The notes below the pieces were generated by a model, which ran no database searches, was not told the origin of the DNA, and worked only from the letters and a program-made list of their open reading frames with translations. Below are positions 1 to 64,000 of a stretch of 64,000 nt of DNA, one piece after another. Numbering within the stretch: position 1 is the stretch's first letter; each line of letters opens with the position of its first letter. The translations under genes were made by a program, and so were the position numbers. Origin of the DNA: Candidatus Saccharimonadota bacterium (GTDB lineage: Bacteria > Patescibacteriota > Saccharimonadia > Saccharimonadales > Saccharimonadaceae); contig JAFWHN010000001.1 in assembly GCA_017515205.1 (NCBI GenBank), positions 62,001 through 126,000 on the forward strand. The letters are read 5' to 3'.

Positions 1-960
1 AGTATAGTTTTCTAAAATATTTTCCAAGGTTTCTGGATAACCATGGAAACTAGCAATAATTGGCTTATCATTTGTAAACATATCAGAAAATTTCTCTTTT
101 GACAACTTATTGTTGATAGTGCCAATTGCGCGATATGACAAAGCATTAATGCCAACAAAACGTATTCTAATACCAGGTAAATCATTCTTCAAAATTTTAA
201 TTGCTTCAATTGCTTCATGCGAAACAATATCTCCAGCTGCCGCAAAAACTAAATCAGGTTCTCTATCTGAAATAAATTGAAAAACTGAAGCTCCTCCATT
301 GTCAAACTGGAATTTTGCATGATGTGAATCAATGTAACGCGGCCGATCGTTTTTATCAAATGTTGTAAGATTTACAACATTCTCAGAATTAATCATAAAA
401 TGATATGCTTCCTCTGCCGCCACATCATCAATCGGAAAAATACAATTAGCTAGGTTTGACGGAACGCTTAATAACTGCGAAATTAAAGCTGGCGATTGAT
501 GGGTAAAGCCATTATGATCTTGTCGCCAACAAGTAGAAGTCGCTAGCAAATTAACCGCTGGCACTGGCTGCCGCCAAGGTACGCTTTGTGATTGTTTAAT
601 AAACTTAATTTGTTGCAACAATTGTGCTGTAACAATCGGAAAGAATGCTTCATAACTCCCCATCATGGCTCTCTCACCGTTCATCAAATGCCCTGTCATT
701 ACCGAAAACAACACATTTTCGGACAGCATCTCGACAATTCTACCATCTGGAGCTTCTGGCAAATCCCACGGCTCCGTCTTTAAACTGCCCCAAGCTCGTT
801 TTTCCACTTCGAACATCTGATCAAATTTATTTGAAGTAGTCTCATCTGGTGAGAAAAAGTAAAAATTAGGATCCTTTTTAAATTCTGCAGTCAAAAGTTC
901 GCCAATTTTCTTCGCTGGTGAATATTTCTCGGTGCCAGGATTCAATACTTGATCAATCAT
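1..960 (-). CDS. xfp: Phosphoketolase, C-terminal half (separate ORF, 3' end outside window)
   Basis: An open frame of 320 codons runs from the ATG at 960 to the window edge without a stop. It matches the second half of xylulose-5-P/fructose-6-P phosphoketolase: a pyrimidine-domain stretch like FxFFSPDETTSNK, the family motif WRQDHNGFTHQSP, and a C-domain beginning around VFAAAGDIVSHEA. The full enzyme is about 790 residues, so roughly 150 should lie beyond the window. The ATG overlaps the stop of the upstream half (ATGA) and has its own Shine-Dalgarno. The product should act with the upstream half to cleave xylulose-5-P to acetyl-P and glyceraldehyde-3-P. A frameshift in a single ancestral gene is the alternative, but the well-placed start signals favour a real two-gene arrangement. 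Confidence 0.85.
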   Translation of the reverse strand, partial: MIDQVLNPGTEKYSPAKKIGELLTAEFKKDPNFYFFSPDETTSNKFDQMFEVEKRAWGSLKTEPWDLPEAPDGRIVEMLSENVLFSVMTGHLMNGERAMMGSYEAFFPIVTAQLLQQIKFIKQSQSVPWRQPVPAVNLLATSTCWRQDHNGFTHQSPALISQLLSVPSNLANCIFPIDDVAAEEAYHFMINSENVVNLTTFDKNDRPRYIDSHHAKFQFDNGGASVFQFISDREPDLVFAAAGDIVSHEAIEAIKILKNDLPGIRIRFVGINALSYRAIGTINNKLSKEKFSDMFTNDKPIIASFHGYPETLENILENYT

Positions 961-1919
961 ATTTGCTCTCCAGAATCATAATTCAATGTAGTGGCGGCTT
1001 GAAAAACATCTTGGAATAATTCTCTTGGCTGGTAACTTTCTAACCATTCTGCCAAAGTCTTTAATTCTTCCCCATCGGTCTTTGGGTTCTTCAAAGGAAT
1101 TTGGTGCGCTTCGTGATGAGCGTTCGGCCCGCCCTCACCCTTCTCTGTTTGCATGATATAAAACGGAGCGGCGGTTTCCTCTCTCAAAGCCGTTTGAAAA
1201 TCTTCTGTGTCATCACCTTGAATCCATCTTGGCGTAAAACCAAAACCACGAATCAGCTCATTGATTTCACGTTCTGATTTACGCGCATAAATAGAAGGCG
1301 CCGAAATCTTATAGCCATTTAAATGCAAAAATGGTATTATTTTACCATTTTTGGCACTGTCAAATAGATTGTGCAAGTTTAATGAATCTAGTGCCGTAGC
1401 AGTTTCTAGTTCCCCGTCGCCGATTAAAACCGCTATAGTCTTTTCGGGATGGCCCAAAGAAAGTCCATAAGCATTTGCGAGGGCATACCCCAGTTCGCCA
1501 CCTTCAGTAATGATGCCAGGAGTAAACGGACTGGCATGGCTCGGAAATCCATCTGGCCATGAAAACTCTTTGCAAAGATATTCTAAACCCGCTAAGTCTA
1601 CTGTAGCTTTTGAATCAACTTTCTCAAGTTTATGATCTAACCATAAATTAGCATTTAATGCCGGAAATCCGTGGCCAGGACCTAGCACAAAACTATAATT
1701 TGGATCTTCACTATAAACGCTTTTTAAATTAGCGTATGCCACGTTGATACCATGGCAAGTTCCCCAGTGGCCAAGTAACCTTGGTTTAATATCATCAAAG
1801 CTTAGTTCTCTTTCTAACAAAAAGTTATTTTTTAGAAAAAGTTGAGCTACCGAAAGGTAATCGCATAATCTAATGCGCTTTTCAATCTTTTCAATCTCAG
1901 CAATGCCCACCGCGCCCAT
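957..1919 (-). CDS. xfp: Phosphoketolase, N-terminal half (separate ORF)
   Basis: This 320-residue protein carries the thiamine-diphosphate-binding half of phosphoketolase: RLLGHWGT near residue 50, GPGHGFPALNA, EGGELGYALANAYG, the IGDGELET ThDP/Mg motif and LHLNGYKISAPS. It ends near the equivalent of the E-L-F sequence before the interdomain linker, exactly where the next ORF takes over. The N-terminus is slightly shorter than in bifidobacterial Xfp. The start is probably leaderless: a TATAAT box ends 7 nt before the ATG. The enzyme would be the key carbon-splitting step of a pentose-based fermentation, in line with rpe, rpiB, gap and eno in this window. Confidence 0.9.
   Translation of the reverse strand: MGAVGIAEIEKIEKRIRLCDYLSVAQLFLKNNFLLERELSFDDIKPRLLGHWGTCHGINVAYANLKSVYSEDPNYSFVLGPGHGFPALNANLWLDHKLEKVDSKATVDLAGLEYLCKEFSWPDGFPSHASPFTPGIITEGGELGYALANAYGLSLGHPEKTIAVLIGDGELETATALDSLNLHNLFDSAKNGKIIPFLHLNGYKISAPSIYARKSEREINELIRGFGFTPRWIQGDDTEDFQTALREETAAPFYIMQTEKGEGGPNAHHEAHQIPLKNPKTDGEELKTLAEWLESYQPRELFQDVFQAATTLNYDSGEQI
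966..971 (-). promoter_or_regulatory. Shine-Dalgarno of the phosphoketolase C-half
   Basis: GGAGAG lies 5 nt before the ATG at 960, inside the last codons of the N-half. Together with the ATGA stop/start overlap this is a typical translational-coupling arrangement. It supports genuine initiation of the second ORF rather than a sequencing frameshift. Confidence 0.7.
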
Positions 1920-1926
1920 ATCTATT

Positions 1927-1932
1927 ATTATA
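1927..1932 (-). promoter_or_regulatory. -10 box of the phosphoketolase N-half, leaderless type
   Basis: TATAAT on the minus strand is followed by 7 nt and then the ATG at 1919, so transcription would begin at or next to the start codon. No Shine-Dalgarno is visible. Confidence 0.6.
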
Positions 1933-1966
1933 CCGCAAGCACATTATAAAACAAGTTTGAACAAAC

Positions 1967-4090
1967 TTATTTTTTGGTTTTTCCTTCTATAAAATCTTTA
2001 ATTCGTGCAATTTCATCACGTAACGCTGCGGCTTTTTCAAATTCCAAATTTGCTGCTGCTAGCTGCATCTCAGACGACAACTGTTTGATCAGCGCCGGCA
2101 GTTCATCCTTTGGAATACGTTTAACGTCAAGTTTACTTTCCTTTTCTTTCTCTGGAATAATAGCGCGTAAACCTTTCGAAACTTCCTTTTGAATTGAATG
2201 TGGCGTAATATGATGTTTTGCATTATATTCTTTTTGTATTTCACGCCGGCGATTGGTCTCAGTAATTGCCTTTTCCATACTTTCCGTAATAAAATCGGCG
2301 TACATAATAACTTTGCCTTCCTCGTGCCGGGCAGCCCGCCCGATCGTCTGGATCAAAGCCGATTCGGAACGTAAGAACCCTTCTTTATCTGCATCTAGTA
2401 TCGCTACGAGCGATACTTCTGGTAAATCCAGTCCTTCGCGCAGTAAGTTAATTCCAACTAGCACATCATACACTCCTGATCTTAAATCTCGGATAATATC
2501 GCCACGCTCCAAAGTGTCCACATCAGAATGAATATAAGCCGTCTTTACGCCACGATCCTTTAAGTGATCAGTTAAATCTTCCGCCATCCGCTTAGTTAGA
2601 GTCGTAATCAAAGTCCTTTGACCCTTCGCGATGCGCTTATCAATCTCTTCCATTAGATCGTCAATTTGCCCCTCGCTTCCACGTACTTCAATTTCCGGAT
2701 CAAGTAGGCCAGTTGGACGAATTACTTGCTCAGCTGGTTTTGGTGAAACTTCTAATTCGTACTCACCTGGCGTAGCTGATACGTAGACTGCCTGATTAAT
2801 ATGTTTTTGGAATTCACCGTACGTTAAAGGCCTGTTATCTAGCGCCGATGGCAATCTAAAGCCATATTCCACTAGAGTTTCTTTGCGTGCATGGTCGCCG
2901 TTATACATACCTCTCACTTGTGGCAAAGTCATATGCGACTCATCTACAATCAATAAAAAGTCTTTCGGGAAGAAATCGAGTAGCGTAAATGGGGGCTCTC
3001 CAGGCTTGCGTCCTTCTAGGTGACGCGAATAATTCTCAATTCCCTTCACAAAACCAGTTTCCTTGAGCATTTCAAGATCATACTTAGTGCGCTGGGATAG
3101 TCTTTGTGCTTCCAAAAATTTATCGTGACTTTCAAAATATTTCAAACGTTCTTCATACTCTGCTCGAATCGTAATCAGGGCTTTTTCTAGCTGATTCATT
3201 GGCGTCGCATAGTGCGTATTTGGGAAAATGTGAATATGATCTGGTTTTTCTCGCACTTCTAATGTCAAAGGATCGACAATTTTGACGTCTTCTAAAGTAT
3301 CAAATCCAAATTCAAATCGATAGGCAAACTCACCGTTGGCCGGGAATAGGTCAATAGTATCACCCATCACGCGGAAGTTACCGCGTTCGAACGCAATATC
3401 GTTCCGGTGGTACTGCATATCCACTAGCCGCCGGATAAACTCGAGTTGAGACAGTTGGGAGTTTGAGGCCAGGGGGTTTGCGATATTACCTTCGAGGGCA
3501 TTTCGGAGTGCGGCAACGCGAGAATTAGCGCTGGCCGCCCGTGGCGACGGGCCGGCCGGACGCGTGTCCGAGGAGGTATTGTCGCAAACCCACTTACCAT
3601 CAATTTTCCAGATCGGTAGCGACATCTCAGTATAGTGCTCCGGCGAACCGATGCCATAGATGCATGACACCGATGCGACTACGATGCAATCTCGCCTTGT
3701 GAGCAGAGCCTCCGTGGTGCCGTGCCGCAGTCGGTCGATTTCGTCATTGATTGCTGAATCTTTTTCGATATATGTATCGGTCGAGGCAATATAAGCTTCT
3801 GGTTGATAATAATCAAAATAACTTACAAAATAATGGACTTCATTTTCTGGAAAGAAATCGCGGAACTCGGAATATAATTGTGCGGCTAGTGTTTTATTAT
3901 GTGCTAGGACTAGCGTTGGTCGCTGAGTTTTTTCAATAATGTTCGCCATGGTAAAAGTCTTGCCAGAACCTGTCACCCCAAGGAGCGTTTGCTCGTGCAC
4001 ACCACGATTAATCCCGTCTACGAGCTGTTTAATCGCAGCGGGCTGGTCGCCGGTCGGCTTGTACTTTGATACCAACTTGAATTTAGCCAT
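1967..4090 (-). CDS. uvrB: Excinuclease ABC subunit B with an in-frame palindromic-element insertion
   Basis: UvrB is the damage-verifying helicase-like subunit of nucleotide excision repair. The 707-residue protein has Walker A (GVTGSGKTF, residues 38-46), the beta-hairpin region [10 protein letters not shown], a DESH box, the helicase motif QTIGRAAR and a C-terminal UVR domain that binds UvrC. It is about 40 residues longer than usual. The extra sequence (about 157-212) sits between the conserved [12 protein letters not shown] and [13 protein letters not shown] blocks, where UvrB normally has a short link. Residues about 167-205 are encoded by a GC-rich inverted repeat related to one at 24.75 kb. 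The start has a TATAAT 7 nt upstream and is probably leaderless. Confidence 0.96.
3475..3590 (-). repeat. Palindromic element copy 1, in frame inside uvrB
   Basis: The 116-bp element is bounded by a perfect 9-bp inverted repeat (GGTTTGCGA at 3475-3483, TCGCAAACC at 3582-3590). Its centre is a hairpin on the plus strand: arm CTGGCCG (3531-3537), CCCGT, loop GGCG, ACGGG, a bulged C, then CGGCCGG (3553-3559). Blocks shared with the copy at 24.75 kb include CATTTCGGAG, CGAGAATTAG and GAGGTATT. It is far more GC-rich than the surrounding uvrB and adds about 39 codons without breaking the frame. Confidence 0.8.
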
Positions 4091-4097
4091 CCTTCTT

Positions 4098-4107
4098 ATT
4101 ATATAAT
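4098..4107. promoter_or_regulatory. Overlapping divergent -10 boxes for uvrB and the DUF167 gene
   Basis: The palindrome ATTATATAAT contains a TATAAT on each strand. The plus-strand box (4102-4107) is 6 nt before the ATG at 4114; the minus-strand box (4098-4103) is 7 nt before the ATG at 4090. Both transcripts would be leaderless, and the two boxes share two base pairs, so polymerase binding to one should exclude the other. Confidence 0.6.
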
Positions 4108-4113
4108 ATATGT

Positions 4114-4329
4114 ATGAAATATACTATTACCGTAAAGCCGGGCTCTAGCCAAGAGAAGATTGTTGAATCAAGCCCAAACGAATTGATTGTCTATTTGCGT
4201 GCCAAACCCCATGATGGCGAAGCCAATGATGCACTGATTAAACTTTTGTCTAAACATTTCAAAATTCCCAAAACCACCATCAAAATTACCCACGGCGCTA
4301 AATCACATACCAAAACTATCGAATTCTAA
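4114..4329 (+). CDS. DUF167 / YggU family protein
   Basis: A 71-residue protein of the DUF167 (YggU/UPF0235) family. It shows the expected [10 protein letters not shown] start, the [21 protein letters not shown] core and the [13 protein letters not shown] end. The molecular function of the family is not established. The start is leaderless, with TATAAT 6 nt before the ATG. It diverges from uvrB and its 3' end overlaps the convergent lysS by 4 nt. Confidence 0.88.
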
Positions 4330-5804
4330 TCTTCTTTTGATTTCATGGTTGGGAATGGCACTGCTTCCCTGCCTGGCACGCCTTCAAGCAGCCAGAAGTT
4401 ACGTTCTGAATTGCCCCAACCACAAGCTGGTGGCATACCATATTCTAGCATTTCGACAAAATCCATATCTAGCATCTGAGCTTCCTCGTCACCTGCATCG
4501 CGCGCGGCTTGCTGCTCCTTGAAGCGAGCTAATTGATCTAGCGGATCATTTAATTCCGAGAAACCATTTCCCATTTCCGTACCGGCGATAATTGGGTGAA
4601 ATCTTTCCGTTACTAATGGGTTCTCCACGGATTTCTTTGCTAATGGCGACAAAGACAGTGGTTCTTCGATTAGCCAATACGGCCCCGCTGAAGTTTTGCG
4701 GATTAGTTTCCATACATCATCAATCAGATGTGGCGTACTGGTGTTTTCGAGTTTACGTTTGAAATCATCGCGCGACAAATCCTTTGCATACCAGTTATCA
4801 AGCAAAATCTGAATTAATTGTTCACGATTAGGATCAAACACATCTACATCAAATTTTTCGCGTAGCAAATCTGCATATTTGATTCGAGGCCATTCACAGT
4901 CTAAATCAATGTCAAATCCATTAACTCTGAATTTCAACGTGCCCCAAGTTTCACGCGCTACATATTTAATCATTTCTTCATAGAGTTTCATGCCGTCTTC
5001 ATAGTTTTCATAAGCTGCATACGACTCAAACGCAATATGTTCTGGCAAATGTTCATCATCTACGCCTTCATTTCTAAATCTCGGCCCAATGTCATAGACT
5101 TTTTCAAAGCCGCCACCCAGCAAACGCTTCAAAGGCAACTCGTGTGAAATGCGTAGATAAAAGTCTTCATCTAGTGCATTCATATGCGTCACAAATGGCG
5201 TGGCATCCGCTCCACCCGTAGTATGCTCTAGCACCGGGATATTTACTTCAATGAATCCGTGCTGATTCATAAAATCTCTTGTGGCTTGCCAGAATTTGGA
5301 TCGACGCACCAACCTCTCGCGTACCTCTGGGTTCACATTCATATCGACATAGCGTCTACGGTAACGCTCTTCCTTGTTTTCAAACTTTTCTGGCAAAGGT
5401 CTTAGAGATTTAGTTAAAAGCTTCACAAAATCAGCAAATACCGAAATTTCACCAGTTTGTGATTTATCTACAGTTCCTTTTGCCTCAATAAAATCACCAA
5501 GGTCCAAAAGTCTTACATCTTTAGCGCCAAGCAATCCTTCTGATGCTTCATCAGCCGCCTTCATAAAAATCTGAACCTCGCCTGAATAATCCCGCAGTTT
5601 AATGAAAACTAGCTTGCCAAACGATCGAATCGCCACAATACGTCCAGCTACCACAACCTCTTGGCCCTTCTTTTCATCAAAATGATCTACTACGTCAGAA
5701 ATCTTCGTATTGCGTTCTGACTTAGACGGATACGGTTCGATGCCCTTATCACGGAGTTCACTTAGCTTTCTTAATCTTTCGTTGCGATAATCTTCAAGTA
5801 ACAT
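4326..5804 (-). CDS. lysS: Lysyl-tRNA synthetase, class II
   Basis: This 492-residue enzyme charges tRNA-Lys. An OB-fold anticodon-binding domain (VVVAGRIVAIRSFGKLVFIKLRD, about 50-70) is followed by the class II catalytic core: motif 2 region YDIGPRFRNEGVDDEHLPEH and motif 3 near GYGMPP-equivalent EYGMPPACGWG. The length is normal. TATAAT lies 6 nt before the ATG, so the mRNA is probably leaderless. It stands alone between greA upstream and the convergent DUF167 gene. Confidence 0.96.
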   Translation of the reverse strand: MLLEDYRNERLRKLSELRDKGIEPYPSKSERNTKISDVVDHFDEKKGQEVVVAGRIVAIRSFGKLVFIKLRDYSGEVQIFMKAADEASEGLLGAKDVRLLDLGDFIEAKGTVDKSQTGEISVFADFVKLLTKSLRPLPEKFENKEERYRRRYVDMNVNPEVRERLVRRSKFWQATRDFMNQHGFIEVNIPVLEHTTGGADATPFVTHMNALDEDFYLRISHELPLKRLLGGGFEKVYDIGPRFRNEGVDDEHLPEHIAFESYAAYENYEDGMKLYEEMIKYVARETWGTLKFRVNGFDIDLDCEWPRIKYADLLREKFDVDVFDPNREQLIQILLDNWYAKDLSRDDFKRKLENTSTPHLIDDVWKLIRKTSAGPYWLIEEPLSLSPLAKKSVENPLVTERFHPIIAGTEMGNGFSELNDPLDQLARFKEQQAARDAGDEEAQMLDMDFVEMLEYGMPPACGWGNSERNFWLLEGVPGREAVPFPTMKSKED

Positions 5805-5810
5805 AAAGTT

Positions 5811-5816
5811 ATTATA
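5811..5816 (-). promoter_or_regulatory. -10 box of lysS, leaderless type
   Basis: Extended -10 TGTTATAAT on the minus strand, followed by 6 nt and the lysS ATG. Confidence 0.6.
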
Positions 5817-5859
5817 ACATAAAACAAAAACTTTTCACCTCGGTAAACGCGAGAAGGTT

Positions 5860-6306
5860 TTATTTTATGTCTAAAATCTTTATTTTTTTGTCGTTGAACT
5901 CAAATGTTTCGCCAGCCTTGTGCCCTAAAAGGGCTTTTCCGATTGGCGATTCGTTAGAAATTTTTCCTTCTAAGGGATTTGCTTCAGTTGGGCCTACTAC
6001 AGTATATTCTACTTTACGTCCACCCATATCTAAAGAAACGGTTGCACCAAGGTCAACTTTACTTTTACTACCACCGCGAATTATTTTGACATTTTTCAAA
6101 ATCTCTTGAATCTCTAAAATTCTACCCTCAGCAACTTTTTGCTCATTTCTAGCAGCGCTATACTCTTCGTTTTCCGATAAATCACCGAAAGAACGTGCAG
6201 TAGCAATCCGTTCTGAAATTGCTGGGCGGTTTTTAATTAATTCATCCAATTCTTTTTCTAATTCCTTCTTACCTTCAGCGGTAAGGCTCACACTTTTTTT
6301 AATCAT
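5860..6306 (-). CDS. greA: Transcription elongation factor GreA
   Basis: A 148-residue GreA rescues backtracked RNA polymerase by stimulating transcript cleavage. The N-terminal coiled coil (LTAEGKKELEKELDEL, then SFGDLSENEEYSAARNEQ with the acidic D/E tip) and the C-terminal FKBP-like domain (VDLGATVSLDMGG to SPIGKALLGHKAGE) are complete. The ATG at 6306 is chosen over an upstream TTG because GGAG sits 6 nt before it. It is transcribed toward lysS. Confidence 0.95.
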   Translation of the reverse strand: MIKKSVSLTAEGKKELEKELDELIKNRPAISERIATARSFGDLSENEEYSAARNEQKVAEGRILEIQEILKNVKIIRGGSKSKVDLGATVSLDMGGRKVEYTVVGPTEANPLEGKISNESPIGKALLGHKAGETFEFNDKKIKILDIK

Positions 6307-6366
6307 TTTAGACTCCAACTTTTAGACTATGTCTAGTTTACACGAAAACTTTTTTTAAGTCAATAT

Positions 6367-7149
6367 TTACCCCACCCCAAGTACAAACAATAAATAAAAA
6401 GCTAAACCATTTTTAATCATATGCATCAAAATATCTACATAAATAGTGCCAGTTACTTCGCGCATCAAGCAAAGAATCACAGACATGGCAAACACGTTTA
6501 CGCCAACATTCCACTGCAAATGCATAAATCCAAAAGTCAAGGAGACCAGGAATACAGAAATAATAACTGACCAAATATTGGACATAGTTTTTGACAGTTT
6601 GGCCCTCATTTTACCATAAAGCCATCCTCTGAAAATAATCTCTTCTGCAATTGGCGCCACAATCACTAAGCTAAAAAAGGCAACAAGCTTATCTATACCG
6701 CCAGCATAAACACTATAGCCTATTTCTTGGGTCTCCTCTGCGTCAAACCATGGCAAAAGCTGAGTAAAGAGTGAAGTCAGAATTGAAGCCAGAATAAAAT
6801 ATGCTATAAATCCCACCAAAGCTAGACCAATATCAGTCCACGACAAAAATCCGCGTAGCCCGAGCTCAGTCTTGTCAATCATTTTTTTTGGAAAAGGTTT
6901 CTTTTGCAGTTTTGCTTTAATAACTGACGGGAGCCAAATTATAATAATAATTGCTAGAGCATAAGACAATGCAGACACGATAGTTAAAGGGACTGGCTGA
7001 TTAACTTTTTCTCCTAGCAACAATACCATTATCCTTGCAATTACGATTTGTGATGCAAAAACTGCAATCAGAACAAACAGCATCATCAAAAAAGCCATGC
7101 CTAAGCTTTTCAATATGCTTTTATAGTCAGAATGTTTTGTCTTTTTCAC
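6367..7149 (-). CDS. CPBP-family intramembrane metalloprotease
   Basis: A 260-residue polytopic membrane protein with about six to eight hydrophobic segments. The CPBP (CAAX protease/bacteriocin-processing, formerly Abi) motifs are present: APIAEEIIFRGWLYG (EEhhFR, around 165-180) and a later FGFMHLQ histidine. The GTG start overlaps the rseP stop as GTGA, so it is the last gene of frr-uppS-rseP and probably translationally coupled to another intramembrane protease. Its substrate cannot be told from the sequence. Confidence 0.85.
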   Translation of the reverse strand: MKKTKHSDYKSILKSLGMAFLMMLFVLIAVFASQIVIARIMVLLLGEKVNQPVPLTIVSALSYALAIIIIIWLPSVIKAKLQKKPFPKKMIDKTELGLRGFLSWTDIGLALVGFIAYFILASILTSLFTQLLPWFDAEETQEIGYSVYAGGIDKLVAFFSLVIVAPIAEEIIFRGWLYGKMRAKLSKTMSNIWSVIISVFLVSLTFGFMHLQWNVGVNVFAMSVILCLMREVTGTIYVDILMHMIKNGLAFYLLFVLGVG

Positions 7150-8459
7150 CGCACAATCCTTACGATATCTAGAATTGTCACAATAAAGATTAATGCAAGC
7201 AGTACAATAAATGCTCTCGATACAATTTTTTCTTCAATTTCTCTAGTTAGCTTTTTCTTGCGTAGCTTAAAGATAGTAATTAACACCCAACGGCCTCCAT
7301 CAAGTGCTGGAATTGGCAAAACGTTCATACAAGCTAGTGAAATTGAAATTACCGCGGCGAGAAAGGCCAAATTAGCTGGTCCTGAAGCAGTAAAAGCTGG
7401 GAATAATACGCCGATAATTCCAATAGGACCTGACACGGAATCGCCCGCGTTAGAAATTGCTTCCTTGCCAGTTTCCCTGACATCAGCATCAAAGCTTAGC
7501 TGCGAGCCAATGCCACTAATCAAGTTCCACAGCATCGTTCCTACGCCTTTAAAAGTTTCGCCAGTCACTTGTAAAGTAATTCCAGCACCCACAATCGGAG
7601 CCGACCAAGTAGAATACGACATTGCTTGTTCGCTCGACATCGTTACGCCCAGTAAATACTCTGAATCGGCTGGGTTCAAAGTTGCTGTCAATTCTTTAGT
7701 GACTGTTTTTAACTCTGAAAAAGTTGGGCAAGGCGGATCTACGCATTCTATAGCATCATCATGCCATTCTTCACGACTAATTGTGTAAGTAACTTCCTTA
7801 CCCGCATTAGCTTTATTTAGCTCGGTTATCTCATCTGTCTTCCATACTTCGACGCCGTTAATTGCTAGAATATAGTCATCTGCTTTCAGCCCTGCCTGTT
7901 CCGCCGGAGAATCTTCCGCTACAGACGTAATTTTTACAGGAGTTTGATCAATCCTCGTATCCGCTTCTACGGTGAATTGATTATCGAGAAACTCTGGCAT
8001 TCCTGTCCAAGCCAAAATAGTTAGTATGATAAAGGCCACTAGCCAATTCATCATTACCCCACCAAACAAGATTTTTGTCTTAGACCAGTAACTTGCCTTG
8101 CCAAAGGTGCCTTCCCTAGTATCGGCCGCTGACTCGCCATCCATTTGGCAAAAGCCGCCAATCGGCAACCAGTTCAAACTAAAAATCATTCCTCGTCCAG
8201 CTAGCTCACCAGAATCATCGCCTTTCGAAATTACTGCCTTAGTGATTTTATCTTTTTTCCACTCTGACCGTCTATATCTGCGCCACTTATTAGTTTTTGG
8301 ATCTTTAATCCAAGCAATGGCTCTAGGCGGGAAGCAAATGCCAAATTCTAGTACCCTTACCCCGTTTTTTCGCGCCATCAGAAAATGGCCAAATTCGTGT
8401 GCAGTCACCAAAAACATCAGCACGAACAGTCCGACGACTATGCCAACAAAGATATCCAT
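7146..8459 (-). CDS. rseP: RseP/YaeL-type site-2 metalloprotease
   Basis: An M50-family zinc protease cleaving substrates within the membrane. The zinc motif HEFGH lies in the first transmembrane segment (about residue 21), followed by a PDZ domain (SVAEDSPAEQAGLKADDYIL) and the second catalytic motif LPIPALDGGR near the C-terminus. I place the start at MDIFVG, 8 codons inside the longest frame, because a TATAAT lies 7 nt before that ATG and this start avoids overlap with uppS. The position after uppS matches the common frr-uppS-cdsA-dxr-rseP order with cdsA and dxr absent. Confidence 0.92.
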   Translation of the reverse strand: MDIFVGIVVGLFVLMFLVTAHEFGHFLMARKNGVRVLEFGICFPPRAIAWIKDPKTNKWRRYRRSEWKKDKITKAVISKGDDSGELAGRGMIFSLNWLPIGGFCQMDGESAADTREGTFGKASYWSKTKILFGGVMMNWLVAFIILTILAWTGMPEFLDNQFTVEADTRIDQTPVKITSVAEDSPAEQAGLKADDYILAINGVEVWKTDEITELNKANAGKEVTYTISREEWHDDAIECVDPPCPTFSELKTVTKELTATLNPADSEYLLGVTMSSEQAMSYSTWSAPIVGAGITLQVTGETFKGVGTMLWNLISGIGSQLSFDADVRETGKEAISNAGDSVSGPIGIIGVLFPAFTASGPANLAFLAAVISISLACMNVLPIPALDGGRWVLITIFKLRKKKLTREIEEKIVSRAFIVLLALIFIVTILDIVRIVR

Positions 8460-8466
8460 AAGAATT

Positions 8467-8472
8467 ATTATA
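8467..8472 (-). promoter_or_regulatory. -10 box of rseP directly after uppS stop
   Basis: Extended -10 TGATATAAT, 7 nt before the ATG at 8459 and abutting the uppS stop codon. rseP-CPBP could be transcribed separately from frr-uppS as a leaderless mRNA. Confidence 0.5.
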
Positions 8473-9138
8473 TCACTTTCCAAAGCGCCGATTGCGCTTT
8501 TCGTATTCTTTTACAATAGTTTCAACATCAGCTGCTTCCATATCTGGGAAGTATTTCTTAATAAACATAAACTCTGCATAAGAAGCTCGCCACAACATAA
8601 ATCCTGAAATTCTCTCTTCGCCTGAAGTCCTTACTACCATATCAATATCTGGTATTTCCGGATGGTACAAATTCTGGCGAATTGACTCTTTAGATATTTC
8701 ACCTTTCTCTGCAGCCGCCTTCGCTGCATCTACAATTTCTTGTTCACCACCATAATTAAAACAAAAGCCCACAGTAATATCTTTACCTTCCGCAGTGATT
8801 CGTTCGGCTTCTTCAATTGCTTCTAATAGTTTCGGGTTAACATGTTCCTTAGAACCTAAGATTACCATTCGCCCATTTTTTTCGACCATCTTTTTTGCGT
8901 AACTTAGAATTTTAGTTTCCGCTAGTTTCATAATATACGAAACTTCTGCCTGGCTTCTACCCCAATTTTCGGTACTAAAAACGTAAAACGTTACATATTT
9001 GATACCAACTCGTCTAGCAGCATCTACTATTTTTTCAATCGCATCTAAACCCTTTTTGTGCCCTTCAATTGACGGTAAACCATGTTCTTTCGCCCAGCGT
9101 CGGTTGCCGTCGGCAATAACTCCAAGATGTGTAATCAT
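8473..9138 (-). CDS. uppS: Isoprenyl transferase (undecaprenyl diphosphate synthase)
   Basis: This 221-residue cis-prenyltransferase makes the C55 lipid carrier for cell-wall synthesis. Signature motifs are DGNRRWAKEHG near the N-terminus, FSTENWGRS, and the C-terminal RTSGEERISGFMLWRASYAEF. It is slightly shorter than the E. coli enzyme but complete. The ATG overlaps the frr stop (ATGA), giving coupled translation with ribosome recycling factor, a widely conserved pairing. Confidence 0.95.
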   Translation of the reverse strand: MITHLGVIADGNRRWAKEHGLPSIEGHKKGLDAIEKIVDAARRVGIKYVTFYVFSTENWGRSQAEVSYIMKLAETKILSYAKKMVEKNGRMVILGSKEHVNPKLLEAIEEAERITAEGKDITVGFCFNYGGEQEIVDAAKAAAEKGEISKESIRQNLYHPEIPDIDMVVRTSGEERISGFMLWRASYAEFMFIKKYFPDMEAADVETIVKEYEKRNRRFGK

Positions 9139-9680
9139 AATTTCATTATCTCTTCCGATTTAGCTTTAAACTCGGCATCAACTTTATCGCTGAATTCCTT
9201 AGTAAGATCATCAATTTCTTTTTCAGCTCGCTTTTTGACGTCCTCGCCCATTTCGGTTGCGTTCTTTATCGCCTTTCTAGCGTCTTCACGAATATTTCTT
9301 ATTGCGACTTTAGCCTCTTCAACTTTGGCCGCAGCATTTTTGACGATTTCTTTGCGTCTATCTTCCGTAAGTGGTGGAATTGGCACTCTAATCACTCTGC
9401 CATCATCAGCTGGATTTAAGCCTAATGATTGATCTGCTCTTACTGCCGCCACAATTGCCTGAATCCCGGACGGATCAAACGGCGTAATTACTAGCAGAGT
9501 AGCATCTGCTGCCGTTACATTTGCGACCTGATTTAGCGGCATAAATTGTCCATACATCTCAACTTTGATTCCAGAAAGCATATCTGGATGTGCTCGCCCC
9601 GTGCGCACTTTTTTCATTTCACCTTCAAACCGTTCCAAAGCCCCTGTCATTTTCTTCCGATCTTCGTTTGTGTCAAACAT
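9135..9680 (-). CDS. frr: Ribosome recycling factor
   Basis: The 181-residue RRF splits post-termination ribosomes together with EF-G. Both arms of the molecule are present: FEGEMKKVRTGRAHPDML and VIRVPIPPLTEDRRKEIVKNA, then the long helix with VAIRNIREDARKAIK. The start has an AGGAG Shine-Dalgarno, and an extended -10 (TGCTATAAT) lies about 23 nt upstream, so this is a normal leadered transcript. It heads frr-uppS-rseP-CPBP. Confidence 0.96.
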   Translation of the reverse strand: MFDTNEDRKKMTGALERFEGEMKKVRTGRAHPDMLSGIKVEMYGQFMPLNQVANVTAADATLLVITPFDPSGIQAIVAAVRADQSLGLNPADDGRVIRVPIPPLTEDRRKEIVKNAAAKVEEAKVAIRNIREDARKAIKNATEMGEDVKKRAEKEIDDLTKEFSDKVDAEFKAKSEEIMKL

Positions 9681-9703
9681 AAATGCTCCTTTATTACCTT
9701 TTA

Positions 9704-9709
9704 ATTATA
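9704..9709 (-). promoter_or_regulatory. -10 box of the frr operon (leadered)
   Basis: TGCTATAAT on the minus strand, followed by a short leader that contains AAAGGAG before the frr ATG. It contrasts with the leaderless starts elsewhere in the window. Confidence 0.5.
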
Positions 9710-9719
9710 GCATACAATC

Positions 9720-9743
9720 AAAAAAGCTCGGCTCCCGCCGAAC
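9720..9743 (-). terminator. Rho-independent terminator after rpmE
   Basis: On the minus strand GTTCGGC, loop GGGA, GCCGAGC is followed directly by six T. It ends the clpP-rpmE region just upstream of the frr promoter. Confidence 0.75.
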
Positions 9744-9746
9744 TTT

Positions 9747-10100
9747 CTATTCTTTCACTTCCGCTTCAATTTTATCTTTTGCTTTGGCCTTTTTCTCAGC
9801 TTCTTTGGCAGCTTTCTTGGCTTTATTTTCTAGTGCTTCACGCAATTTCTTAGCCTTTTCGGCCCGCGCCTTAAAGCGATCAACACGACCTTCGGTATCG
9901 ATAATCTTTTCTTCGCCCGTGAAGAAAGGATGACTTGCCGAAGAAATCTGCACCTTCACTAGAGGATATTCCTTGCCATCTTGCCATTTAATAGTTTCTT
10001 TACTTTTCGCTGTGGATTTAGTCAAAAACGAAAAGCCAGCCGCTTCATCTAGAAAAACGACCTCACGATAATCTTTAGGATGTAACTCTTTTTTACTCAT
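9747..10100 (-). CDS. rpmE: Ribosomal protein bL31, type B, with long basic tail
   Basis: The start is placed at MSKKELHP, 32 codons inside the longest frame, with a TATAAT 10 nt upstream. The first 85 residues match type B L31 ([35 protein letters not shown]) and lack the zinc-binding CxxC of type A. The last about 35 residues form a lysine/alanine-rich predicted helix, so the protein (117 residues) is longer than usual. Type B L31 is normally zinc-independent, which suits a cell with limited metal uptake. Confidence 0.93.
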
Positions 10101-10145
10101 AATTGTTCCTATTATATCAGAGAAATTAAAAATTGTAAAGAAAAA

Positions 10146-10164
10146 GGCGGGTTTAATTCCCGCC
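10146..10164 (-). terminator. Terminator after clpP
   Basis: GGCGGG, a 7-nt AT loop, CCCGCC and then TTTTTC on the minus strand, 10 nt after the clpP stop and before the rpmE promoter. Confidence 0.75.
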
Positions 10165-10173
10165 AGATAATAA

Positions 10174-10941
10174 TTATCTAAGTACGTCAATGTCATTTAC
10201 GATTTCGTCAATAAAACCATACTTCAACGCGTCATTAGCTGTCATGCAAAAATCCTTTCCTTCAATCATATTATATTTTCGGCTAGTCATTTTGCTGTGC
10301 TTTAATATGAACGGCTTGATCAGATGTTTTCTTTGACGATCTTCAAACTCTACCTGATCAATAACTTTATCAGTTGATCCGTCCGCATACATAAAACCAT
10401 CGTGCATCAGAAATGTAGAATAAGGTAAGGAAAAACGTTTATGCCCAGCGATACATATTAAAAATGCCATCGAACTGCATTGCCCCATATTAACGGTATA
10501 GACCGGAGTTTTGCTCAGCTCTATCGCCGAAATTAATCTAAAGCCTTCAGATACATCTCCACCTACACAGTCAATAAATAGCCAAATAGGGTCACGTTTT
10601 TCTTGCTCTTTAATATTTCTATCATAAGCGTTTATATCTATGATGAAATCTGCCATCTCTCCTGCAGTCAATGGGCCATTTGGATAGTATCTCTCACTTT
10701 CATAAATTGCTTGTATCTCACCATTCAGGTGTAAATACCTTTCGTCTAGTTCGCACATATTACGAAAATCTCGAAAGTCGCTATTCAGAAGGGTTGAGAC
10801 AGAACTCTCGACTTGATACGGATAGCCGCCTTCAGCTGCTTCAGCGTCGTTGCCATTTGCTTCGGTGTTCTCATCACCGTTTTCTTGGGTGCTACTATTT
10901 GCCGTTGTATTATCCTTATTCATCGTGGCTTCATCTTCCAT
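10174..10941 (-). CDS. clpP: ClpP-family serine protease with acidic N-terminal extension
   Basis: The ATG at 10941 is preceded at 6 nt by a strong AAGGAGGT, so it is preferred over the GTG two codons earlier. About 45 N-terminal residues are acidic and rich in N, T, E and A, with no counterpart in standard ClpP. The protease core follows: nucleophile in [10 protein letters not shown], histidine in FLMHDGF, and the [19 protein letters not shown] block with the aspartate. The total of 255 residues compares with about 200 in E. coli ClpP. No Clp ATPase gene is nearby. Placement within the ClpP clan is firm; equivalence to housekeeping ClpP is likely but unproven. Confidence 0.85.
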
Positions 10942-11056
10942 TTTCACACCTCCTTTTAACGTACTACTAGATAACTATCTGTACTCTATTATACTAAAGT
11001 CCGCCTTACTCGCAAGCATAGGAGTTTTGGTTGTTGCATCCTTTCTTAATCTGTGT

Positions 11057-11150
11057 TATAATTAACCCATTATTAATTTAATGAAACAGTTTTTGGGAGA
11101 TTTCCTGGCCAAATGGTTCGGGCCCAAAAGCAGTGAGAAAGGAAATCCAT
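11057..11150 (+). promoter_or_regulatory. rpsB promoter and structured leader
   Basis: Extended -10 TGTTATAAT (TATAAT at 11057-11062) gives a leader of about 80 nt. Within it GATTTCC (11099-11105) can pair with GGAAATC (11141-11147), which contains the rpsB Shine-Dalgarno. A GGCC/GGCC hairpin (11107-11124) lies between them. This could be an S2 autoregulatory leader; that is inference from pairing only. Confidence 0.45.
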
Positions 11151-11837
11151 ATGGCAGTAAATGTCGATATGAAGGCTCTCCTCGAGAGTGGTGCTCACTT
11201 TGGGCACAAAACCAGCCGTTGGCATCCAAAGATGGCTCCCTATATTCATAGCAAGCGTCAGGGTGCACATATTATAAACCTAGAAAAAACCGTCGAAGGT
11301 TTAGAAACGGCTTTGCCAAAAATTACCGAAATCGTTAAAAATGGCAAAAAGATACTTTTCGTCGGTACCAAAAAACAAATCAAAGACGCCGTCAAAGAAA
11401 CCGCAGAATCAGTTGAAATGCCATACGTCACAGTGCGTTGGATTGGTGGTGCACTTACCAACGTTGAGACCGTTAATCGTCAAATCAAAAAGTTGAAAGA
11501 TTTGGAACGTAAAATGGCTTCTGGCGAAATCGAAAGCCGTTATTCTAAATTGGAAGTTCAAAGATTTCAGGAAGAAATCGACCTTTTGAACGAGCGCTAT
11601 GGTGGTATCAAAGAAATGAATGAACAACCAGCAGCCGTCATCGTGGTAGACGCAAAAGAAGATAAGAATGCTGTTAAAGAGGCTAACGCCCTTAATATTC
11701 CAGTCTTTGCATTAGTTGATACTAATGTAGATCCAACCAATATTGATTACGTAATTCCATGCAACGATGATTCTCTCAAAGCGACTAAGTTAATGCTTAG
11801 CTACTTTGCTGAAGCAATCAAAGAAGGTAAAAAATAA
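11151..11837 (+). CDS. rpsB: Ribosomal protein uS2
   Basis: This 228-residue protein carries the S2 signatures LLESGAHFGHKTSRWHPKMAPYI, GKKILFVGTKKQ, WIGGALTN and VDTNVDPTNIDYVIPCNDD. The start is set at MAVNVD (11151), behind AAAGGAAA, rather than six codons upstream. It is followed 16 nt later by tsf, the usual rpsB-tsf pair. Confidence 0.97.
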   Translation: MAVNVDMKALLESGAHFGHKTSRWHPKMAPYIHSKRQGAHIINLEKTVEGLETALPKITEIVKNGKKILFVGTKKQIKDAVKETAESVEMPYVTVRWIGGALTNVETVNRQIKKLKDLERKMASGEIESRYSKLEVQRFQEEIDLLNERYGGIKEMNEQPAAVIVVDAKEDKNAVKEANALNIPVFALVDTNVDPTNIDYVIPCNDDSLKATKLMLSYFAEAIKEGKK

Positions 11838-11853
11838 TAATTAGGAGGCAAAA

Positions 11854-12444
11854 ATGGCAGAAGTCACAATTGAACAAATTAAAAAATTAAAGGAACTCTC
11901 TGGTGCCGGTTTAACCGATGCAAAAAAGGCATTAGTCGAAGCAAAAGGTGATTTTGATAAAGCTTTAGAAGCAATGCGTAAAAAAGGTCTTACCAAGGCT
12001 GAAAAACGCGGTGATCGCGAAACTCGCGAAGGTTTAATTGAGTCATATATTCACGATGGTCGTCTAGGCGCAATCGTAGAAGTTAACTGTGAAACTAGTT
12101 TTGTGGCTAAAACTGACGAGTTTAAAACTTTAGCTCACCAACTTGCAATGCAAATTGCATCAATGAATCCACTCTATGTTTCCGAAGCAGACATCCCGGA
12201 AGCAGATCGAGCGAAAAAAGTCAAAGAGCTAGAAGAAAACTTCAAAGGCCCAGCCAATATGAAAGATAAAATTATTGAAGGCCAATTGAAAAAAGCCTTT
12301 GCTGATAAAGTTTTGATGAGCCAACCTTATATTCTTGATGATACTAAAACCGTAGATCAATTTATCAAGGAAGCAATTGCTAAAACTGGTGAGAATATCA
12401 CCGTGCGTCAATTTAAGCGCTTAGAGCTTGGTGTAACTGAGTAA
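11854..12444 (+). CDS. tsf: Translation elongation factor Ts
   Basis: EF-Ts is the nucleotide exchange factor for EF-Tu. The 196-residue protein has the N-terminal UBA-like domain (QIKKLKELSGAGLTDAKKAL), the RLGAIVEVNCETSFVAKTDEF core and a single short C-terminal subdomain; it is the compact form rather than the 280-residue form of E. coli. A GGAGG Shine-Dalgarno lies 5 nt before the ATG. A terminator follows the stop. Confidence 0.96.
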   Translation: MAEVTIEQIKKLKELSGAGLTDAKKALVEAKGDFDKALEAMRKKGLTKAEKRGDRETREGLIESYIHDGRLGAIVEVNCETSFVAKTDEFKTLAHQLAMQIASMNPLYVSEADIPEADRAKKVKELEENFKGPANMKDKIIEGQLKKAFADKVLMSQPYILDDTKTVDQFIKEAIAKTGENITVRQFKRLELGVTE

Positions 12445-12459
12445 TTGGTTCAACAAAAA

Positions 12460-12489
12460 TAAACCGTTTTAAGGGCGGTTTATTTTTTT
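12460..12489 (+). terminator. Terminator of rpsB-tsf
   Basis: TAAACCG, a loop of about nine bases, then CGGTTTA and a seven-T run. Confidence 0.8.
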
Positions 12490-12507
12490 GTCAAAAAGTT
12501 AAGTCAA

Positions 12508-12542
12508 AATTTGGGCGCCCTCGCAGTATAAGCGCCCAAATT
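12508..12542 (-). terminator. Hairpin terminator of the downstream surface-protein pair
   Basis: A perfect 11-bp stem AATTTGGGCGC/GCGCCCAAATT with a 13-nt loop lies 37 nt after the end of the gene at 12579-13529, read from the minus strand. The T-run after it is imperfect. Confidence 0.6.
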
Positions 12543-12578
12543 AATTGTGCAGATCACGAAAAATTGATTAACGACTAT

Positions 12579-13529
12579 CTAACGTTTCTTGCTCTTTTGG
12601 CCTCTTTTAATAATAAAGACTGCGCCACTAACACCGACTATCAGAAAAGTAATTAAGCCAGTTAAAAGATAATCAGACCTAGAGATATTTAAACCATGGA
12701 ACAATCCACCAGTATCTGGTGAACCAGTGTTTTTGTTGTCGTCACCACCAGTGTCTGGCACCGGTATAGTACTATAATTATAATAAAGCGACATCATTTG
12801 ATAGAGCTCATTGCCGTGACGATCATAGGCTGTTACTTCAATTTTATATTTACCAGCGGCAAGCCCATATTTAGAAAAATCTAAATCGACAGTTTTGGTC
12901 GGTGCTTTCACCATGATTGGCGATGGTTTTACTAATTTTCCACTTGCGTCAAAAATATTAATCTTAATCGTAGAAACTTTACCGTCTCCTTCTGGTGTAC
13001 CGTCATCAGGCTCATAATCTAATACGATGGACGGTTCGCCAGTTTTTTCATCATCTACTACTTCAGCAACCACTGGCACGTAAGAGAATTTAATACTCGC
13101 TTCATCACTTACTCCATCACGGCCTGTTCCTTTTACAGTCAAAACATAATCACCATAACCAAATTCACCTATAGAGAAATTCAAATTAAGCGGTATAGTT
13201 CCCGGTTGGCTAGATGTTGGCTGGTCAACCAAGGTGACAGTGTGTTTTGTCCCGTTTTTATCCGTGTATTTTGCAGTTACTACGAGATATTCAACATTCT
13301 CGTAATTGATTGCGATATCCTGTTTTGGGTTGACAATCGTCTTTTCTTTTTTTAGGTTGCCGGTGATTTCTACATTTGGTGTTTCTCCTACCACTCGAAT
13401 TATAACCGTATCGGTTACGCTTGATGCAGCTAGCGCTTCTGGCCCCGGCATGGATGCTGCAAAAGCCGTAACTGCTACCACCAAAAATAGCCCAAGCAAT
13501 CCTAAGACCTTCTTTTGTGTTTTTTTCAT
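12579..13529 (-). CDS. Secreted, membrane-anchored surface protein with PDTG-like motif
   Basis: Not recognised as a named family. It begins with a signal peptide (KKVLGLLGLFLVVAVTAFAAS). Two or three predicted all-beta Ig-like modules follow (KITGN... 'VEYLVVTAKYTDKNGT', 'GKYKIEVTAYDRHGNELYQ'). A proline/glycine linker with VPDTGG and SPDTGG leads to a C-terminal transmembrane helix (about 288-308) ending in a basic GQKSKKR tail. That order resembles a sortase sorting signal, but the motif is not LPxTG. The gene lies 66 nt downstream of another Ig-like membrane protein and probably shares its operon. The start at ATG 13529 is preferred over a GTG three codons upstream. Confidence 0.75.
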   Translation of the reverse strand: MKKTQKKVLGLLGLFLVVAVTAFAASMPGPEALAASSVTDTVIIRVVGETPNVEITGNLKKEKTIVNPKQDIAINYENVEYLVVTAKYTDKNGTKHTVTLVDQPTSSQPGTIPLNLNFSIGEFGYGDYVLTVKGTGRDGVSDEASIKFSYVPVVAEVVDDEKTGEPSIVLDYEPDDGTPEGDGKVSTIKINIFDASGKLVKPSPIMVKAPTKTVDLDFSKYGLAAGKYKIEVTAYDRHGNELYQMMSLYYNYSTIPVPDTGGDDNKNTGSPDTGGLFHGLNISRSDYLLTGLITFLIVGVSGAVFIIKRGQKSKKR

Positions 13530-13595
13530 ACTCTGCACTCTCTTTTATATTTATTTTTCGTTTTGGTTTTGTAAAGAATAACTTCACCAGGTTAA

Positions 13596-14615
13596 TCACG
13601 CACTTAACCTAGAACGACGTTCTTTACGCTTCCTGACGGTGATTATAACCCAAGTTATAATGATTGTCAATAGGATTATGGTTATAAGTATCAGAGGTAA
13701 AGGATTTATAAATATTAACTTTTCCACAATTTGAGGGTCTTCACCACCTGCTTTCACGGTCCAAGTTGCTCTATAAATACCAAAACTAGGCGTTTCTTCC
13801 CACTCATCAGAAAGAACCAATTCAGTTTCCGGAATTACCGAGATATGCACTCCACCATTTTCAGTTTCATAGCTACCGCCACCAATAATAGGATCCACTT
13901 TCAATACACCTATAGCGCTAAAATCTACGTTCCCATCGTTTTTTACCTTAGCTGAAGCAAAAATATTGTCGCGTCTTGCTTCGCCATCCAATACATTTTG
14001 TTCAATTTTTAAATCAGAAACTTCAACTGAAATATTCACCTCTCCTTCTGTAGAACGTCCGAAAACTATTAACCCAGGACTAGCCTCAGTTTTAATACCG
14101 TTAGCATCAGTCGTAGGGGTTAAAGCGTGTGCAAATAGCACTGCGTATTGACCACCCGCTGGAATGCTTTTTGGCGTAGAAACGCGGTAATGTACTTCGA
14201 CTTTTCCATTAGCCTTAACTTTAAAAACAGGCTTTTCTACCCACTTTCCGCTAGCATCTTTAAATGAAATCCATCGCGTAATTTGAGTGAAATTGTTTTC
14301 ATGGCTAAAACCGAGTTGGTAAGCGTTAGTATCTTCAGAAAAAACATACGAGTATGGCGCAGCGTAAACTTCTATATCAATCTCTTTTTTGCCATCATTT
14401 TTAACTTCAAAAGAATTTTCGTAAACTGAAGATGATGAAAGCTGAATTACATCACTAACCGGAGAGATACTAATGCTAGTGCCAAAACTCTCTTCGGATT
14501 GTTCTTCTTCTGTATTGCCTGATTTCTCTTCTTCTGCATAAGTTAGATTAACTAGGCTAGTGCCAAATACTAACATCGAAAGCAAAGCTATTAATAGAGC
14601 GCACTTGTTCTTCAT
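13596..14615 (-). CDS. Secreted Ig-like protein with C-terminal anchor (DUF916/WxL-associated-like)
   Basis: A 339-residue protein with a signal peptide (ALLIALLSMLVFGTSLVNLTYA), an acidic linker, then two beta-sandwich domains. The first (ISISPVSDVIQLSSSSVYENSFEVKN ... AGGQYAVLFAHAL) resembles the peptidoglycan-binding DUF916 domain of WxL-interacting proteins. It ends with a transmembrane helix (about 310-330) and a basic tail. AAGGAGGT lies just before the ATG. It is the first gene of a pair with the PDTG-type surface protein. The family call is a resemblance only; a generic surface role is safer. Confidence 0.7.
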   Translation of the reverse strand: MKNKCALLIALLSMLVFGTSLVNLTYAEEEKSGNTEEEQSEESFGTSISISPVSDVIQLSSSSVYENSFEVKNDGKKEIDIEVYAAPYSYVFSEDTNAYQLGFSHENNFTQITRWISFKDASGKWVEKPVFKVKANGKVEVHYRVSTPKSIPAGGQYAVLFAHALTPTTDANGIKTEASPGLIVFGRSTEGEVNISVEVSDLKIEQNVLDGEARRDNIFASAKVKNDGNVDFSAIGVLKVDPIIGGGSYETENGGVHISVIPETELVLSDEWEETPSFGIYRATWTVKAGGEDPQIVEKLIFINPLPLILITIILLTIIITWVIITVRKRKERRSRLSA

Positions 14616-14656
14616 TTACCTCCTTAGTTTTTCAATAACTACAGCGTAAAAACGCA

Positions 14657-14747
14657 TGGTGCGCGCGACTGGACTTGAACCAGCACAGCCGTGATTGTGG
14701 CCACTACCACCTCAAGGTAGCGTGTCTACCAATTCCACCACGCGCGC
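14657..14747 (-). tRNA. tRNA-Leu (anticodon GAG)
   Basis: Read on the minus strand, the acceptor GCGCGCG pairs with CGCGCGC, followed by A and an encoded CCA. The anticodon stem-loop CTACC-TTGAGGT-GGTAG gives GAG. There is a long variable arm as expected for leucine, and a T-arm with GGTTCAAGTCC. Confidence 0.95.
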
Positions 14748-14775
14748 AATACTATTATTATAGCATAAAATTCAC

Positions 14776-16512
14776 TTATGGGGTTTTATTTTTCGCAGTT
14801 TTAGACACAGCCCACATGTCGATGTCCGAAAAACGATCAATTGCCGTAACTAGCCTCATATTATTACCAAAAGTTCGCACGTTCTTGTTGTAATAGTAGG
14901 TCAAATTTGGTTGGTATAAACCAATAGCAGGCACACTAGCTACCCAATAATCCAACAAAGTTTCATATTTTTTCGCTCTTAAATCATCATCTAAAGCGTC
15001 CCTTGCTCCTAGGATCAAATCATCGACCATCAAATTACGATAATTCGATAAATTTAGTCCTGTGCTGCTTGCCTGTGAAGAATGGAAATAAGGCAAAAGA
15101 TCTGGATCGGTGCCAAGCTCAATGTCATAAACCAAAATGTCATAACTACGTTTCGCTATAACATTGCTAATAAACTCTTGATTTTCTTCATAAGTCGTAA
15201 GATCAACTTCGCATCCCAGATTCTCCAATTCTTCTTTCAAAACCTCCGAAACTTGTGGCAAATAACCGGAATTTACCGTTACGAGATTTATTTTCAGTTT
15301 TGAATCTGGCGATAGCTCCTTGATTTTATTTTTAGCAGCTTCAACATTGCGCTCAGGTAGTTCTGGATATCTTGATAGTTTGATTTGCGATTTTAAAAGT
15401 GGATAATCAAGAGCCTGAGTTTCGGGAGCTGCAGCACGAATTTTATCTATGTTAATTCCCTGTCTAATAGCAGAACGTAACTCCAAGTTTTTAGTTGTCA
15501 CACTAGACATATTGAAAAAGATAAATGCCCCGTAATTCAAACTAGAGTTCTTCATAATAAAATTGCTAGCTTTGACTTGCTCAGTCTCTTTGCCAGATAA
15601 TTCCGCCGTGGCTGTTACTGAACCGCTATTTACAGCTTGGATAATCTCATCTTTCGTGCCGTAAGTATGTACGGCAAAACTATTTAACAATGGTCTGCCC
15701 TTATAATAGTAAGGATTAGCAGATAGATAAAAGACTTTTTCTTCCGTGCTACCACTAGATTGCACGGCATTAAAACTAAAGGCGCCAGACGTAACTGGTG
15801 CAGTTGAAAAACTATTTTCAACTAGGTTTTGCGGTTCAGTGTTTTCTAAGATATGCTTCGGCACAATTGGAAAGTTCAAAGCCGTGATGAAATCAGCATA
15901 AGACGAAGGCAAAGTAAAGATGATAGCATCTTCTTCATTCTTTTCAACTTTTACTTTTGCTAAATTAGAGCTAAAAGTGCTATTCACTAACGGATTTTTA
16001 ATTAATTCGGTAGTGAAAATTACATCATCACTTGTTAAGGGTGTGCCATCAGACCACTTAAGGTCATCGCGTAATTTTACAGTCCATACTTTTCCGTCCT
16101 CACTTGGACGAATCGACTTAGCTAATCCAATTCCCGCATGGCCAGAATAATCTATCGTAGAAAGCGTCGCAAACATTAATTTACTCAACACTTTTTCGCT
16201 ATTGGTAGTCGCAAAGAGCGGGTTCAAAGAACTTACACTGCCGAGTGTCGCTTCAGTATAAGTCCCGCCGTCGCTAAACACATTCACGGCGTAAGAACTT
16301 CCAAACCAAAAAGCCTGCGTAATTGCAAAAAGAATCAATGCTCCAACTAATAAACACCATTCCAAAATTAAAAGTCGTACGTTTGCAATGTGCGAAAAAC
16401 GCTTCACTAGGTTTTCCTTAATATGCTCCTTGCCCTCTTCCCCTGCTTTAACTGAAGCACGCGAAAACTTCCTTAAAAACCTTTGCCCACGCTTTTGAAT
16501 CGAATTTTTCAT
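14776..16512 (-). CDS. Membrane-anchored peptide-type ABC substrate-binding protein (SBP_bac_5)
   Basis: A 578-residue protein with an SBP family 5 (oligopeptide/dipeptide-binding) domain: SLNPLFATTNSEKVLS, LRDDLKWSDGTPLTSDDVIFT, and LRSAIRQGINIDKI. Instead of a lipoprotein signal it has a basic cytoplasmic segment of about 45 residues and a single transmembrane helix (47-70), so the binding domain would be tethered outside. No permease or ATPase gene is adjacent. It starts 1 nt after secG ends and precedes tRNA-Leu(GAG). Ligand unknown; peptide uptake or a sensing role are both possible. Confidence 0.85.
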   Translation of the reverse strand: MKNSIQKRGQRFLRKFSRASVKAGEEGKEHIKENLVKRFSHIANVRLLILEWCLLVGALILFAITQAFWFGSSYAVNVFSDGGTYTEATLGSVSSLNPLFATTNSEKVLSKLMFATLSTIDYSGHAGIGLAKSIRPSEDGKVWTVKLRDDLKWSDGTPLTSDDVIFTTELIKNPLVNSTFSSNLAKVKVEKNEEDAIIFTLPSSYADFITALNFPIVPKHILENTEPQNLVENSFSTAPVTSGAFSFNAVQSSGSTEEKVFYLSANPYYYKGRPLLNSFAVHTYGTKDEIIQAVNSGSVTATAELSGKETEQVKASNFIMKNSSLNYGAFIFFNMSSVTTKNLELRSAIRQGINIDKIRAAAPETQALDYPLLKSQIKLSRYPELPERNVEAAKNKIKELSPDSKLKINLVTVNSGYLPQVSEVLKEELENLGCEVDLTTYEENQEFISNVIAKRSYDILVYDIELGTDPDLLPYFHSSQASSTGLNLSNYRNLMVDDLILGARDALDDDLRAKKYETLLDYWVASVPAIGLYQPNLTYYYNKNVRTFGNNMRLVTAIDRFSDIDMWAVSKTAKNKTP

Positions 16513-16513
16513 A

Positions 16514-16741
16514 TTATGATGGAATTAATAATAAACCTAAAATTGCTGATACGAAAATGACCACAAAAACAATTGTGGTAATAAACAATGATTTTTCAAG
16601 GCCACGACGAGTGGTATAGAGCTCGCCAGAGCTACCAAAGCCTGCACCAAGCGAAGCCCCACGACGTTGCAATAAAATCAAAACTATTGTCAGAAAAGCC
16701 GACACAAATACTACAACTTCTAGGAAACTTCCGATTTGCAT
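16514..16741 (-). CDS. secG: Preprotein translocase subunit SecG
   Basis: A 75-residue protein with two transmembrane helices and the SecG pattern ILLQRRGASLGAGFGSSGELYTTRRG between them. AAGGAG is 6 nt before the ATG. It lies between uvrC and the binding-protein gene with spacings of 18 and 1 nt, so all three are probably co-transcribed. Confidence 0.93.
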   Translation of the reverse strand: MQIGSFLEVVVFVSAFLTIVLILLQRRGASLGAGFGSSGELYTTRRGLEKSLFITTIVFVVIFVSAILGLLLIPS

Positions 16742-16759
16742 AAATAACTCCTTGTAAGA

Positions 16760-18019
16760 CTATTTTAGCATACTTTTTCTTTTCAGTAAAGAATGATACG
16801 TGATTGCAAAACGGTGTGCTTCCTCATCAATGCGGGCAATTAGTCTTGCTATATGTGAACCCTCTGGCAGTTCCACCACATCCTGCATTCCTGGGATTAT
16901 TAATCTGACTGGTGCATTGTGCGAGTGATCACCAGACTTATCGCGACCGATGATTGGAATTTTATAAGCTTCGACTAATGGTAGAATTGCGTTAACTTGT
17001 GTAATTCCGCCATCTAGAATAATCAAATCCGGAAAATCCCATTCCTGATGCTTTAGCCGGCGCGAAATCACCTCGGCTAAGCTTTTTAAGTCATCGCTTT
17101 TAGAAGTACGAACTTTGAATTTACGGTATTCGTCTCTCGCCGCAGCACCATTAATAAAAACCACCATGCTGCCTACCGTGTTTTCACCGGACTGGTGCGA
17201 AATATCATATCCTTCAATACGGCGTGGTGGTTTTTCAAGTTTTAATAATTCTTGCAGCTGCTTTAAAGCCTGGTCAGATGAAATGTCTAGAAATTCTTTA
17301 TCCGAAAAGACGATTTTCTTTTTTAATTCTTTTAATCCTTGCAATTGATCACGCGCTTCTGCTGCTTTTTCATAATTACCTTTTTCCGATTCAGATTGCA
17401 TGGATTTTTTTAAATCAATTAGCAATTTTTCGCGATCCCCTTCTAGGTAGCGAATTAATTTGCGCAAATTGTGTTTATAATCCTTGGCTGTGATTTTGCC
17501 AATCTCGATACCAGGCGTCAAACCTAAATCAGTATCCAAAGTTTTTTTACCAGTATAAGGTTTGGTATAATACGGAAAAATACGACGTAACATTCTCACG
17601 GCTTTTTCAACTACCAATTTGCCATAGAATGGACCGATATAAGTTGCTTTATCGTCGGTTGGAGTTCTAGTAAAACTTAAATACGGCACTTCCTCATTCA
17701 TAGTGATTTTAATGTAGGAAACGGTTTTATCGTCACGTAAAAGAATATTCCATTTTGGCATATAGCGTTTAATCATCTCGGATTCTAGAAATAGTGCATC
17801 CATTTCGGTATCTACTACAATCCAATCCGTATCAGCAATTTCGCGTACCAGTGCTTCGGTTTTCACATCTTTTTTAGATTTTTGAAAATACTGACGCACG
17901 CGGTTTTTGAGTACTGCGGCTTTGCCGACATAAATAACCTCCCCTACTGCGTTTTTATGAAAATAAACCCCCGGACTAGCCGGGAGTTTACTGAGTTTTT
18001 GTTTTAAAGACTTGTCCAT
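16760..18019 (-). CDS. uvrC: Excinuclease ABC subunit C, lacking C-terminal HhH domain
   Basis: UvrC makes both incisions in nucleotide excision repair. The GIY-YIG nuclease (SPGVYFHKNAVGEVIYVGKA, residues 15-34), the UVR domain (EKGNYEKAAEARDQLQGL) and the RNase H-like endonuclease (GYDISHQSGENTVGSMVVF, LIILDGGITQVNA, DEEAHRFAITYH) are present. The protein stops 12 residues after DEEAHRFAITYH, so the tandem helix-hairpin-helix domain of normal UvrC (about 600 residues) is missing; the middle is also short. TATAAT lies 6 nt before the ATG (leaderless). Confidence 0.94.
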   Translation of the reverse strand: MDKSLKQKLSKLPASPGVYFHKNAVGEVIYVGKAAVLKNRVRQYFQKSKKDVKTEALVREIADTDWIVVDTEMDALFLESEMIKRYMPKWNILLRDDKTVSYIKITMNEEVPYLSFTRTPTDDKATYIGPFYGKLVVEKAVRMLRRIFPYYTKPYTGKKTLDTDLGLTPGIEIGKITAKDYKHNLRKLIRYLEGDREKLLIDLKKSMQSESEKGNYEKAAEARDQLQGLKELKKKIVFSDKEFLDISSDQALKQLQELLKLEKPPRRIEGYDISHQSGENTVGSMVVFINGAAARDEYRKFKVRTSKSDDLKSLAEVISRRLKHQEWDFPDLIILDGGITQVNAILPLVEAYKIPIIGRDKSGDHSHNAPVRLIIPGMQDVVELPEGSHIARLIARIDEEAHRFAITYHSLLKRKSMLK

Positions 18020-18025
18020 CTTTTA

Positions 18026-18031
18026 ATTATA
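18026..18031 (-). promoter_or_regulatory. -10 box of uvrC, leaderless type
   Basis: Extended -10 TGGTATAAT followed by 6 nt and the uvrC ATG at 18019. Confidence 0.6.
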
Positions 18032-18076
18032 CCATACTTATGCTAAAAAGTCAATTTTAAGCATCGTTCTCGATGG

Positions 18077-19384
18077 TTAATCGTCGTCGTCATCCCACTC
18101 TATGTCTTCGATATCAACTGTACCACCAGAAAGTGATGAATAAATCTTGGTGATTACGGTCATCAAATCTTCTGAATCGGTTGGTTCTTCGACACTAAGA
18201 GAGCTTGGATAAGATAGACCAAAATCTACAGTTACTTTAGAAGTGCTGTCGGAACAATCCGTGTAGCATTCAGCATCATCCGGGCAGCAATCATTAGTGA
18301 CGGTCTTTTCAGTGAAGACTCTCGTAAAGTTGTTGTCTTTATCTAATTCTACATATATATCTGGTAATTCACTTAAATCACTACTACCTTCAGTGAATGT
18401 GCCACCACTTTTTTCAAAGCAAGTTTTCATTTTCTTGACAAAATCAGACTGCTTATAGTTTTCGGCAAATCCCTTAGCTGATTCTTTATCAATGACTAAT
18501 TTATAAACTGGACCATTGCCCTTGCTAGCGACAGTTACGCCTTCAGTAGTTGAAGTGATAAATGGACTCTTGCGGTAAGCATCGGCCAAACCGTTGTTGC
18601 CAGTTTTAGCTTCTTCAGCAAGGTCAATCAAACAACTCGCTTGGTTGTCTGTGCCCATGCTACTCATAATTGATTTGATTTCTTCAGCTGAAACCTTGAG
18701 CCATTTGCCTTCGAGCGATTCAATAATATCACCGAACATGCTAAGGTAATAGGCAGACATGGCACTACTGCTTACGTCAGTAGTATCGCTGACCATGTCA
18801 ATATACTCTGAAAGCGTATCGGCAATACCGTTAATCTGGAAGTACAAATCACCATCTTTTGTGCTAATGCCAGCTAAATCAAATGAAATAGACTTGCCAC
18901 CGTTTAGCTCAACTGCCAAGTCAGCTTTTACAGAATTAGCTGAAGATTTAGTATCAATTTCGGAGCCAATCTTAAACGTCATACTAGTGATGGCCGAATT
19001 GTCATCACTTGACGCAACTTCCATTGAGCCATCAACCTTTACATATTGTGGAGCATCGCCATTTGCAATCTTTTCAATAGCTTTCACCACTGGATCGCCA
19101 CTACCACCAGTTAGAAGTATTGCTGCCGCAGTTGCCGCGCCAGCTAGTACAAGAACTGCCGCAATAATACCAACAATCAAACCAGTTTTTTTCTTTTTTA
19201 CTGGTTCTGCTGCAGGCATTTCGGCTTTTTCCATAGGTCTAGCCGTTGGATCAACTGTGTTTTGTGCCCCAGTTGTCTGAACAGACTTAGCTGGGCTTAC
19301 ACTTGAAGCGCCAGTCCCAGTAGTCGGCTGGGTTTTTGCACTTTGGTGCAAGGGATTTGGCGTCTCCCCGGGTTTTTCGTCCAT
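18077..19384 (-). CDS. Membrane-anchored extracellular protein of unknown function
   Basis: Not recognised. A cytoplasmic segment of about 65 residues, rich in T, P, A and Q, is followed by KKKK and one transmembrane helix (about 68-92, LIVGIIAAVLVLAGAATAAAILL). A 340-residue soluble domain comes next, alternating strands such as YVKVDGSMEV, LAVELNGGKSISFDLAG and GDLYFQINGIAD. It contains a cysteine-rich patch (NDCCPDDAECYTDC) and ends in five aspartates. The layout is that of a tethered beta-rich extracellular domain. GAGGAG precedes the ATG by 5 nt. It is a single-gene unit facing away from eno. Confidence 0.75.
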   Translation of the reverse strand: MDEKPGETPNPLHQSAKTQPTTGTGASSVSPAKSVQTTGAQNTVDPTARPMEKAEMPAAEPVKKKKTGLIVGIIAAVLVLAGAATAAAILLTGGSGDPVVKAIEKIANGDAPQYVKVDGSMEVASSDDNSAITSMTFKIGSEIDTKSSANSVKADLAVELNGGKSISFDLAGISTKDGDLYFQINGIADTLSEYIDMVSDTTDVSSSAMSAYYLSMFGDIIESLEGKWLKVSAEEIKSIMSSMGTDNQASCLIDLAEEAKTGNNGLADAYRKSPFITSTTEGVTVASKGNGPVYKLVIDKESAKGFAENYKQSDFVKKMKTCFEKSGGTFTEGSSDLSELPDIYVELDKDNNFTRVFTEKTVTNDCCPDDAECYTDCSDSTSKVTVDFGLSYPSSLSVEEPTDSEDLMTVITKIYSSLSGGTVDIEDIEWDDDDD

Positions 19385-19450
19385 AAAAACTCCTCACTTA
19401 TTATTAATTAAAATCATTATAGCATAAGCTATTTTAAATACAATACGTGA

Positions 19451-19456
19451 TATAAT
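19451..19456 (+). promoter_or_regulatory. -10 box of eno, leaderless type
   Basis: Extended -10 TGATATAAT followed by 6 nt and the eno ATG at 19463. This placement decides the start against the GTG two codons earlier. Confidence 0.65.
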
Positions 19457-19462
19457 GTGGTT

Positions 19463-20743
19463 ATGGATAATTTTACGATTGAAAATATTAAAGCAAGGCA
19501 GGTACTAGATTCGCGTGGTAACCCTACAGTCGAAGCCGAAGTATATTTAAAAGATGGTGGTTTTGGACGCGCAATTGTGCCATCTGGAGCTTCTACTGGC
19601 AGCGGTGAAGCCCTAGAACTACGCGATGGTGATGAAAAACGTTTTGGTGGCAAAAGCGTTTTTAAAGCCGTCTGGAATGTTAACTCCAAAATTCGCGATG
19701 TCTTAGTTGACAATACTGCCGATCCACGCACGGTAGACCAAATTATGTTAGATCTTGATGGTACGCCAAACAAATCTGGTTTGGGAGCAAATGCTATTTT
19801 GGCAGTTTCATTAGCCAATGCCAAGGCCAATGCTAAAGCTAGGCAGATTCCCTTTTATAAATATGTGGCTGAACTAGCTGGTACTTCAGACCAAATGTCG
19901 CTTCCGATGCCAATGATGAACGTCATGAATGGTGGCGCGCACGCAGCTTGGTCAACTGATTTTCAGGAATACATGATTATTCCTCGTTCAGCTGGTAACA
20001 TTGCTGAAGCCGTACAAATGGGTGCCGAAGTTTTTCATGCTTTAAAGGATGTTTTAAAAGAGCGTGGCTATCCTACCACGGTAGGTGATGAAGGTGGCTA
20101 TGCTCCATCCGTGCGCGACGGTGATAATGAGCCACTTGAATGTATCAAGCTGGCAGTCGAAAAAGCTGGTTATCAACCCGGTAAAGACATTGCTATTGCT
20201 ATGGATATTGCCGCGTCGGAATTTTACGATAAAGATCATTATGTATTAAAAACTAATGGTGATTGGAAATCATCTGATGATCTGATGAACTGGTATGATT
20301 GGATCATTAACAACTATCCAGTCGTATCTATTGAAGACGGTTTGGCCGAAAACGATTGGGGAAACTGGGCAATTATGACTAAACGGTTCGGCTCAAAGAT
20401 CCAACTTGTGGGTGATGATTTATTTGTTACTAATGTCAAGCTACTCGAAAAAGGTATTAAAGAAAAATGCGCTAACGCAATTTTAATAAAGCCTAATCAA
20501 ATCGGCACTTTAACTGAAACTATCGGCGCAGTAATGTTAGCAAAACAGGCAGGATATAAAACCGTGATGTCACATCGTTCTGGCGAAACCGAAGACGTTT
20601 CCATTGCGCACTTGGCGGTCGGTTTAGGCACCGGCCAAATCAAAACTGGTTCTTTATCGCGCACTGATCGCGTAGCTAAATACAACGAGCTGATTCGTAT
20701 CGCCGACAGTAATTCTCGTTTAGGATTAGCCCAACCATTCTAA
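19463..20743 (+). CDS. eno: Enolase
   Basis: The 426-residue enzyme converts 2-phosphoglycerate to phosphoenolpyruvate. Diagnostic segments are ARQVLDSRGNPTVEAEV, GASTGSGEALELRDGD, the catalytic region VGDEGGYAPS, SIEDGLAENDWGNW, GDDLFVTN, and LIKPNQIGTLTET with KTVMSHRSGETED. The length is normal. It converges on the minus-strand gap-rpiB-rpe-pfkB-LOG cluster, with only 3 nt between the stops. Confidence 0.97.
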   Translation: MDNFTIENIKARQVLDSRGNPTVEAEVYLKDGGFGRAIVPSGASTGSGEALELRDGDEKRFGGKSVFKAVWNVNSKIRDVLVDNTADPRTVDQIMLDLDGTPNKSGLGANAILAVSLANAKANAKARQIPFYKYVAELAGTSDQMSLPMPMMNVMNGGAHAAWSTDFQEYMIIPRSAGNIAEAVQMGAEVFHALKDVLKERGYPTTVGDEGGYAPSVRDGDNEPLECIKLAVEKAGYQPGKDIAIAMDIAASEFYDKDHYVLKTNGDWKSSDDLMNWYDWIINNYPVVSIEDGLAENDWGNWAIMTKRFGSKIQLVGDDLFVTNVKLLEKGIKEKCANAILIKPNQIGTLTETIGAVMLAKQAGYKTVMSHRSGETEDVSIAHLAVGLGTGQIKTGSLSRTDRVAKYNELIRIADSNSRLGLAQPF

Positions 20744-20746
20744 GAC

Positions 20747-21520
20747 TTATTGTTCAGGCAATGCACCATTATTTTTGAGGTTTTCTTCAATTTCATGCAA
20801 AAGTTCAGGATTTTCATTCGCTAATTCAGCAGCTTCACGAAAACCATCATAATAGTTCTCGGAGACTTTCGGATGGCCGATTTTATTTGCAGCTTGCACT
20901 ACTTCCGTGATGTCGTTTGTGATTCTAAAAATATGAGTATCTTTTATATTAATTACTTTTAGAAGTAGCATCTTTCCAATCACCCTATCAAAGGATTTCC
21001 AATAGTTTTTGCCAATCAAAAAGACTGGCATTCTAGGCATTTTACCTTCTTGCATCAAGCATAGTATTTCTGATAGCTCATCCATAGTACCGAAACCCCC
21101 TGGGAAGAAAACAAACACCTTAGCAGCCATCGCTAGTGAGACTTTGCGTGCGAAAAAATATTCAAAATTAATATATTCTGTAAGATAAGGATTAGGAAAT
21201 TGTTCGTGCATCAAAACAATGTTCAAGCCAATCGTGCGACCACCAATTTCGTATGCTCCGTGCGAAACGGCTTCCATGATGCCTGGTCCACCACCAGATA
21301 CTACCGTGTGCCCATTTTTTGCTAAAAGATACCCTAGTTTATAAGCCATCTGACAATATTTATTATCTTGTGGTAACCTAGCCGAACCAAAAACCGTTAC
21401 ACCCTGTGGAAAGGATCTCACTAGCTGCAAACCACGCCCTAAATCTTTTGCGTAGGCGTTTGCGCGTTCCAAATCAGCAATTGATAACTTTTGTAATAAT
21501 TCTTCTTCTGCTTTTATCAT
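20747..21520 (-). CDS. LOG-family Rossmann-fold nucleotide phosphoribohydrolase-like protein
   Basis: The 257-residue protein has the two LOG/TIGR00730 signatures VVSGGGPGIMEAVSHGA and FFPGGFGTMDELSEIL (PGGxGTxxE). Characterised members split nucleoside monophosphates to base and ribose-5-P. In this location, last in gap-rpiB-rpe-pfkB, release of ribose-5-P would feed the same pentose pathway; that is inference. AAGGAA precedes the ATG. Older annotation as a lysine decarboxylase should be ignored. Confidence 0.85.
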   Translation of the reverse strand: MIKAEEELLQKLSIADLERANAYAKDLGRGLQLVRSFPQGVTVFGSARLPQDNKYCQMAYKLGYLLAKNGHTVVSGGGPGIMEAVSHGAYEIGGRTIGLNIVLMHEQFPNPYLTEYINFEYFFARKVSLAMAAKVFVFFPGGFGTMDELSEILCLMQEGKMPRMPVFLIGKNYWKSFDRVIGKMLLLKVINIKDTHIFRITNDITEVVQAANKIGHPKVSENYYDGFREAAELANENPELLHEIEENLKNNGALPEQ

Positions 21521-21528
21521 AGCGTTCC

Positions 21529-22491
21529 TTAAATTTTTTGAATTGGCATTAAATGCAATTTTTCCTTACCCGTCAAAATACCAGCATTGGCCCCTAGTTT
21601 ACTAACCACAGCTGTGGAATTAGCTGAAGCAAATACTAATGAATCTTTGAAGGATTTACCAGCCGTAAAGTGGGCCAAAAATCCAGAGCCAAAAGCGTCA
21701 CCCGCGCCAGTGGCGTCTTTAATTTTTGCGTCTTCGTAAACACCAAATCGATACGTTTCGGTGCCATCACTCGCGATTCCTCCCATTGCACCATCCGTAA
21801 TAATTATAATTGGGACATAATTACCGAGATGGTACAAAAGTTCAGTGAGGAGTACGCCTGGTACAATTTTCCCCGCTTCAGATTTATTAACATTTAAAAC
21901 GTCAACATACTTGAGTAGTTTAACTAGTTTTTCGGTCTCTGTCAATTCTTTTACACCAGGATTGAACATGATTTTAATGTCTAATTTTTTCGCGTATTTA
22001 AAGAAGCGCTCCAAAGTATCCATATCACCCCTTAAAGTTGTCACGTAAAGCCAATCTGGTTGCACTAGTTCCAAATCTTTTTCAGAAAAATTACCAAACT
22101 GTTCGGATGCTCCTCGACAAGTCAAAATTGTCCGCTCGCCACTTTTTGCATCTAATAAAATTACGGAAGTACCAGTAGTTTTGCGCTCCAGAAAATTCAG
22201 ATAGCTACTATCAATCCCTTCACGGTCTAAGACTTTAATGATTGCTGCTCCAGCCGAATCGTGCGCAATATTTCCCATAAAAATTGCTTCATGACCGTGC
22301 CTGGCAAACGAAATCGCTGAATTAATGCCGCCACCACCTACTTCGTAAGAAATCCTGTCAATATCGACTTTCGAGCCGACCAAAACTTCACCAAAAATTG
22401 CCGACTCACCAATTTGTGTCGAAGCCAAATCGTCACGGTCCACCAAATAGATATCTTGTAAAGCACTACCAAGAGAAACGATTCGCGCCAT
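21529..22491 (-). CDS. PfkB-family carbohydrate/nucleoside kinase
   Basis: A 320-residue ribokinase-fold kinase. It has the N-terminal GSALQDIYLV strand, the YEVGGGGINSAISFARHG substrate-binding glycine motif (about 50-68), and the catalytic DATGAGDAFGSGFLAHF near residue 265. The substrate (ribose, adenosine or a hexose phosphate) cannot be decided by reading. It begins 1 nt before rpe's stop and is followed 8 nt later by the LOG gene, so a role in pentose or nucleoside phosphate supply is likely. Confidence 0.85.
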   Translation of the reverse strand: MARIVSLGSALQDIYLVDRDDLASTQIGESAIFGEVLVGSKVDIDRISYEVGGGGINSAISFARHGHEAIFMGNIAHDSAGAAIIKVLDREGIDSSYLNFLERKTTGTSVILLDAKSGERTILTCRGASEQFGNFSEKDLELVQPDWLYVTTLRGDMDTLERFFKYAKKLDIKIMFNPGVKELTETEKLVKLLKYVDVLNVNKSEAGKIVPGVLLTELLYHLGNYVPIIIITDGAMGGIASDGTETYRFGVYEDAKIKDATGAGDAFGSGFLAHFTAGKSFKDSLVFASANSTAVVSKLGANAGILTGKEKLHLMPIQKI

Positions 22492-23148
22492 TTACAAAAC
22501 TACTCCGTTTTTATCAATTTCAGCGACCAGTTCCTGGAAAGTTTGGGCAGGATTTTCGGATTGGGAAATTGCCGAACCCACGTTAATCACATCTAGGTCA
22601 GCATGTGCTAACGCCCGGATATTAGTCATATTGGCTCCTCCGTCCCAACCGATTTCAATTTCCGGCTTCATATTACGGACCAAAGGAATTTTTTCCATTT
22701 GCATCAAATCTGCAGGTGAACCCTGCACGCCGAGCTGCCCAGCAAAAATCAAAACATGATCAGCTACATCAATATATGGCTTCACGTTGCCAGGGAAAGT
22801 TGACGGCAAAAGTGCAATCCCCACTTTAATGTTCGCATCTTTTAATTGCTGGATAGTCGGCATTAAATCTTCACTTGCTTCAGCATGTAAAATACAAAGC
22901 GTCGGATTCAATTTAAGGATAGTATCGATATGCTCAGAAGGATTAGTCGCCATTAAATGTAAATCTGCCTCCCAGTTTTTTGGCCACCATACATTTGTAA
23001 TATCAAGTGTTTCGGTCGGAGCGAATTTTCCATCTGTCACGTCAATTTGCACTCTACGTGTAAACACATTAATACGCTCAACTTGAGCTCGATAATCTTG
23101 TTTATTATCAGTTAATATACTTGGTACGATCGAAACCGTTCTAATCAT
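22492..23148 (-). CDS. rpe: Ribulose-phosphate 3-epimerase-like TIM barrel
   Basis: The 218-residue protein follows the Rpe pattern in divergent form: VPSILTDNKQDYRAQVERI, the metal-site strand IDVTDGKFAPTETLD, DLHLMATNPSEHI, ILHAEAS, and the phosphate-binding end DVINVGSAISQSENP. Known Rpe interconverts ribulose-5-P and xylulose-5-P, which is the phosphoketolase substrate. The usual VDVMDGHFVPN is altered (T for M, K for H), so a related epimerase specificity is possible. Its first 8 nt overlap rpiB. Confidence 0.8.
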   Translation of the reverse strand: MIRTVSIVPSILTDNKQDYRAQVERINVFTRRVQIDVTDGKFAPTETLDITNVWWPKNWEADLHLMATNPSEHIDTILKLNPTLCILHAEASEDLMPTIQQLKDANIKVGIALLPSTFPGNVKPYIDVADHVLIFAGQLGVQGSPADLMQMEKIPLVRNMKPEIEIGWDGGANMTNIRALAHADLDVINVGSAISQSENPAQTFQELVAEIDKNGVVL

Positions 23149-23590
23149 AATCTTCCCTTTCGTCTAAACGATTAATCCGTCTTACGCGACGTTCAATAGT
23201 TTTGAAATCTGTATTCAAAAATGTCAAAGCAATTTCTTCCATGGTCTTTTCATCCATAGAATGTGCCGACAAGCATAATACGTTTGCGTCCTCGTGTTCG
23301 CGCGCCATTATAGCTGATTCGGTGCTATCACAATGTGCTGCGCGTATTCCTTTAAAACGGTTGGCTTGAATTGTCATGCCATGTGCCGAATCGCAAGTCA
23401 AAATTCCCATCGTACCAGGGTTTTCTCGTACATTTTTAGCTACCGCGATAGCTGGATCATTAAAATCATCTCCTTCAACGTAGCTATAAGCACCTAAATC
23501 TGTTGTCTCAAAACCTTGTGCAGCTAGGCACTCTTTCAAATAATTCTTTTTTTCGAATCCTTTATAATCCGCACCCAAATAAACTTCCAT
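23141..23590 (-). CDS. rpiB: Ribose-5-phosphate isomerase B (RpiB/LacAB family)
   Basis: The start is set at MEVYLGADYKG (23590), 1 nt after the gap stop. Family features are the GADYKGFEKKNYLKECL N-terminus, GILTCDSAHGMTIQANRFKGIRAA (the catalytic-cysteine and phosphate region), and REHEDANVLCLSAH. It interconverts ribose-5-P and ribulose-5-P, one step before Rpe. The order gap-rpiB-rpe is a direct pathway cluster. About 149 residues. Confidence 0.92.
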   Translation of the reverse strand: MEVYLGADYKGFEKKNYLKECLAAQGFETTDLGAYSYVEGDDFNDPAIAVAKNVRENPGTMGILTCDSAHGMTIQANRFKGIRAAHCDSTESAIMAREHEDANVLCLSAHSMDEKTMEEIALTFLNTDFKTIERRVRRINRLDEREDYD

Positions 23591-23591
23591 T

Positions 23592-24593
23592 TTATACCTT
23601 TCCAAAATCCACAGCTAATTCTACCAAACGATTGGAATAGCCCCATTCGTTATCATACCAAGCTACAATTTTAATTAAATTGCCACCAACTACATCGATT
23701 AACGGTAAATCGACGATGCAAGAATGCGGGTCACCAATGAAATCTGACGAGACCAATTCTTCATCACTTACATCCAGAATTCCCTCATAGTACGGTTCTT
23801 TGGCTGCTTTTTTAAATAGGCTAGTCAATTCTTCTTTAGTAGTGTCGACTTTTAATAAAGCGGTGATATCTGACAAAGAAACTACCGGAGTTGGCACGCG
23901 GATAGAAAGACCAGCAAATTTGTCCTTCAAACTAGGCACTGTCAAAGCTGCGGCTTTGGAAGCGCCAGTAGTAGTCGGAATGATGTTTGCAGCAGCAGTT
24001 CTGCCCTCACGCAAATCTTTAGCTGGAGCATCCAATACTCTTTGAGAAGCTGTATAAGAATGCACGGTTGTCATCATAGCTTTTTCAATACCATATTCAT
24101 CTTCCAAAATTTTCATAATTGGTGCAATGCAATTAGTCGTACAGGAAGCGTTGGATAAAATTACGTCACTATCTTCAACTACTTCTTCGTTTACACCGAG
24201 CACCACGGTTTTTGCGCCCTCGCCTTTGGCTGGAGCAGAAATCACGACTTTTTTAGCACCGGCTTTAATATGTGCTTTGGCATCTTCTGGCTTAGTGAAT
24301 AGACCAGTAGACTCTATCACTACATCTACGTCCAATTTTTTCCATGGTAAATTTGCTGGGTCCTTTTCGGCAAAAACAGGAATTTCGCGAGTATTTATGA
24401 TAATAGAATTTTCAGTAGCATTAACCTTCTTTTCATAGGTGCCGTAAGATGAATCGTATTTAAGAAGGTGAGCCAAAGTATTCGCATCCGTAATATCATT
24501 AATCGCAACGACTTGGACATCATGTCGATCCAGCAAAATCTTTAAGGCATTCCGCCCGATTCTACCAAAACCATTAATTGCTACTTTTACCAT
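23592..24593 (-). CDS. gap: Glyceraldehyde-3-phosphate dehydrogenase
   Basis: The 333-residue enzyme has the NAD-binding INGFGRIGRNALKIL, the catalytic cysteine in LSNASCTTNCIAPI, and WYDNEWGYSNRLVEL at the C-terminus. It receives glyceraldehyde-3-P from phosphoketolase. AGGAGG precedes the ATG by 4 nt and an extended -10 (TGCTATAAT, TATAAT at 24620-24625) lies upstream, so this is a leadered, strongly translated gene. It heads gap-rpiB-rpe-pfkB-LOG. Confidence 0.97.
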   Translation of the reverse strand: MVKVAINGFGRIGRNALKILLDRHDVQVVAINDITDANTLAHLLKYDSSYGTYEKKVNATENSIIINTREIPVFAEKDPANLPWKKLDVDVVIESTGLFTKPEDAKAHIKAGAKKVVISAPAKGEGAKTVVLGVNEEVVEDSDVILSNASCTTNCIAPIMKILEDEYGIEKAMMTTVHSYTASQRVLDAPAKDLREGRTAAANIIPTTTGASKAAALTVPSLKDKFAGLSIRVPTPVVSLSDITALLKVDTTKEELTSLFKKAAKEPYYEGILDVSDEELVSSDFIGDPHSCIVDLPLIDVVGGNLIKIVAWYDNEWGYSNRLVELAVDFGKV

Positions 24594-24619
24594 TTTGCCT
24601 CCTAATTCTTCTTATGTCT

Positions 24620-24625
24620 ATTATA
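24620..24625 (-). promoter_or_regulatory. -10 box of the gap operon
   Basis: TGCTATAAT on the minus strand, about 26 nt before the gap ATG, with an AGGAGG in the short leader. Confidence 0.5.
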
Positions 24626-24749
24626 GCACATAAACACAACAAATGGGGCTAAAAACATTTGCAAGACAGAAAAGTTCTTTTCAGAGCATAGACTTGTTCG
24701 CTTTCAACATGCAAAAACGATTTTCGACAAGAATAGTATGCATTTTTAA

Positions 24750-24866
24750 AAACAACAAAAAACACCTTATCGGGACATTTCGGAGGTTACGACCGAGAAT
24801 TAGGGCGCTTCGCCCGTGACGACGGGCCGAAGCGACCCGTGTCCCAATGAGGTATTTTTGTTGTTT
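24750..24866 (-). repeat. Palindromic element copy 2, directly after rpsG
   Basis: The 117-bp element is bounded by a perfect 12-bp inverted repeat (AAACAACAAAAA at 24750-24761, TTTTTGTTGTTT at 24855-24866) extending through ACCT and GGGACA blocks. Its central plus-strand hairpin is CGCTTCG (24806-24812), CCCGT, loop GACG, ACGGG, a bulged C, CGAAGCG (24828-24834). Its right end overlaps the rpsG stop codon. On the rpsG strand the hairpin ends in a T-rich run, so it may double as the rpsL-rpsG terminator. The rest of 24594-24749 holds only the gap promoter; I see no gene in it. Confidence 0.8.
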
Positions 24867-25341
24867 AACGTGCAAAGTGCGCGAAAGCACGGTTTGCTTC
24901 GGCCATGCGGTGACAATCTTCCTTCTTCTTAAAGGCAGCACCAGTTTCATTGTAAGCATCTACGATTTCGGCCTCAAGACGCTTCGCATAAGGCATGCCC
25001 TTACGAGCACGTGCTGATTGTACTAACCACGAAAACGCAAAATGAAGCTGTCGGTGTCCAGCAATTGGAAATGGAATTTGGTAGTTAGCACCACCAACCC
25101 GACGTGACTTCACTTCGAAATCCGGTGAAATGTTCGCAATTGCTTCTTCAAGTACTTCTACTGGATTCTCAGACTTTAATTTTTTCGCAGCTCCTTCAAT
25201 TGCGGCATAAACTGCACGCTCTGCAACTTGGCGCTTGCCATTGAGCATGGATTTGTTAATCAATCTTTGTACCAAAATTGATTGATATCGGCGATCAGGA
25301 TTTACTTTTCGCACCAATGATTTAGTAGTTTTACGCGGCAT
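24865..25341 (-). CDS. rpsG: Ribosomal protein uS7
   Basis: 158 residues with the S7 pattern: PDRRYQSILVQRLINKSMLNGKR, SRRVGGANYQIPF, FSWLVQSARARKGMPYAKRL and KKEDCHRMAEANRAFAHFAR. It starts immediately after the rpsL stop. EF-G and EF-Tu, which often follow in the str operon, are absent here; a palindromic element starts at the stop codon instead. Confidence 0.97.
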   Translation of the reverse strand: MPRKTTKSLVRKVNPDRRYQSILVQRLINKSMLNGKRQVAERAVYAAIEGAAKKLKSENPVEVLEEAIANISPDFEVKSRRVGGANYQIPFPIAGHRQLHFAFSWLVQSARARKGMPYAKRLEAEIVDAYNETGAAFKKKEDCHRMAEANRAFAHFAR

Positions 25342-25755
25342 TTACTTTCCCTCCTTCTTGGCACCATATTTAGAACGGCCTTGCTTACGACCTTGTACGC
25401 CTTGAAGATCGAGCGTACCACGCACGATGTGATAACGCACACCAGGAAGATCTGGCACACGACCACCACGCACTAATACTACAGCGTGTTCCTGCAAATT
25501 ATGACCTTCACCACCAATGTAAGCCCAAACTTCCTGCCCATTGGTTAAACGTACACGGGCAACTTTACGCATTGCGGAATTAGGCTTCTTTGGTGTTTTG
25601 GTAGTAACTTTAATACACACACCACGCTTTAATGGTGCAGCGGTCTCAATCCGCTTGGTCTTCAAAGTATTCACAATGGAACCAAGGGCTGGGGATTTCG
25701 ACTTTTTGATAGCCTTTTTTCTAGGCTTCCTAATCAACTGATTAATAGTTGGCAT
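25342..25755 (-). CDS. rpsL: Ribosomal protein uS12
   Basis: 137 residues with [61 protein letters not shown] and [12 protein letters not shown]. The lysines at which streptomycin-resistance changes occur (TPKKPNS and the PDLPGVRYH loop region) look wild type. A GAGG Shine-Dalgarno precedes the ATG. First gene of rpsL-rpsG. Confidence 0.97.
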
Positions 25756-25861
25756 TAAAATATCCTCTTATTATATATTATATATGGTGCTCAGTTTCTT
25801 ACAGCAATCAAAACCAAGCTGAAACTCTTTGAATTATTATATCACACTTAAACTAAAATGT

Positions 25862-27142
25862 CTATTTTTTGTTAACTTTTACTAGATAGTTTAACGTTTC
25901 TTCAATAATCATTCGATTCTTAATATCCATTTTAACGTTAGGATCTTTTAAGTTTTTGAGTGCATCCGGTGATTTTTTATAAACATCCTTAAGTTCAGCA
26001 ATTTTTGCAGCGACTGCATCATCCGAGACGGTAATTTTTTGTTCAACTGCTAAAGTTTGCAAAGCTAGAGAGGCTTTCACACGCGTTTCAGCTACTTTTC
26101 TAGCTTCTTTTTCCCAAGATTCTTTAGTTTGACCATTTTGTTTGAGGAATTCCTCAAATTCAAGGCCCTGCGTGGTGGCATTTCTAGCAATATCCTCGCG
26201 AATCATTCGCATTTGATCATCAATTAAAACTTCAGGGGCAGGCACAGTAGACTTTTTCACCAAAGCATTCACCAAATCGTCTTTATACTTTTCTTCCAAT
26301 TTATGTTCATTTTGCGCTTGTAAATTTTTAGCAATGTCTTTTTTCAACTCATCAAGCGTCTTAAATGGGCCACATTTTTTCGCCATTTCGTCATCAATTT
26401 TTGGCTTTTTGATTTCGTTTACTTGTTTTAAAAGTACCTCAAAGACTGTTTTAGCTCCCGCTAAATCTTTTACGCCATAATCTTTTGGAAAAGTAAGCTT
26501 TATTTCGAACTTATCACCTGGTTCGTGGCCCACAATTCCCTCTTCGAAACCAGGGATGAAGGTTTTAGAACCAAGTGTTAAATGATAATCCTTTGCACTA
26601 CCACCTTTGAAGGCTGTACCATCTTTTTTACCCACAAAATCAATAATTACTTCATCCTCCATCGCTGCGGCTTTTTTGACAGCTTTTTTCTCGGCAAAAG
26701 ATGAAGCCAAATTGTTTAAAACATCTTTAATTTCGGCCTCAGCAACTTTCACTACTGGGTATTTGACACCTAGATTTTTGAAATCGCCTAATTTGACGTC
26801 TGGGATAATATCAGCTGTGGCAGTATATTCGACCATTTCGTTTGGTACATATTTTGTCACATTAACGTTAGGCAAAACTAAAGGCGATTTTTCGACTTTT
26901 TTGAAAGCCTCAACCACGGTAGCCCGTACCGCAAAATCAACCGTTTCAGCATTTAAATCATTTTCAGGAATAAATTTTTCTGCCACTTCTACCGGCACTT
27001 TCCCTTTTCGAAAACCTTCTACACTAATTTCTTTAGCTAACTTTTCTAAAGCCTTTTTCCTAGCTGGCTTTAAATCCTCTGAATCTAGCGTAACAGTCAC
27101 CTCAACCCTAGAGTCAGAAATCTTTTTTGACTTTGCTTTCAT
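25862..27142 (-). CDS. tig: Trigger factor
   Basis: A ribosome-bound chaperone of 426 residues. The N-terminal ribosome-docking loop is seen in VEGFRKGKVPVEVAEKF. A central FKBP-type domain (MEDEVIIDFVGKKDGTAFKGGSAKDYHLTLGS, FIPGFEEGIVGHEPGD) and the helical C-terminal domain (DDQMRMIREDIARNATTQGLEFEEFLK) follow. TAGGAG lies 7 nt before the ATG. The short region to rpsL (25756-25861) holds only promoter-like AT-rich sequence. Confidence 0.95.
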   Translation of the reverse strand: MKAKSKKISDSRVEVTVTLDSEDLKPARKKALEKLAKEISVEGFRKGKVPVEVAEKFIPENDLNAETVDFAVRATVVEAFKKVEKSPLVLPNVNVTKYVPNEMVEYTATADIIPDVKLGDFKNLGVKYPVVKVAEAEIKDVLNNLASSFAEKKAVKKAAAMEDEVIIDFVGKKDGTAFKGGSAKDYHLTLGSKTFIPGFEEGIVGHEPGDKFEIKLTFPKDYGVKDLAGAKTVFEVLLKQVNEIKKPKIDDEMAKKCGPFKTLDELKKDIAKNLQAQNEHKLEEKYKDDLVNALVKKSTVPAPEVLIDDQMRMIREDIARNATTQGLEFEEFLKQNGQTKESWEKEARKVAETRVKASLALQTLAVEQKITVSDDAVAAKIAELKDVYKKSPDALKNLKDPNVKMDIKNRMIIEETLNYLVKVNKK

Positions 27143-27162
27143 AAAAACTCCTATTTATTATA

Positions 27163-28749
27163 TTATACCATAATTTTCGGTAAAATCTCAGAGCGAAAAT
27201 GTGTCAAAGTGAATTTCGAATTGGCGCCGAGTTTAACGTCCGGATTTAAAATATTATTACGGTCAAACAATTTTTTAATATCACTATACAATTTCTTTTC
27301 CGGTTCTAACATCGTAGTGTTAGTTACTACAGCCTTTAATCTACCTTCTGGCACCCCACCAGCCAACTTTCCGCCTTCACGATTCACAATAAACGCCCCT
27401 GCCCGAAGGAAAGTAGTAGCTTTCTTATTAAAATCTTTGTTAGATAAATCAAACTTCGGTCGCAAACTAAAAATCGAACTGCTCAGCGAGCCAAAAATCT
27501 CCATTTTAAGGTTTAGCTTTTCTTCAATTAACTTAATGTCTTGCAAGAAAATCTTCAAATTATGTCTTGGCAAATAAAAATCTGTCAAAATCGGCACGCG
27601 TTCGCCATTTTTAACATAGCTAAGATAATTAATTAGAGAATTTTCAAATTCGTTCAAAGTTGGTAAATCATTTTGCGACTCGAAAACAAACTTAGCTGTA
27701 CGCGGAAATTCTTCTTGCATATTCATGATTTTTTTTACGTTCCATTTGGCTTTTTCATCGAAATTCGCGAATACAACATAGCCATCCTCAAGCTTTTTGA
27801 TCACGCCATCCAAATTTTTGCCTGTTTCGCGCGCCTCCATGATAATCTTTAGATCATAAAGGTTCAATTTCCTCGGTTTTAAGGCACTAATAGCATCGGC
27901 ATATTTAATTGCCTGGTCAATTTCTTTAAAAGTAGCTACCACGCGCTCTGGTTTGCTATGTAGCGGTATAGCTCTCAAAATTACTTCCGAAATAATGCCA
28001 AGCGTGCCTTGAGCTCCAAAGAAAAGTGGCATCAAATCCAAAGTTTCTTTTTTAGGCACTTCACAAATCGAAGGATAACCAGCCAAACTATGGTTTTCTT
28101 GACCGATTTTTTCAATTAAATCGTGATTTTCTTTAGTTAACTTAGCCATTTTGCGATATAACTCACCTTCAAAAGATTTTTCTACAGCTTTTTTAGCCAA
28201 GGCGTATTTTTTATAGCGTTCTGTTTGTAAACAATCACCGTTAGCAAGTACTACCTCAATTTTTTCGACAAAATTAGCGATGCCACCATATTTACCCATG
28301 CACTCATCGGCCTGACAATTTGAAATTAATCCACCAATCGTTTCTTCCCCTCGACCATCAATCGGAATAGTTAAACCGGACACCGACAAGGCCGTATTTA
28401 GCTCTTTTAATGTAATCCCAGACTGGACTCTTACAAGTCTCTCCCTCGTGTCAATTTCCAAAAGACGGTTTAACTTTTCGGTAGAAATTACCACGCCACT
28501 TGAAAGATCCGCACCTGTGGTGTCTAGCCCAGAACCTCGTGCAGTCACAGTTACGTTAATGTCTTTTAAAGCTAATTGGTTAAAAAAACGTACTAATCTC
28601 CTAATGTCGTCAGTAGATTCTGGCAATGCCACAAATTTTGGTTTAATTTCAAGTGCAGATTGATCTTTCGCATAAGTCTCCAAAATTTCAGGATTGTCAA
28701 AAACATTACCGACTATCAGCTGATTCAGATATTTCGTTATTTTCCCCAT
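27163..28749 (-). CDS. FAD-linked oxidase (GlcD/D-lactate dehydrogenase type)
   Basis: A 528-residue flavoprotein of the FAD_binding_4 superfamily. The N-terminal PP-loop region reads VTARGSGLDTTGADLSSGVVISTEKLNRLLEID, with ETIGGLISNCQADECMGKYGG after it. The FAD-oxidase C-domain ends in the family-typical ILNPDVKLG. Likely substrates are 2-hydroxy acids such as D-lactate, which would suit a fermenter, but substrate is not readable. TATAAT lies 10 nt before the ATG with AAAGG between, so it is either leaderless or nearly so. No iron-sulfur partner is adjacent. Confidence 0.8.
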   Translation of the reverse strand: MGKITKYLNQLIVGNVFDNPEILETYAKDQSALEIKPKFVALPESTDDIRRLVRFFNQLALKDINVTVTARGSGLDTTGADLSSGVVISTEKLNRLLEIDTRERLVRVQSGITLKELNTALSVSGLTIPIDGRGEETIGGLISNCQADECMGKYGGIANFVEKIEVVLANGDCLQTERYKKYALAKKAVEKSFEGELYRKMAKLTKENHDLIEKIGQENHSLAGYPSICEVPKKETLDLMPLFFGAQGTLGIISEVILRAIPLHSKPERVVATFKEIDQAIKYADAISALKPRKLNLYDLKIIMEARETGKNLDGVIKKLEDGYVVFANFDEKAKWNVKKIMNMQEEFPRTAKFVFESQNDLPTLNEFENSLINYLSYVKNGERVPILTDFYLPRHNLKIFLQDIKLIEEKLNLKMEIFGSLSSSIFSLRPKFDLSNKDFNKKATTFLRAGAFIVNREGGKLAGGVPEGRLKAVVTNTTMLEPEKKLYSDIKKLFDRNNILNPDVKLGANSKFTLTHFRSEILPKIMV

Positions 28750-28774
28750 ACCTTTTATGATTATATCACAAAAA

Positions 28775-28960
28775 CTAGGCTTTTTTTCTGAAGATTAAAT
28801 CGATTTCCAAAGTTTTGCCACTAGGCCCGAATAGTACTGGTACGAAACCAAGATACTCCATATGCTTTTTTTCAATATATTCTTCCAGGATTTCCCGATG
28901 TTCTTTTAAATTTGAGTTAATCAATTTGTTGTTTGCGTATTTTAGCCTTACAAATTCCAT
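28775..28960 (-). CDS. Small protein of unknown function (61 aa)
   Basis: Not recognised. It is a charged, soluble 61-residue protein with a hydrophobic middle (MEYLGFVPVLFGPSG). AAGGAG precedes the ATG at a good distance and it lies 9 nt after the stop of the upstream membrane-protein gene, so it is probably translated from the same mRNA. Confidence 0.6.
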   Translation of the reverse strand: MEFVRLKYANNKLINSNLKEHREILEEYIEKKHMEYLGFVPVLFGPSGKTLEIDLIFRKKA

Positions 28961-28969
28961 AATGTCTCC

Positions 28970-29536
28970 TTATTTAGTTGGATTTTCGGCTGCGATTTCT
29001 GTTCCTTTAGTGGCTTCTTCAGGTTTCTTTTCAGGAGTTTTCTCTTCTTTTTTGACCTTTTCTTCTGGCGCTTCTTCATCTTTCACTAGCACTGCACGAA
29101 TATCGGAAGTATTTTCCCAAAGCCCAATCATTATCATCATCATTTCCATTATCAACCTGAGGAAGATATTGCCAAAGATGATTGTCAAAAGACCAGCGCC
29201 AATCATCGGCAAAACTAAATCCTCTTCTCCAGAAAACATTACGATTATTCCGTAGATTGTTATTAGTATCGAGAAGAACAAAAAGGCAAATTTAATAATC
29301 GCGCTGATCATAATCGAACGGAAATTGAGATACTCTCGTAGCCATCTCAAAAAGCCGTTGCGCGGCGCCTTTTTCTTTTGTACCAAAGTACAAAAAATAA
29401 CAATTGCGAGGATAAATGCCACTGCTAGACCAATAATCAAAACACTAGGCTTCACGTCGATTGGTAACTCGTCAACGTCGAGTTCTACCGACGAGCGCCC
29501 AAAAATGACCTGCTGGCTTTGAAGTAATAAATTCAT
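28970..29536 (-). CDS. Multi-pass membrane protein with acidic-basic tail
   Basis: Not recognised. The 188-residue protein has three clear transmembrane segments (about 32-52, 75-98, 108-138), the last containing a methionine-rich LIMEMMMIMIG stretch. It ends in a charged K/E/P-rich tail of about 45 residues. It forms a two-gene unit with the 61-residue protein. DUF4282-like domains have a similar layout, but I cannot confirm this. Confidence 0.65.
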   Translation of the reverse strand: MNLLLQSQQVIFGRSSVELDVDELPIDVKPSVLIIGLAVAFILAIVIFCTLVQKKKAPRNGFLRWLREYLNFRSIMISAIIKFAFLFFSILITIYGIIVMFSGEEDLVLPMIGAGLLTIIFGNIFLRLIMEMMMIMIGLWENTSDIRAVLVKDEEAPEEKVKKEEKTPEKKPEEATKGTEIAAENPTK

Positions 29537-29624
29537 TTTTCCCTTCCCGCTAAAACCAAGTTAAGCTTTAGCTATATTAATTACCATTATTCTAGCATAA
29601 ATAATACTTAGTCACAACTTTTTT

Positions 29625-29650
29625 ATAAAAAATAAGCTCAATCGAGCCTT
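29625..29650 (-). terminator. Terminator after tRNA-Leu(UAG)
   Basis: On the minus strand AAGGCTC, loop GATT, GAGCTT (one bulge) is followed by ATTTTTT, 49 nt beyond the tRNA. Confidence 0.6.
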
Positions 29651-29698
29651 TTAATTACTGTAAGATGTCTTTACGACACTCCACAAATACATTAAGCG

Positions 29699-29783
29699 TG
29701 GTGCCCGAGACAGGACTTGAACCTGCACACCTTGCGGCATATGCTCCTAAGGCATACGTGTATACCAATTTCACCACTCGGGC
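29699..29783 (-). tRNA. tRNA-Leu (anticodon UAG)
   Basis: Minus strand: acceptor GCCCGAG pairs with CTCGGGC, then A and an encoded CCA. The anticodon stem-loop TATGC-CTTAGGA-GCATA gives UAG. A long variable arm and the T-arm GGTTCAAGTCC are present. Second leucine isoacceptor in the window. Confidence 0.95.
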
Positions 29784-29816
29784 GTGATAGTATTATATCA
29801 TTTTTTTTCAGAAACC

Positions 29817-29840
29817 AAAATCCCGAGCTGAGGCTCGGGA
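29817..29840 (-). terminator. Terminator of the PTTG surface-protein gene
   Basis: Minus strand TCCCGAGC, loop CTCA, GCTCGGGA then TTTTGG; an 8-bp perfect stem a few bases after the stop. Confidence 0.75.
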
Positions 29841-29844
29841 CTAA

Positions 29845-30279
29845 TTAGGCTTCTCTTTTTGCTAATGCTCTTGATGACAAATAGGCAGTCAAAGTGCCCA
29901 AAAGAAGCGCAATTGGCAAAATATCTTCTGGTCCAGTGGTTGGTATATCGCTACCAGCCGTCTGGCTAGGTTGGTTGGTCTGATTCTTGTTAGTTGTCTT
30001 GCTAGAATCACTACTATTATTAGTCTTGTTTTCAGTCGTTTTCTCTTTGGTTTCTTTCGTGTCAGACTTAGCTTCCTTTTCGCCTTTGTCCACTTTGGCA
30101 TCCTTATTCTCATTTGTTGCCTCAGCTACAGTGGCGTCACTAGTAGTGACTTTAGTAGTCTTTTTAGTAGCCACCACGATAATTGAAGCAATCAGAATCA
30201 AAATAATTGCGACTGCAATTGTGGCGATAGCTATAATTTTACGGCGTTCTTTTTTCTCCGCCTCTTCCTGCATATACAT
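29845..30279 (-). CDS. Small surface protein with two membrane segments and PTTGPE motif
   Basis: A 144-residue protein with an N-terminal transmembrane/signal helix (about 15-38). A low-complexity lysine/threonine/asparagine/serine stretch of about 65 residues follows, then IPTTGPEDILP, a second hydrophobic helix and a basic ALAKREA end. The C-terminus looks like a sortase-type sorting signal with T-T-G in place of LPxTG. AAGGAG is 7 nt before the ATG. Function unknown; probably a spacer or stalk protein on the cell surface. Confidence 0.7.
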   Translation of the reverse strand: MYMQEEAEKKERRKIIAIATIAVAIILILIASIIVVATKKTTKVTTSDATVAEATNENKDAKVDKGEKEAKSDTKETKEKTTENKTNNSSDSSKTTNKNQTNQPSQTAGSDIPTTGPEDILPIALLLGTLTAYLSSRALAKREA

Positions 30280-30331
30280 AATAAAACTCCTTATAGCACC
30301 ATTATATCATACTTTTGCTAAAAAAGCAAGA

Positions 30332-30859
30332 TTACCCCTTAGAAAAAATCGATAAATGCGCTCCGGCATATTGATGAGTTTTAGTGAGTTCCATCCCAGC
30401 TATCTGAGGAACGTCGCCGGGATGCGATAAAATCAAAATACCATCTTTAGCTACCATTTTTGCTAAAATTTGGATTTTTGTAGCGTCATATTCGTCATAA
30501 GGCGGGTCAGCAATTACTAGGTCAAAGAGACCACGATCTGTTTCGTAAACATCACTTTTTATCACATTGATATTATCATCCTCTTTCAAACCGATTTTAG
30601 CTAAATTAATCTTTATAATCTGGCAAGCCTTGGCATTTTTCTCAATAAATGTGACTTTAACAGCTCCTCTAGATAAAGCTTCAATTCCCAGGGCTCCACT
30701 GCCAGAAAAAGCATCCAAAATAGACGCATCTTTCAAATAATCGTTCACCATATTAAAGAGTGCGATGCGTTCGCGCGCCCCCATCGGGTGAGTTCCGTTA
30801 CCTGGAGTAGTAATCGAAATCCCCCTATATTTTCCTGAAGTAATTTTTAGCTTGTCCAT
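30332..30859 (-). CDS. rsmD: 16S rRNA (guanine-966-N2)-methyltransferase RsmD
   Basis: 175 residues with the RsmD layout: ITSGKYRGISITTP near the N-terminus, the SAM-binding strand ILDAFSGSGALGIEALSRGA, VTFIEKN, and the catalytic DPPYDEYD. It starts 1 nt after the recG stop, a common recG-rsmD order, and is probably translated by reinitiation. Confidence 0.92.
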   Translation of the reverse strand: MDKLKITSGKYRGISITTPGNGTHPMGARERIALFNMVNDYLKDASILDAFSGSGALGIEALSRGAVKVTFIEKNAKACQIIKINLAKIGLKEDDNINVIKSDVYETDRGLFDLVIADPPYDEYDATKIQILAKMVAKDGILILSHPGDVPQIAGMELTKTHQYAGAHLSIFSKG

Positions 30860-30860
30860 C

Positions 30861-32921
30861 TTAATTCAAAGTCGTTATTTGTTGATATTTAGCGATTCCA
30901 TTCATTAGCTCTTTATATTTTAACATATTTTCAGGATTTTGCAAAAATTCAATGACGTCTTTCTGGGCCTTGGCAATCAGTTTGGTATCAGACAAAGAAG
31001 CAATTCGAAGGTCCAAAGCACCATGCTGCAAAGCCCCATATATTTCGCCAGGACCACGTAGCTTTAAGTCTACTTCGGCTAGATGAAATCCATCATTAGA
31101 TTTCTCTAATTCTCTTAAACGTCGCGAAGGTGCTAAATCACTGGAAGTTAAAAGATAACAATAAGCCGCACTAGAGCCACGACCTACACGACCGCGCAAT
31201 TGGTGTAGCTGCGCTAGACCATAGGATTCGGCATTTTCAATGACCATTAGAGTCGCGTTTGGTACATCTACGCCTACTTCTACTACCGTAGTTGACACTA
31301 GAATATCGATTTCACCTGCCGCAAATCTTTCCATTACGGCATCTTTTTCAGCTGGTTTCATTTTGCCGTGCAAAAATTCGACTGTTTGCTGCGGAAAGGC
31401 ACTAGCTAGCTTTTTTGCGCGCGCCTTGGCCGAAGTAATTTCCGAACCAAGGTTGCCGTTTTTGTCCTCAATTGCCTTACAAATCCAGTAAATTTGCTGT
31501 CCATGGGCCTTTTTGCCATGACTTTTCGCATCCGGCTTCAAAGTCAAAATTTCTTGCATTTTTCGATAAAGTTTTTCTTTAGTTTCTACCTCCGTAATAA
31601 TCGTAGTATTAACTGGCTGTCGACCAACTGGCATTTCGTTTAAAATTGACACATCCAAATCTCCGAAAACCGTTAGTTGCAAAGAACGCGGGATTGGAGT
31701 AGCAGTCATCGTTAGAAGGTGCGGCGCCAGACCTTTTGGCGATTTCAAAGCGAGTTTTTGTCGTTGTTCTACCCCAAAGCGATGTTGTTCGTCAATAATT
31801 ACTAAGGCCAAATCAGAAAATTCGGTATCGTCGGTGAGTAACGCATGCGTGCCAATCACAAGGTTAATCTTGCCACTTTTAATCTGAGATTTCAGTTCCG
31901 GTTTTTTCTTTGTCGCACCAGTCAGCAATGCTACTTCTATACCTAAAGGAGCTAAAAGTTGCGAAATGGTCGCAAAGTGTTGCGAAGCCAAAATCGCTGT
32001 TGGCGCCAAAATTGCTACTTGGTGGCCAGCCAGAATCGCTTCATACGCCGCTAGTGCCGCTACCATGGTTTTGCCAGAGCCAACATCACCTTGTAATAAT
32101 CGGTTCATTGGCGTCGGTTTTTCCATATCCTGAAAAATATCCCAGGCGGCTTTTTTTTGCGCCCCAGTCAATTTGAAAGGCAGAAGTTGCAGAAAATCAC
32201 GGATTTTTTCTAGAGTAAAAGGAATTGCCATCGCCTTTAGCTTCTCATTTTCCCTCCGATTAAGCTTAGCTGCCAGAATTAGTTCGAATAGTTCCTCGTA
32301 TGCCAAATAGTCTCGTGCTTTTTGGATCATTTTTCCAGAGCTAGGAAAATGCGCATAGAACAATGCTTTCCGGCGTGTTTCTGGCTTTACCGACGGGAGC
32401 ATATCTGGTATCTCAGCAAAAATTGGTTTAGAAGCTCTTATCAAACGACGAAAATCATTTGATTTCAAGGCTCCGTGTGCCACATAAATTGGGCTTAATC
32501 CACCACTTGGGTCAACATCCGATATTTCCGCGCTTGAAGGTGAAATTAGGCTAAAACGGCCATTTTTCAGCTCATAATCCCCCGCGAAATAGTATTCTTT
32601 CCCTGGAGTGAATTGCTTTAATCTGTAACTCTGATTAAACCAGACGACTTTAACTGCACCGGTCTTATCTCTGATTGTTCCCTCAGTGACCGACAAGTTT
32701 CTTCTTCTAGCCCGTCTTGAACTAAGAGAATCAATTGTTCCCTTAATCACTACCTTACCAGGTCTTAAATCAGCAATTGAAGTTGGAGCCACATAATTCT
32801 CGTAATTACGCGGCAAATTGTAGAGGAAATCACGTACCTTATGAATACCGTATTTTTTTAACACTGCGGCAGTTTTCGGCCCCACCCCTTTAAGTTTTTC
32901 CACATCCTCCTCTAAAATCAT
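30861..32921 (-). CDS. recG: ATP-dependent DNA helicase RecG
   Basis: A fork-reversing helicase of 686 residues. The N-terminal wedge/OB domain (VVIKGTIDSLSSRRARRRN) is followed by helicase motifs: QGDVGSGKTMVAALAAY (I), IDEQHRFG (II), TMTATPIPRSL (III), EVGVDVPNATLMVIENAE (V) and QLRGRVGRG (VI). TATAAT lies 6 nt before the ATG (leaderless). It is co-transcribed with rsmD. Confidence 0.96.
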   Translation of the reverse strand: MILEEDVEKLKGVGPKTAAVLKKYGIHKVRDFLYNLPRNYENYVAPTSIADLRPGKVVIKGTIDSLSSRRARRRNLSVTEGTIRDKTGAVKVVWFNQSYRLKQFTPGKEYYFAGDYELKNGRFSLISPSSAEISDVDPSGGLSPIYVAHGALKSNDFRRLIRASKPIFAEIPDMLPSVKPETRRKALFYAHFPSSGKMIQKARDYLAYEELFELILAAKLNRRENEKLKAMAIPFTLEKIRDFLQLLPFKLTGAQKKAAWDIFQDMEKPTPMNRLLQGDVGSGKTMVAALAAYEAILAGHQVAILAPTAILASQHFATISQLLAPLGIEVALLTGATKKKPELKSQIKSGKINLVIGTHALLTDDTEFSDLALVIIDEQHRFGVEQRQKLALKSPKGLAPHLLTMTATPIPRSLQLTVFGDLDVSILNEMPVGRQPVNTTIITEVETKEKLYRKMQEILTLKPDAKSHGKKAHGQQIYWICKAIEDKNGNLGSEITSAKARAKKLASAFPQQTVEFLHGKMKPAEKDAVMERFAAGEIDILVSTTVVEVGVDVPNATLMVIENAESYGLAQLHQLRGRVGRGSSAAYCYLLTSSDLAPSRRLRELEKSNDGFHLAEVDLKLRGPGEIYGALQHGALDLRIASLSDTKLIAKAQKDVIEFLQNPENMLKYKELMNGIAKYQQITTLN

Positions 32922-32927
32922 AATTTA

Positions 32928-32933
32928 ATTATA
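32928..32933 (-). promoter_or_regulatory. -10 box of recG, leaderless type
   Basis: Extended -10 TGATATAAT, then 6 nt and the recG ATG. Confidence 0.6.
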
Positions 32934-33023
32934 TCACACTTGCAAAAAATAGGTATTTATGGTATAATAAAAGCATAAGGGCTAATAATAGCTACTCAGT
33001 ACATTGAAAAGGAGATGATAAGT

Positions 33024-33668
33024 TTGAAACCTATATTCTTAATGTACGATAATGGCGTAGATCAGTTAGAGAGAAAGGCAGCGGATGAAGCTGTAAAAAA
33101 GGCAGCCAAGATTTTTCAGAATCGGCCAGCTTTTACTCTGGGAAACCTGGTAAAAGTTGACGGCTATGAAATTCCCATAGATTCTTTAGTTCAGAATTCT
33201 CCAATTTTGAGGCAGACTGCCTATGGTAATCAAATTGATGTAGATGGAGTTCATTCAGCAGTTTTCAATTCGAAATTGCATAAGAATAGCCCATTTATAG
33301 GAGTTGTTTTAACTTCAAAAGATTTGACTGCCAAATTCGGCAGAAACTATCTAAACTTCTGCTTTGGTTATACGTTCGGTGATGTGACGATTCAAAGCGT
33401 CGCTAGATTCAGAGATATGTCAGATAAAAATCGAGAAACTATGATCGAAGGAGTTATTCTGCACGAACTTGGTCACGTTTTTCATCTTGCTGAAGACAGG
33501 AACAGAAGCCACACTGAGTATAATCTTGGCATGCATTGCACTAATTTAGGTTGTGTGATGAATCAGGGTTTAACTCGTGAAGCTATGCTTAAACACTTCA
33601 AGATAGCTAAAAAAATGGGTAGAATTTACTGCCCACAGTGTATGCTAGAAACAGGTTCTCAAAACTGA
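33024..33668 (+). CDS. Archaemetzincin-like zinc protease
   Basis: About 214 residues. The zinc motif HELGHVFHL is followed about 20 residues later by GMHCTNLGCVM and then IYCPQC. Archaemetzincins (M54) have HExxHxxGxxHC, a Cx4CxM block and a later CxxC; this protein matches each piece but has an insertion between the HExxH helix and the HC block and a histidine where the met-turn glycine spacing is expected. I favour the TTG at 33024 (GGAG 9 nt upstream) over the ATG abutting the Shine-Dalgarno. No signal peptide is seen, so it is probably cytoplasmic. Single gene facing trmD. Confidence 0.7.
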   Translation: MKPIFLMYDNGVDQLERKAADEAVKKAAKIFQNRPAFTLGNLVKVDGYEIPIDSLVQNSPILRQTAYGNQIDVDGVHSAVFNSKLHKNSPFIGVVLTSKDLTAKFGRNYLNFCFGYTFGDVTIQSVARFRDMSDKNRETMIEGVILHELGHVFHLAEDRNRSHTEYNLGMHCTNLGCVMNQGLTREAMLKHFKIAKKMGRIYCPQCMLETGSQN

Positions 33669-33675
33669 TCAGTCT

Positions 33676-33703
33676 AAAAAGGCGCTTAAAAAGCGCCTTT
33701 TTT
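33676..33703. terminator. Bidirectional terminator between the protease gene and trmD
   Basis: AAAAAGGCGCTT, AAA, AAGCGCCTTTTTT: a 7-bp GC-rich stem flanked by A-run and T-run, serving both convergent genes. Confidence 0.85.
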
Positions 33704-33704
33704 A

Positions 33705-34370
33705 CTAACTATTAGACTTGCCGGAGTGTTCCTCGCGCCATTTATCTATTTCGCCATGATTGCCCGAAAGTAGTATTTCTGGCACCTTCATTCCCCGAAA
33801 ATCGTATGGTTTAGTATACTGCGGATATTCTATATTATCGCCATCTGAAAATGACTCAATTTCAGCAGAGGTTTCTCCACCTAGTACCCCTGGTATTAAT
33901 CTAACAATCGAATCAATAATTATCAGCGCCGGTAGTTCCCCACCCGTCAAAACATATTTTCCCAGTGAAATTTTATAATCTACAATCGACAAAATCCTTT
34001 CATCGTATCCTTCATAATGTGGGCACAAGATGATATAATGTGAATTTTTATCTGAAGTAGAGGCAAACTTTCTCGCTAATTTTTGGTTCCAAATTTCTCC
34101 CGCTGGTGTAGGCAAAATCACCTTAGCGTCGGGGTCCTGCGCCTTTGCCGATTCAATTGCCGCAAAAACCGGTTCGCATCTGAGCAACATGCCATCACCA
34201 CCACCATAAGGCGTATCGTCTACGGACTTATGTGGCCCTAAACCAAAATCTCTTAAATTCACAAAATCAAATTCGGCCAAACCTTTTTCCGTGGCTTTCC
34301 ACATCATTGAAGCTTTTAAATATGGCTCTAAAGCTTCTTGAAAAAGAGTAATTACTGTGAATTTAATCAT
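33705..34370 (-). CDS. trmD: tRNA (guanine-37-N1)-methyltransferase TrmD
   Basis: 221 residues with the trefoil-knot SPOUT motifs: DDTPYGGGDGMLLR, CPHYEGYDERI, KYVLTGGELPALIIIDSIVRLIPGVLG. It makes m1G37, which prevents frameshifting. The usual rpsP-rimM-trmD-rplS context is missing; trmD stands alone. An extended -10 (TGGTATAAT) lies 9 nt before the ATG. Confidence 0.96.
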   Translation of the reverse strand: MIKFTVITLFQEALEPYLKASMMWKATEKGLAEFDFVNLRDFGLGPHKSVDDTPYGGGDGMLLRCEPVFAAIESAKAQDPDAKVILPTPAGEIWNQKLARKFASTSDKNSHYIILCPHYEGYDERILSIVDYKISLGKYVLTGGELPALIIIDSIVRLIPGVLGGETSAEIESFSDGDNIEYPQYTKPYDFRGMKVPEILLSGNHGEIDKWREEHSGKSNS

Positions 34371-34411
34371 ATTTTACATATTATACCATATTTTTTAAAT
34401 AAAAAAAGTGC

Positions 34412-34440
34412 TTGACACAATTATTTTTATGGTTTATTAT
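34412..34440 (+). promoter_or_regulatory. Strong sigma-70-type promoter of the candidate small RNA
   Basis: TTGACA (34412-34417), a 17-nt spacer, then TATTAT (34435-34440). It is the best two-box promoter seen in the window and points at a region with no ORF. Confidence 0.6.
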
Positions 34441-34446
34441 AAGCTT

Positions 34447-34592
34447 AAGCTGGTACGCTTCACAGGGGTTCCACTGATTAATTAGTGGAGTGTGGAGACT
34501 CATTAAAACAAACAGCGGATTAAAACAAAACAATGTGCCCCAGGGTGGGCGCGCATCAGCGCGAGAGAGGCGGTCGCAAGACCACCTCTTTT
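34447..34592 (+). ncRNA. Candidate structured small RNA upstream of obgE
   Basis: About 146 nt with no ORF, a strong promoter and a terminator of its own. Stems: CTTCACA with TGTGGAG enclosing CCACT/AGTGG; GTGCCC with GGGCGC around the loop CAGGGT; GCGC/GCGC; and a terminal AGAGGCGGT/ACCACCTCT hairpin followed by TTTT. obgE has a separate leaderless -10 after it, so this is not simply its leader. SRP RNA, tmRNA and RNase P signatures were not found; length would allow a 6S-type RNA but that is not shown. Confidence 0.55.
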
Positions 34593-34611
34593 ATATTACT
34601 AATGATTATGG

Positions 34612-34617
34612 TATAAT
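34612..34617 (+). promoter_or_regulatory. -10 box of obgE, leaderless type
   Basis: Extended -10 TGGTATAAT followed by 6 nt and the obgE ATG at 34624. Confidence 0.65.
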
Positions 34618-34620
34618 TAG

Positions 34621-36043
<1,423 letters not shown>

Positions 36044-36045
<2 letters not shown>

Positions 36046-36068
36046 ACCCGGACAATTTGTCCGGGTTT
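36044..36068. terminator. Bidirectional terminator between obgE and the convergent gene
   Basis: AAACCCGGACA/TGTCCGGGTTT, an 11-bp perfect stem with a short loop directly at the obgE stop codon. Confidence 0.8.
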
Positions 36069-36071
36069 AGC

Positions 36072-36506
36072 TTATTCAGAAAAGGTAATATGACCTGTTC
36101 TATCGTTCGCGTTGTAATCAGCTACGAAATTATAGGGCTTTAAATCTTCCATTCCCTCGTAAGTTTTGTGACAATACTTATGGTTATAAGATTTAATGTC
36201 GTATTCCCTATAGTTTAAAGCAGTGACTGCCCCTCCCGGGTTTAGATCTGCCTTGCAATTACCTGCCAGGTTTAATTTCAGGCCAGAACTATCTTTATGC
36301 TCCACCTTTGTAATTCGAACATCTGTAACATACATCGGTAAAGCTACCCTAAAAGGATCATTTATTGATGAGTTGTAGCATATCGCGACTTTAAAATCGA
36401 GTCTGATATGATCTTCATCGTATGCATACTTACACGCATCAAATATTCGATCCCGACTTGGACCATCGAATATTTCGTAGTACCTTTTCACTTCTTTGAT
36501 GCCCAT
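36072..36506 (-). CDS. Soluble protein of unknown function (144 aa)
   Basis: Not recognised. No signal peptide or membrane segment. It is predicted mostly beta, with four cysteines (CKYAYDED, AICYNSS, AGNCKAD, HKYCHKTY). AGGAGGT lies 6 nt before the ATG, a strong Shine-Dalgarno. It is a single gene between obgE and the LysM-CHAP operon, with a terminator at its end. Confidence 0.65.
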   Translation of the reverse strand: MGIKEVKRYYEIFDGPSRDRIFDACKYAYDEDHIRLDFKVAICYNSSINDPFRVALPMYVTDVRITKVEHKDSSGLKLNLAGNCKADLNPGGAVTALNYREYDIKSYNHKYCHKTYEGMEDLKPYNFVADYNANDRTGHITFSE

Positions 36507-36626
36507 CCAGCACCTCCTCTCAAAGAACTATCTCTATACATTCACAAAGAGACTAAAAATCGACTCGAAATTGAGTCAATATCCTAATTATATCATACTT
36601 TTGCTAAAATGTCAATCAGAGGCTTA

Positions 36627-37697
36627 TTAATGGATATAGTTAAATCTGCCCGCAGCACCTGCTGGCACGGTCGAGAATAATACGCCATGTCTACAACCGG
36701 CATAATTTCGTTCTGAAATATTAATAGAACCATCACTATTTACGGATTCAACATAACCTACGTGTCCATACCAACCGGCATCAGTCTGGAAAATTGCTCC
36801 TGCAGCAGGAGTATGATTAACCGTTAGGCCCGCTGCTCTAGCAATATCATCCCAACGGTTAGCATTGGCTTTAATAAAGCCTAAATCTGGCCGTTTTAGC
36901 CAGCCCCAAGTTGTACATTGACCACCACCTAGTCCAGGATTACAGGATAGGTTAGTTCGAGTCGAAGAGTCACCGAGGTAAGTATAGGTATAAGACGTAC
37001 CGGTGCGATAGCTCCTTCTGGATGGTGCTACATATTCCGGACGCTCAGTTTCTGGTAAAGTACCACCTTTAATAATAATTCGAGCCCCCTCTGAAAGCCC
37101 AGAAACTTCAAGATCATTCATCGCGATAATCTCATCTGCCTTAGAGCCGTATTTTGCCGCAATCGATTCTGCAGTATCACCAGATTTCACGGTATACACG
37201 ATACCAGAAGTACTTGGGATATATAAAACCGTACCTGCTGCTACATCAACAGTCTTAAGACCGTTTGACCAACGAATTTGATCTGCAGTGGCATCGAATT
37301 TTGCCGCTATGGTATCAATATTCTCGCCCTCTTTAACTTCATACTCTATTACACCGCGTGAAGTGTTGACATCTGTTACACTCGGTTTTTCGAGCTTGCC
37401 AAAGGTAGTTAAACCATGATTGTAAATGGAATTTGCTGACACGTAATTCGAAGCAACATCGGCTGCACTGGCTAAACCCAATGCATCCGAAAGATCAGCT
37501 ACGACATAGAGTTCTGACATTTGATCTACGGAGACATTATTATCACTATTCGCAAAAGTATCAAGACTCAGAGTAGAGTCCTGATCTTTTTTATCGAGAG
37601 AACCGAAAAAAACTAAGGCTAGTGTCACGACACCAACCAAAAAGTATGGTAAAACTTTACCCAACCGTTCCGAAACTATTTTTTTCTTCTTTGTCAT
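36627..37697 (-). CDS. Membrane-anchored LysM-CHAP peptidoglycan hydrolase
   Basis: 356 residues: a cytoplasmic basic start, one transmembrane helix (about 14-32), two LysM peptidoglycan-binding repeats (about 112-157 and 161-203) and a C-terminal CHAP amidase/endopeptidase domain (about 245-355). The CHAP cysteine is in GGGQCTTWGW and the histidine in GWYGHVGYVES. It should cleave peptide bonds in the wall. Its ATG overlaps the stop of the RuvX-MltG gene (ATGA), coupling two wall-lytic enzymes. Confidence 0.9.
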   Translation of the reverse strand: MTKKKKIVSERLGKVLPYFLVGVVTLALVFFGSLDKKDQDSTLSLDTFANSDNNVSVDQMSELYVVADLSDALGLASAADVASNYVSANSIYNHGLTTFGKLEKPSVTDVNTSRGVIEYEVKEGENIDTIAAKFDATADQIRWSNGLKTVDVAAGTVLYIPSTSGIVYTVKSGDTAESIAAKYGSKADEIIAMNDLEVSGLSEGARIIIKGGTLPETERPEYVAPSRRSYRTGTSYTYTYLGDSSTRTNLSCNPGLGGGQCTTWGWLKRPDLGFIKANANRWDDIARAAGLTVNHTPAAGAIFQTDAGWYGHVGYVESVNSDGSINISERNYAGCRHGVLFSTVPAGAAGRFNYIH

Positions 37698-39124
37698 AAT
37701 GATGCGTTACAGAGGTTTTGGCAATGGCTGTAAATATTCTGAATATGCTGTTCCTCCGTATAACTATAATACATCACACCATCGTCTCCTGTCAAGAAAT
37801 AAAGATAAGTTGTATCCGATGGGTTAGCTACAGCCAGGAGCGCCGAAAGCCCTGGATTCGAAATTGGTCCACAGGGCAGCCCCTGACGATTGCGGGTATT
37901 ATAGCAAGAATCAATCGTTAGAGCGCTCTGATTGTCTTGATAAGTTGTTCTTTCTGGATCAACAACATCTAATGCATAAGAAACGGTTACATCACTCCCT
38001 AGAAAAATGCCGTTTTCAAGTCGCGACATGAATATTTGTGCTACAGTTGGCTGGTCGGATGACGGAGCTTCTTTTTGCACAATCGAAGCAAGAGTAATGC
38101 CCTCAAAAAGAGATAATCCCTGTTTTTCATAGGCCTCTTTAAGATGGTTTTTATTAATTACGTCATTCATCCCATCTAAATATTTTTTCAAAATATCTTT
38201 TACAGGGGTGCCATCATAAAATTCGTGTGTTTCGCCAAACAGATATCCTTCTAACGTAGCCCCCTTTGGCCGATCTTTTAAAAACGAATAATTATAATTT
38301 GTGTCAAACGCCTCTTCGACTTCCTCGTTAGAATAGCCTAAAGCCAATAAATTTTTCTTGATGTCGAAAACCGTTTCGCCTGGTTTAATTGTAAAATTGA
38401 ATCTCGCTTCTTCCATTTTACGCTCTTGCTCTGCATAATACTCTTGACGTTCTCGGCGACGAATTTCTCTTATTACAAACATAGTTGCCCCAGTCACTAG
38501 TAAACCCATAATCACTAGTATAATAATCGCTGAGGTCCATTTAGTAGCTTTTTTCATTTTATGCTTAGCTTTTTTGGTCTTCAACTTCACTTTGTCAGCT
38601 TCCTTTTTAGTTATATTAGTTACTGTTTCACTCGCTCCAACTACTGCCGCTTTAACGTTCTCCACTTTGCCTGATTTTTCTGAAGAGATGGGCTTCGCTG
38701 GTATTGGGTTGCTTTCCATCGAAACCGTATAGCCTTCCAAAAAATCTTGCAGAATAATCGTCGCGGCTTCAGTATCAATATCACCTTTTTCATATTTTTT
38801 CTTACGAGCTTTCAACCTTTCCTCCGCCACTACTGAAGTCAAAGATTCATCCTGAAACCTAATATGTGCTCCAGGAATCATTTCGGTAAGTTTTTTAGCA
38901 AAATTACGTGCATAAAGCGACTGAGCGGTCTCATTGCCTTCATTACTGCGGGGCAGACCCACTACAAAGAAATTAGTACTATTTAGTCTTGCTATCTTAT
39001 CTAGTTCCTGCCATTCAGTACCATTTACCTCGACAAAACCAACTGGTACCGCAATTCTAGTGCTAGAATCTGCTTTTGCTACGCCAATTCTCTTTTCACC
39101 AACATCTAGTCCAATCACTCGCAT
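37694..39124 (-). CDS. RuvX/YqgF-MltG fusion protein
   Basis: One 476-residue ORF joins two proteins that are normally separate. Residues 1-134 are YqgF/RuvX, an RNase H-fold nuclease linked to rRNA processing or Holliday junctions (GLDVGEKRIGVAKAD, VVGLPRSNEGNE, FQDESLTS, DTEAATIILQDFL). A lysine-rich linker (about 140-195) and a transmembrane helix (196-218) lead to the endolytic transglycosylase MltG outside (FTIKPGETVFDIKKNL, LEGYLFGETHEF, ITLASIVQKEAP, LPCGPISNPGLSAL). yqgF and mltG are neighbours in many bacteria, so fusion is a plausible one-step event. Internal initiation at Met136 could still give free MltG, though its Shine-Dalgarno candidate is 13 nt away. Confidence 0.92.
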   Translation of the reverse strand: MRVIGLDVGEKRIGVAKADSSTRIAVPVGFVEVNGTEWQELDKIARLNSTNFFVVGLPRSNEGNETAQSLYARNFAKKLTEMIPGAHIRFQDESLTSVVAEERLKARKKKYEKGDIDTEAATIILQDFLEGYTVSMESNPIPAKPISSEKSGKVENVKAAVVGASETVTNITKKEADKVKLKTKKAKHKMKKATKWTSAIIILVIMGLLVTGATMFVIREIRRRERQEYYAEQERKMEEARFNFTIKPGETVFDIKKNLLALGYSNEEVEEAFDTNYNYSFLKDRPKGATLEGYLFGETHEFYDGTPVKDILKKYLDGMNDVINKNHLKEAYEKQGLSLFEGITLASIVQKEAPSSDQPTVAQIFMSRLENGIFLGSDVTVSYALDVVDPERTTYQDNQSALTIDSCYNTRNRQGLPCGPISNPGLSALLAVANPSDTTYLYFLTGDDGVMYYSYTEEQHIQNIYSHCQNLCNASL

Positions 39125-39143
39125 TTTTCAACAAAATTCTCAA

Positions 39144-40895
39144 TTAATTTTTCTTATCATCCGATTTTTTATTATCGTCTTCACCGTCTTCTTTATTTTC
39201 TTCGTCGGAATTTTCTTGCTTGATTTCATTGCCATTTTGATCTTTTACTTCAAACTCTACACCAATTTTGTTTGGATCGCCTGGCACCGACATCACCCAT
39301 GGGAACGAACGATCAATTTTTACATCCGAAACCCCATAGATATCTCTAATTTCACGTTGAGCATCACCAAGACCTTTACCTTTAACTCGGTCAACTACTT
39401 CACCTTCGGTAATTTTTGGCCCTACGAAATACTGAGCTTTTAGTTTATTAGTAGAACCGACTTTAATTTGGGAAAGATTCTCAATATAAATATCCTTAAT
39501 TTCGTAAATCTTCTGATCATCTTCCAAATCAGCTTTTTCATTTATAAATTCTTCAAGCTTGACTTTATCAATGACATAGACTGAGGCTGAAGTAGTCATT
39601 TTAAGGGTTGGTTTGACGCCTTCCTTCACTTCTTCGTCGGCTGCAGGAGAAGCAGTGACCGCTGAAGTAGATTGTTCAAAGCTAGCGTCAATGATGTAAT
39701 AATTGTCGTCAATAGTCTCGTATAGTTTCTCTTTATTCTCTTCTTCTTTAGCATTAGTGATTTCTGATTTCGCTTTTTCAATATCAGATTGCTGCACCAC
39801 AGTGATAAAATCATCCGTACCGCCACTCATCGGTTCCCCAGAATAAACATTGACTGAGGCCACCGTGCTCCAACCAGTACTAGCTGGCTCAATGTTATAT
39901 TTAGTGCCTCCTTCTACCGCAGTTACTGGAACCTTAGCAGAAATTCGACATCCAAGATCAATGATTTCTTGTGCATTGTCTTTATTGTCACAATCTTCCT
40001 TCCCGTCGCCGTTATACGTAAGAGCAACGTTATTATTTGCAGCATAAGATAATCCAGAAATAGTGAAGGTTGAACCAGCATTAATGGAAACGCTGCTTTG
40101 AATATTATATGGGAAGAATGCGAATATAACTACTTCTCCATGTGCCTTTTCGCCTCGGTTCTTCTTTCCGGTCGCTTCAAAAGTAACTTCTTGAGGCATA
40201 TCAATTTTCTTTTGTTCAAGGTAAAACTTACCCTCTTTAGCATCTTCTTGGCTCAAATTATCCGTAAAAGTAATACTTTGAGAAAAACTCTTTTGGTCAG
40301 TTTTAATCGCTACCGCAATATCCACAGCTGGTGCGATTGCGAAAGCCCAAACCAAGAATAGTATCAAAAACAAACAACAGATGCCAGCCGCAATTGATAA
40401 CTTCTTATGATCCTTAATCCAGTTTATGAATTTATTGCCAGATTTGTTTGAAGACTTCTTAGCTGGTTTCTTCTTAGGCTTTTCTTCCCCCTCTTCTTCC
40501 TCTTCCTCTTCTTTTTCTTCTACAGCTTCTTCTTTTTCATCTTCGGTATCAACTGTACCATCAGACTCCTCCACTAACTCATCTTTTTCGGTCGTGTCGT
40601 TGTTCTCTTCGGCAGAAACTTCTGGTACGCTAGGCGCTGATTTTAAATCTTTAGCTACCGGAATTTTGGCCGCTGCAGCCAATTTAATAATTGATGGATC
40701 AACTGTTACGAGTACTACCGTTTTTTCAGAAGTTGTGCCAGTTTTTTCAATTAACTTGATATTCACTACGCTTCGAAAGACACCAGCTTTCTTAGGCGGA
40801 ACGATAGCAACGATTTTTTCTTTTGAGTTTTCAATCTTTAGAATGATGTCAGTGATATCATCCTCAGGCTCAATATAAATCACATCTTTATTCAT
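39144..40895 (-). CDS. Membrane-anchored protein with acidic linker, CPR-type unknown
   Basis: Not assigned. The 583-residue protein has an N-terminal cytoplasmic alpha/beta domain (residues 1-90: DVIYIEPEDDITDIILKIE, KIVAIVPPKKAG, VVLVTVDPSIIKLA) that resembles a P-loop-free Rossmann-like fold. A 50-residue acidic linker, a lysine cluster and one transmembrane helix (167-188) follow. The remaining 390 residues form a beta-rich outside domain and end in an acidic tail. The order suggests an envelope assembly or signalling protein. A TAAAAT box 7 nt before the ATG (40903-40908) suggests a leaderless mRNA. It precedes RuvX-MltG and LysM-CHAP, with 19 nt between. Confidence 0.7.
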   Translation of the reverse strand: MNKDVIYIEPEDDITDIILKIENSKEKIVAIVPPKKAGVFRSVVNIKLIEKTGTTSEKTVVLVTVDPSIIKLAAAAKIPVAKDLKSAPSVPEVSAEENNDTTEKDELVEESDGTVDTEDEKEEAVEEKEEEEEEEGEEKPKKKPAKKSSNKSGNKFINWIKDHKKLSIAAGICCLFLILFLVWAFAIAPAVDIAVAIKTDQKSFSQSITFTDNLSQEDAKEGKFYLEQKKIDMPQEVTFEATGKKNRGEKAHGEVVIFAFFPYNIQSSVSINAGSTFTISGLSYAANNNVALTYNGDGKEDCDNKDNAQEIIDLGCRISAKVPVTAVEGGTKYNIEPASTGWSTVASVNVYSGEPMSGGTDDFITVVQQSDIEKAKSEITNAKEEENKEKLYETIDDNYYIIDASFEQSTSAVTASPAADEEVKEGVKPTLKMTTSASVYVIDKVKLEEFINEKADLEDDQKIYEIKDIYIENLSQIKVGSTNKLKAQYFVGPKITEGEVVDRVKGKGLGDAQREIRDIYGVSDVKIDRSFPWVMSVPGDPNKIGVEFEVKDQNGNEIKQENSDEENKEDGEDDNKKSDDKKN

Positions 40896-40945
40896 ACATA
40901 GAATTTTACCACATTTTTTAAAGCTTGTGTTAAAATAATATATAA

Positions 40946-42532
40946 ATGAGCTTATTTAATTCTAAAAAGCCGAAAAATCCTACGTCTGATCAAGCGGCGT
41001 TAGCTGAGGTCGTCCTGAAATATATCCACGATGGTGTGATTATCACTGACAAAACTGGTGTAATTCAGTTTATTAATCCTGCGGCCGTCACGATGACTGA
41101 ATGCGGCGCGCCAGACAAAGCCTTAGGTCTAGATTATGGGCTAATTGTTAGATTAGAGACTAAGGAAGGTCGCCCTTTTAATGAAAATGAAAACCCTCTC
41201 ATTCAAGCTATGAGCACGGGCCAAACTCTCGAAAGTGCACAAGTTGCTTTAATCCCTAGTCAATCCGAAAAACGCATTCCAGTTGCTCTGTCAGTTTTGC
41301 CAGTTGAATCTGCCGAACAAAACCGCATCATCACTTTTCGTAACATTACTAAAGAACTTGAAGAAGAGGGTGAACAAACTGAGTTTATTTCTACAGCTTC
41401 GCATGAAATGCGTACGCCGGTAGCTACGATTGATGGTTATCTTTCACTTTGCCTTAATCCTCAAACTGCAACGCTTGATGAACGTGCTCATGGTTATCTA
41501 ACTGCAGCTCAGGCGGCCTCAAAGCATCTCGGCAAACTTTTTCAAGATCTTCTTGATGTGACCAAACTTGATGACGGCAAAATTCGACCGCATTTTGAAC
41601 CAGTCGAAATGGTTGGCCTAGTCAAAACAATTTCGGGCGATTATATTAACCGTGCCAAGGAAGCCAAAATCAATTATAGTTTTGGCTCTGACAGCCCATC
41701 CGATTTTAGTCAAGAACATCACATGAGTCAGGTAGTTTATGGCTTTGTCGACAAGAATTTTATGCGTGAAATTCTCGATAATCTAATTGAAAACGCACTT
41801 AAATATACGCCAGAAGGCGGTTCTATTTATGTCAACGTGAGGGGCGATGGTGACCGTGCGCTTATCAATGTCACTGATACCGGAATAGGTATTTCTAATG
41901 ATGATCTAGCTCACATCTTCCAAAAATTCTATCGAGCCGATAATTCCGATACGCGCGAAATTGGCGGTACTGGTCTAGGCCTTTATTTAGTCAAACAGCG
42001 CGTAGAAGCTATGGGCGGTAAAGTTTGGGCTGAATCAGCTTTTGGTGAAGGGTCGACTTTTTATGTTTCCCTACCACGTATTACTAGTGATGAATATGAA
42101 AAACGTATGATTGCAGTTAGGCAAGCTCAAACGCAAGAAGCAATGATGGGGGCTCAGCAAGCTGTTCCACAACCAGTTATGCAACCTGTTTTGCCATCCG
42201 CCCCACAAACTGCTCCACAGTCTACTCAACCACCAGTATCGCAATTCGCCTCTCAGCCTGCTCCACAAACAGCAGTTCAACCTACTCCTCAACCAGTTCC
42301 GCAAACGGCTGTTCAGCCTGCTCCTCAACCCATTCCGCAAATCAACTCACCACAACTCACTGCGCAACCAGTTTCACCACAGCCAGCTCCTGTTTCCAAA
42401 CCGCTAGCCCAGACAGTGCAGGTCAAATCGCCTCCCGTTCAGACAGCTGCACCACCGGTGACAGCAGCGACGACGAATCCACCAACAGTAAATCAAAATA
42501 TTAATAATAACTTAAACGGAGAAAAAAGATGA
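40946..42532 (+). CDS. Soluble PAS histidine kinase with proline/glutamine-rich tail
   Basis: 528 residues with no transmembrane segment. A PAS domain (about 15-135) is followed by HisKA with His153 in STASHEMRTP. The HATPase domain (about 265-378) has NLIENALKYTPEGG, DTGIGI and GTGLGLYLV. From about 395 to the end the sequence is P, Q, A and V-rich with imperfect repeats such as QPAPQTAVQPTPQP, a composition unusual for kinases. Its stop overlaps the response-regulator start (ATGA). The stimulus should be cytoplasmic. The downstream PilM/FtsA-like gene suggests control of pili or division. Confidence 0.9.
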   Translation: MSLFNSKKPKNPTSDQAALAEVVLKYIHDGVIITDKTGVIQFINPAAVTMTECGAPDKALGLDYGLIVRLETKEGRPFNENENPLIQAMSTGQTLESAQVALIPSQSEKRIPVALSVLPVESAEQNRIITFRNITKELEEEGEQTEFISTASHEMRTPVATIDGYLSLCLNPQTATLDERAHGYLTAAQAASKHLGKLFQDLLDVTKLDDGKIRPHFEPVEMVGLVKTISGDYINRAKEAKINYSFGSDSPSDFSQEHHMSQVVYGFVDKNFMREILDNLIENALKYTPEGGSIYVNVRGDGDRALINVTDTGIGISNDDLAHIFQKFYRADNSDTREIGGTGLGLYLVKQRVEAMGGKVWAESAFGEGSTFYVSLPRITSDEYEKRMIAVRQAQTQEAMMGAQQAVPQPVMQPVLPSAPQTAPQSTQPPVSQFASQPAPQTAVQPTPQPVPQTAVQPAPQPIPQINSPQLTAQPVSPQPAPVSKPLAQTVQVKSPPVQTAAPPVTAATTNPPTVNQNINNNLNGEKR

Positions 42533-43227
42533 GTAAAGTAATGGTAGTAGAAGATGATGCATCTTTACGTGAAATATACAGTATTCGAGTTACCGCAGAA
42601 GGCTATGAAGTAGTTACAGCAGGCGATGGTGAAGAGGCTTTGGCAATTGCCGTACGAGAAAAGCCAGATTTAATTTTGTCAGATGTTATGATGCCGAAAA
42701 TTTCCGGTTTCGATATGCTAGATATCTTGCGGTCTACACCAGAAACCGCAAATATTAAAGTCGTAATGATGACGGCGCTTTCAGCTGAAGATCAAAAACA
42801 ACGCGGTGAGCGTTTAGGCGCCGATCGATATTTGGTTAAGTCTCAAGTTGGAATAGAAGATGTCATTAACACAATTCATGAAGTATTAGGCGATAAAGCT
42901 GTCGCCACGGGGACCGCTCCAGCTACACCAGAAGCTGCTCCAGCAACACCTGCACCAGCTCCAGCTACACCAGAAGCTGCGCCAGCCGCTCCACAAGCCA
43001 TGCCAGAAGCGCCAGCCACTCCAGCCGAAGCGCCATTAACTCCTGAAACACCAGCCGTTCCAGAAACTCCGGTTGCTCCAGCTGCGCCAGAAGCACCAGC
43101 CACACCAGAAGCTAATCCAGCACCCGCTATGCCAGCTGAGCCAGCCCCAGCTACTGCACCAGTCGAACCAGACCCAAACGCTATTCCACAGGCAGACGAT
43201 GAACAACCAGCAAATCCGGCTCAATAA
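42529..43227 (+). CDS. Single-domain response regulator with alanine/proline-rich tail
   Basis: Residues 1-122 are a complete CheY-like receiver: acidic pair DD at 9-10, phospho-acceptor D52 in LILSDVMMP, T82 and K104. No DNA-binding domain follows. Instead about 110 residues of A, P, E and T repeats (blocks like APATPEAAPATP) run to the stop. It is the partner of the upstream kinase and must act by protein contact or by delivering phosphate. The last 29 nt also encode the start of the pseudouridine synthase in another frame. Confidence 0.9.
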   Translation: MSKVMVVEDDASLREIYSIRVTAEGYEVVTAGDGEEALAIAVREKPDLILSDVMMPKISGFDMLDILRSTPETANIKVVMMTALSAEDQKQRGERLGADRYLVKSQVGIEDVINTIHEVLGDKAVATGTAPATPEAAPATPAPAPATPEAAPAAPQAMPEAPATPAEAPLTPETPAVPETPVAPAAPEAPATPEANPAPAMPAEPAPATAPVEPDPNAIPQADDEQPANPAQ

Positions 43228-43873
43228 GTTTTTAGCCGAACGTTTAGGAGTTTCTCGCCGCGAAGCCGATAATTTAATTGTTGCTGGCAGCGTAACGGTA
43301 AATGCTAAGCCTCCTATTTTGGGCGCTAAAATTGACAAAAACGACAAAGTATGCTATAATAAAAAAATAGTTCCGTTTCAGACGGAATTTTCTTATCTCG
43401 CATTTAATAAACCCGCCGGTTATGTTTGTTCTCGCAAAGCCCAAGGTTCTGCTCCTACTCTTTATGAATTATTGCCTCAAAAATACCACCATCTTAAAAC
43501 AGTTGGCCGTCTCGACAAAGATACCTCGGGGTTAATTCTGCTCACTAATGATGGCGACTTTGCTTTTCAGATGACTCATCCCAAATTCCACAAAACTAAG
43601 ATTTACGAAGTAGAATTAGATAAACCTTTAGAGCCATTACATCAGCAAATGATTTCAGATTATGGCGTGATGCTAGAGGATGGCCCTAGTCAGTTTACGG
43701 TGGTTCATGATGGCAATAAATACATCGTCACTCTTTCCGAAGGGCGTAACCGACAAATTAGAAGAACTTTTGCTGCTCTAGGATATAGAGTTGTCAAGTT
43801 ACATCGTACCTCGTTTGGCAAATACGAATTAAACGGCTTAGCGCCAGGTAAATGTGCTATAATTAAACCATGA
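43199..43873 (+). CDS. RluB/RsuA-family pseudouridine synthase
   Basis: The start is set at MNNQQIRLNKFLAERLG (43199). The N-terminal S4 RNA-binding domain (RREADNLIVAGSVTVNAK) is followed by the catalytic VGRLDKDTSGLILLTNDGD (aspartate in RLDxxTSGL) and the GRNRQIRRTFAALGYRVVKLHR motif. It modifies 23S or 16S rRNA; which site is not readable. It begins inside the tail of the response regulator, and its stop overlaps the next ATG (ATGA). Confidence 0.92.
   Translation: MNNQQIRLNKFLAERLGVSRREADNLIVAGSVTVNAKPPILGAKIDKNDKVCYNKKIVPFQTEFSYLAFNKPAGYVCSRKAQGSAPTLYELLPQKYHHLKTVGRLDKDTSGLILLTNDGDFAFQMTHPKFHKTKIYEVELDKPLEPLHQQMISDYGVMLEDGPSQFTVVHDGNKYIVTLSEGRNRQIRRTFAALGYRVVKLHRTSFGKYELNGLAPGKCAIIKP
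43858..43863 (+). promoter_or_regulatory. -10 box of the PilM/FtsA-like gene, inside the preceding gene
   Basis: TGCTATAAT followed by 6 nt and the ATG at 43870, located in the last codons of the pseudouridine synthase. It allows a leaderless transcript separate from the two-component operon. Confidence 0.55.
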
Positions 43874-45093
43874 GTACAATTCTAGCTTTAGATATTGGTA
43901 CCGAATTTGTGAAAGCTATTTTAGCCAAACCGACCAAAAAAGGCGATCTGGAAATATTAGGCATTGGCAAAGCTCGTCAAGTTGAAGGTAATATGCACGC
44001 TGGGGCCGTGGCGGACATCCCGGCCGTAGTCAATGTTTGCGAAGAAGCCTTAGTTCAAGTAGAAGACCAAGCGGGTGAACGTGCCGATTTGACGGTGGTA
44101 GGAATTGCTGGCGAATTGATTAAAGGTGACACCACGATAGTTAATTATAATCGTAAAAATCCAGATAAGCCTATCACCGAATCCGAAATGCAAGAAATCA
44201 TCAAAAAAGTTCAGCAAAAAGCTGGTGAGTTAGCCAAAAAAGCCGTCGCGCTCGAGACTGGCAACGAAAATGTCGAAGTCCGTTTAATCAATTCAGCGAT
44301 TGTTTCGCTTACGATCGACGGCTATAAAATTAGCAATCCTATTGGTTTTAAGGGTTCCGACGTAGTTATTCAATTCTATACCGCCTTTGCTCCTCTAATT
44401 CACGTGGCTGCGATTGAAAAAGTTTGTGCAGAACTAAACCTCGACCTGCTTACTGTAGCAGTTGAACCATTCGCGGTTTGTCGGGCTTGTTTGGGTGACG
44501 ATTTAGACTCTAACTTTTCTGGCATTGTAATGGATATTGGAGGTGGAACTACTGATATTGCTGTGGTAGATGACGGTGGCGTCGAGGGGACCAAAATGTT
44601 CTCAATTGGCGGACGTAGTTTTACTCATCAAATTGCAGAGTCATTAGGGGTAGATTTTGAAACTGCCGAAAACTACAAGTTAGACTACGATACCACCAAA
44701 CTTGATGACCGCGTCAAAGCCAAAGTCGAAACAGCCATCTCGCGCAATCTCAGCGTTTGGCTGACGGGCGTAGAGGTGGCACTCGAAGAATTTGAAAACA
44801 CTGGGAGCTTACCACGCAATATTCTGCTCTGCGGTGGTGGCGCTAGCTTATCCCTATTGCAAGAAAAACTTGCAATTTCTGATTGGTATGAAGGGTTGCC
44901 ATTCTCACGTCGTCCAGTAATCCATTTGATCGATGTGAATGATTTACCAAATCTAATCTTAGACAGTAACTCTAAACTCGACCATTCCTTTGCTACAGCT
45001 TTAGGTCTACTCCGCGTGGGTGTAGACACCCTTGCTGGAGCACCAGAAGAAAACAAGCTCAAGGCTAAAATCAGTAAACTTCTGCAAAAATAA
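43870..45093 (+). CDS. PilM/FtsA-like actin-fold ATPase
   Basis: 407 residues with the actin-superfamily phosphate-1 motif (LALDIGTEFVKAIL), phosphate-2 (GIVMDIGGGTTDIAVV) and the adenosine motif (NILLCGGGASLSLLQ). An SHS2-like insertion (about 75-165) is as in FtsA and PilM. FtsA tethers FtsZ to the membrane; PilM does the same for type IV pilus components. No C-terminal amphipathic helix of FtsA is obvious, although the end KLKAKISKLLQK is a short basic helix. No ftsZ or pilN lies next to it. Family firm, exact role open. Confidence 0.82.
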   Translation: MSTILALDIGTEFVKAILAKPTKKGDLEILGIGKARQVEGNMHAGAVADIPAVVNVCEEALVQVEDQAGERADLTVVGIAGELIKGDTTIVNYNRKNPDKPITESEMQEIIKKVQQKAGELAKKAVALETGNENVEVRLINSAIVSLTIDGYKISNPIGFKGSDVVIQFYTAFAPLIHVAAIEKVCAELNLDLLTVAVEPFAVCRACLGDDLDSNFSGIVMDIGGGTTDIAVVDDGGVEGTKMFSIGGRSFTHQIAESLGVDFETAENYKLDYDTTKLDDRVKAKVETAISRNLSVWLTGVEVALEEFENTGSLPRNILLCGGGASLSLLQEKLAISDWYEGLPFSRRPVIHLIDVNDLPNLILDSNSKLDHSFATALGLLRVGVDTLAGAPEENKLKAKISKLLQK

Positions 45094-45124
45094 CCCCGTT
45101 GCTCCGTTGTAATTTTTACAACAA

Positions 45125-47011
45125 TTATTCAAGTACAGCTTTAATGCGTCGCACTCCGGCTGAAGACGATTCTTCCTTTTTAATCTTGAAGTGTCCAATT
45201 GCACCAGTGTGTTCAACATGAGGCCCACCACAAACTTCGCGTGAAACCGGATGTTCAAAATCTCCAATAGTATATACTTTCAATTTGTCGGGATATTTAT
45301 CCCAGAACTGACCATGTGCTTTTAAGATATTTTTAGCATATTCTTTATCGTATTCATCAAAAACTACCGGTAAATCTGCTTCAATCCAAGCATTTACTTG
45401 GTCCTCTACCTTTTTCTTTTCTTCATCGGTCATTTTATGATCAAGATTGAAATCAAATCTTAATCTTTCGGCCGTAGTATTAGAGCCTCGTTGAGCAATA
45501 TCAGGAGAAACTAACTTCTGTAAAGCAGCTAACAGCAAATGCGTCGCAGTATGATATTTAATAGTTTGTTCACCGTGATCCTCCAAACCACCTTTGAACA
45601 TGCCTTTCGACGCGGTTTGCGATCTTTCGCGTTGTTCTTTCAAAGCAGCTTCGAATTCTTCACGATAATTATCAGTTAGTTTAATCCCCTCGCGGTAGCA
45701 TTCCTCCACAGACAGCTCCATTGGGAAACCATAAGTATCTTGTAACTTAAACAAATCTTGCCCTGATAACTGAGTTTTTTCAGACTGCCGAGCCATTTTA
45801 TGAAGTTCTTTCAAACCTTTGTTTAAAGTTTTTCTAAAGGCGCTTTCTTCGTGCAACATCACTTCGAGGGCTTTCTCGCGCTGAGTTAAAATCGAATCAG
45901 ATAAATCGACATAGATATCCGAAACTACAGGCACAATCTCGGCCAAGAAATTAGTCGCAATACCCAGGTCTAAAGCACGTAATATGGCTCGTCGGAGTAA
46001 TCTTCGCATTGCATAGCCTTGCGTTTTATTTGAAGGCACTAATCCTTGGGCAGCTAGTAAATATGCACCACGAATATGGTCGGCAATCACTCGCATTTCA
46101 TCAGTATTATTGTCGTATGATTTGCCAGAAATCTCTTCAAGTTTATCGATAATCGGCTTTAAAAGGGAGATCCTAAATATATCGAACGAACCCATCGCAG
46201 CCGCCGCAATTCTCTCTAGCCCACCACCAAAATCCACATTCTTTTGCTTTAGTTCGCTAAACGTACCATCTTTTTCACGCTTATACTGCATAAATACGGA
46301 GTTACCAATTTCCATAAACCTTGCTCCATCTGAAGCTGGATGCGAAAGCCCGTATTTTTCTACATCTTGTTTATCTTCACCAAAATCATAAAACACTTCT
46401 GAATCTGGCCCGCAAGGATCACCGATTGGCGTAGATTCGCAACCACCGCCACGGCTCCACCAGTTTTCGTGATCATCATAGAAGAAAATTCGTTCGCCTG
46501 GCTTAATTCCGCGTTTATCCCCCACTTCAGCTGATCCGATTTCGGCAATTTTTGCTTCTACGCCAGCTGATTCAAAAACCTTTTGCCAAATTTTAGCAGC
46601 TTCCTCGTCCTTTGGAATACCATATTTTTCGCTACCAATAAAACAGGTCACGTAAATCTTGTTAGGATCTAATCCCACAACCTTTGTCAAAAATTCAAAA
46701 AAATGTTGGATTTGCTCTTCTTTAAAATAATCTCCAAGCGACCAGTTTCCTAACATCTCGAATACAGTTGTGTGTCTAGGGTCACCCACATCATCAATAT
46801 CCTGCATCCGAAGTGATGGCTGCACATCCGTTAATCTTTTACCTTCAGGATGAGTTTTACCTAGTAAATACGGCAAAAGTGGCTGCATTCCAGAGCTAGT
46901 GAAAAGTGTAGTTGGGTCGCCTTCCAGAACTAGCGGTGCTGGCGCAATTACCTTATGGCCATTTTTGACTTGAAATTCTAAATATTTTTTTCTGATTTCA
47001 TTTGCGTCCAT
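45125..47011 (-). CDS. alaS: Alanyl-tRNA synthetase without C-Ala domain
   Basis: The start is at MDANEIRKKYLEF (47011), with TATAAT 7 nt upstream. The class II core (GMQPLLPYL, TTVFEMLGNWSLGDYF, GGGLERIAA) and the editing domain (HTATHLLLAAL with HxxxH, REVCGGPHVEHTG with the CxxxH zinc ligands) are complete. The protein stops right after the editing domain (SAGVRRIKAVLE) at 628 residues, against about 875 in E. coli, so the dimerising C-Ala domain is absent. Confidence 0.95.
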   Translation of the reverse strand: MDANEIRKKYLEFQVKNGHKVIAPAPLVLEGDPTTLFTSSGMQPLLPYLLGKTHPEGKRLTDVQPSLRMQDIDDVGDPRHTTVFEMLGNWSLGDYFKEEQIQHFFEFLTKVVGLDPNKIYVTCFIGSEKYGIPKDEEAAKIWQKVFESAGVEAKIAEIGSAEVGDKRGIKPGERIFFYDDHENWWSRGGGCESTPIGDPCGPDSEVFYDFGEDKQDVEKYGLSHPASDGARFMEIGNSVFMQYKREKDGTFSELKQKNVDFGGGLERIAAAAMGSFDIFRISLLKPIIDKLEEISGKSYDNNTDEMRVIADHIRGAYLLAAQGLVPSNKTQGYAMRRLLRRAILRALDLGIATNFLAEIVPVVSDIYVDLSDSILTQREKALEVMLHEESAFRKTLNKGLKELHKMARQSEKTQLSGQDLFKLQDTYGFPMELSVEECYREGIKLTDNYREEFEAALKEQRERSQTASKGMFKGGLEDHGEQTIKYHTATHLLLAALQKLVSPDIAQRGSNTTAERLRFDFNLDHKMTDEEKKKVEDQVNAWIEADLPVVFDEYDKEYAKNILKAHGQFWDKYPDKLKVYTIGDFEHPVSREVCGGPHVEHTGAIGHFKIKKEESSSAGVRRIKAVLE

Positions 47012-47018
47012 ACAGATT

Positions 47019-47024
47019 ATTATA
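47019..47024 (-). promoter_or_regulatory. -10 box of alaS, leaderless type
   Basis: Extended -10 TGTTATAAT, 7 nt before the ATG at 47011. This decides the start against one ten codons upstream. Confidence 0.6.
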
Positions 47025-47093
47025 ACATATTTAGTTGACAATAATATGTTACCGTGCTATTATAATCATAAGTAATATAAAAAAGGAATTTTT

Positions 47094-47297
47094 ATGGCAC
47101 AAGCAAAGAAAAAAACTGCAACCAAAACTGCGAAAAAAGCCGCTCCTTGCAACAAATGTCGCAAAAAGGCTTGTACTCGCACCAACAAATGTAAAGGTAT
47201 CTCTAACCAAGAGCGTATGCACATCTATATCATTACTGCAATGGGTATGATTGCTGGAATCCTTCTCTGTGCAAATGCAGCTATGCTAATTATCTAA
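47094..47297 (+). CDS. Small lysine/cysteine-rich single-pass membrane protein
   Basis: Not recognised. 67 residues: a strongly basic start (KKKTATKTAKKAA), then PCNKCRKKACTRTNKCKG with four cysteines that could bind a metal, then one transmembrane helix (about 42-66). AAGGAA lies 5 nt before the ATG and a terminator follows the stop, so it is an independent real gene. The basic, cysteine-rich end would be cytoplasmic by the positive-inside rule. Confidence 0.7.
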   Translation: MAQAKKKTATKTAKKAAPCNKCRKKACTRTNKCKGISNQERMHIYIITAMGMIAGILLCANAAMLII

Positions 47298-47309
47298 TCA
47301 ATGTTGATT

Positions 47310-47340
47310 AAAAAATCAGCCTCAAAGGCTGATTTTTTAT
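47310..47340. terminator. Bidirectional terminator between the small membrane protein and mnmA
   Basis: TAAAAAATCAGCC, loop TCAAA, GGCTGATTTTTTA; symmetrical A- and T-runs on a 13-bp stem. It overlaps the mnmA stop. Confidence 0.85.
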
Positions 47341-48506
47341 TCTGTAATAATTCCGCCACCAAGACACACCTCGCCATCATATAGTACGGCAGATTGCCCA
47401 GTGGCAGGGCGTTTAATTTCGTTCTCAAAGTGTAAAGTTTTCCCATCAAAAGTAGCTTTAACTAGTGGTGCACGGTGTCGGAGTCGGACTAAAACACTAG
47501 ACTTGATATCTTTTTCTTTAGCAGAATTCAAAGATTTTTGTCTCAAAAAGATGTTCTTCAGTTTTAGCTCTTTCGTCCAAATTGCTTCATGATTGAGATT
47601 TTTTGAAACATATACGACATTTTCTTTAACGTCTTTTTTTACTACATAATAAGGCAAGCCATCATTTTCCACGCCCTTTTCACCGTCTAAATATAGTCCG
47701 TGTCTTTGACCAATAGTATAAAAAACCGCTCCTTCATGATAACCTAGCACCTTTTTTGTTTCAATTTCACGAATTTCTCCTGGTTTAACCTCGATGTACT
47801 CTTTTAGAAAATCTTTCATCCCCACTTCGCCGACAAAACAAACTCCCATCGATTCTTTTTTATAGGCATTATGGAGCCCATTTTTTTCGGCAAGCTTTTT
47901 TACATCTGGTTTTAGCATCTCTCCAATCGGAAAAATTGTATGTCTCAAAGCCTCATCGGAAATACGATAAAGAAAATACGTCTGGTCTTTATTCTCATCC
48001 ACGGCTCGTGCCAGAGCCACAGCCATTTCTCGCCCCTCATCGCTTGCACCTGTCGTCACAGGGCTCGCTTCGCCGTTAGCTCCCGTCGTCGCGAATGGGT
48101 TTGAAATGTCTATAACCCTAGCATAATGTCCAGTTGCGATAAAATCAGCTCCAGCTCGCCTAGCTCTTTCATAAAATAGCTTAAATTTAATTTCTTGATT
48201 ACACATAATATCAGGATTTGGCGTATTTCCCTTTTTAAACTCGTTAAGCATGTATTCTACGACTTTTTGATGATATTCCTTTTCAAAATCCCACACTTCA
48301 AAATCAATACCTAGTTTCACCGCCACTCGCTTGGCATCAGCCAAATCTTCCGCCCACGGACACTTCATGCCAGGTAAATCTTTTGACCAGTTTTTCATAT
48401 AGACGCCAACTACCCGATAGCCCTGCTCCTTTAGAATAAGAGCCGATACGCTTGAATCTACGCCGCCACTCATCCCTACATAAACTACTTTTTTATTGGT
48501 TGCCAT
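47337..48506 (-). CDS. mnmA: tRNA-specific 2-thiouridylase MnmA with an in-frame insertion
   Basis: MnmA thiolates U34 of tRNA-Lys, Glu and Gln. 389 residues with the PP-loop GMSGGVDSSV, catalytic cysteines in NPDIMCNQ and MGVCFVGE, and the C-terminal beta-barrel. Between ATGHYARV and ENKDQTYFLYRI there are about 28 extra residues (135-161, rich in S, T, G and A). They come from a GC-rich inverted repeat related to the elements in uvrB and after rpsG. The first 14 nt overlap the cysteine desulfurase gene, which supplies the sulfur. Confidence 0.94.
   Translation of the reverse strand: MATNKKVVYVGMSGGVDSSVSALILKEQGYRVVGVYMKNWSKDLPGMKCPWAEDLADAKRVAVKLGIDFEVWDFEKEYHQKVVEYMLNEFKKGNTPNPDIMCNQEIKFKLFYERARRAGADFIATGHYARVIDISNPFATTGANGEASPVTTGASDEGREMAVALARAVDENKDQTYFLYRISDEALRHTIFPIGEMLKPDVKKLAEKNGLHNAYKKESMGVCFVGEVGMKDFLKEYIEVKPGEIREIETKKVLGYHEGAVFYTIGQRHGLYLDGEKGVENDGLPYYVVKKDVKENVVYVSKNLNHEAIWTKELKLKNIFLRQKSLNSAKEKDIKSSVLVRLRHRAPLVKATFDGKTLHFENEIKRPATGQSAVLYDGEVCLGGGIITE
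48024..48108 (-). repeat. Degenerate palindromic element copy 3, in frame inside mnmA
   Basis: A region with outer arms CATTTC (48024-48029) and GAAATG (48103-48108). Its central hairpin reads CCTGT, loop GACG, ACAGG on the minus strand (48049-48062). The core has the same 5-bp stem, GNCG loop and bulged pyrimidine as the two clear copies, and CCTGT/ACAGG is a compensated change from CCCGT/ACGGG. The outer arms are mostly eroded, so homology is likely but not certain. Confidence 0.5.
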
Positions 48507-49641
48507 GGCTATTTTTTATCCTTTGGTATTCAGCTTTAACTGTTTCATTAATGATATTCGCAGCCTTTTTAATTTGGCTTTCATCATTGGTTTCACCTAG
48601 AGAAATTCTTAGCGATCCAGCAATTTGCGTATCGGTTAGTCCAATTGCTTTTAACACGTGTGAACGAACTCCTTTGGAGGCGGCGCAAGCTGCTCCTGTC
48701 GCCACATATATTCCTTTTTCCTCCAGTAAGAAAACTAACCTTTCTGCGTCTAAACCGTTAAAACATACTACTATAAAATTATCGAGAGAATGTTTTTTAT
48801 TAATTAACTCATAGTTTTTTAGCTCGTCTAGAAAAACTTTTTTCAAATTGGCATATTTTTTACGATTTCCATTTATATGTTCCTTAGCAATTTCGATTGC
48901 CTTTGCGAAACCAATCACACCCGGTACGTTTTCGGTCCCACTTCTCAGCCCGTTTTCTTGCCCGCCACCAAGTGTTAACGGTTTTAACTTTGCCCCATGT
49001 GAAACATATAAAGCACCCACGCCCTTCGGCCCATAAATTTTTGCTGAATTAATTGTTAAAAGGTCAACACCTAGTCGTGCTACATTAATATCTAACAGAT
49101 TGAGCGCCTGTGAAGCATCCGAATGAAATAACAATTGTCGTTTAATACCACGTTTTAAACGATCCAATTTGATTTCTCGAATTAATCTAGCAACATCTGC
49201 TAAAGGTTGGACTGTGCCAAGTTCATTATTGGCTAAAGCTACGGAAATCATTTCCGTCTCGTCGGTAATTTTATTTCGTAAATCATTCAAATCAATTAAA
49301 CCATTTGGTAAGACCTTAATCGCCGTGCCACCATGTTCTTTAGCTACTACCCGGATTGAGTCATGTTCAGTTCCAAGATATAAAACGGAATTTTTCTTCG
49401 AAGCGGCCGAAAAAGCCAAGTTATTCGCTTCGGTCGCTCCAGCGGTAATCACTAAGTCTGATGCCTTGGCACCAATAGCATGTGCGATAGTAGCTTTAGC
49501 TGCTTCATAGTCCGAGGCAACTTTTTTAGCAGGAAGATACGGTGCCGAAGGATTAAAAAAATCATCAGAAAAATATGGCCTCATTTTTTCAAGCACTCTT
49601 TTATCAACCGGCGTAGCCGCAGCGTGGTCCAAATAAATCAT
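48493..49641 (-). CDS. Cysteine desulfurase (NifS/IscS family)
   Basis: 382 residues. A PLP enzyme that removes sulfur from cysteine. It has LDHAAATPVDKRV at the N-terminus, HSDASQA, the PLP lysine in INSAKIYGPKGVGAL (the usual H before K is A), RSGTENVPG, and the sulfur-accepting cysteine in GAACAASKGVRSH. No IscU, SufU or ThiI is adjacent; the overlap with mnmA shows its main task is tRNA thiolation. The start is leaderless. Confidence 0.92.
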   Translation of the reverse strand: MIYLDHAAATPVDKRVLEKMRPYFSDDFFNPSAPYLPAKKVASDYEAAKATIAHAIGAKASDLVITAGATEANNLAFSAASKKNSVLYLGTEHDSIRVVAKEHGGTAIKVLPNGLIDLNDLRNKITDETEMISVALANNELGTVQPLADVARLIREIKLDRLKRGIKRQLLFHSDASQALNLLDINVARLGVDLLTINSAKIYGPKGVGALYVSHGAKLKPLTLGGGQENGLRSGTENVPGVIGFAKAIEIAKEHINGNRKKYANLKKVFLDELKNYELINKKHSLDNFIVVCFNGLDAERLVFLLEEKGIYVATGAACAASKGVRSHVLKAIGLTDTQIAGSLRISLGETNDESQIKKAANIINETVKAEYQRIKNSHGNQ

Positions 49642-49647
49642 AAAAAT

Positions 49648-49653
49648 ATTATA
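49648..49653 (-). promoter_or_regulatory. -10 box of cysteine desulfurase-mnmA, leaderless type
   Basis: Extended -10 TGTTATAAT followed by 6 nt and the ATG at 49641. Confidence 0.6.
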
Positions 49654-49659
49654 ACATAT

Positions 49660-50049
49660 TTATTGATTTGTCACAAACCTGTGTTCTTCGCCATCTGCCT
49701 TCAAAACAAGTATTCCGCCAGATTGATCAAGTGAGTAATCATACTCGTTTTCCAGTTCGTATAGCCAATCTGTCTCAATTTTCAACTTTCCGTCTTCAAG
49801 TGCCCATTTGAATTCATAATCATTCTCGTGCCCGTTCGTAGTTAAAGTCCCCTTACCGATTTCGGTAAAATCCCAGACGACCTTATCCTCGTCTTCTAAA
49901 GTCCATTTTTCTTGCGCCACCAAATATTCAGCATCGTCCATAGAACTTCCTCTATTGATTCCCAAAACTAAGAAAACAACACCGACAATCAACACAATAA
50001 TGCCAAGTGTGAATGTAATAATCGAAATTATCGTCTTTTTCTTTTCCAT
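49660..50049 (-). CDS. Membrane-anchored lipocalin-like small protein of unknown function
   Basis: 129 residues: an N-terminal transmembrane helix (about 7-32) and a short outside domain of alternating strands (DKVVWDFTEIGKGTLTTNG, YEFKWALEDGKLKIET, YDYSLDQSGGILVLKADG). This pattern resembles small lipocalin-like DUF5640-type proteins found in Gram-positives. TAAAAT lies 6 nt before the ATG (50056-50061), again leaderless. Its 3' end holds the promoter region of the desulfurase gene. Confidence 0.65.
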   Translation of the reverse strand: MEKKKTIISIITFTLGIIVLIVGVVFLVLGINRGSSMDDAEYLVAQEKWTLEDEDKVVWDFTEIGKGTLTTNGHENDYEFKWALEDGKLKIETDWLYELENEYDYSLDQSGGILVLKADGEEHRFVTNQ

Positions 50050-50087
50050 AGCTTCATTTTATCATAAGAATAAAAAAACGCCAAAAA

Positions 50088-50828
50088 CTAAATTTTGAAT
50101 AACTTTTCAGTATTTTTAGTTGTAGCCTTTTCAACGGTTTTATAATCAAGATCTAGTTTTTGACTTAGCCACTCAGCAATTTCAAAAATATGACTAGGTT
50201 CATTTTTTTCACCTCGCACTTGCTTTGGTGCCAAAAAAGGCGCATCAGTCTCGAGCATAATTCGTTCAAGCGGAGGCATTGGCAAAGTTGAATAAGTCGC
50301 CAAACCATTTACACCCACATAAAAATCAGTCTCATCTAAAATTTGCCTTAAAACTTTTTTACTGCCAGTGAAAGAATGCACCACCCCACGTGCCTTAGGA
50401 AAGTTTGCCACTATCGGAAAGAAATCTTGAAAAGCACCGCGGATGTGAAACGATAATGGCAAGTTGTTATCAATTGCCAGCTGTAGCATCTGCTCGAAAA
50501 GCTTAATCTGCGCTTCCCGATCATATTCATCATAGTGATAATCCAGCCCGACTTCACCAATCGCGATAGGTGACTCGTCCCAAAGAGAGTTGCTTCCTAG
50601 TTGCTCATCCCTTGCGAATTCGGGATGTATACCATACGTCCAATACACGTTTTTATGTTTTTTTGCAAATTCTGCTGCGGCCAGTGAATCTTCGTGTGAC
50701 GTACCGATACAGACAATTTTACCTATTCCTTTTTCGTGTGCACGTTTTAGGCACTCTTCTGCCTGTTTGGCGCTATAAAATTCCCTGTCGTGCAAATGAC
50801 AATGTGAATCAATTAACACGATTTTCAC
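50088..50828 (-). CDS. tatD: TatD-family metal-dependent hydrolase
   Basis: 246 residues with DSHCHLHD (metal ligands), GIHPEFA, IGEVGLDYHYD, PLSFHIRGA, GVVHSFTGS and LETDAPFLAPKQVRGEKNEP, all typical of TatD deoxyribonucleases. It is slightly short, with the GIGGxxT strand reduced to VGVNGLATY. The first 20 nt overlap the end of typA, so it is probably translated by coupling. Confidence 0.92.
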   Translation of the reverse strand: MKIVLIDSHCHLHDREFYSAKQAEECLKRAHEKGIGKIVCIGTSHEDSLAAAEFAKKHKNVYWTYGIHPEFARDEQLGSNSLWDESPIAIGEVGLDYHYDEYDREAQIKLFEQMLQLAIDNNLPLSFHIRGAFQDFFPIVANFPKARGVVHSFTGSKKVLRQILDETDFYVGVNGLATYSTLPMPPLERIMLETDAPFLAPKQVRGEKNEPSHIFEIAEWLSQKLDLDYKTVEKATTKNTEKLFKI

Positions 50829-52638
50829 GCTTTCTTTTAATTGGATCGAGCTGACGTTTACGTAATCTCAAAGATTTTGGTGTGACTTCCAGTAATTCAT
50901 CGTCTAACAAGAAATCCAAGCACTGCTCTAATGACAGTTGTGTATATGGCGTCAGCTGAATTGCCCCATCTGAAGCGTGCGTTCGCATGTTAGTTAATTG
51001 TTTTTCGCGACAAACATTAATATCTAAATCCGTCTTTTTATTAGAAAGTCCCACAATCATTCCCTGGTAAACGTCTACTTGCGGCGGAATATATAAAACC
51101 CCTCGTGCCTGTGCGCCGTCTAATGCATAAGCCGTTGAAACTCCCGCTTCCGAAGCAACTAGGGCTCCGTTCCGCTCCGGTTTGTAGCGCCCTTCTACTT
51201 GTCGATAGCCAGATGGAATGCTCGACATAATCGCTGTGCCTCTAGTCTCTGTCAATAAATTATTACGAAGACCAATCAAAGCCGCCGTAGAAATCTCATA
51301 GACAAACCTAGTAGTGCCAGTTGTGGTGATTTCTTGAGATTTTAGTTCTGCCTTTCGAACACCTAGTTCTTGGCTGACAGCGCCTACGAATTCTGGCGCT
51401 ACTTCTACAGTCAGCTCTTCCATTGGCTCGCACTTTTTGCCATCAATTTCTTGGTAGACTACTTCTGGGCGTCCAGCTTCTAGCTCATAGCCTTCACGCC
51501 TCATTGTTTCAATTAGGACCGAAAGATGCAGTTCACCACGGCCAGAAACTTTATAGCCTAAGCCACTCGGTTGTAATCTTAGAGCGATATTCGTTTCGAG
51601 CTCTTTTTCTAACCTTTCTGCAATTTGCCGTGAAGTCGTAAAATCGCCTTCACGACCTTTTAACGGTGAGGTATTTGGCCCGATATAAATTGAAAGTGTT
51701 GGTGCTTCGAGGGAAATTCCTGGCAAAGCTTCAGGGTTGTCACCAGTTGCAATTGTATCGCCAATACTAGCTTCTGCCACACCCGTAATTGCCACAATAT
51801 CACCAGCAATTGCTTCAGTCACTTCTTCTTTATTCAAGCCACGATAGGAAAAAATCTGATCAACTTTTGAATTGATGCTCTCTACTTTATCTCCAGAAGG
51901 TTTTAATATCTTTACGCCCTGTCCTTTTTTTAGCTTTCCTTTAAAAATTTTGCCAATACAATATTTACCAAGATAGCTATCACCAGCTAGCGCTGCGACT
52001 AGGAGCTGAGCATCTGCACTGTCCGATTCAACTTCTGGTGCCGGAATATCATTAATGATGGATTCAAAGACTACATGTAAATCATCGTCAAGCTCGGTAG
52101 TCTTGCCAGCACGCCCTTCACGCGCAATTGCATAATAAATCGGATAAAAAAGTTGTGATTCGTCAGTTGCAAGCTCCAGAAAAAGACTTTCGATTTCGCT
52201 TTTGACTTCTTCGATACGTGCCGCTGGTTTATCTATTTTATTTATGATTACCACTGGGCGTAAATTGAGCTCTAAAGCTTTTTGTAGTACAAATTTGGTC
52301 TGCGGCATAGGACCTTCCTGAGCGTCTACAATCAAAAGTACACCATCCGCCATATTAAGAGTACGTTCTACTTCACCACTAAAATCAGCATGTCCAGGCG
52401 TATCAATAATATTGATTTTATAACCATTATAATAGACACAAGTTTGTTTAGCAGTAATTGTAATGCCACGTTCGTGTTCCTGGTCCATTGAATCCATAAT
52501 CAAGGTCTGAGACATTTCGGCTTGATTATCGCGAAAAGTATGCGATTGCTTCAAAAGACCGTCCACCAAAGTGGTTTTTCCATGGTCTACGTGAGCGATA
52601 ATCGCCACGTTCCGAATTTTATCTTTGCTCAGAGTCAT
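50809..52638 (-). CDS. typA: Translational GTPase TypA/BipA
   Basis: 609 residues with IAHVDHGKTTLVDGLL, RGITITAKQT, DTPGHADFSGEVER and NKIDKPAAR in the G domain, then EF-G-like domains and the BipA-specific C-terminus (YKPERNGALVASEAGVSTAYAL). It is a ribosome-binding GTPase used for assembly and stress. The start is leaderless (TATAAT 7 nt upstream, 52646-52651), and that promoter lies inside the 3' end of the upstream surface-protein gene, whose last 20 nt overlap typA. Confidence 0.96.
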   Translation of the reverse strand: MTLSKDKIRNVAIIAHVDHGKTTLVDGLLKQSHTFRDNQAEMSQTLIMDSMDQEHERGITITAKQTCVYYNGYKINIIDTPGHADFSGEVERTLNMADGVLLIVDAQEGPMPQTKFVLQKALELNLRPVVIINKIDKPAARIEEVKSEIESLFLELATDESQLFYPIYYAIAREGRAGKTTELDDDLHVVFESIINDIPAPEVESDSADAQLLVAALAGDSYLGKYCIGKIFKGKLKKGQGVKILKPSGDKVESINSKVDQIFSYRGLNKEEVTEAIAGDIVAITGVAEASIGDTIATGDNPEALPGISLEAPTLSIYIGPNTSPLKGREGDFTTSRQIAERLEKELETNIALRLQPSGLGYKVSGRGELHLSVLIETMRREGYELEAGRPEVVYQEIDGKKCEPMEELTVEVAPEFVGAVSQELGVRKAELKSQEITTTGTTRFVYEISTAALIGLRNNLLTETRGTAIMSSIPSGYRQVEGRYKPERNGALVASEAGVSTAYALDGAQARGVLYIPPQVDVYQGMIVGLSNKKTDLDINVCREKQLTNMRTHASDGAIQLTPYTQLSLEQCLDFLLDDELLEVTPKSLRLRKRQLDPIKRKRENRVN

Positions 52639-54664
52639 GACGGCAATTATAGCATAAAATCGCCATTACCGCAACTACCACAAGCGCTACAATTACACTA
52701 TAATTCGAAGCCGTTGATGCGCCAGATTCGGTCGACATAGACGCACCAGTCTCTGGTGAGTTAACCGTGCGTGAAGCGATTGCATAATTAGAAAAGCTTG
52801 AAGTCTTAAAGGTTAGAGTTTGCGCCACTGAATCATAAACCGTTGGGATTACTTCGTAGGTTCCGTCATGCTTTTGGTGTACAATCACAATTTCATTACC
52901 ATCTATACCTTCGTCTAGTTGCAACGTAATAGTTGCCTCTTCATTTAAATCTCGAATTCTGTCTTCCCAAGCTTCGTCTGTATTGCCCTTATAGGTAATA
53001 TTATAAAGAGAAATGTCGAGAAAAGTCTTAATCTTAAAATCACCTGCAGCATCTTCGAACCCAGCAATTTCTTTATCACTTAAGTCAATGTCATGTACAT
53101 ACAAACGCGCTGTACCATGATCGAGTGTAGTTTGATTATCACCTAAATCGATTGAACCATCAATCACTAAATCGCTCGTAGTACTTACTTCGTCGCTCAT
53201 CTTAACTACATCAGCATTAAAGTATGCAGCACCTGCTGGCACAGTAAAGGTAAATTCCCCTACGCCATCATCACTCACCGTTAATTCAGCCATATTAACA
53301 TTTAATACCTGATAACCGTAATCAGGAATAATTCGCATTGTTACTCTAGCTCCAGCTGGAACCACCAACGAACCATCGTCATATTCTACGGTAGGATCAG
53401 TGCCATATTCTACATATCTCAGGATGCTCCCAGCGCATTCATCATCTTCGCTCATTTTACAACCCATCCCGCCTACGTCTTCTCGGCTGCTAACTGCCGA
53501 ACAGTTGTCTGTATCAACATTGCAAGAATAGGTCATGTCACCTAAAGTATACGATACGGCCACAAGCTCAATTTTAGAATGCCCGATGTAATTAAAGTTT
53601 GGTATTTTGTTGCCATTTTCGTCTAGCAAATAAATGTAGTTCCCATTTTCATCTCTGAGAATTCGTCCATCTTCACGTGCTACTTCAAATTCCTGCTCAG
53701 GATCCGCTGTCCAAAGGAAGTTACCAATAAATTTATCTTCGTTATTTACTACGCCGAGATTAATTGTGTAAGTATCATCATTTGCTTTTGGCACATTAAG
53801 CCTTATAGTAACCATCTGATTAGCATAATGCTCAAACCAAGCTGCTTCGTCGCTATAGTCAAACGGGAGATTGTACGGTGTATTATTAATAGTAATTGGA
53901 CCATCGAATTTTTGATGCCACAAAGTTGCAAGACCCAAATCTATATATTCATCATCATCTGCACCATTATATCTCCTCACAACCTGGCTACAATTTCCAC
54001 CGTCTACTGCATCTTCATTGCTGGGCAGATACCAACCGCGATCACTATTTGCATTATTAATACCAAAGGAAGCATCTCGATGATTTTCACCACAAATCTT
54101 TACAGTGGCAAGCATATTCCCTTCGCCACCATTATCATTATCATTATGGTCTTCTGAATACGGATTTAGAGAAAGATGGTCATGCTGGACTGTAGTGTCG
54201 TAAGTAATCGTAAAAGTGTACTTGCGATGGGTCCCGTTCCAATCTTCACTTTCACCAGCTTGTTGAACTGCATATTCACCTGCAATACCACCGCCACTAC
54301 GCACGCCAATTTCTTCCTTTTTTTCGTCATTTGGTATATGAAGCTCCAGAGCAATAAAATAGCGGCCGTCATTAGACAAATAGGTATCATTAGCATTCCA
54401 ATCATCGCTGCCAACTTGCATAGATGCTACCCAATCAGCGTTACTGTCTACACTGATACCAAGCTCATAGTCACCAGTACCATGCTGCGTGGCATAAATC
54501 CTTAACATAGGCGAGAAAACTGCCGCAATTAAGGCCAGGACTACACCTAGAACCATTGATTTACCGATAATAGATTTTAAATAATCATTATTACTTGAAG
54601 ATTGTTTTTCATACGATGATTCTTTTTCTAAGTCAATTTTATCATTTAAAAAGTGCTTATGCAA
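52619..54664 (-). CDS. Large surface protein with SPETGA motif and C-terminal anchor
   Basis: About 680 residues, family not named. A hydrophilic start is followed by a signal/anchor helix (about 37-56), then several beta-rich domains. The last outside domain (VHDIDLSDKEIAGF to FKTSSFSNYAIASR) matches a fold often seen just before wall anchors in Gram-positive surface proteins. SPETGA and a Ser/Thr/Ala stretch lead to a transmembrane helix (about 655-673) and CRHDSEQR. Asparagine and aspartate are abundant. The start at 54664 is a TTG in the longest frame and uncertain; the first 35 residues may not be translated. Confidence 0.75.
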   Translation of the reverse strand: MHKHFLNDKIDLEKESSYEKQSSSNNDYLKSIIGKSMVLGVVLALIAAVFSPMLRIYATQHGTGDYELGISVDSNADWVASMQVGSDDWNANDTYLSNDGRYFIALELHIPNDEKKEEIGVRSGGGIAGEYAVQQAGESEDWNGTHRKYTFTITYDTTVQHDHLSLNPYSEDHNDNDNGGEGNMLATVKICGENHRDASFGINNANSDRGWYLPSNEDAVDGGNCSQVVRRYNGADDDEYIDLGLATLWHQKFDGPITINNTPYNLPFDYSDEAAWFEHYANQMVTIRLNVPKANDDTYTINLGVVNNEDKFIGNFLWTADPEQEFEVAREDGRILRDENGNYIYLLDENGNKIPNFNYIGHSKIELVAVSYTLGDMTYSCNVDTDNCSAVSSREDVGGMGCKMSEDDECAGSILRYVEYGTDPTVEYDDGSLVVPAGARVTMRIIPDYGYQVLNVNMAELTVSDDGVGEFTFTVPAGAAYFNADVVKMSDEVSTTSDLVIDGSIDLGDNQTTLDHGTARLYVHDIDLSDKEIAGFEDAAGDFKIKTFLDISLYNITYKGNTDEAWEDRIRDLNEEATITLQLDEGIDGNEIVIVHQKHDGTYEVIPTVYDSVAQTLTFKTSSFSNYAIASRTVNSPETGASMSTESGASTASNYSVIVALVVVAVMAILCYNCRHDSEQR
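52646..52651 (-). promoter_or_regulatory. -10 box of typA within the upstream gene
   Basis: Extended -10 TGCTATAAT, 7 nt before the typA ATG; located in the last codons of the surface-protein gene. Confidence 0.55.
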
Positions 54665-54724
54665 TATGAAAAAACAACCGAATAGTTAATGAATTATTTT
54701 AAAATATGGTATAACAATGTTGAT

Positions 54725-54928
54725 ATGGCTAACCGAAAAAAACGTTTAAATCCTGCTCATACTTATCAACCCAAGCGTTGTTGGGTAGGTGATACGCAAA
54801 AAATTATTTATGATTCTTTAGAAGAAGCGGAATTAGCTGCTAAGGTTGCCGAGCACGATCATCATTCTAGTAAGCTTAAAGCTTACAAATGCCCTTATGC
54901 TGATCATTATCACTTAACTTCAGTTTAA
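54725..54928 (+). CDS. Small Cys/His-rich protein, zinc-ribbon-like end
   Basis: 67 residues from the ATG at 54725, which has TGGTATAAC 9 nt upstream; an in-frame ATG 12 codons earlier lacks start signals. Sequence pattern: RCWVGDTQKIIYDSLEEAELAAKVAEHDH, then KAYKCPYADHYHLTS. The last block resembles the YxCPxCxxWHLT end of small phage and plasmid zinc-ribbon proteins, with one Cys replaced by Asp-His. Possibly a nucleic-acid-binding protein; function unknown. Confidence 0.65.
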   Translation: MANRKKRLNPAHTYQPKRCWVGDTQKIIYDSLEEAELAAKVAEHDHHSSKLKAYKCPYADHYHLTSV

Positions 54929-54936
54929 TAAAAGAT

Positions 54937-56736
54937 TTAGTTCGAGCCTGTATTTGGTGTTTTTGGTATGAGCGACAAATCTGGTGCTCTCATTTTGATA
55001 GTTTCTTTTGGCTCAAGCATGGCTTCAACGCGGCTAGCATTCTTTTCGTTTCTTTGGCTTAAATCTGGCTCTAGGCCAGAATTATTTGTTTCCAAAGCGA
55101 TAATTACTGCTTCGCCACGCACATCTTCGCCCATCGGTACCAGCTTTAATTCATTTTTCGCATTAGGGTCTAATCCAGAAACAGTGATTTCGTTACCGTT
55201 TGTCATCCCAAGAATTGAATCATTTAATAGAACCAACGTCTTGATGCCAGTGCTATTAAATTTAACCGTGATTTTGCTTTCAATTTCTTCTTTTTTGGTA
55301 ACTGTGAGAATCGGTAAAGTCGCTACGCTACTAGTTTCTTCTACACGCGGTAACGTATCGTAACGCTCCATGATATAGTCCGTTAAAAAGCTTAACTCAT
55401 CAAAATTAGTTACCACTTTACCATCGGTCGCAGAAGCTAGCATTTCATAAGTGTGTCCGACAGCATCGCTAGTTATAATATAAAAATTCACAGGATCAAT
55501 TTTTTTACTTAGCGCTACTACTTCATCAAAGCTCATGCCGTCACGGTCGGGTGACAAATAATTTGCATCAGTGAGGACCACTAAAGATTTAGTCGAACCA
55601 TATTTCCATTTCAGACTCGACATTACATGAAAAGATGCAGAGAGTAATGATTCTGGTGTATCACCACCACCATCAGCCTGGATATTATTCAATTCAGTTT
55701 GGATTTTTTCTAATGTACAAGTATTAAAATCACAATGCTGCACTGGCGTATATGGGTCATCTAAGTCACGGTAATCATACAAGGCTACTCGTCCGCCAGA
55801 AGAAAGAGTTTCTTCGGCTAGCCTTAAAGCTTCATTTTTGTATTGCTCTATCATGCCTTCCATTGAACCAGTTGAATCAATCAAAATGGCAGTATCGTGC
55901 GGTGATGAAATGGTATTTTTTATGTCATACGTTTTTGTAATTTTATCAAAGATTACTCGCGAGGCATCTTCATACAAATCATCTGCAATATAACCTAGAT
56001 GATCACTAACGCTTAAACGTGAGCTGCAGAAGATATCACGTTTGTTGCACCATGTGCCGACTTTACCAACTAACGCTTCTGGCTCATATGGGATATACGC
56101 TCCAAGTAGTCCAATATACGCCTGACAATCTGGGACATATTTGCGATAATCAGACAAATTATCGCCTCGACAGGCTGCTGGCATTAGCCCTTCCCCTTCC
56201 GGTAAGTAAATTTTAGGGTCTCCAAAAGTTGCGGCGTAGATGATTTTATTTGCGTTTAATTTTTCCAGCGATTTTGATACCACCATAGCACCCTGTGAAT
56301 ACCCGCCCAACACATATCTAGTGTTTGGACAACTGCTGGAGTTCACAAGGTTACTTAGACTGTCTACACCAGCATTGACGCTGTCACCAAATTCATAGGC
56401 TTCACCTGCCCCAAACAATGCTCCCACCGTAGTGCTAAGTTTATCTAGTCCAATTGCAACTGCGGGATAATCTAAGTCAATGAACTCATATTTTAAGTCA
56501 GTGGTTTTTAATTTAGTTTCGATAGTGTTTTTATATTCTAGATAGTTTTTATCGCTCCACCTTTCCCCACCCGATCCCCTCGCAAATACTACTCTAAGGT
56601 CTGGACAGCTAACGGCTTCAACTACAACTCGTGGTATGTTTATGCTAGACAAAAGCGCTAGCGTAACCGCAAAATAGCGAATTTTAATATGATAATTTTG
56701 CCCACCCGAATTTTTAATTCGGATTTTTCCTCGCAT
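54937..56736 (-). CDS. Secreted cutinase-like hydrolase fused to a VWA domain
   Basis: 599 residues. After a signal peptide (about 19-42) comes a cutinase-family alpha/beta-hydrolase (44-255): nucleophile Ser148 in LGGYSQGAMV, and Asp233 and His246 in CNKRDIFC and SDHLGYI, with cysteines placed for disulfides. A von Willebrand A domain follows (about 280-465) with the MIDAS motif DSTGS at 287-291. A small beta domain and a linker end in PKTPNTGSN with no membrane helix after it. TAGGAG lies 4 nt before the ATG. Cutinases hydrolyse lipid esters; in a possible epibiont of mycolate-bearing Actinobacteria this could be a host-surface effector (inference). Confidence 0.9.
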   Translation of the reverse strand: MRGKIRIKNSGGQNYHIKIRYFAVTLALLSSINIPRVVVEAVSCPDLRVVFARGSGGERWSDKNYLEYKNTIETKLKTTDLKYEFIDLDYPAVAIGLDKLSTTVGALFGAGEAYEFGDSVNAGVDSLSNLVNSSSCPNTRYVLGGYSQGAMVVSKSLEKLNANKIIYAATFGDPKIYLPEGEGLMPAACRGDNLSDYRKYVPDCQAYIGLLGAYIPYEPEALVGKVGTWCNKRDIFCSSRLSVSDHLGYIADDLYEDASRVIFDKITKTYDIKNTISSPHDTAILIDSTGSMEGMIEQYKNEALRLAEETLSSGGRVALYDYRDLDDPYTPVQHCDFNTCTLEKIQTELNNIQADGGGDTPESLLSASFHVMSSLKWKYGSTKSLVVLTDANYLSPDRDGMSFDEVVALSKKIDPVNFYIITSDAVGHTYEMLASATDGKVVTNFDELSFLTDYIMERYDTLPRVEETSSVATLPILTVTKKEEIESKITVKFNSTGIKTLVLLNDSILGMTNGNEITVSGLDPNAKNELKLVPMGEDVRGEAVIIALETNNSGLEPDLSQRNEKNASRVEAMLEPKETIKMRAPDLSLIPKTPNTGSN

Positions 56737-56812
56737 ATTTCTCCTATTTTTAATAACGTGAGATTATAGGCATAGGTTAATATATTATTCAACCCCCCAC
56801 GTTTGCTTATGG

Positions 56813-56818
56813 TATAAT
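56813..56818 (+). promoter_or_regulatory. -10 box of the dCMP deaminase gene, leaderless type
   Basis: Extended -10 TGGTATAAT, 6 nt, then the ATG at 56825. Confidence 0.65.
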
Positions 56819-56824
56819 AGCAAC

Positions 56825-57370
56825 ATGAGTACACAGAAAGATTGGGACGCATACTTCATGAGTATCGCCGAAGCAGTAGCACAAAAATCTAAAGATCCTT
56901 CATCCAAAATGGGGTGCGTGGTTGTAGATAAAAACAAACGCATTATTGCGACCGGTTACAATGGTTTGATTCAAGGAGCCGATGAAACTAAAATGACACT
57001 TTCTGAACGTCCGATGAAATACTACTTTGCTATTCACTCTGAAATGAATGCCGTGTTATTTGCGCATCAAGATTTGACTGGATGTACGATTTATAATCGT
57101 GTTGCTACTTGCGAAAATTGTCTTAAGTATTGTTTACAAGCTGGCATTAAACGTTTTGTTTACAAAGATTTACGTGTGCATTCGCATTCTACTGATCCAA
57201 GTAAGTCTATGACCAATATCGAAACCGATGAAGCCGTGATTCGTCTGCTTGCTTCGATGCCAGAAATCGAAACTCTAAACCTCACTAACGGCAAAACTTA
57301 CACCCAAGATATTCTAGATTCTTACGACAAGGATTCTGCTGAATATCAAAGACTTTCCAAATGGGTCTAA
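56825..57370 (+). CDS. Deoxycytidylate deaminase family protein
   Basis: 181 residues of the zinc-dependent cytidine/dCMP deaminase fold: DPSSKMGCVVVDKNKRIIATGYNG, zinc and proton-shuttle motif IHSEMNAVLFA (HxE) and TCENCLKYCLQAGI (the PCxxC equivalent, with T before C). It converts dCMP to dUMP for thymidylate synthesis. It lies back to back with ung (stops adjacent) and close to tmk, so three dUMP/dTMP-linked genes cluster here. Confidence 0.9.
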   Translation: MSTQKDWDAYFMSIAEAVAQKSKDPSSKMGCVVVDKNKRIIATGYNGLIQGADETKMTLSERPMKYYFAIHSEMNAVLFAHQDLTGCTIYNRVATCENCLKYCLQAGIKRFVYKDLRVHSHSTDPSKSMTNIETDEAVIRLLASMPEIETLNLTNGKTYTQDILDSYDKDSAEYQRLSKWV

Positions 57371-58018
57371 TTACCACTCAATTGGTTTCATATCGTGTTC
57401 GACTAAAAACTGATTGCATTTCGAAAAAGGTTTGCTACCAAAAAATCCGTTAAAAGCTGACAGCGGCGAAGGGTGTGCCGATTCTAAGACTAAGTGTTTG
57501 GAAGTATCAATTAATGCCTTCTTATTGCGTGCATCTCTACCCCACAGAATAAATACTAAATGTGGCCTAGTTTGAATTAGGTATTCAATCGTCGCCGTCG
57601 TAAAAGTTTCCCAACCTTTGCCACTATGCGATTTGGGCCGGTGCGCTTCCACAGTAAGCACGGTGTTTAAAAGTAGTACGCCTTGTTTTTGCCAATTCGC
57701 TAAACTCCCGCGCGGATTTACATGATGCCCTATGTCGTCATCGATTTCTTTATAAATATTGATTAGTGACGGCGGGATCGGCTGTGAATTTGGTACGGAA
57801 AAAGCCAACCCTTCCGCTGCTCCCGGCGTGTGATACGGATCCTGGCCTAAAATTACTACCTTTACATCATTCAAATCTGTAGCAAAAGCACGAAAAACCA
57901 AACCTTTAGGCGGAAAAATCGTTTTATGCTCATATTCTTCGTGCAAAAACGCCGCTAGCTCCTTAAAATACGGCTTTTCAAACTCTGCTTTTAGAAACGG
58001 CTTCCAACTCTCATGCAT
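57371..58018 (-). CDS. ung: Uracil-DNA glycosylase
   Basis: 215 residues of family 1 UDG: catalytic water-activating aspartate in VVILGQDPYHTPG, GLAFSVP, VLLLNTVLTVE, and the minor-groove loop HPSPLSAFNGFFGSKPFS. The length is normal. Start leaderless: TATAAT (58025-58030) 6 nt before the ATG. It is divergent from tmk with the two -10 boxes 21 nt apart. Confidence 0.96.
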   Translation of the reverse strand: MHESWKPFLKAEFEKPYFKELAAFLHEEYEHKTIFPPKGLVFRAFATDLNDVKVVILGQDPYHTPGAAEGLAFSVPNSQPIPPSLINIYKEIDDDIGHHVNPRGSLANWQKQGVLLLNTVLTVEAHRPKSHSGKGWETFTTATIEYLIQTRPHLVFILWGRDARNKKALIDTSKHLVLESAHPSPLSAFNGFFGSKPFSKCNQFLVEHDMKPIEW

Positions 58019-58024
58019 ACAATT

Positions 58025-58057
58025 ATTATATACCCTTTAAAATATCTGCGCTATAAT
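58025..58057. promoter_or_regulatory. Divergent leaderless promoters of ung and tmk
   Basis: Minus-strand TATAAT at 58025-58030 serves ung and plus-strand TATAAT at 58052-58057 serves tmk. Each ends 6 nt before its ATG. Confidence 0.65.
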
Positions 58058-58063
58058 TATAGT

Positions 58064-58669
58064 ATGTATATAGTGATTGAAGGGCAGGATGGTACTGGTA
58101 AATCCACTCAGGTGGAGCTTTTAAAAAAATACTTTGAAAAGCAAGGTAAAAAAGTCGTGATGATGGAAGAGCCAGACGGTGATTTACCGCAAGCGCATGA
58201 TCTCCACGATATGATTCTCACGCGTGGTTACAATCTAGAACCACTCACGAATGTTTTATTATTCACAGCAGCCCGCGTTGAGCTATGGAAAAAAATTGCC
58301 GAGCCAGTTTTGAAGCAGGGTGGCGTGGTGATTTCCGCTCGCAACTATTGGTCTACTCTAGCTTATCAAGGTTACGGTGAGGGTATTTCGCGCAGCAAAA
58401 TTATTAGGATTACTAAAGATCTATTGCCAGAAAAATATTTCAAACCGGATTACGGTTTTATTCTTACGGTATCAGATGAAGAAAGATACAAGCGTCAAAA
58501 AAATCGTGGTAAAGCCACCGAAACCTTTGAAAAAAAACCGAGCGATTTCCAGGAGCGTGTGGACCATGCCTATCCCAAAATCGCCAAAGAGTTTAGCCTA
58601 CATCTAATTGATGCTTCCGGCACCATTGAAGAGATTTTTGCAGAAATCACTTCCATAATCAAAGAATAG
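58064..58669 (+). CDS. tmk: Thymidylate kinase
   Basis: 201 residues from the ATG at 58064, set by the leaderless -10 box. The P-loop IEGQDGTGKST and the base-binding region SARNYWSTLAYQGYG (in place of DRYxxSxxAYQG) are followed by a lid with RQKNRGKATETFE. It phosphorylates dTMP. The altered DRY motif (ARN) is worth noting but the rest fits Tmk well. Confidence 0.9.
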   Translation: MYIVIEGQDGTGKSTQVELLKKYFEKQGKKVVMMEEPDGDLPQAHDLHDMILTRGYNLEPLTNVLLFTAARVELWKKIAEPVLKQGGVVISARNYWSTLAYQGYGEGISRSKIIRITKDLLPEKYFKPDYGFILTVSDEERYKRQKNRGKATETFEKKPSDFQERVDHAYPKIAKEFSLHLIDASGTIEEIFAEITSIIKE

Positions 58670-58674
58670 ATTTT

Positions 58675-58717
58675 GGCGGGTGACGTACTTTAGGAAAAAA
58701 GTCCGGCAGGACCCGCC
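58675..58717. terminator. Long hairpin between tmk and the ABC exporter genes
   Basis: GGCGGGT (58675-58681) pairs with ACCCGCC (58711-58717). Inside, on the minus strand, GTCC, TGCC, GGAC is followed by six T. It is probably a terminator for the convergent genes; the outer arms are longer than needed. Confidence 0.5.
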
Positions 58718-58721
58718 ATGA

Positions 58722-60482
58722 CTATTCACTGAATTGTGAGTTGTACAGTTCCGCGTAAAACCCATTCAATTTGAGCAGCTCTTCGTGCGTACCTTGTTCT
58801 ACGATATTCCCGTCCCGCATCACCAGGATTAAATCCGAATTTCGAATGGTCGAAAGTCGGTGTGCAATCACAAACGACGTACGGCCTAAAGTTAGTTTTT
58901 CAAATGAATCTTGAATTAACTGCTCGGTCCGCGTATCCACATTTGAAGTTGCCTCGTCCAAAATCATCATCGGCGGATTAGCTACCATTGCTCGCGCAAT
59001 CGTGAGGAGCTGTTTTTCACCAGCCGAGATATTATCCGAGTCTTCCGATATTTCTGAATGGTAAGCCTTTGGTAAAGCTTCAATAATATGGTTCACGTTT
59101 GAAGCTTTTGCTGCGCGTTTAATATCATCCAGCGAAGCTAATAAATTGCCGTATTTTAAATTATCTTCCACTGTACCATTGAAGAGCCAAGTATCCTGCA
59201 GCACCATACCAAACATTTGCCTCACATCAGATCGTTTCATTTCACTCGTCGGCACGCCATCCACCGTAATGTACCCACTGGTTGGTTCATAAAAGCGCAT
59301 CAAAAGATTAATCATTGTAGTTTTTCCGGCACCAGTTGGTCCTACAATTGCTACCTTCATGCCAGGTGTAATCTTAGCTGAAAAGTTCTTGATTACTGGT
59401 CGTCCTTCAATATAGCTAAAGCTCACATTATGAAATTCTACTTCGCCTCGAACTCTATCGACAGCCTTAGCTGGATTTTTATCCGGTTCCTCTTCCGGCT
59501 CATTCAAGAACTCAAAAATTCGTTCTGAAGCCGCGAGCAGTGCTTGTAAAGTAGAAGTAGTCGAAGCAATTTCCGTAATTGGGCGGTTAAACTGCGAAAC
59601 GTATTGGATGAAAGCCTGAATATTGCCGATGCTAATTCGTCCTTCAATCACAAACACCCCACCTAACGCGCAAACTGCCACGTAGCCTAAATTAGTGAAG
59701 ATATGAGTCACTGGAAATGACAATGATGAAAAAATTTGCGCACGTCTGGATACTTTTGTTAATTTATCATTCACTTTAGTAAACTCATCTAAAGCATCAT
59801 CCTCATAGGAGTTCGACTTAATCACAATTTCACCAGAATAATCCTCTTCAACCTCACTGTTTAAAACACCTAACGTACTCTGTTGCTCACGGAAATACTT
59901 TTGGGCGTATCGCATAATTTGACCCACTACGAAAACCGAAACTGGTACCACAATAAAAGAAATCAACGAAAGCGGCACGCTAATAGTTAGCATCAATACC
60001 ATTACGCCAACCAGTATCGTAATAGACATTGATACATCTGCGATTTCCTGTGACATAGATGTGGTTAAAACATCTACATCATTAGACATTCTAGACAGAG
60101 TGTCTCCATATTGATGTTTGTCGAAATATGCGATTGGCAGTTTGAAAATTTTATCTAGTATTTTTTCACGTACTTCTTTGGTGTATTTGGCCGAAACTAC
60201 AGCCAGGATAAATGCCTGCCCATAATTTAAGGCAGCAGAAGTGAGAAATAATATTATAACTAGAATAGCTTTTCCACCTAAAGCCGACCAATCTATGTTA
60301 GGGTAGGTGTTTACCGCAATCGTGGTCATATCACCTAATATTTTCGGGATAAATAGCCCAAATAAAGCTGAGCCAACAGTCAAAAGAATTGCAACTATGA
60401 TTGAAAATCTATGCCCTTTTAGTGACTTCAAAAACATTTTGAACGAGGCAAACATACTTTTTTTGTTTGGCTGATTAGTCAT
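58722..60482 (-). CDS. ABC exporter half-transporter, subunit 2 (canonical Walker B)
   Basis: The start is at MTNQPNKKS (60482), because GGGAGG lies 7 nt before it. A six-helix exporter domain is followed by an ATPase domain: Walker A GPTGAGKTT, Walker B ILDEATSNVD with the catalytic E, H-loop VIAHRLSTI, but signature ISAGEKQLL instead of LSGGQ. The start overlaps the upstream half-transporter by 8 nt. The asymmetry complements that partner, as in heterodimeric exporters of the TM287/288 or BmrCD type. Substrate (drug, lipid or peptide) not readable. Confidence 0.92.
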   Translation of the reverse strand: MTNQPNKKSMFASFKMFLKSLKGHRFSIIVAILLTVGSALFGLFIPKILGDMTTIAVNTYPNIDWSALGGKAILVIILFLTSAALNYGQAFILAVVSAKYTKEVREKILDKIFKLPIAYFDKHQYGDTLSRMSNDVDVLTTSMSQEIADVSMSITILVGVMVLMLTISVPLSLISFIVVPVSVFVVGQIMRYAQKYFREQQSTLGVLNSEVEEDYSGEIVIKSNSYEDDALDEFTKVNDKLTKVSRRAQIFSSLSFPVTHIFTNLGYVAVCALGGVFVIEGRISIGNIQAFIQYVSQFNRPITEIASTTSTLQALLAASERIFEFLNEPEEEPDKNPAKAVDRVRGEVEFHNVSFSYIEGRPVIKNFSAKITPGMKVAIVGPTGAGKTTMINLLMRFYEPTSGYITVDGVPTSEMKRSDVRQMFGMVLQDTWLFNGTVEDNLKYGNLLASLDDIKRAAKASNVNHIIEALPKAYHSEISEDSDNISAGEKQLLTIARAMVANPPMMILDEATSNVDTRTEQLIQDSFEKLTLGRTSFVIAHRLSTIRNSDLILVMRDGNIVEQGTHEELLKLNGFYAELYNSQFSE

Positions 60483-62238
60483 ATTTAGCCCTCCCAGCCA
60501 TCGCAACTTCTTTTTTGAATTCTGCTTCGGAAAGCTGTGATTTAACTATTTCCTGATAGACCTGACATTTTTTCAATAATTCGAAATGCTTCCCCTTCCC
60601 TACCACCTTACCATTATCAAGCACGATGATTTGGTCGGCGTCTTTTATGGTACTCACCCTTTGCGCTACAATTAAAGTAACCGTATCATTAGTCACTTCT
60701 TTCAACGCTTCTCTAAGTCTTGCATCGGTCCGCATATCCAAAGCTGAAAAAGCATCATCGAAAATAAAGATGTCTGGGTTTTTACAGATTGCCCGAGCAA
60801 TTGATAGACGCTGTTTTTGCCCACCAGAGACATTAGTCCCACCCTGTGCAACGTGGGAATTATATTTATCGGGCAGTTTTTCAATAAAGTTTTCTGCTTG
60901 CGCGATACGTGCTGCTTTTTTCATTTGCTCATCCGAAGCATTAGGTACCCCAAATTTAATATTAGACCTCACCGTTCCAGCAAACAACATGCCACGTTGC
61001 GGTACAAAACCAATTTTTGCGATTAAATCTTCTTTAGCATAATTCTCTACCGGCAAACCGTTTACTAAGACTTTTCCGCCAGTTGCTTCGTAAAACCTTG
61101 GTACTAAATTAATTAATGTAGATTTACCAGAACCAGTTGAACCAATAAAAGCTGTCGTCTCACCCGCCACGGCCTTAAATGAAACATTATCAAGAATTTT
61201 TTCTTCTGCTTCCGGATAAATAAAATCGACATTTTTAAATTCTACTGAAGCAGTTTTTTCTGGCATGCCAGAAGTTTTCTCGCGCCAACGAATTCGCATT
61301 GGTTTTTTAAGTACCTCATTAATTCTATGTGCTGATACGTTGGCACGCGGTAACATCACGAATAACATCGACATCATCAAAAACGACATCATAACGAAAG
61401 TGACATATTGTGCAAACGCCGTCATATTACCGAGATATGCAAAATCTTTAGACAAAAGTGAAATTCCTACCCACGAACAAAGTAGCGTCGTGCCATTGAA
61501 GATAATATTAATCAAAGGATTCTGCAGTTCCAAAATACGATCAATAAAAATTAATAGTCTAGTGAGTTTGTCATTAGCTTTTTTAAATTTAGTTTTTTCC
61601 AGGTTTTCGTTATCAAAAGCTCGTACCACTTTTAGACCAGTCAAATTTTCGCGCGTAATAAGTGTAATTTTATCAATTAAATTTTGGAATACTTTAAACT
61701 TTGGCATCACAATTGAAATGATTGTGATGGCTGAACCCAAAATTGCTGCCGCACCTACCAAGATGATCCAACTCATATCCGGTGCCGTTTGAATTGCCAT
61801 TATGATCGATATTACCAAAAACAGCGGTGCTCTCAGCATGATCAAAAAAATCATGATCATTACATTTTGTACTTGGTTTACATCATTTGTGGTGCGAGTT
61901 AAAAGTGAGGCAGTGCTGAAGCTCTTTAGATCAAGCAAATTAAAATTAATCACCTTAGTAAAAATCGCGGTACGAACATCACGCGCAAAATTCGTACCCA
62001 CTCTAGCAGCGAAATAACTAGATACTAACGAGCCGAGTGCGGAAATTACCGTAAGGCCAATCATTTTGAGACCAGTCATCCAAATATAATTAGTATCGCC
62101 GGTCACAATACCATTATTAATAATATCTGCCATTAGAGCTGGTAATCTTAAAGTAGTATAAACTTGCAAACCAGTTGCTAGAAGTAAAATAATCACCTGC
62201 CACCAATATGGCTTCAAAAAACGGAATAGCTTAAACAT
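60475..62238 (-). CDS. ABC exporter half-transporter, subunit 1 (degenerate site)
   Basis: 587 residues, six transmembrane helices plus an ATPase domain. Walker A GSTGSGKST and signature VSGGQKQRL are canonical. Walker B reads IFDDAFSALD (D for the catalytic E) and the H-loop is IVAQRV (Q for H). These are the changes of the degenerate site in heterodimeric exporters. First gene of the pair; TATAAT 8 nt before the ATG (62247-62252). Confidence 0.92.
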   Translation of the reverse strand: MFKLFRFLKPYWWQVIILLLATGLQVYTTLRLPALMADIINNGIVTGDTNYIWMTGLKMIGLTVISALGSLVSSYFAARVGTNFARDVRTAIFTKVINFNLLDLKSFSTASLLTRTTNDVNQVQNVMIMIFLIMLRAPLFLVISIIMAIQTAPDMSWIILVGAAAILGSAITIISIVMPKFKVFQNLIDKITLITRENLTGLKVVRAFDNENLEKTKFKKANDKLTRLLIFIDRILELQNPLINIIFNGTTLLCSWVGISLLSKDFAYLGNMTAFAQYVTFVMMSFLMMSMLFVMLPRANVSAHRINEVLKKPMRIRWREKTSGMPEKTASVEFKNVDFIYPEAEEKILDNVSFKAVAGETTAFIGSTGSGKSTLINLVPRFYEATGGKVLVNGLPVENYAKEDLIAKIGFVPQRGMLFAGTVRSNIKFGVPNASDEQMKKAARIAQAENFIEKLPDKYNSHVAQGGTNVSGGQKQRLSIARAICKNPDIFIFDDAFSALDMRTDARLREALKEVTNDTVTLIVAQRVSTIKDADQIIVLDNGKVVGKGKHFELLKKCQVYQEIVKSQLSEAEFKKEVAMAGRAKYD

Positions 62239-62246
62239 ATATATTA

Positions 62247-62252
62247 ATTATA
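62247..62252 (-). promoter_or_regulatory. -10 box of the ABC exporter operon
   Basis: TGTTATAAT, 8 nt before the ATG at 62238; leaderless or nearly so. Confidence 0.5.
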
Positions 62253-62255
62253 ACA

Positions 62256-64000
62256 CTAACTACATTTTCCATTTTTTAAATCTGACACCATTCCACGAGC
62301 TTTCAGATAATGTTCCAAAGAGTCATATTCACCATTATTATATTTGCCAGTTGCTATTTCTGTAGCCGGGACCACACCCACATATCGATAGTGCCAAGTT
62401 TCATATAGTCCAGTCGTACCATTTGCGTCGACGTTCAAAGGCTCGCTCATTGAACCACCTGCCCACTCAGCTGGAAAACGATCAATAAAACCATATTTAT
62501 ATGAGTTAGCATAAAGCCATTGCCAATCAATGTGCTGATTGTAAGTATCTGTATCAAGTTCAGTGCCATAAGCCGGATCTAGAAGATCGCAAGTTAGTCC
62601 CGTATGATGATCGGAAGTGCCTGTAGCTGCGCACAGTCGACCACAAGTCGTGCCACGTGCACGATAACACGAACGCGTCTCGAAGGTATGCCCAGGATAA
62701 TCCGATTCATATGCTTTAACCATTTGGTTTAAATGCTCAGCCGCTTCAACAGTTAACAAATTGTCGCCATTGTAAGCATTTCCTTCAACAATTCCATAGC
62801 GTGATGACACACTTACGAGTTGTGATTTTTGTGCGTCGATATAACTAACCTCTACCGGAAAATTTGGGTTAATTAGCATTAGGTTGCCAAAACCCAGCGT
62901 GCAATTCCCTGAATTATCAGGCTGGCTGTTGGCCGAAGTAGAATTCGTATCGGTGTTTTTTTCTGTTTCCTCCACTGGCTGAACATCTTCTTCAACTACA
63001 GACTCATTCTCCTCATTTTCCTTAGTTTCTGTATTCAACATTCCGCCATGATTCCATCCAAAACTATGCGCTAATCTTTCACCAAGAGTTGGTACCATTT
63101 CGTATTTTTCTGCAGTGACAGCTACATTATAATCATACTTTCCAACTCTTACTTTAAGCGAGCCATCCTCACCATCCATAACGAGATCAACCTGTTTATC
63201 CGCCTTTTTCCAACCGATGACTTTCAAATCATCATTTGCCGTGATTGCTACTGGACCAGTCCACCAACTATCATAATACCCAACGGTTTGGCCAGTAGTT
63301 ATTATGGTTTGTTCTTTTATGAGGTCTTGCATTGCAGTTGTAACAGCTAAACTATCGTCAAAGGATTGCAATCTAGTTGGTGCGCCAAGTAATGCGGTTG
63401 TTATGATATGCCCCCCCTCCAAATATCCAGATACTAAGCAGTATCCTGAAACATCGCCGATAAAACCTGTTTTGATACCAGAAATTCGATTCTGGCCGAG
63501 TATTTTATTAGTATTTTCAATCTTGCCGGCTATAGGTATTTCATATTCAGCCGTGCCAACTATTGTGCTAAGCACTGGATTTGAAAGTATTCTTTGTCCA
63601 ATCATAGCTAAATCAGCAGTTGTACTTGTGGTACTAGCATCAAATCCACTCGCATCTACTCCAATGGATGTGTCGGCAATTCCCCATTCTACAAGTTTAG
63701 CGCTAGCAAAGTCATGATACTGTTCCATTGAACCAAACGCCCATATTGCGAGCGAATCAGCCATATTATTTGAGGAAGCTAAAAACACTGCCATTAAAGC
63801 GTCATATTCGCTAATTTTTTCACCCACCGAAACTCTCGTATTTGATCCATCGTGAGCAACATACCATAAATATCGCTCGTACATTTCTTGTGTAATAGTA
63901 ATAGTCTCGCCATTCTCTCCAGCATTGAATGGTTTTTGTTCCATAACCATTAAGCCCAGAATCATTTTAGCAGTACTAGCAGTGGGTAAAACTTTTTTCT
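62256..64000 (-). CDS. Peptidase S11 (DacA-like) fused to VanY D-Ala-D-Ala carboxypeptidase, 5' end outside window
   Basis: The frame stays open to the window end, so the start is missing. The penicillin-binding S11 domain shows PTASTAKM (SxxK) in the first visible codons, ASSNNMADS (SxN) and GIKTGF (KTG). A DacA-type C-domain and an acidic linker (about 330-365 of the visible part) lead to an M15B VanY domain with SDHHTGLTCD (zinc His and Asp) and ETWHYRYVG. Both domains remove the terminal D-alanine from wall peptides, one by a serine and one by zinc. A signal peptide should lie upstream. Confidence 0.9.
   Translation of the reverse strand, partial: KKVLPTASTAKMILGLMVMEQKPFNAGENGETITITQEMYERYLWYVAHDGSNTRVSVGEKISEYDALMAVFLASSNNMADSLAIWAFGSMEQYHDFASAKLVEWGIADTSIGVDASGFDASTTSTTADLAMIGQRILSNPVLSTIVGTAEYEIPIAGKIENTNKILGQNRISGIKTGFIGDVSGYCLVSGYLEGGHIITTALLGAPTRLQSFDDSLAVTTAMQDLIKEQTIITTGQTVGYYDSWWTGPVAITANDDLKVIGWKKADKQVDLVMDGEDGSLKVRVGKYDYNVAVTAEKYEMVPTLGERLAHSFGWNHGGMLNTETKENEENESVVEEDVQPVEETEKNTDTNSTSANSQPDNSGNCTLGFGNLMLINPNFPVEVSYIDAQKSQLVSVSSRYGIVEGNAYNGDNLLTVEAAEHLNQMVKAYESDYPGHTFETRSCYRARGTTCGRLCAATGTSDHHTGLTCDLLDPAYGTELDTDTYNQHIDWQWLYANSYKYGFIDRFPAEWAGGSMSEPLNVDANGTTGLYETWHYRYVGVVPATEIATGKYNNGEYDSLEHYLKARGMVSDLKNGKCS

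Follow-up and report, generated by a model that had tools for sequence, protein, structure and literature searches.

A family of dispersed, probably mobile palindromes lying mostly in frame within genes of Saccharibacteria

A palindromic element of about 117 nt is dispersed through the genomes of one Saccharibacteria genus and two sister genera, mostly inside genes and in frame. Its copies have a core in common and arms that are specific to each site, pair over a fixed length, enclose cores of either orientation and, in coding copies, carry mismatches that are biased with respect to the strand of the element. The reading that we favor, with modest confidence, is that of a family of mobile palindromes that enters mostly genes, where the frame is kept, and more rarely terminator regions between genes, by insertion of a core with fold-back copying of the flanking DNA, followed by template switching.

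Results

Two copies of the element in the window

The window, i.e., the whole stretch of 64,000 nucleotides that was analyzed, contains two related sites that the original prediction described as a dispersed palindromic element, and reading and aligning them bears out that description. Both copies contain the shared blocks CATTTCGGAG, CGAGAATTAG and GAGGTATT, and both form the hairpin that had been proposed, with a 7-bp arm, a bulged C, a 5-bp stem and a GNCG loop. The outer arms had been called perfectly self-complementary, which they are not, as bulges and G.T pairs are present. Also missed were the in-frame location of copy 1 within uvrB, the inversion of cores in place, and what we regard as the foremost property of the family, that the majority of its copies lie in frame in genes. 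The features are as follows.

3475..3590, + strand: copy 1, whole hairpin, within uvrB, a gene on the - strand (basis: alignment, folding, ORF and core model)
3475..3498, + strand: copy 1 5' arm, about 24 nt; the gene strand encodes ...GNIANP
3499..3565, + strand: copy 1 core, 67 nt, 90.3 bits with core model R1
3508..3519, + strand: copy 1 P2 hairpin, flanked by the invariant strands ATTTCGGA and GAGAATTA
3528..3563, + strand: copy 1 P3 hairpin, with 7-bp arm, bulged C, 5-bp stem and GGCG loop
3566..3590, + strand: copy 1 3' arm, the inverse complement of the 5' arm, starting at a conserved UvrB Trp codon (gene strand)
1967..4090, - strand: uvrB, reading through the insert, 707 aa; relatives have independent inserts in the same loop
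24750..24866, + strand: copy 2, whole hairpin, intergenic between rpsG and gap, the 3' arm touching the rpsG stop codon
24750..24775, + strand: copy 2 5' arm, with A-tract AAACAACAAAAA
24776..24840, + strand: copy 2 core, 65 nt, 79.4 bits
24803..24838, + strand: copy 2 P3 hairpin, CGCTTCG/CGAAGCG, with bulged C and GACG loop
24841..24866, + strand: copy 2 3' arm, with T-tract TTTTTGTTGTTT
24865..25341, - strand: rpsG (30S ribosomal protein S7); the element is at the same downstream spot in G159 and G100
33705..34370, - strand: trmD of this genome, insert-free, the empty version of a loop that is filled in many relatives

The ORF that hosts copy 1 is named UvrB by NCBIfam, with a profile match that is interrupted at the insert, and the gap gene beside copy 2 encodes a type I GAPDH. 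The + strands fold with energies of -74 (copy 1) and -62.5 kcal/mol (copy 2), with z values of -7.6 and -8.8, and no shuffled sequence equals either. The UvrB loop after GxW has received at least three independent inserts close together (window 1967-4090; L047, L048, L049 and L185), and in the L185 uvrB the remains of one element lie beside another element.

The core, its spread and its position in genes

We built a covariance model restricted to the core from 12 copies, deliberately excluding the arms; its E-values are rough, the best matches reaching 1e-26. With this model, 155 of the 174 genomes in the genus were found to carry the element. Further copies, on which the claim of a dispersed element depended, are present in this genome (11 by the core model, 11-14 overall) and in relatives, the maximum per genome being at least 29. 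Across the order, the element was found in 3 of 156 sampled genera, all three in one family. The named relatives of the clade are gut and rumen Saccharibacteria.

The core consists of 67 nt with two covarying hairpins and the invariant ATTTCGGAG...CGAGAATTAG. The compensatory changes noticed in the original prediction extend through the family: 97.3% of core pairs are paired in 12 copies against 80.8% after shuffling (score 0.43 against 0.13), and 98.0% against 81.4% in 77 distinct cores, a set biased toward well-paired cores because the higher-scoring copies were used. Both sets beat all 500 shuffles, and the larger also beats all slid controls; in it, 13 of 19 core pairs vary on both sides. 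Identical cores occur at different genes of one genome, e.g., TrmD, MnmA and TatD in G026. Clustering of cores within genomes is a weak trend only, with 114 of 1000 shuffles as low. No known family had been recognized for this core, and Rfam likewise gave no real match at the gathering score or at E up to 1, its one chance match falling far under threshold. A phage or virus origin was rejected, as two pattern matches in viral contigs reached only 12 bits with R1, which is chance.

One subfamily (L007, L044, L180, L182, L227, L228 and L176:919) has longer arms and a second conserved internal loop, with GGTGGC at its 5' side and GACAGGACC at its 3' side. Copies are dense in L181, L217 and L183, with four in one stretch of 5.5 kb, three in one of 10 kb, and two in one MnmA gene.

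We counted a copy as coding if the open frame around it ran on past both its ends and had a length of 150 codons or more. Among 125 distinct copies, 97 are intragenic, in frame and stop-free (61 run antisense and 36 sense to the gene, in fixed frames), the frame being kept in 97 of 97 under a definition that would class frame-breaking copies as non-coding. Within the scope of that definition, frame-keeping speaks against an intron or translational bypass element, for which removal or skipping of the insert would make the frame unimportant. Host genes include those for MnmA, a NifS/IscS-type cysteine desulfurase, TrmD, aminopeptidase N, UvrB, Obg, LepA and AlaRS, and from reading the translations we take further hosts to be TatD, LeuRS, LigA, UvrD, GatB, PriA, DnaX, Der, TruB, UvrC and PolA. 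Many of these are conserved housekeeping genes. The remaining 28 copies are intergenic or overlap gene ends.

Pairing, length and origin of the arms

The arms pair over about 25 bp in essentially all 125 copies, and arms taken from the same copy score 40.8 for pairing, compared with 13.1 for arms drawn from different copies. In most copies the paired stretch stops at 24-29 bp, with a drop in pairing near 27 bp; the median is 26 in coding and 25 in intergenic copies against 4 in mixed arms. Arm positions 1-7 beside the core have the consensus TCGGGG/CCCCGA, almost none remains past position 13, and each site has its own arm sequence outside the inner ~8-13 nt. An unpaired base at position 8-9 of the 5' arm recurs in 43 of the 125 copies, and our reading of this bulge is that it marks the junction of the element's own stem with a host-derived part. 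Outer arms of different genes share a 9-mer in 8 of 17,872 pairs, where 4.2 are expected, and in pairs of copies with identical cores the outer arms are unrelated, differing on average at 11.2 of 18 positions. It follows that the outer arms do not travel with the element, and carriage of the arms from donor to target was rejected. Direct repeats at the arm ends, which would mark a direct target duplication, are no longer than in mixed copies (3.75 against 3.82).

An arm can be matched to host sequence at TrmD and, most clearly, at MnmA. The empty MnmA gene of G100 reads CTAAAGGATGTTTTGATGCGGGGCGAGGCAAAGGATGTACTCGTGAGG, which holds both of the host stretches concerned and neither inverted copy, and two inserts about 25 bp apart keep opposite host flanks: L189 has kept the host AAGGATGTTTT / AAAGGATGTTTT on the left, with the inverse complement on the right, and L214 has kept the host GGACGTATTAGTCCGC on the right, with the inverse complement on the left. 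The insert-free TrmD loop is AREFAKDAHYI or similar in 19 genomes; in filled TrmD the host codons for AREFA form the left arm, and the loop is mostly longer by a net 31 aa, i.e., 93 nt, equal to the core plus one 26-nt arm. Flank copying is supported at some sites rather than proved at all, because net gains scatter from ~15 to 40 aa across genes and most empty loops are too divergent, assignment of the host arm by protein alignment at 63 sites giving a mean identity of 0.17 on both sides. A single insertion event was not seen, since no filled and empty pair at near identity was found within a gene. The original prediction had offered, as one possibility, a mechanism that copies the flank to the other side, and arm pairing, arm length and the MnmA sites all support it.

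Strand bias of arm mismatches

In coding copies, the isolated arm mismatches comprise 110 G.T and 24 A.C when read on the + strand of the element. The excess is found in both gene orientations (43:10 with the gene running with the element, 67:14 with the gene running against it) and by gene cluster (27 versus 2), and the G.T share is 0.82 against 0.55 in a mixed-arm control. Intergenic copies are without G.T bias (12:13), which counts against the reading that we favor. Because in most copies the mRNA corresponds to the opposite strand, an mRNA fold cannot explain the bias, which tracks the strand of the element rather than that of the gene, and mRNA structure was rejected as the selected form. 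The bias is instead pointing to a folded single DNA strand: either the + single strand folds and is selected or recognized, or the copied arm is made there with G.T errors.

The main rival to flank copying is that the arms were not copied at all, and that selection on the folded + strand, as DNA or RNA, made the opposite arm complementary step by step in the service of a hairpin-dependent function. Such selection would account for the surplus of G.T over A.C on the + strand of coding copies, for core pairs that vary on both sides yet remain paired, and for the recurrent bulge in the 5' arm. We nonetheless consider it unlikely: coding and intergenic copies have the same sharply defined arm length, arms on identical cores are unrelated, armless or half-armed young copies are absent from the 125, and an RNA function at antisense copies would require an antisense transcript.

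Inversion of the core in place

The close relatives G159 and G100 are 90-98% identical over aligned stretches, and three of their four orthologous elements have the core flipped between the same arms. One of the flipped elements lies inside Obg, where the frame is kept in both orientations. Across the genus, both orientations occur within the same gene in TrmD, MnmA, Obg, LigA and UvrD. The G159/G100 pair also shows a double change in the P3 stem, CCCGT..ACGGG versus CCCAT..ATGGG. Misassembly is an unlikely source of the inversions, because a typical read pair is longer than the element.

Template switching between inverted repeats homogenizes their arms and inverts the spacer, coding DNA included (PMC8604942). 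With the in-place inversion and the P3 double change of G159/G100, this lends some plausibility to an ordinary palindromic miniature repeat of the MITE or Rickettsia palindromic element (RPE) kind, whose arms have drifted and whose pairing is maintained only by template switching in replication, with nothing special occurring at insertion. That account seems improbable to us, as almost no outer-arm sequence is held in common even between copies with identical cores, and one arm consists of host codons at TrmD and MnmA. In the account that we prefer, flank copying at insertion, template switching would act afterwards.

Intergenic copies and the TrmD loop

Some intergenic copies probably serve as terminators, because A/T tracts are present in the outer arms of 16 of the 28 intergenic but only 5 of the 97 coding copies. 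A terminator scan was blank at copy 2, a result that carries no information because its range does not extend to loops of such length. Between tsf and frr, L052 has a plain terminator (3426-3500) and its near twin L053 has the element (3330-3500), in nearly identical surroundings. Both observations would suit a structured regulatory RNA or terminator that is retained by the host at useful places. As an explanation of the family this is very unlikely, since most copies are intragenic and in either orientation, their positions turn over between species, and the core matches no Rfam family.

The trmD loop also accommodates other, unrelated families of in-frame inserts, e.g., SRAASPRPVATGEARSSSPCQAPEAL, GEFEKICCRERSGALAQVSLPPSNFS and SRSMISDGEITERPSPVTTGARERSEKN (L251, L254, L255, L258-L260, L262, L263 and L265-L270). 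Because several unrelated families occupy the same loop, there seems to be a whole set of coding-insert families in the genus.

Candidates for a mobility gene

A REP-type or IS200/IS605 transposase had been named as a possible partner of the element. Recognition of a single-strand hairpin by a Y1 transposase would suit the + strand bias, but PF01797 occurs in only 8 of the 174 genomes of the genus, and neither in this one nor in most of the high-copy ones, leaving a REP/RAYT or IS200/IS605-type element as a scarcely credible explanation. The reverse transcriptase domain RVT_1 is present in 98 of the 174 genomes, but this genome, G061 and G103, with 11-16 copies each, gave no match to it. A genome may have as many as five such domains, most of them within ORFs of ~350-450 aa. 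Neither a Y1 transposase nor a reverse transcriptase is consistently linked to carriage of the element.

Discussion

We present a hypothetical model for the insertion of the element. What moves is probably the 67-nt core with ~7-8 bp of its own stem (TCGGGG...CCCCGA). At insertion, ~18 nt of the adjacent target DNA would be copied in inverted form to the other side, and core, own stem and copied flank would together make up a single hairpin with a fixed length near 117 nt. By the likeliest route, the core would enter as a folded single strand, its 5' stem base-paired with its 3' end, and the paired 3' end would prime synthesis on the adjoining host flank, by fold-back or template-switch synthesis. 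Template switching at the palindrome would then homogenize the arms and invert the core in place. Presumably the insert is translated and the host protein tolerates the added peptide in its loops, and a mobility factor presumably exists. It is possible, and we propose it only tentatively, that the family embodies a new, enzyme-driven mode of transposition, in which a folded single strand generates a fixed ~18-nt inverted duplicate of the target by self-primed fold-back synthesis, with in-frame insertions into essential genes and invertible cores.

How coding palindromes of the RPE type move has been a question since 2000. With the Saccharibacteria element, the phenomenon is seen in a second bacterial lineage, unrelated to the first, in very many copies and more than 150 genomes, and its empty sites, orientation flips and site-matched arms may expose the insertion mechanism. 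The element also illustrates how essential proteins can gain new loops in reduced genomes, and it offers a natural setting in which to follow the evolution of palindromes through template switching. We found no description of such elements in Saccharibacteria in the literature, and since coverage of that literature was incomplete, novelty rests partly on absence.

In RPE families, sequence is common to the whole palindrome. The RPE, reportedly described by Ogata et al. in 2000 and 2002, resemble the Saccharibacteria element in being palindromes of ~100-150 bp that are present in many copies and in frame in unrelated housekeeping genes, with several families per clade and a mobility protein that is not known. 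The RPE have been reviewed (PMC10969869), and the identity of their repeats is lost over time (PMC6649704). The Saccharibacteria element, in a different phylum, has only its core in common between copies, its arms are site-specific and still paired, and its cores flip in place; because sequence is not shared over the whole length, we do not file it as an RPE. Like MITEs and REP/BIME, it is small, transposase-free, dispersed and hairpin-forming, but the conserved terminal repeats and direct target duplications of MITEs were neither of them seen here. The coding palindromes of Nematomorpha mitochondria also have two arms that encode protein and are site-specific, and template switching has been proposed for them, although that work does not describe dispersed copies united by a common core (PMC6649704). 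Template switching at quasipalindromes likewise produces arm homogenization, double changes and spacer inversion (PMC8604942, PMC8794818); it is, however, a mutational process at existing repeats and explains neither the spread of the element nor its fixed arm length. Site-matched arms, seemingly copied from one flank, are unlike the build of the known small mobile repeats of bacteria.
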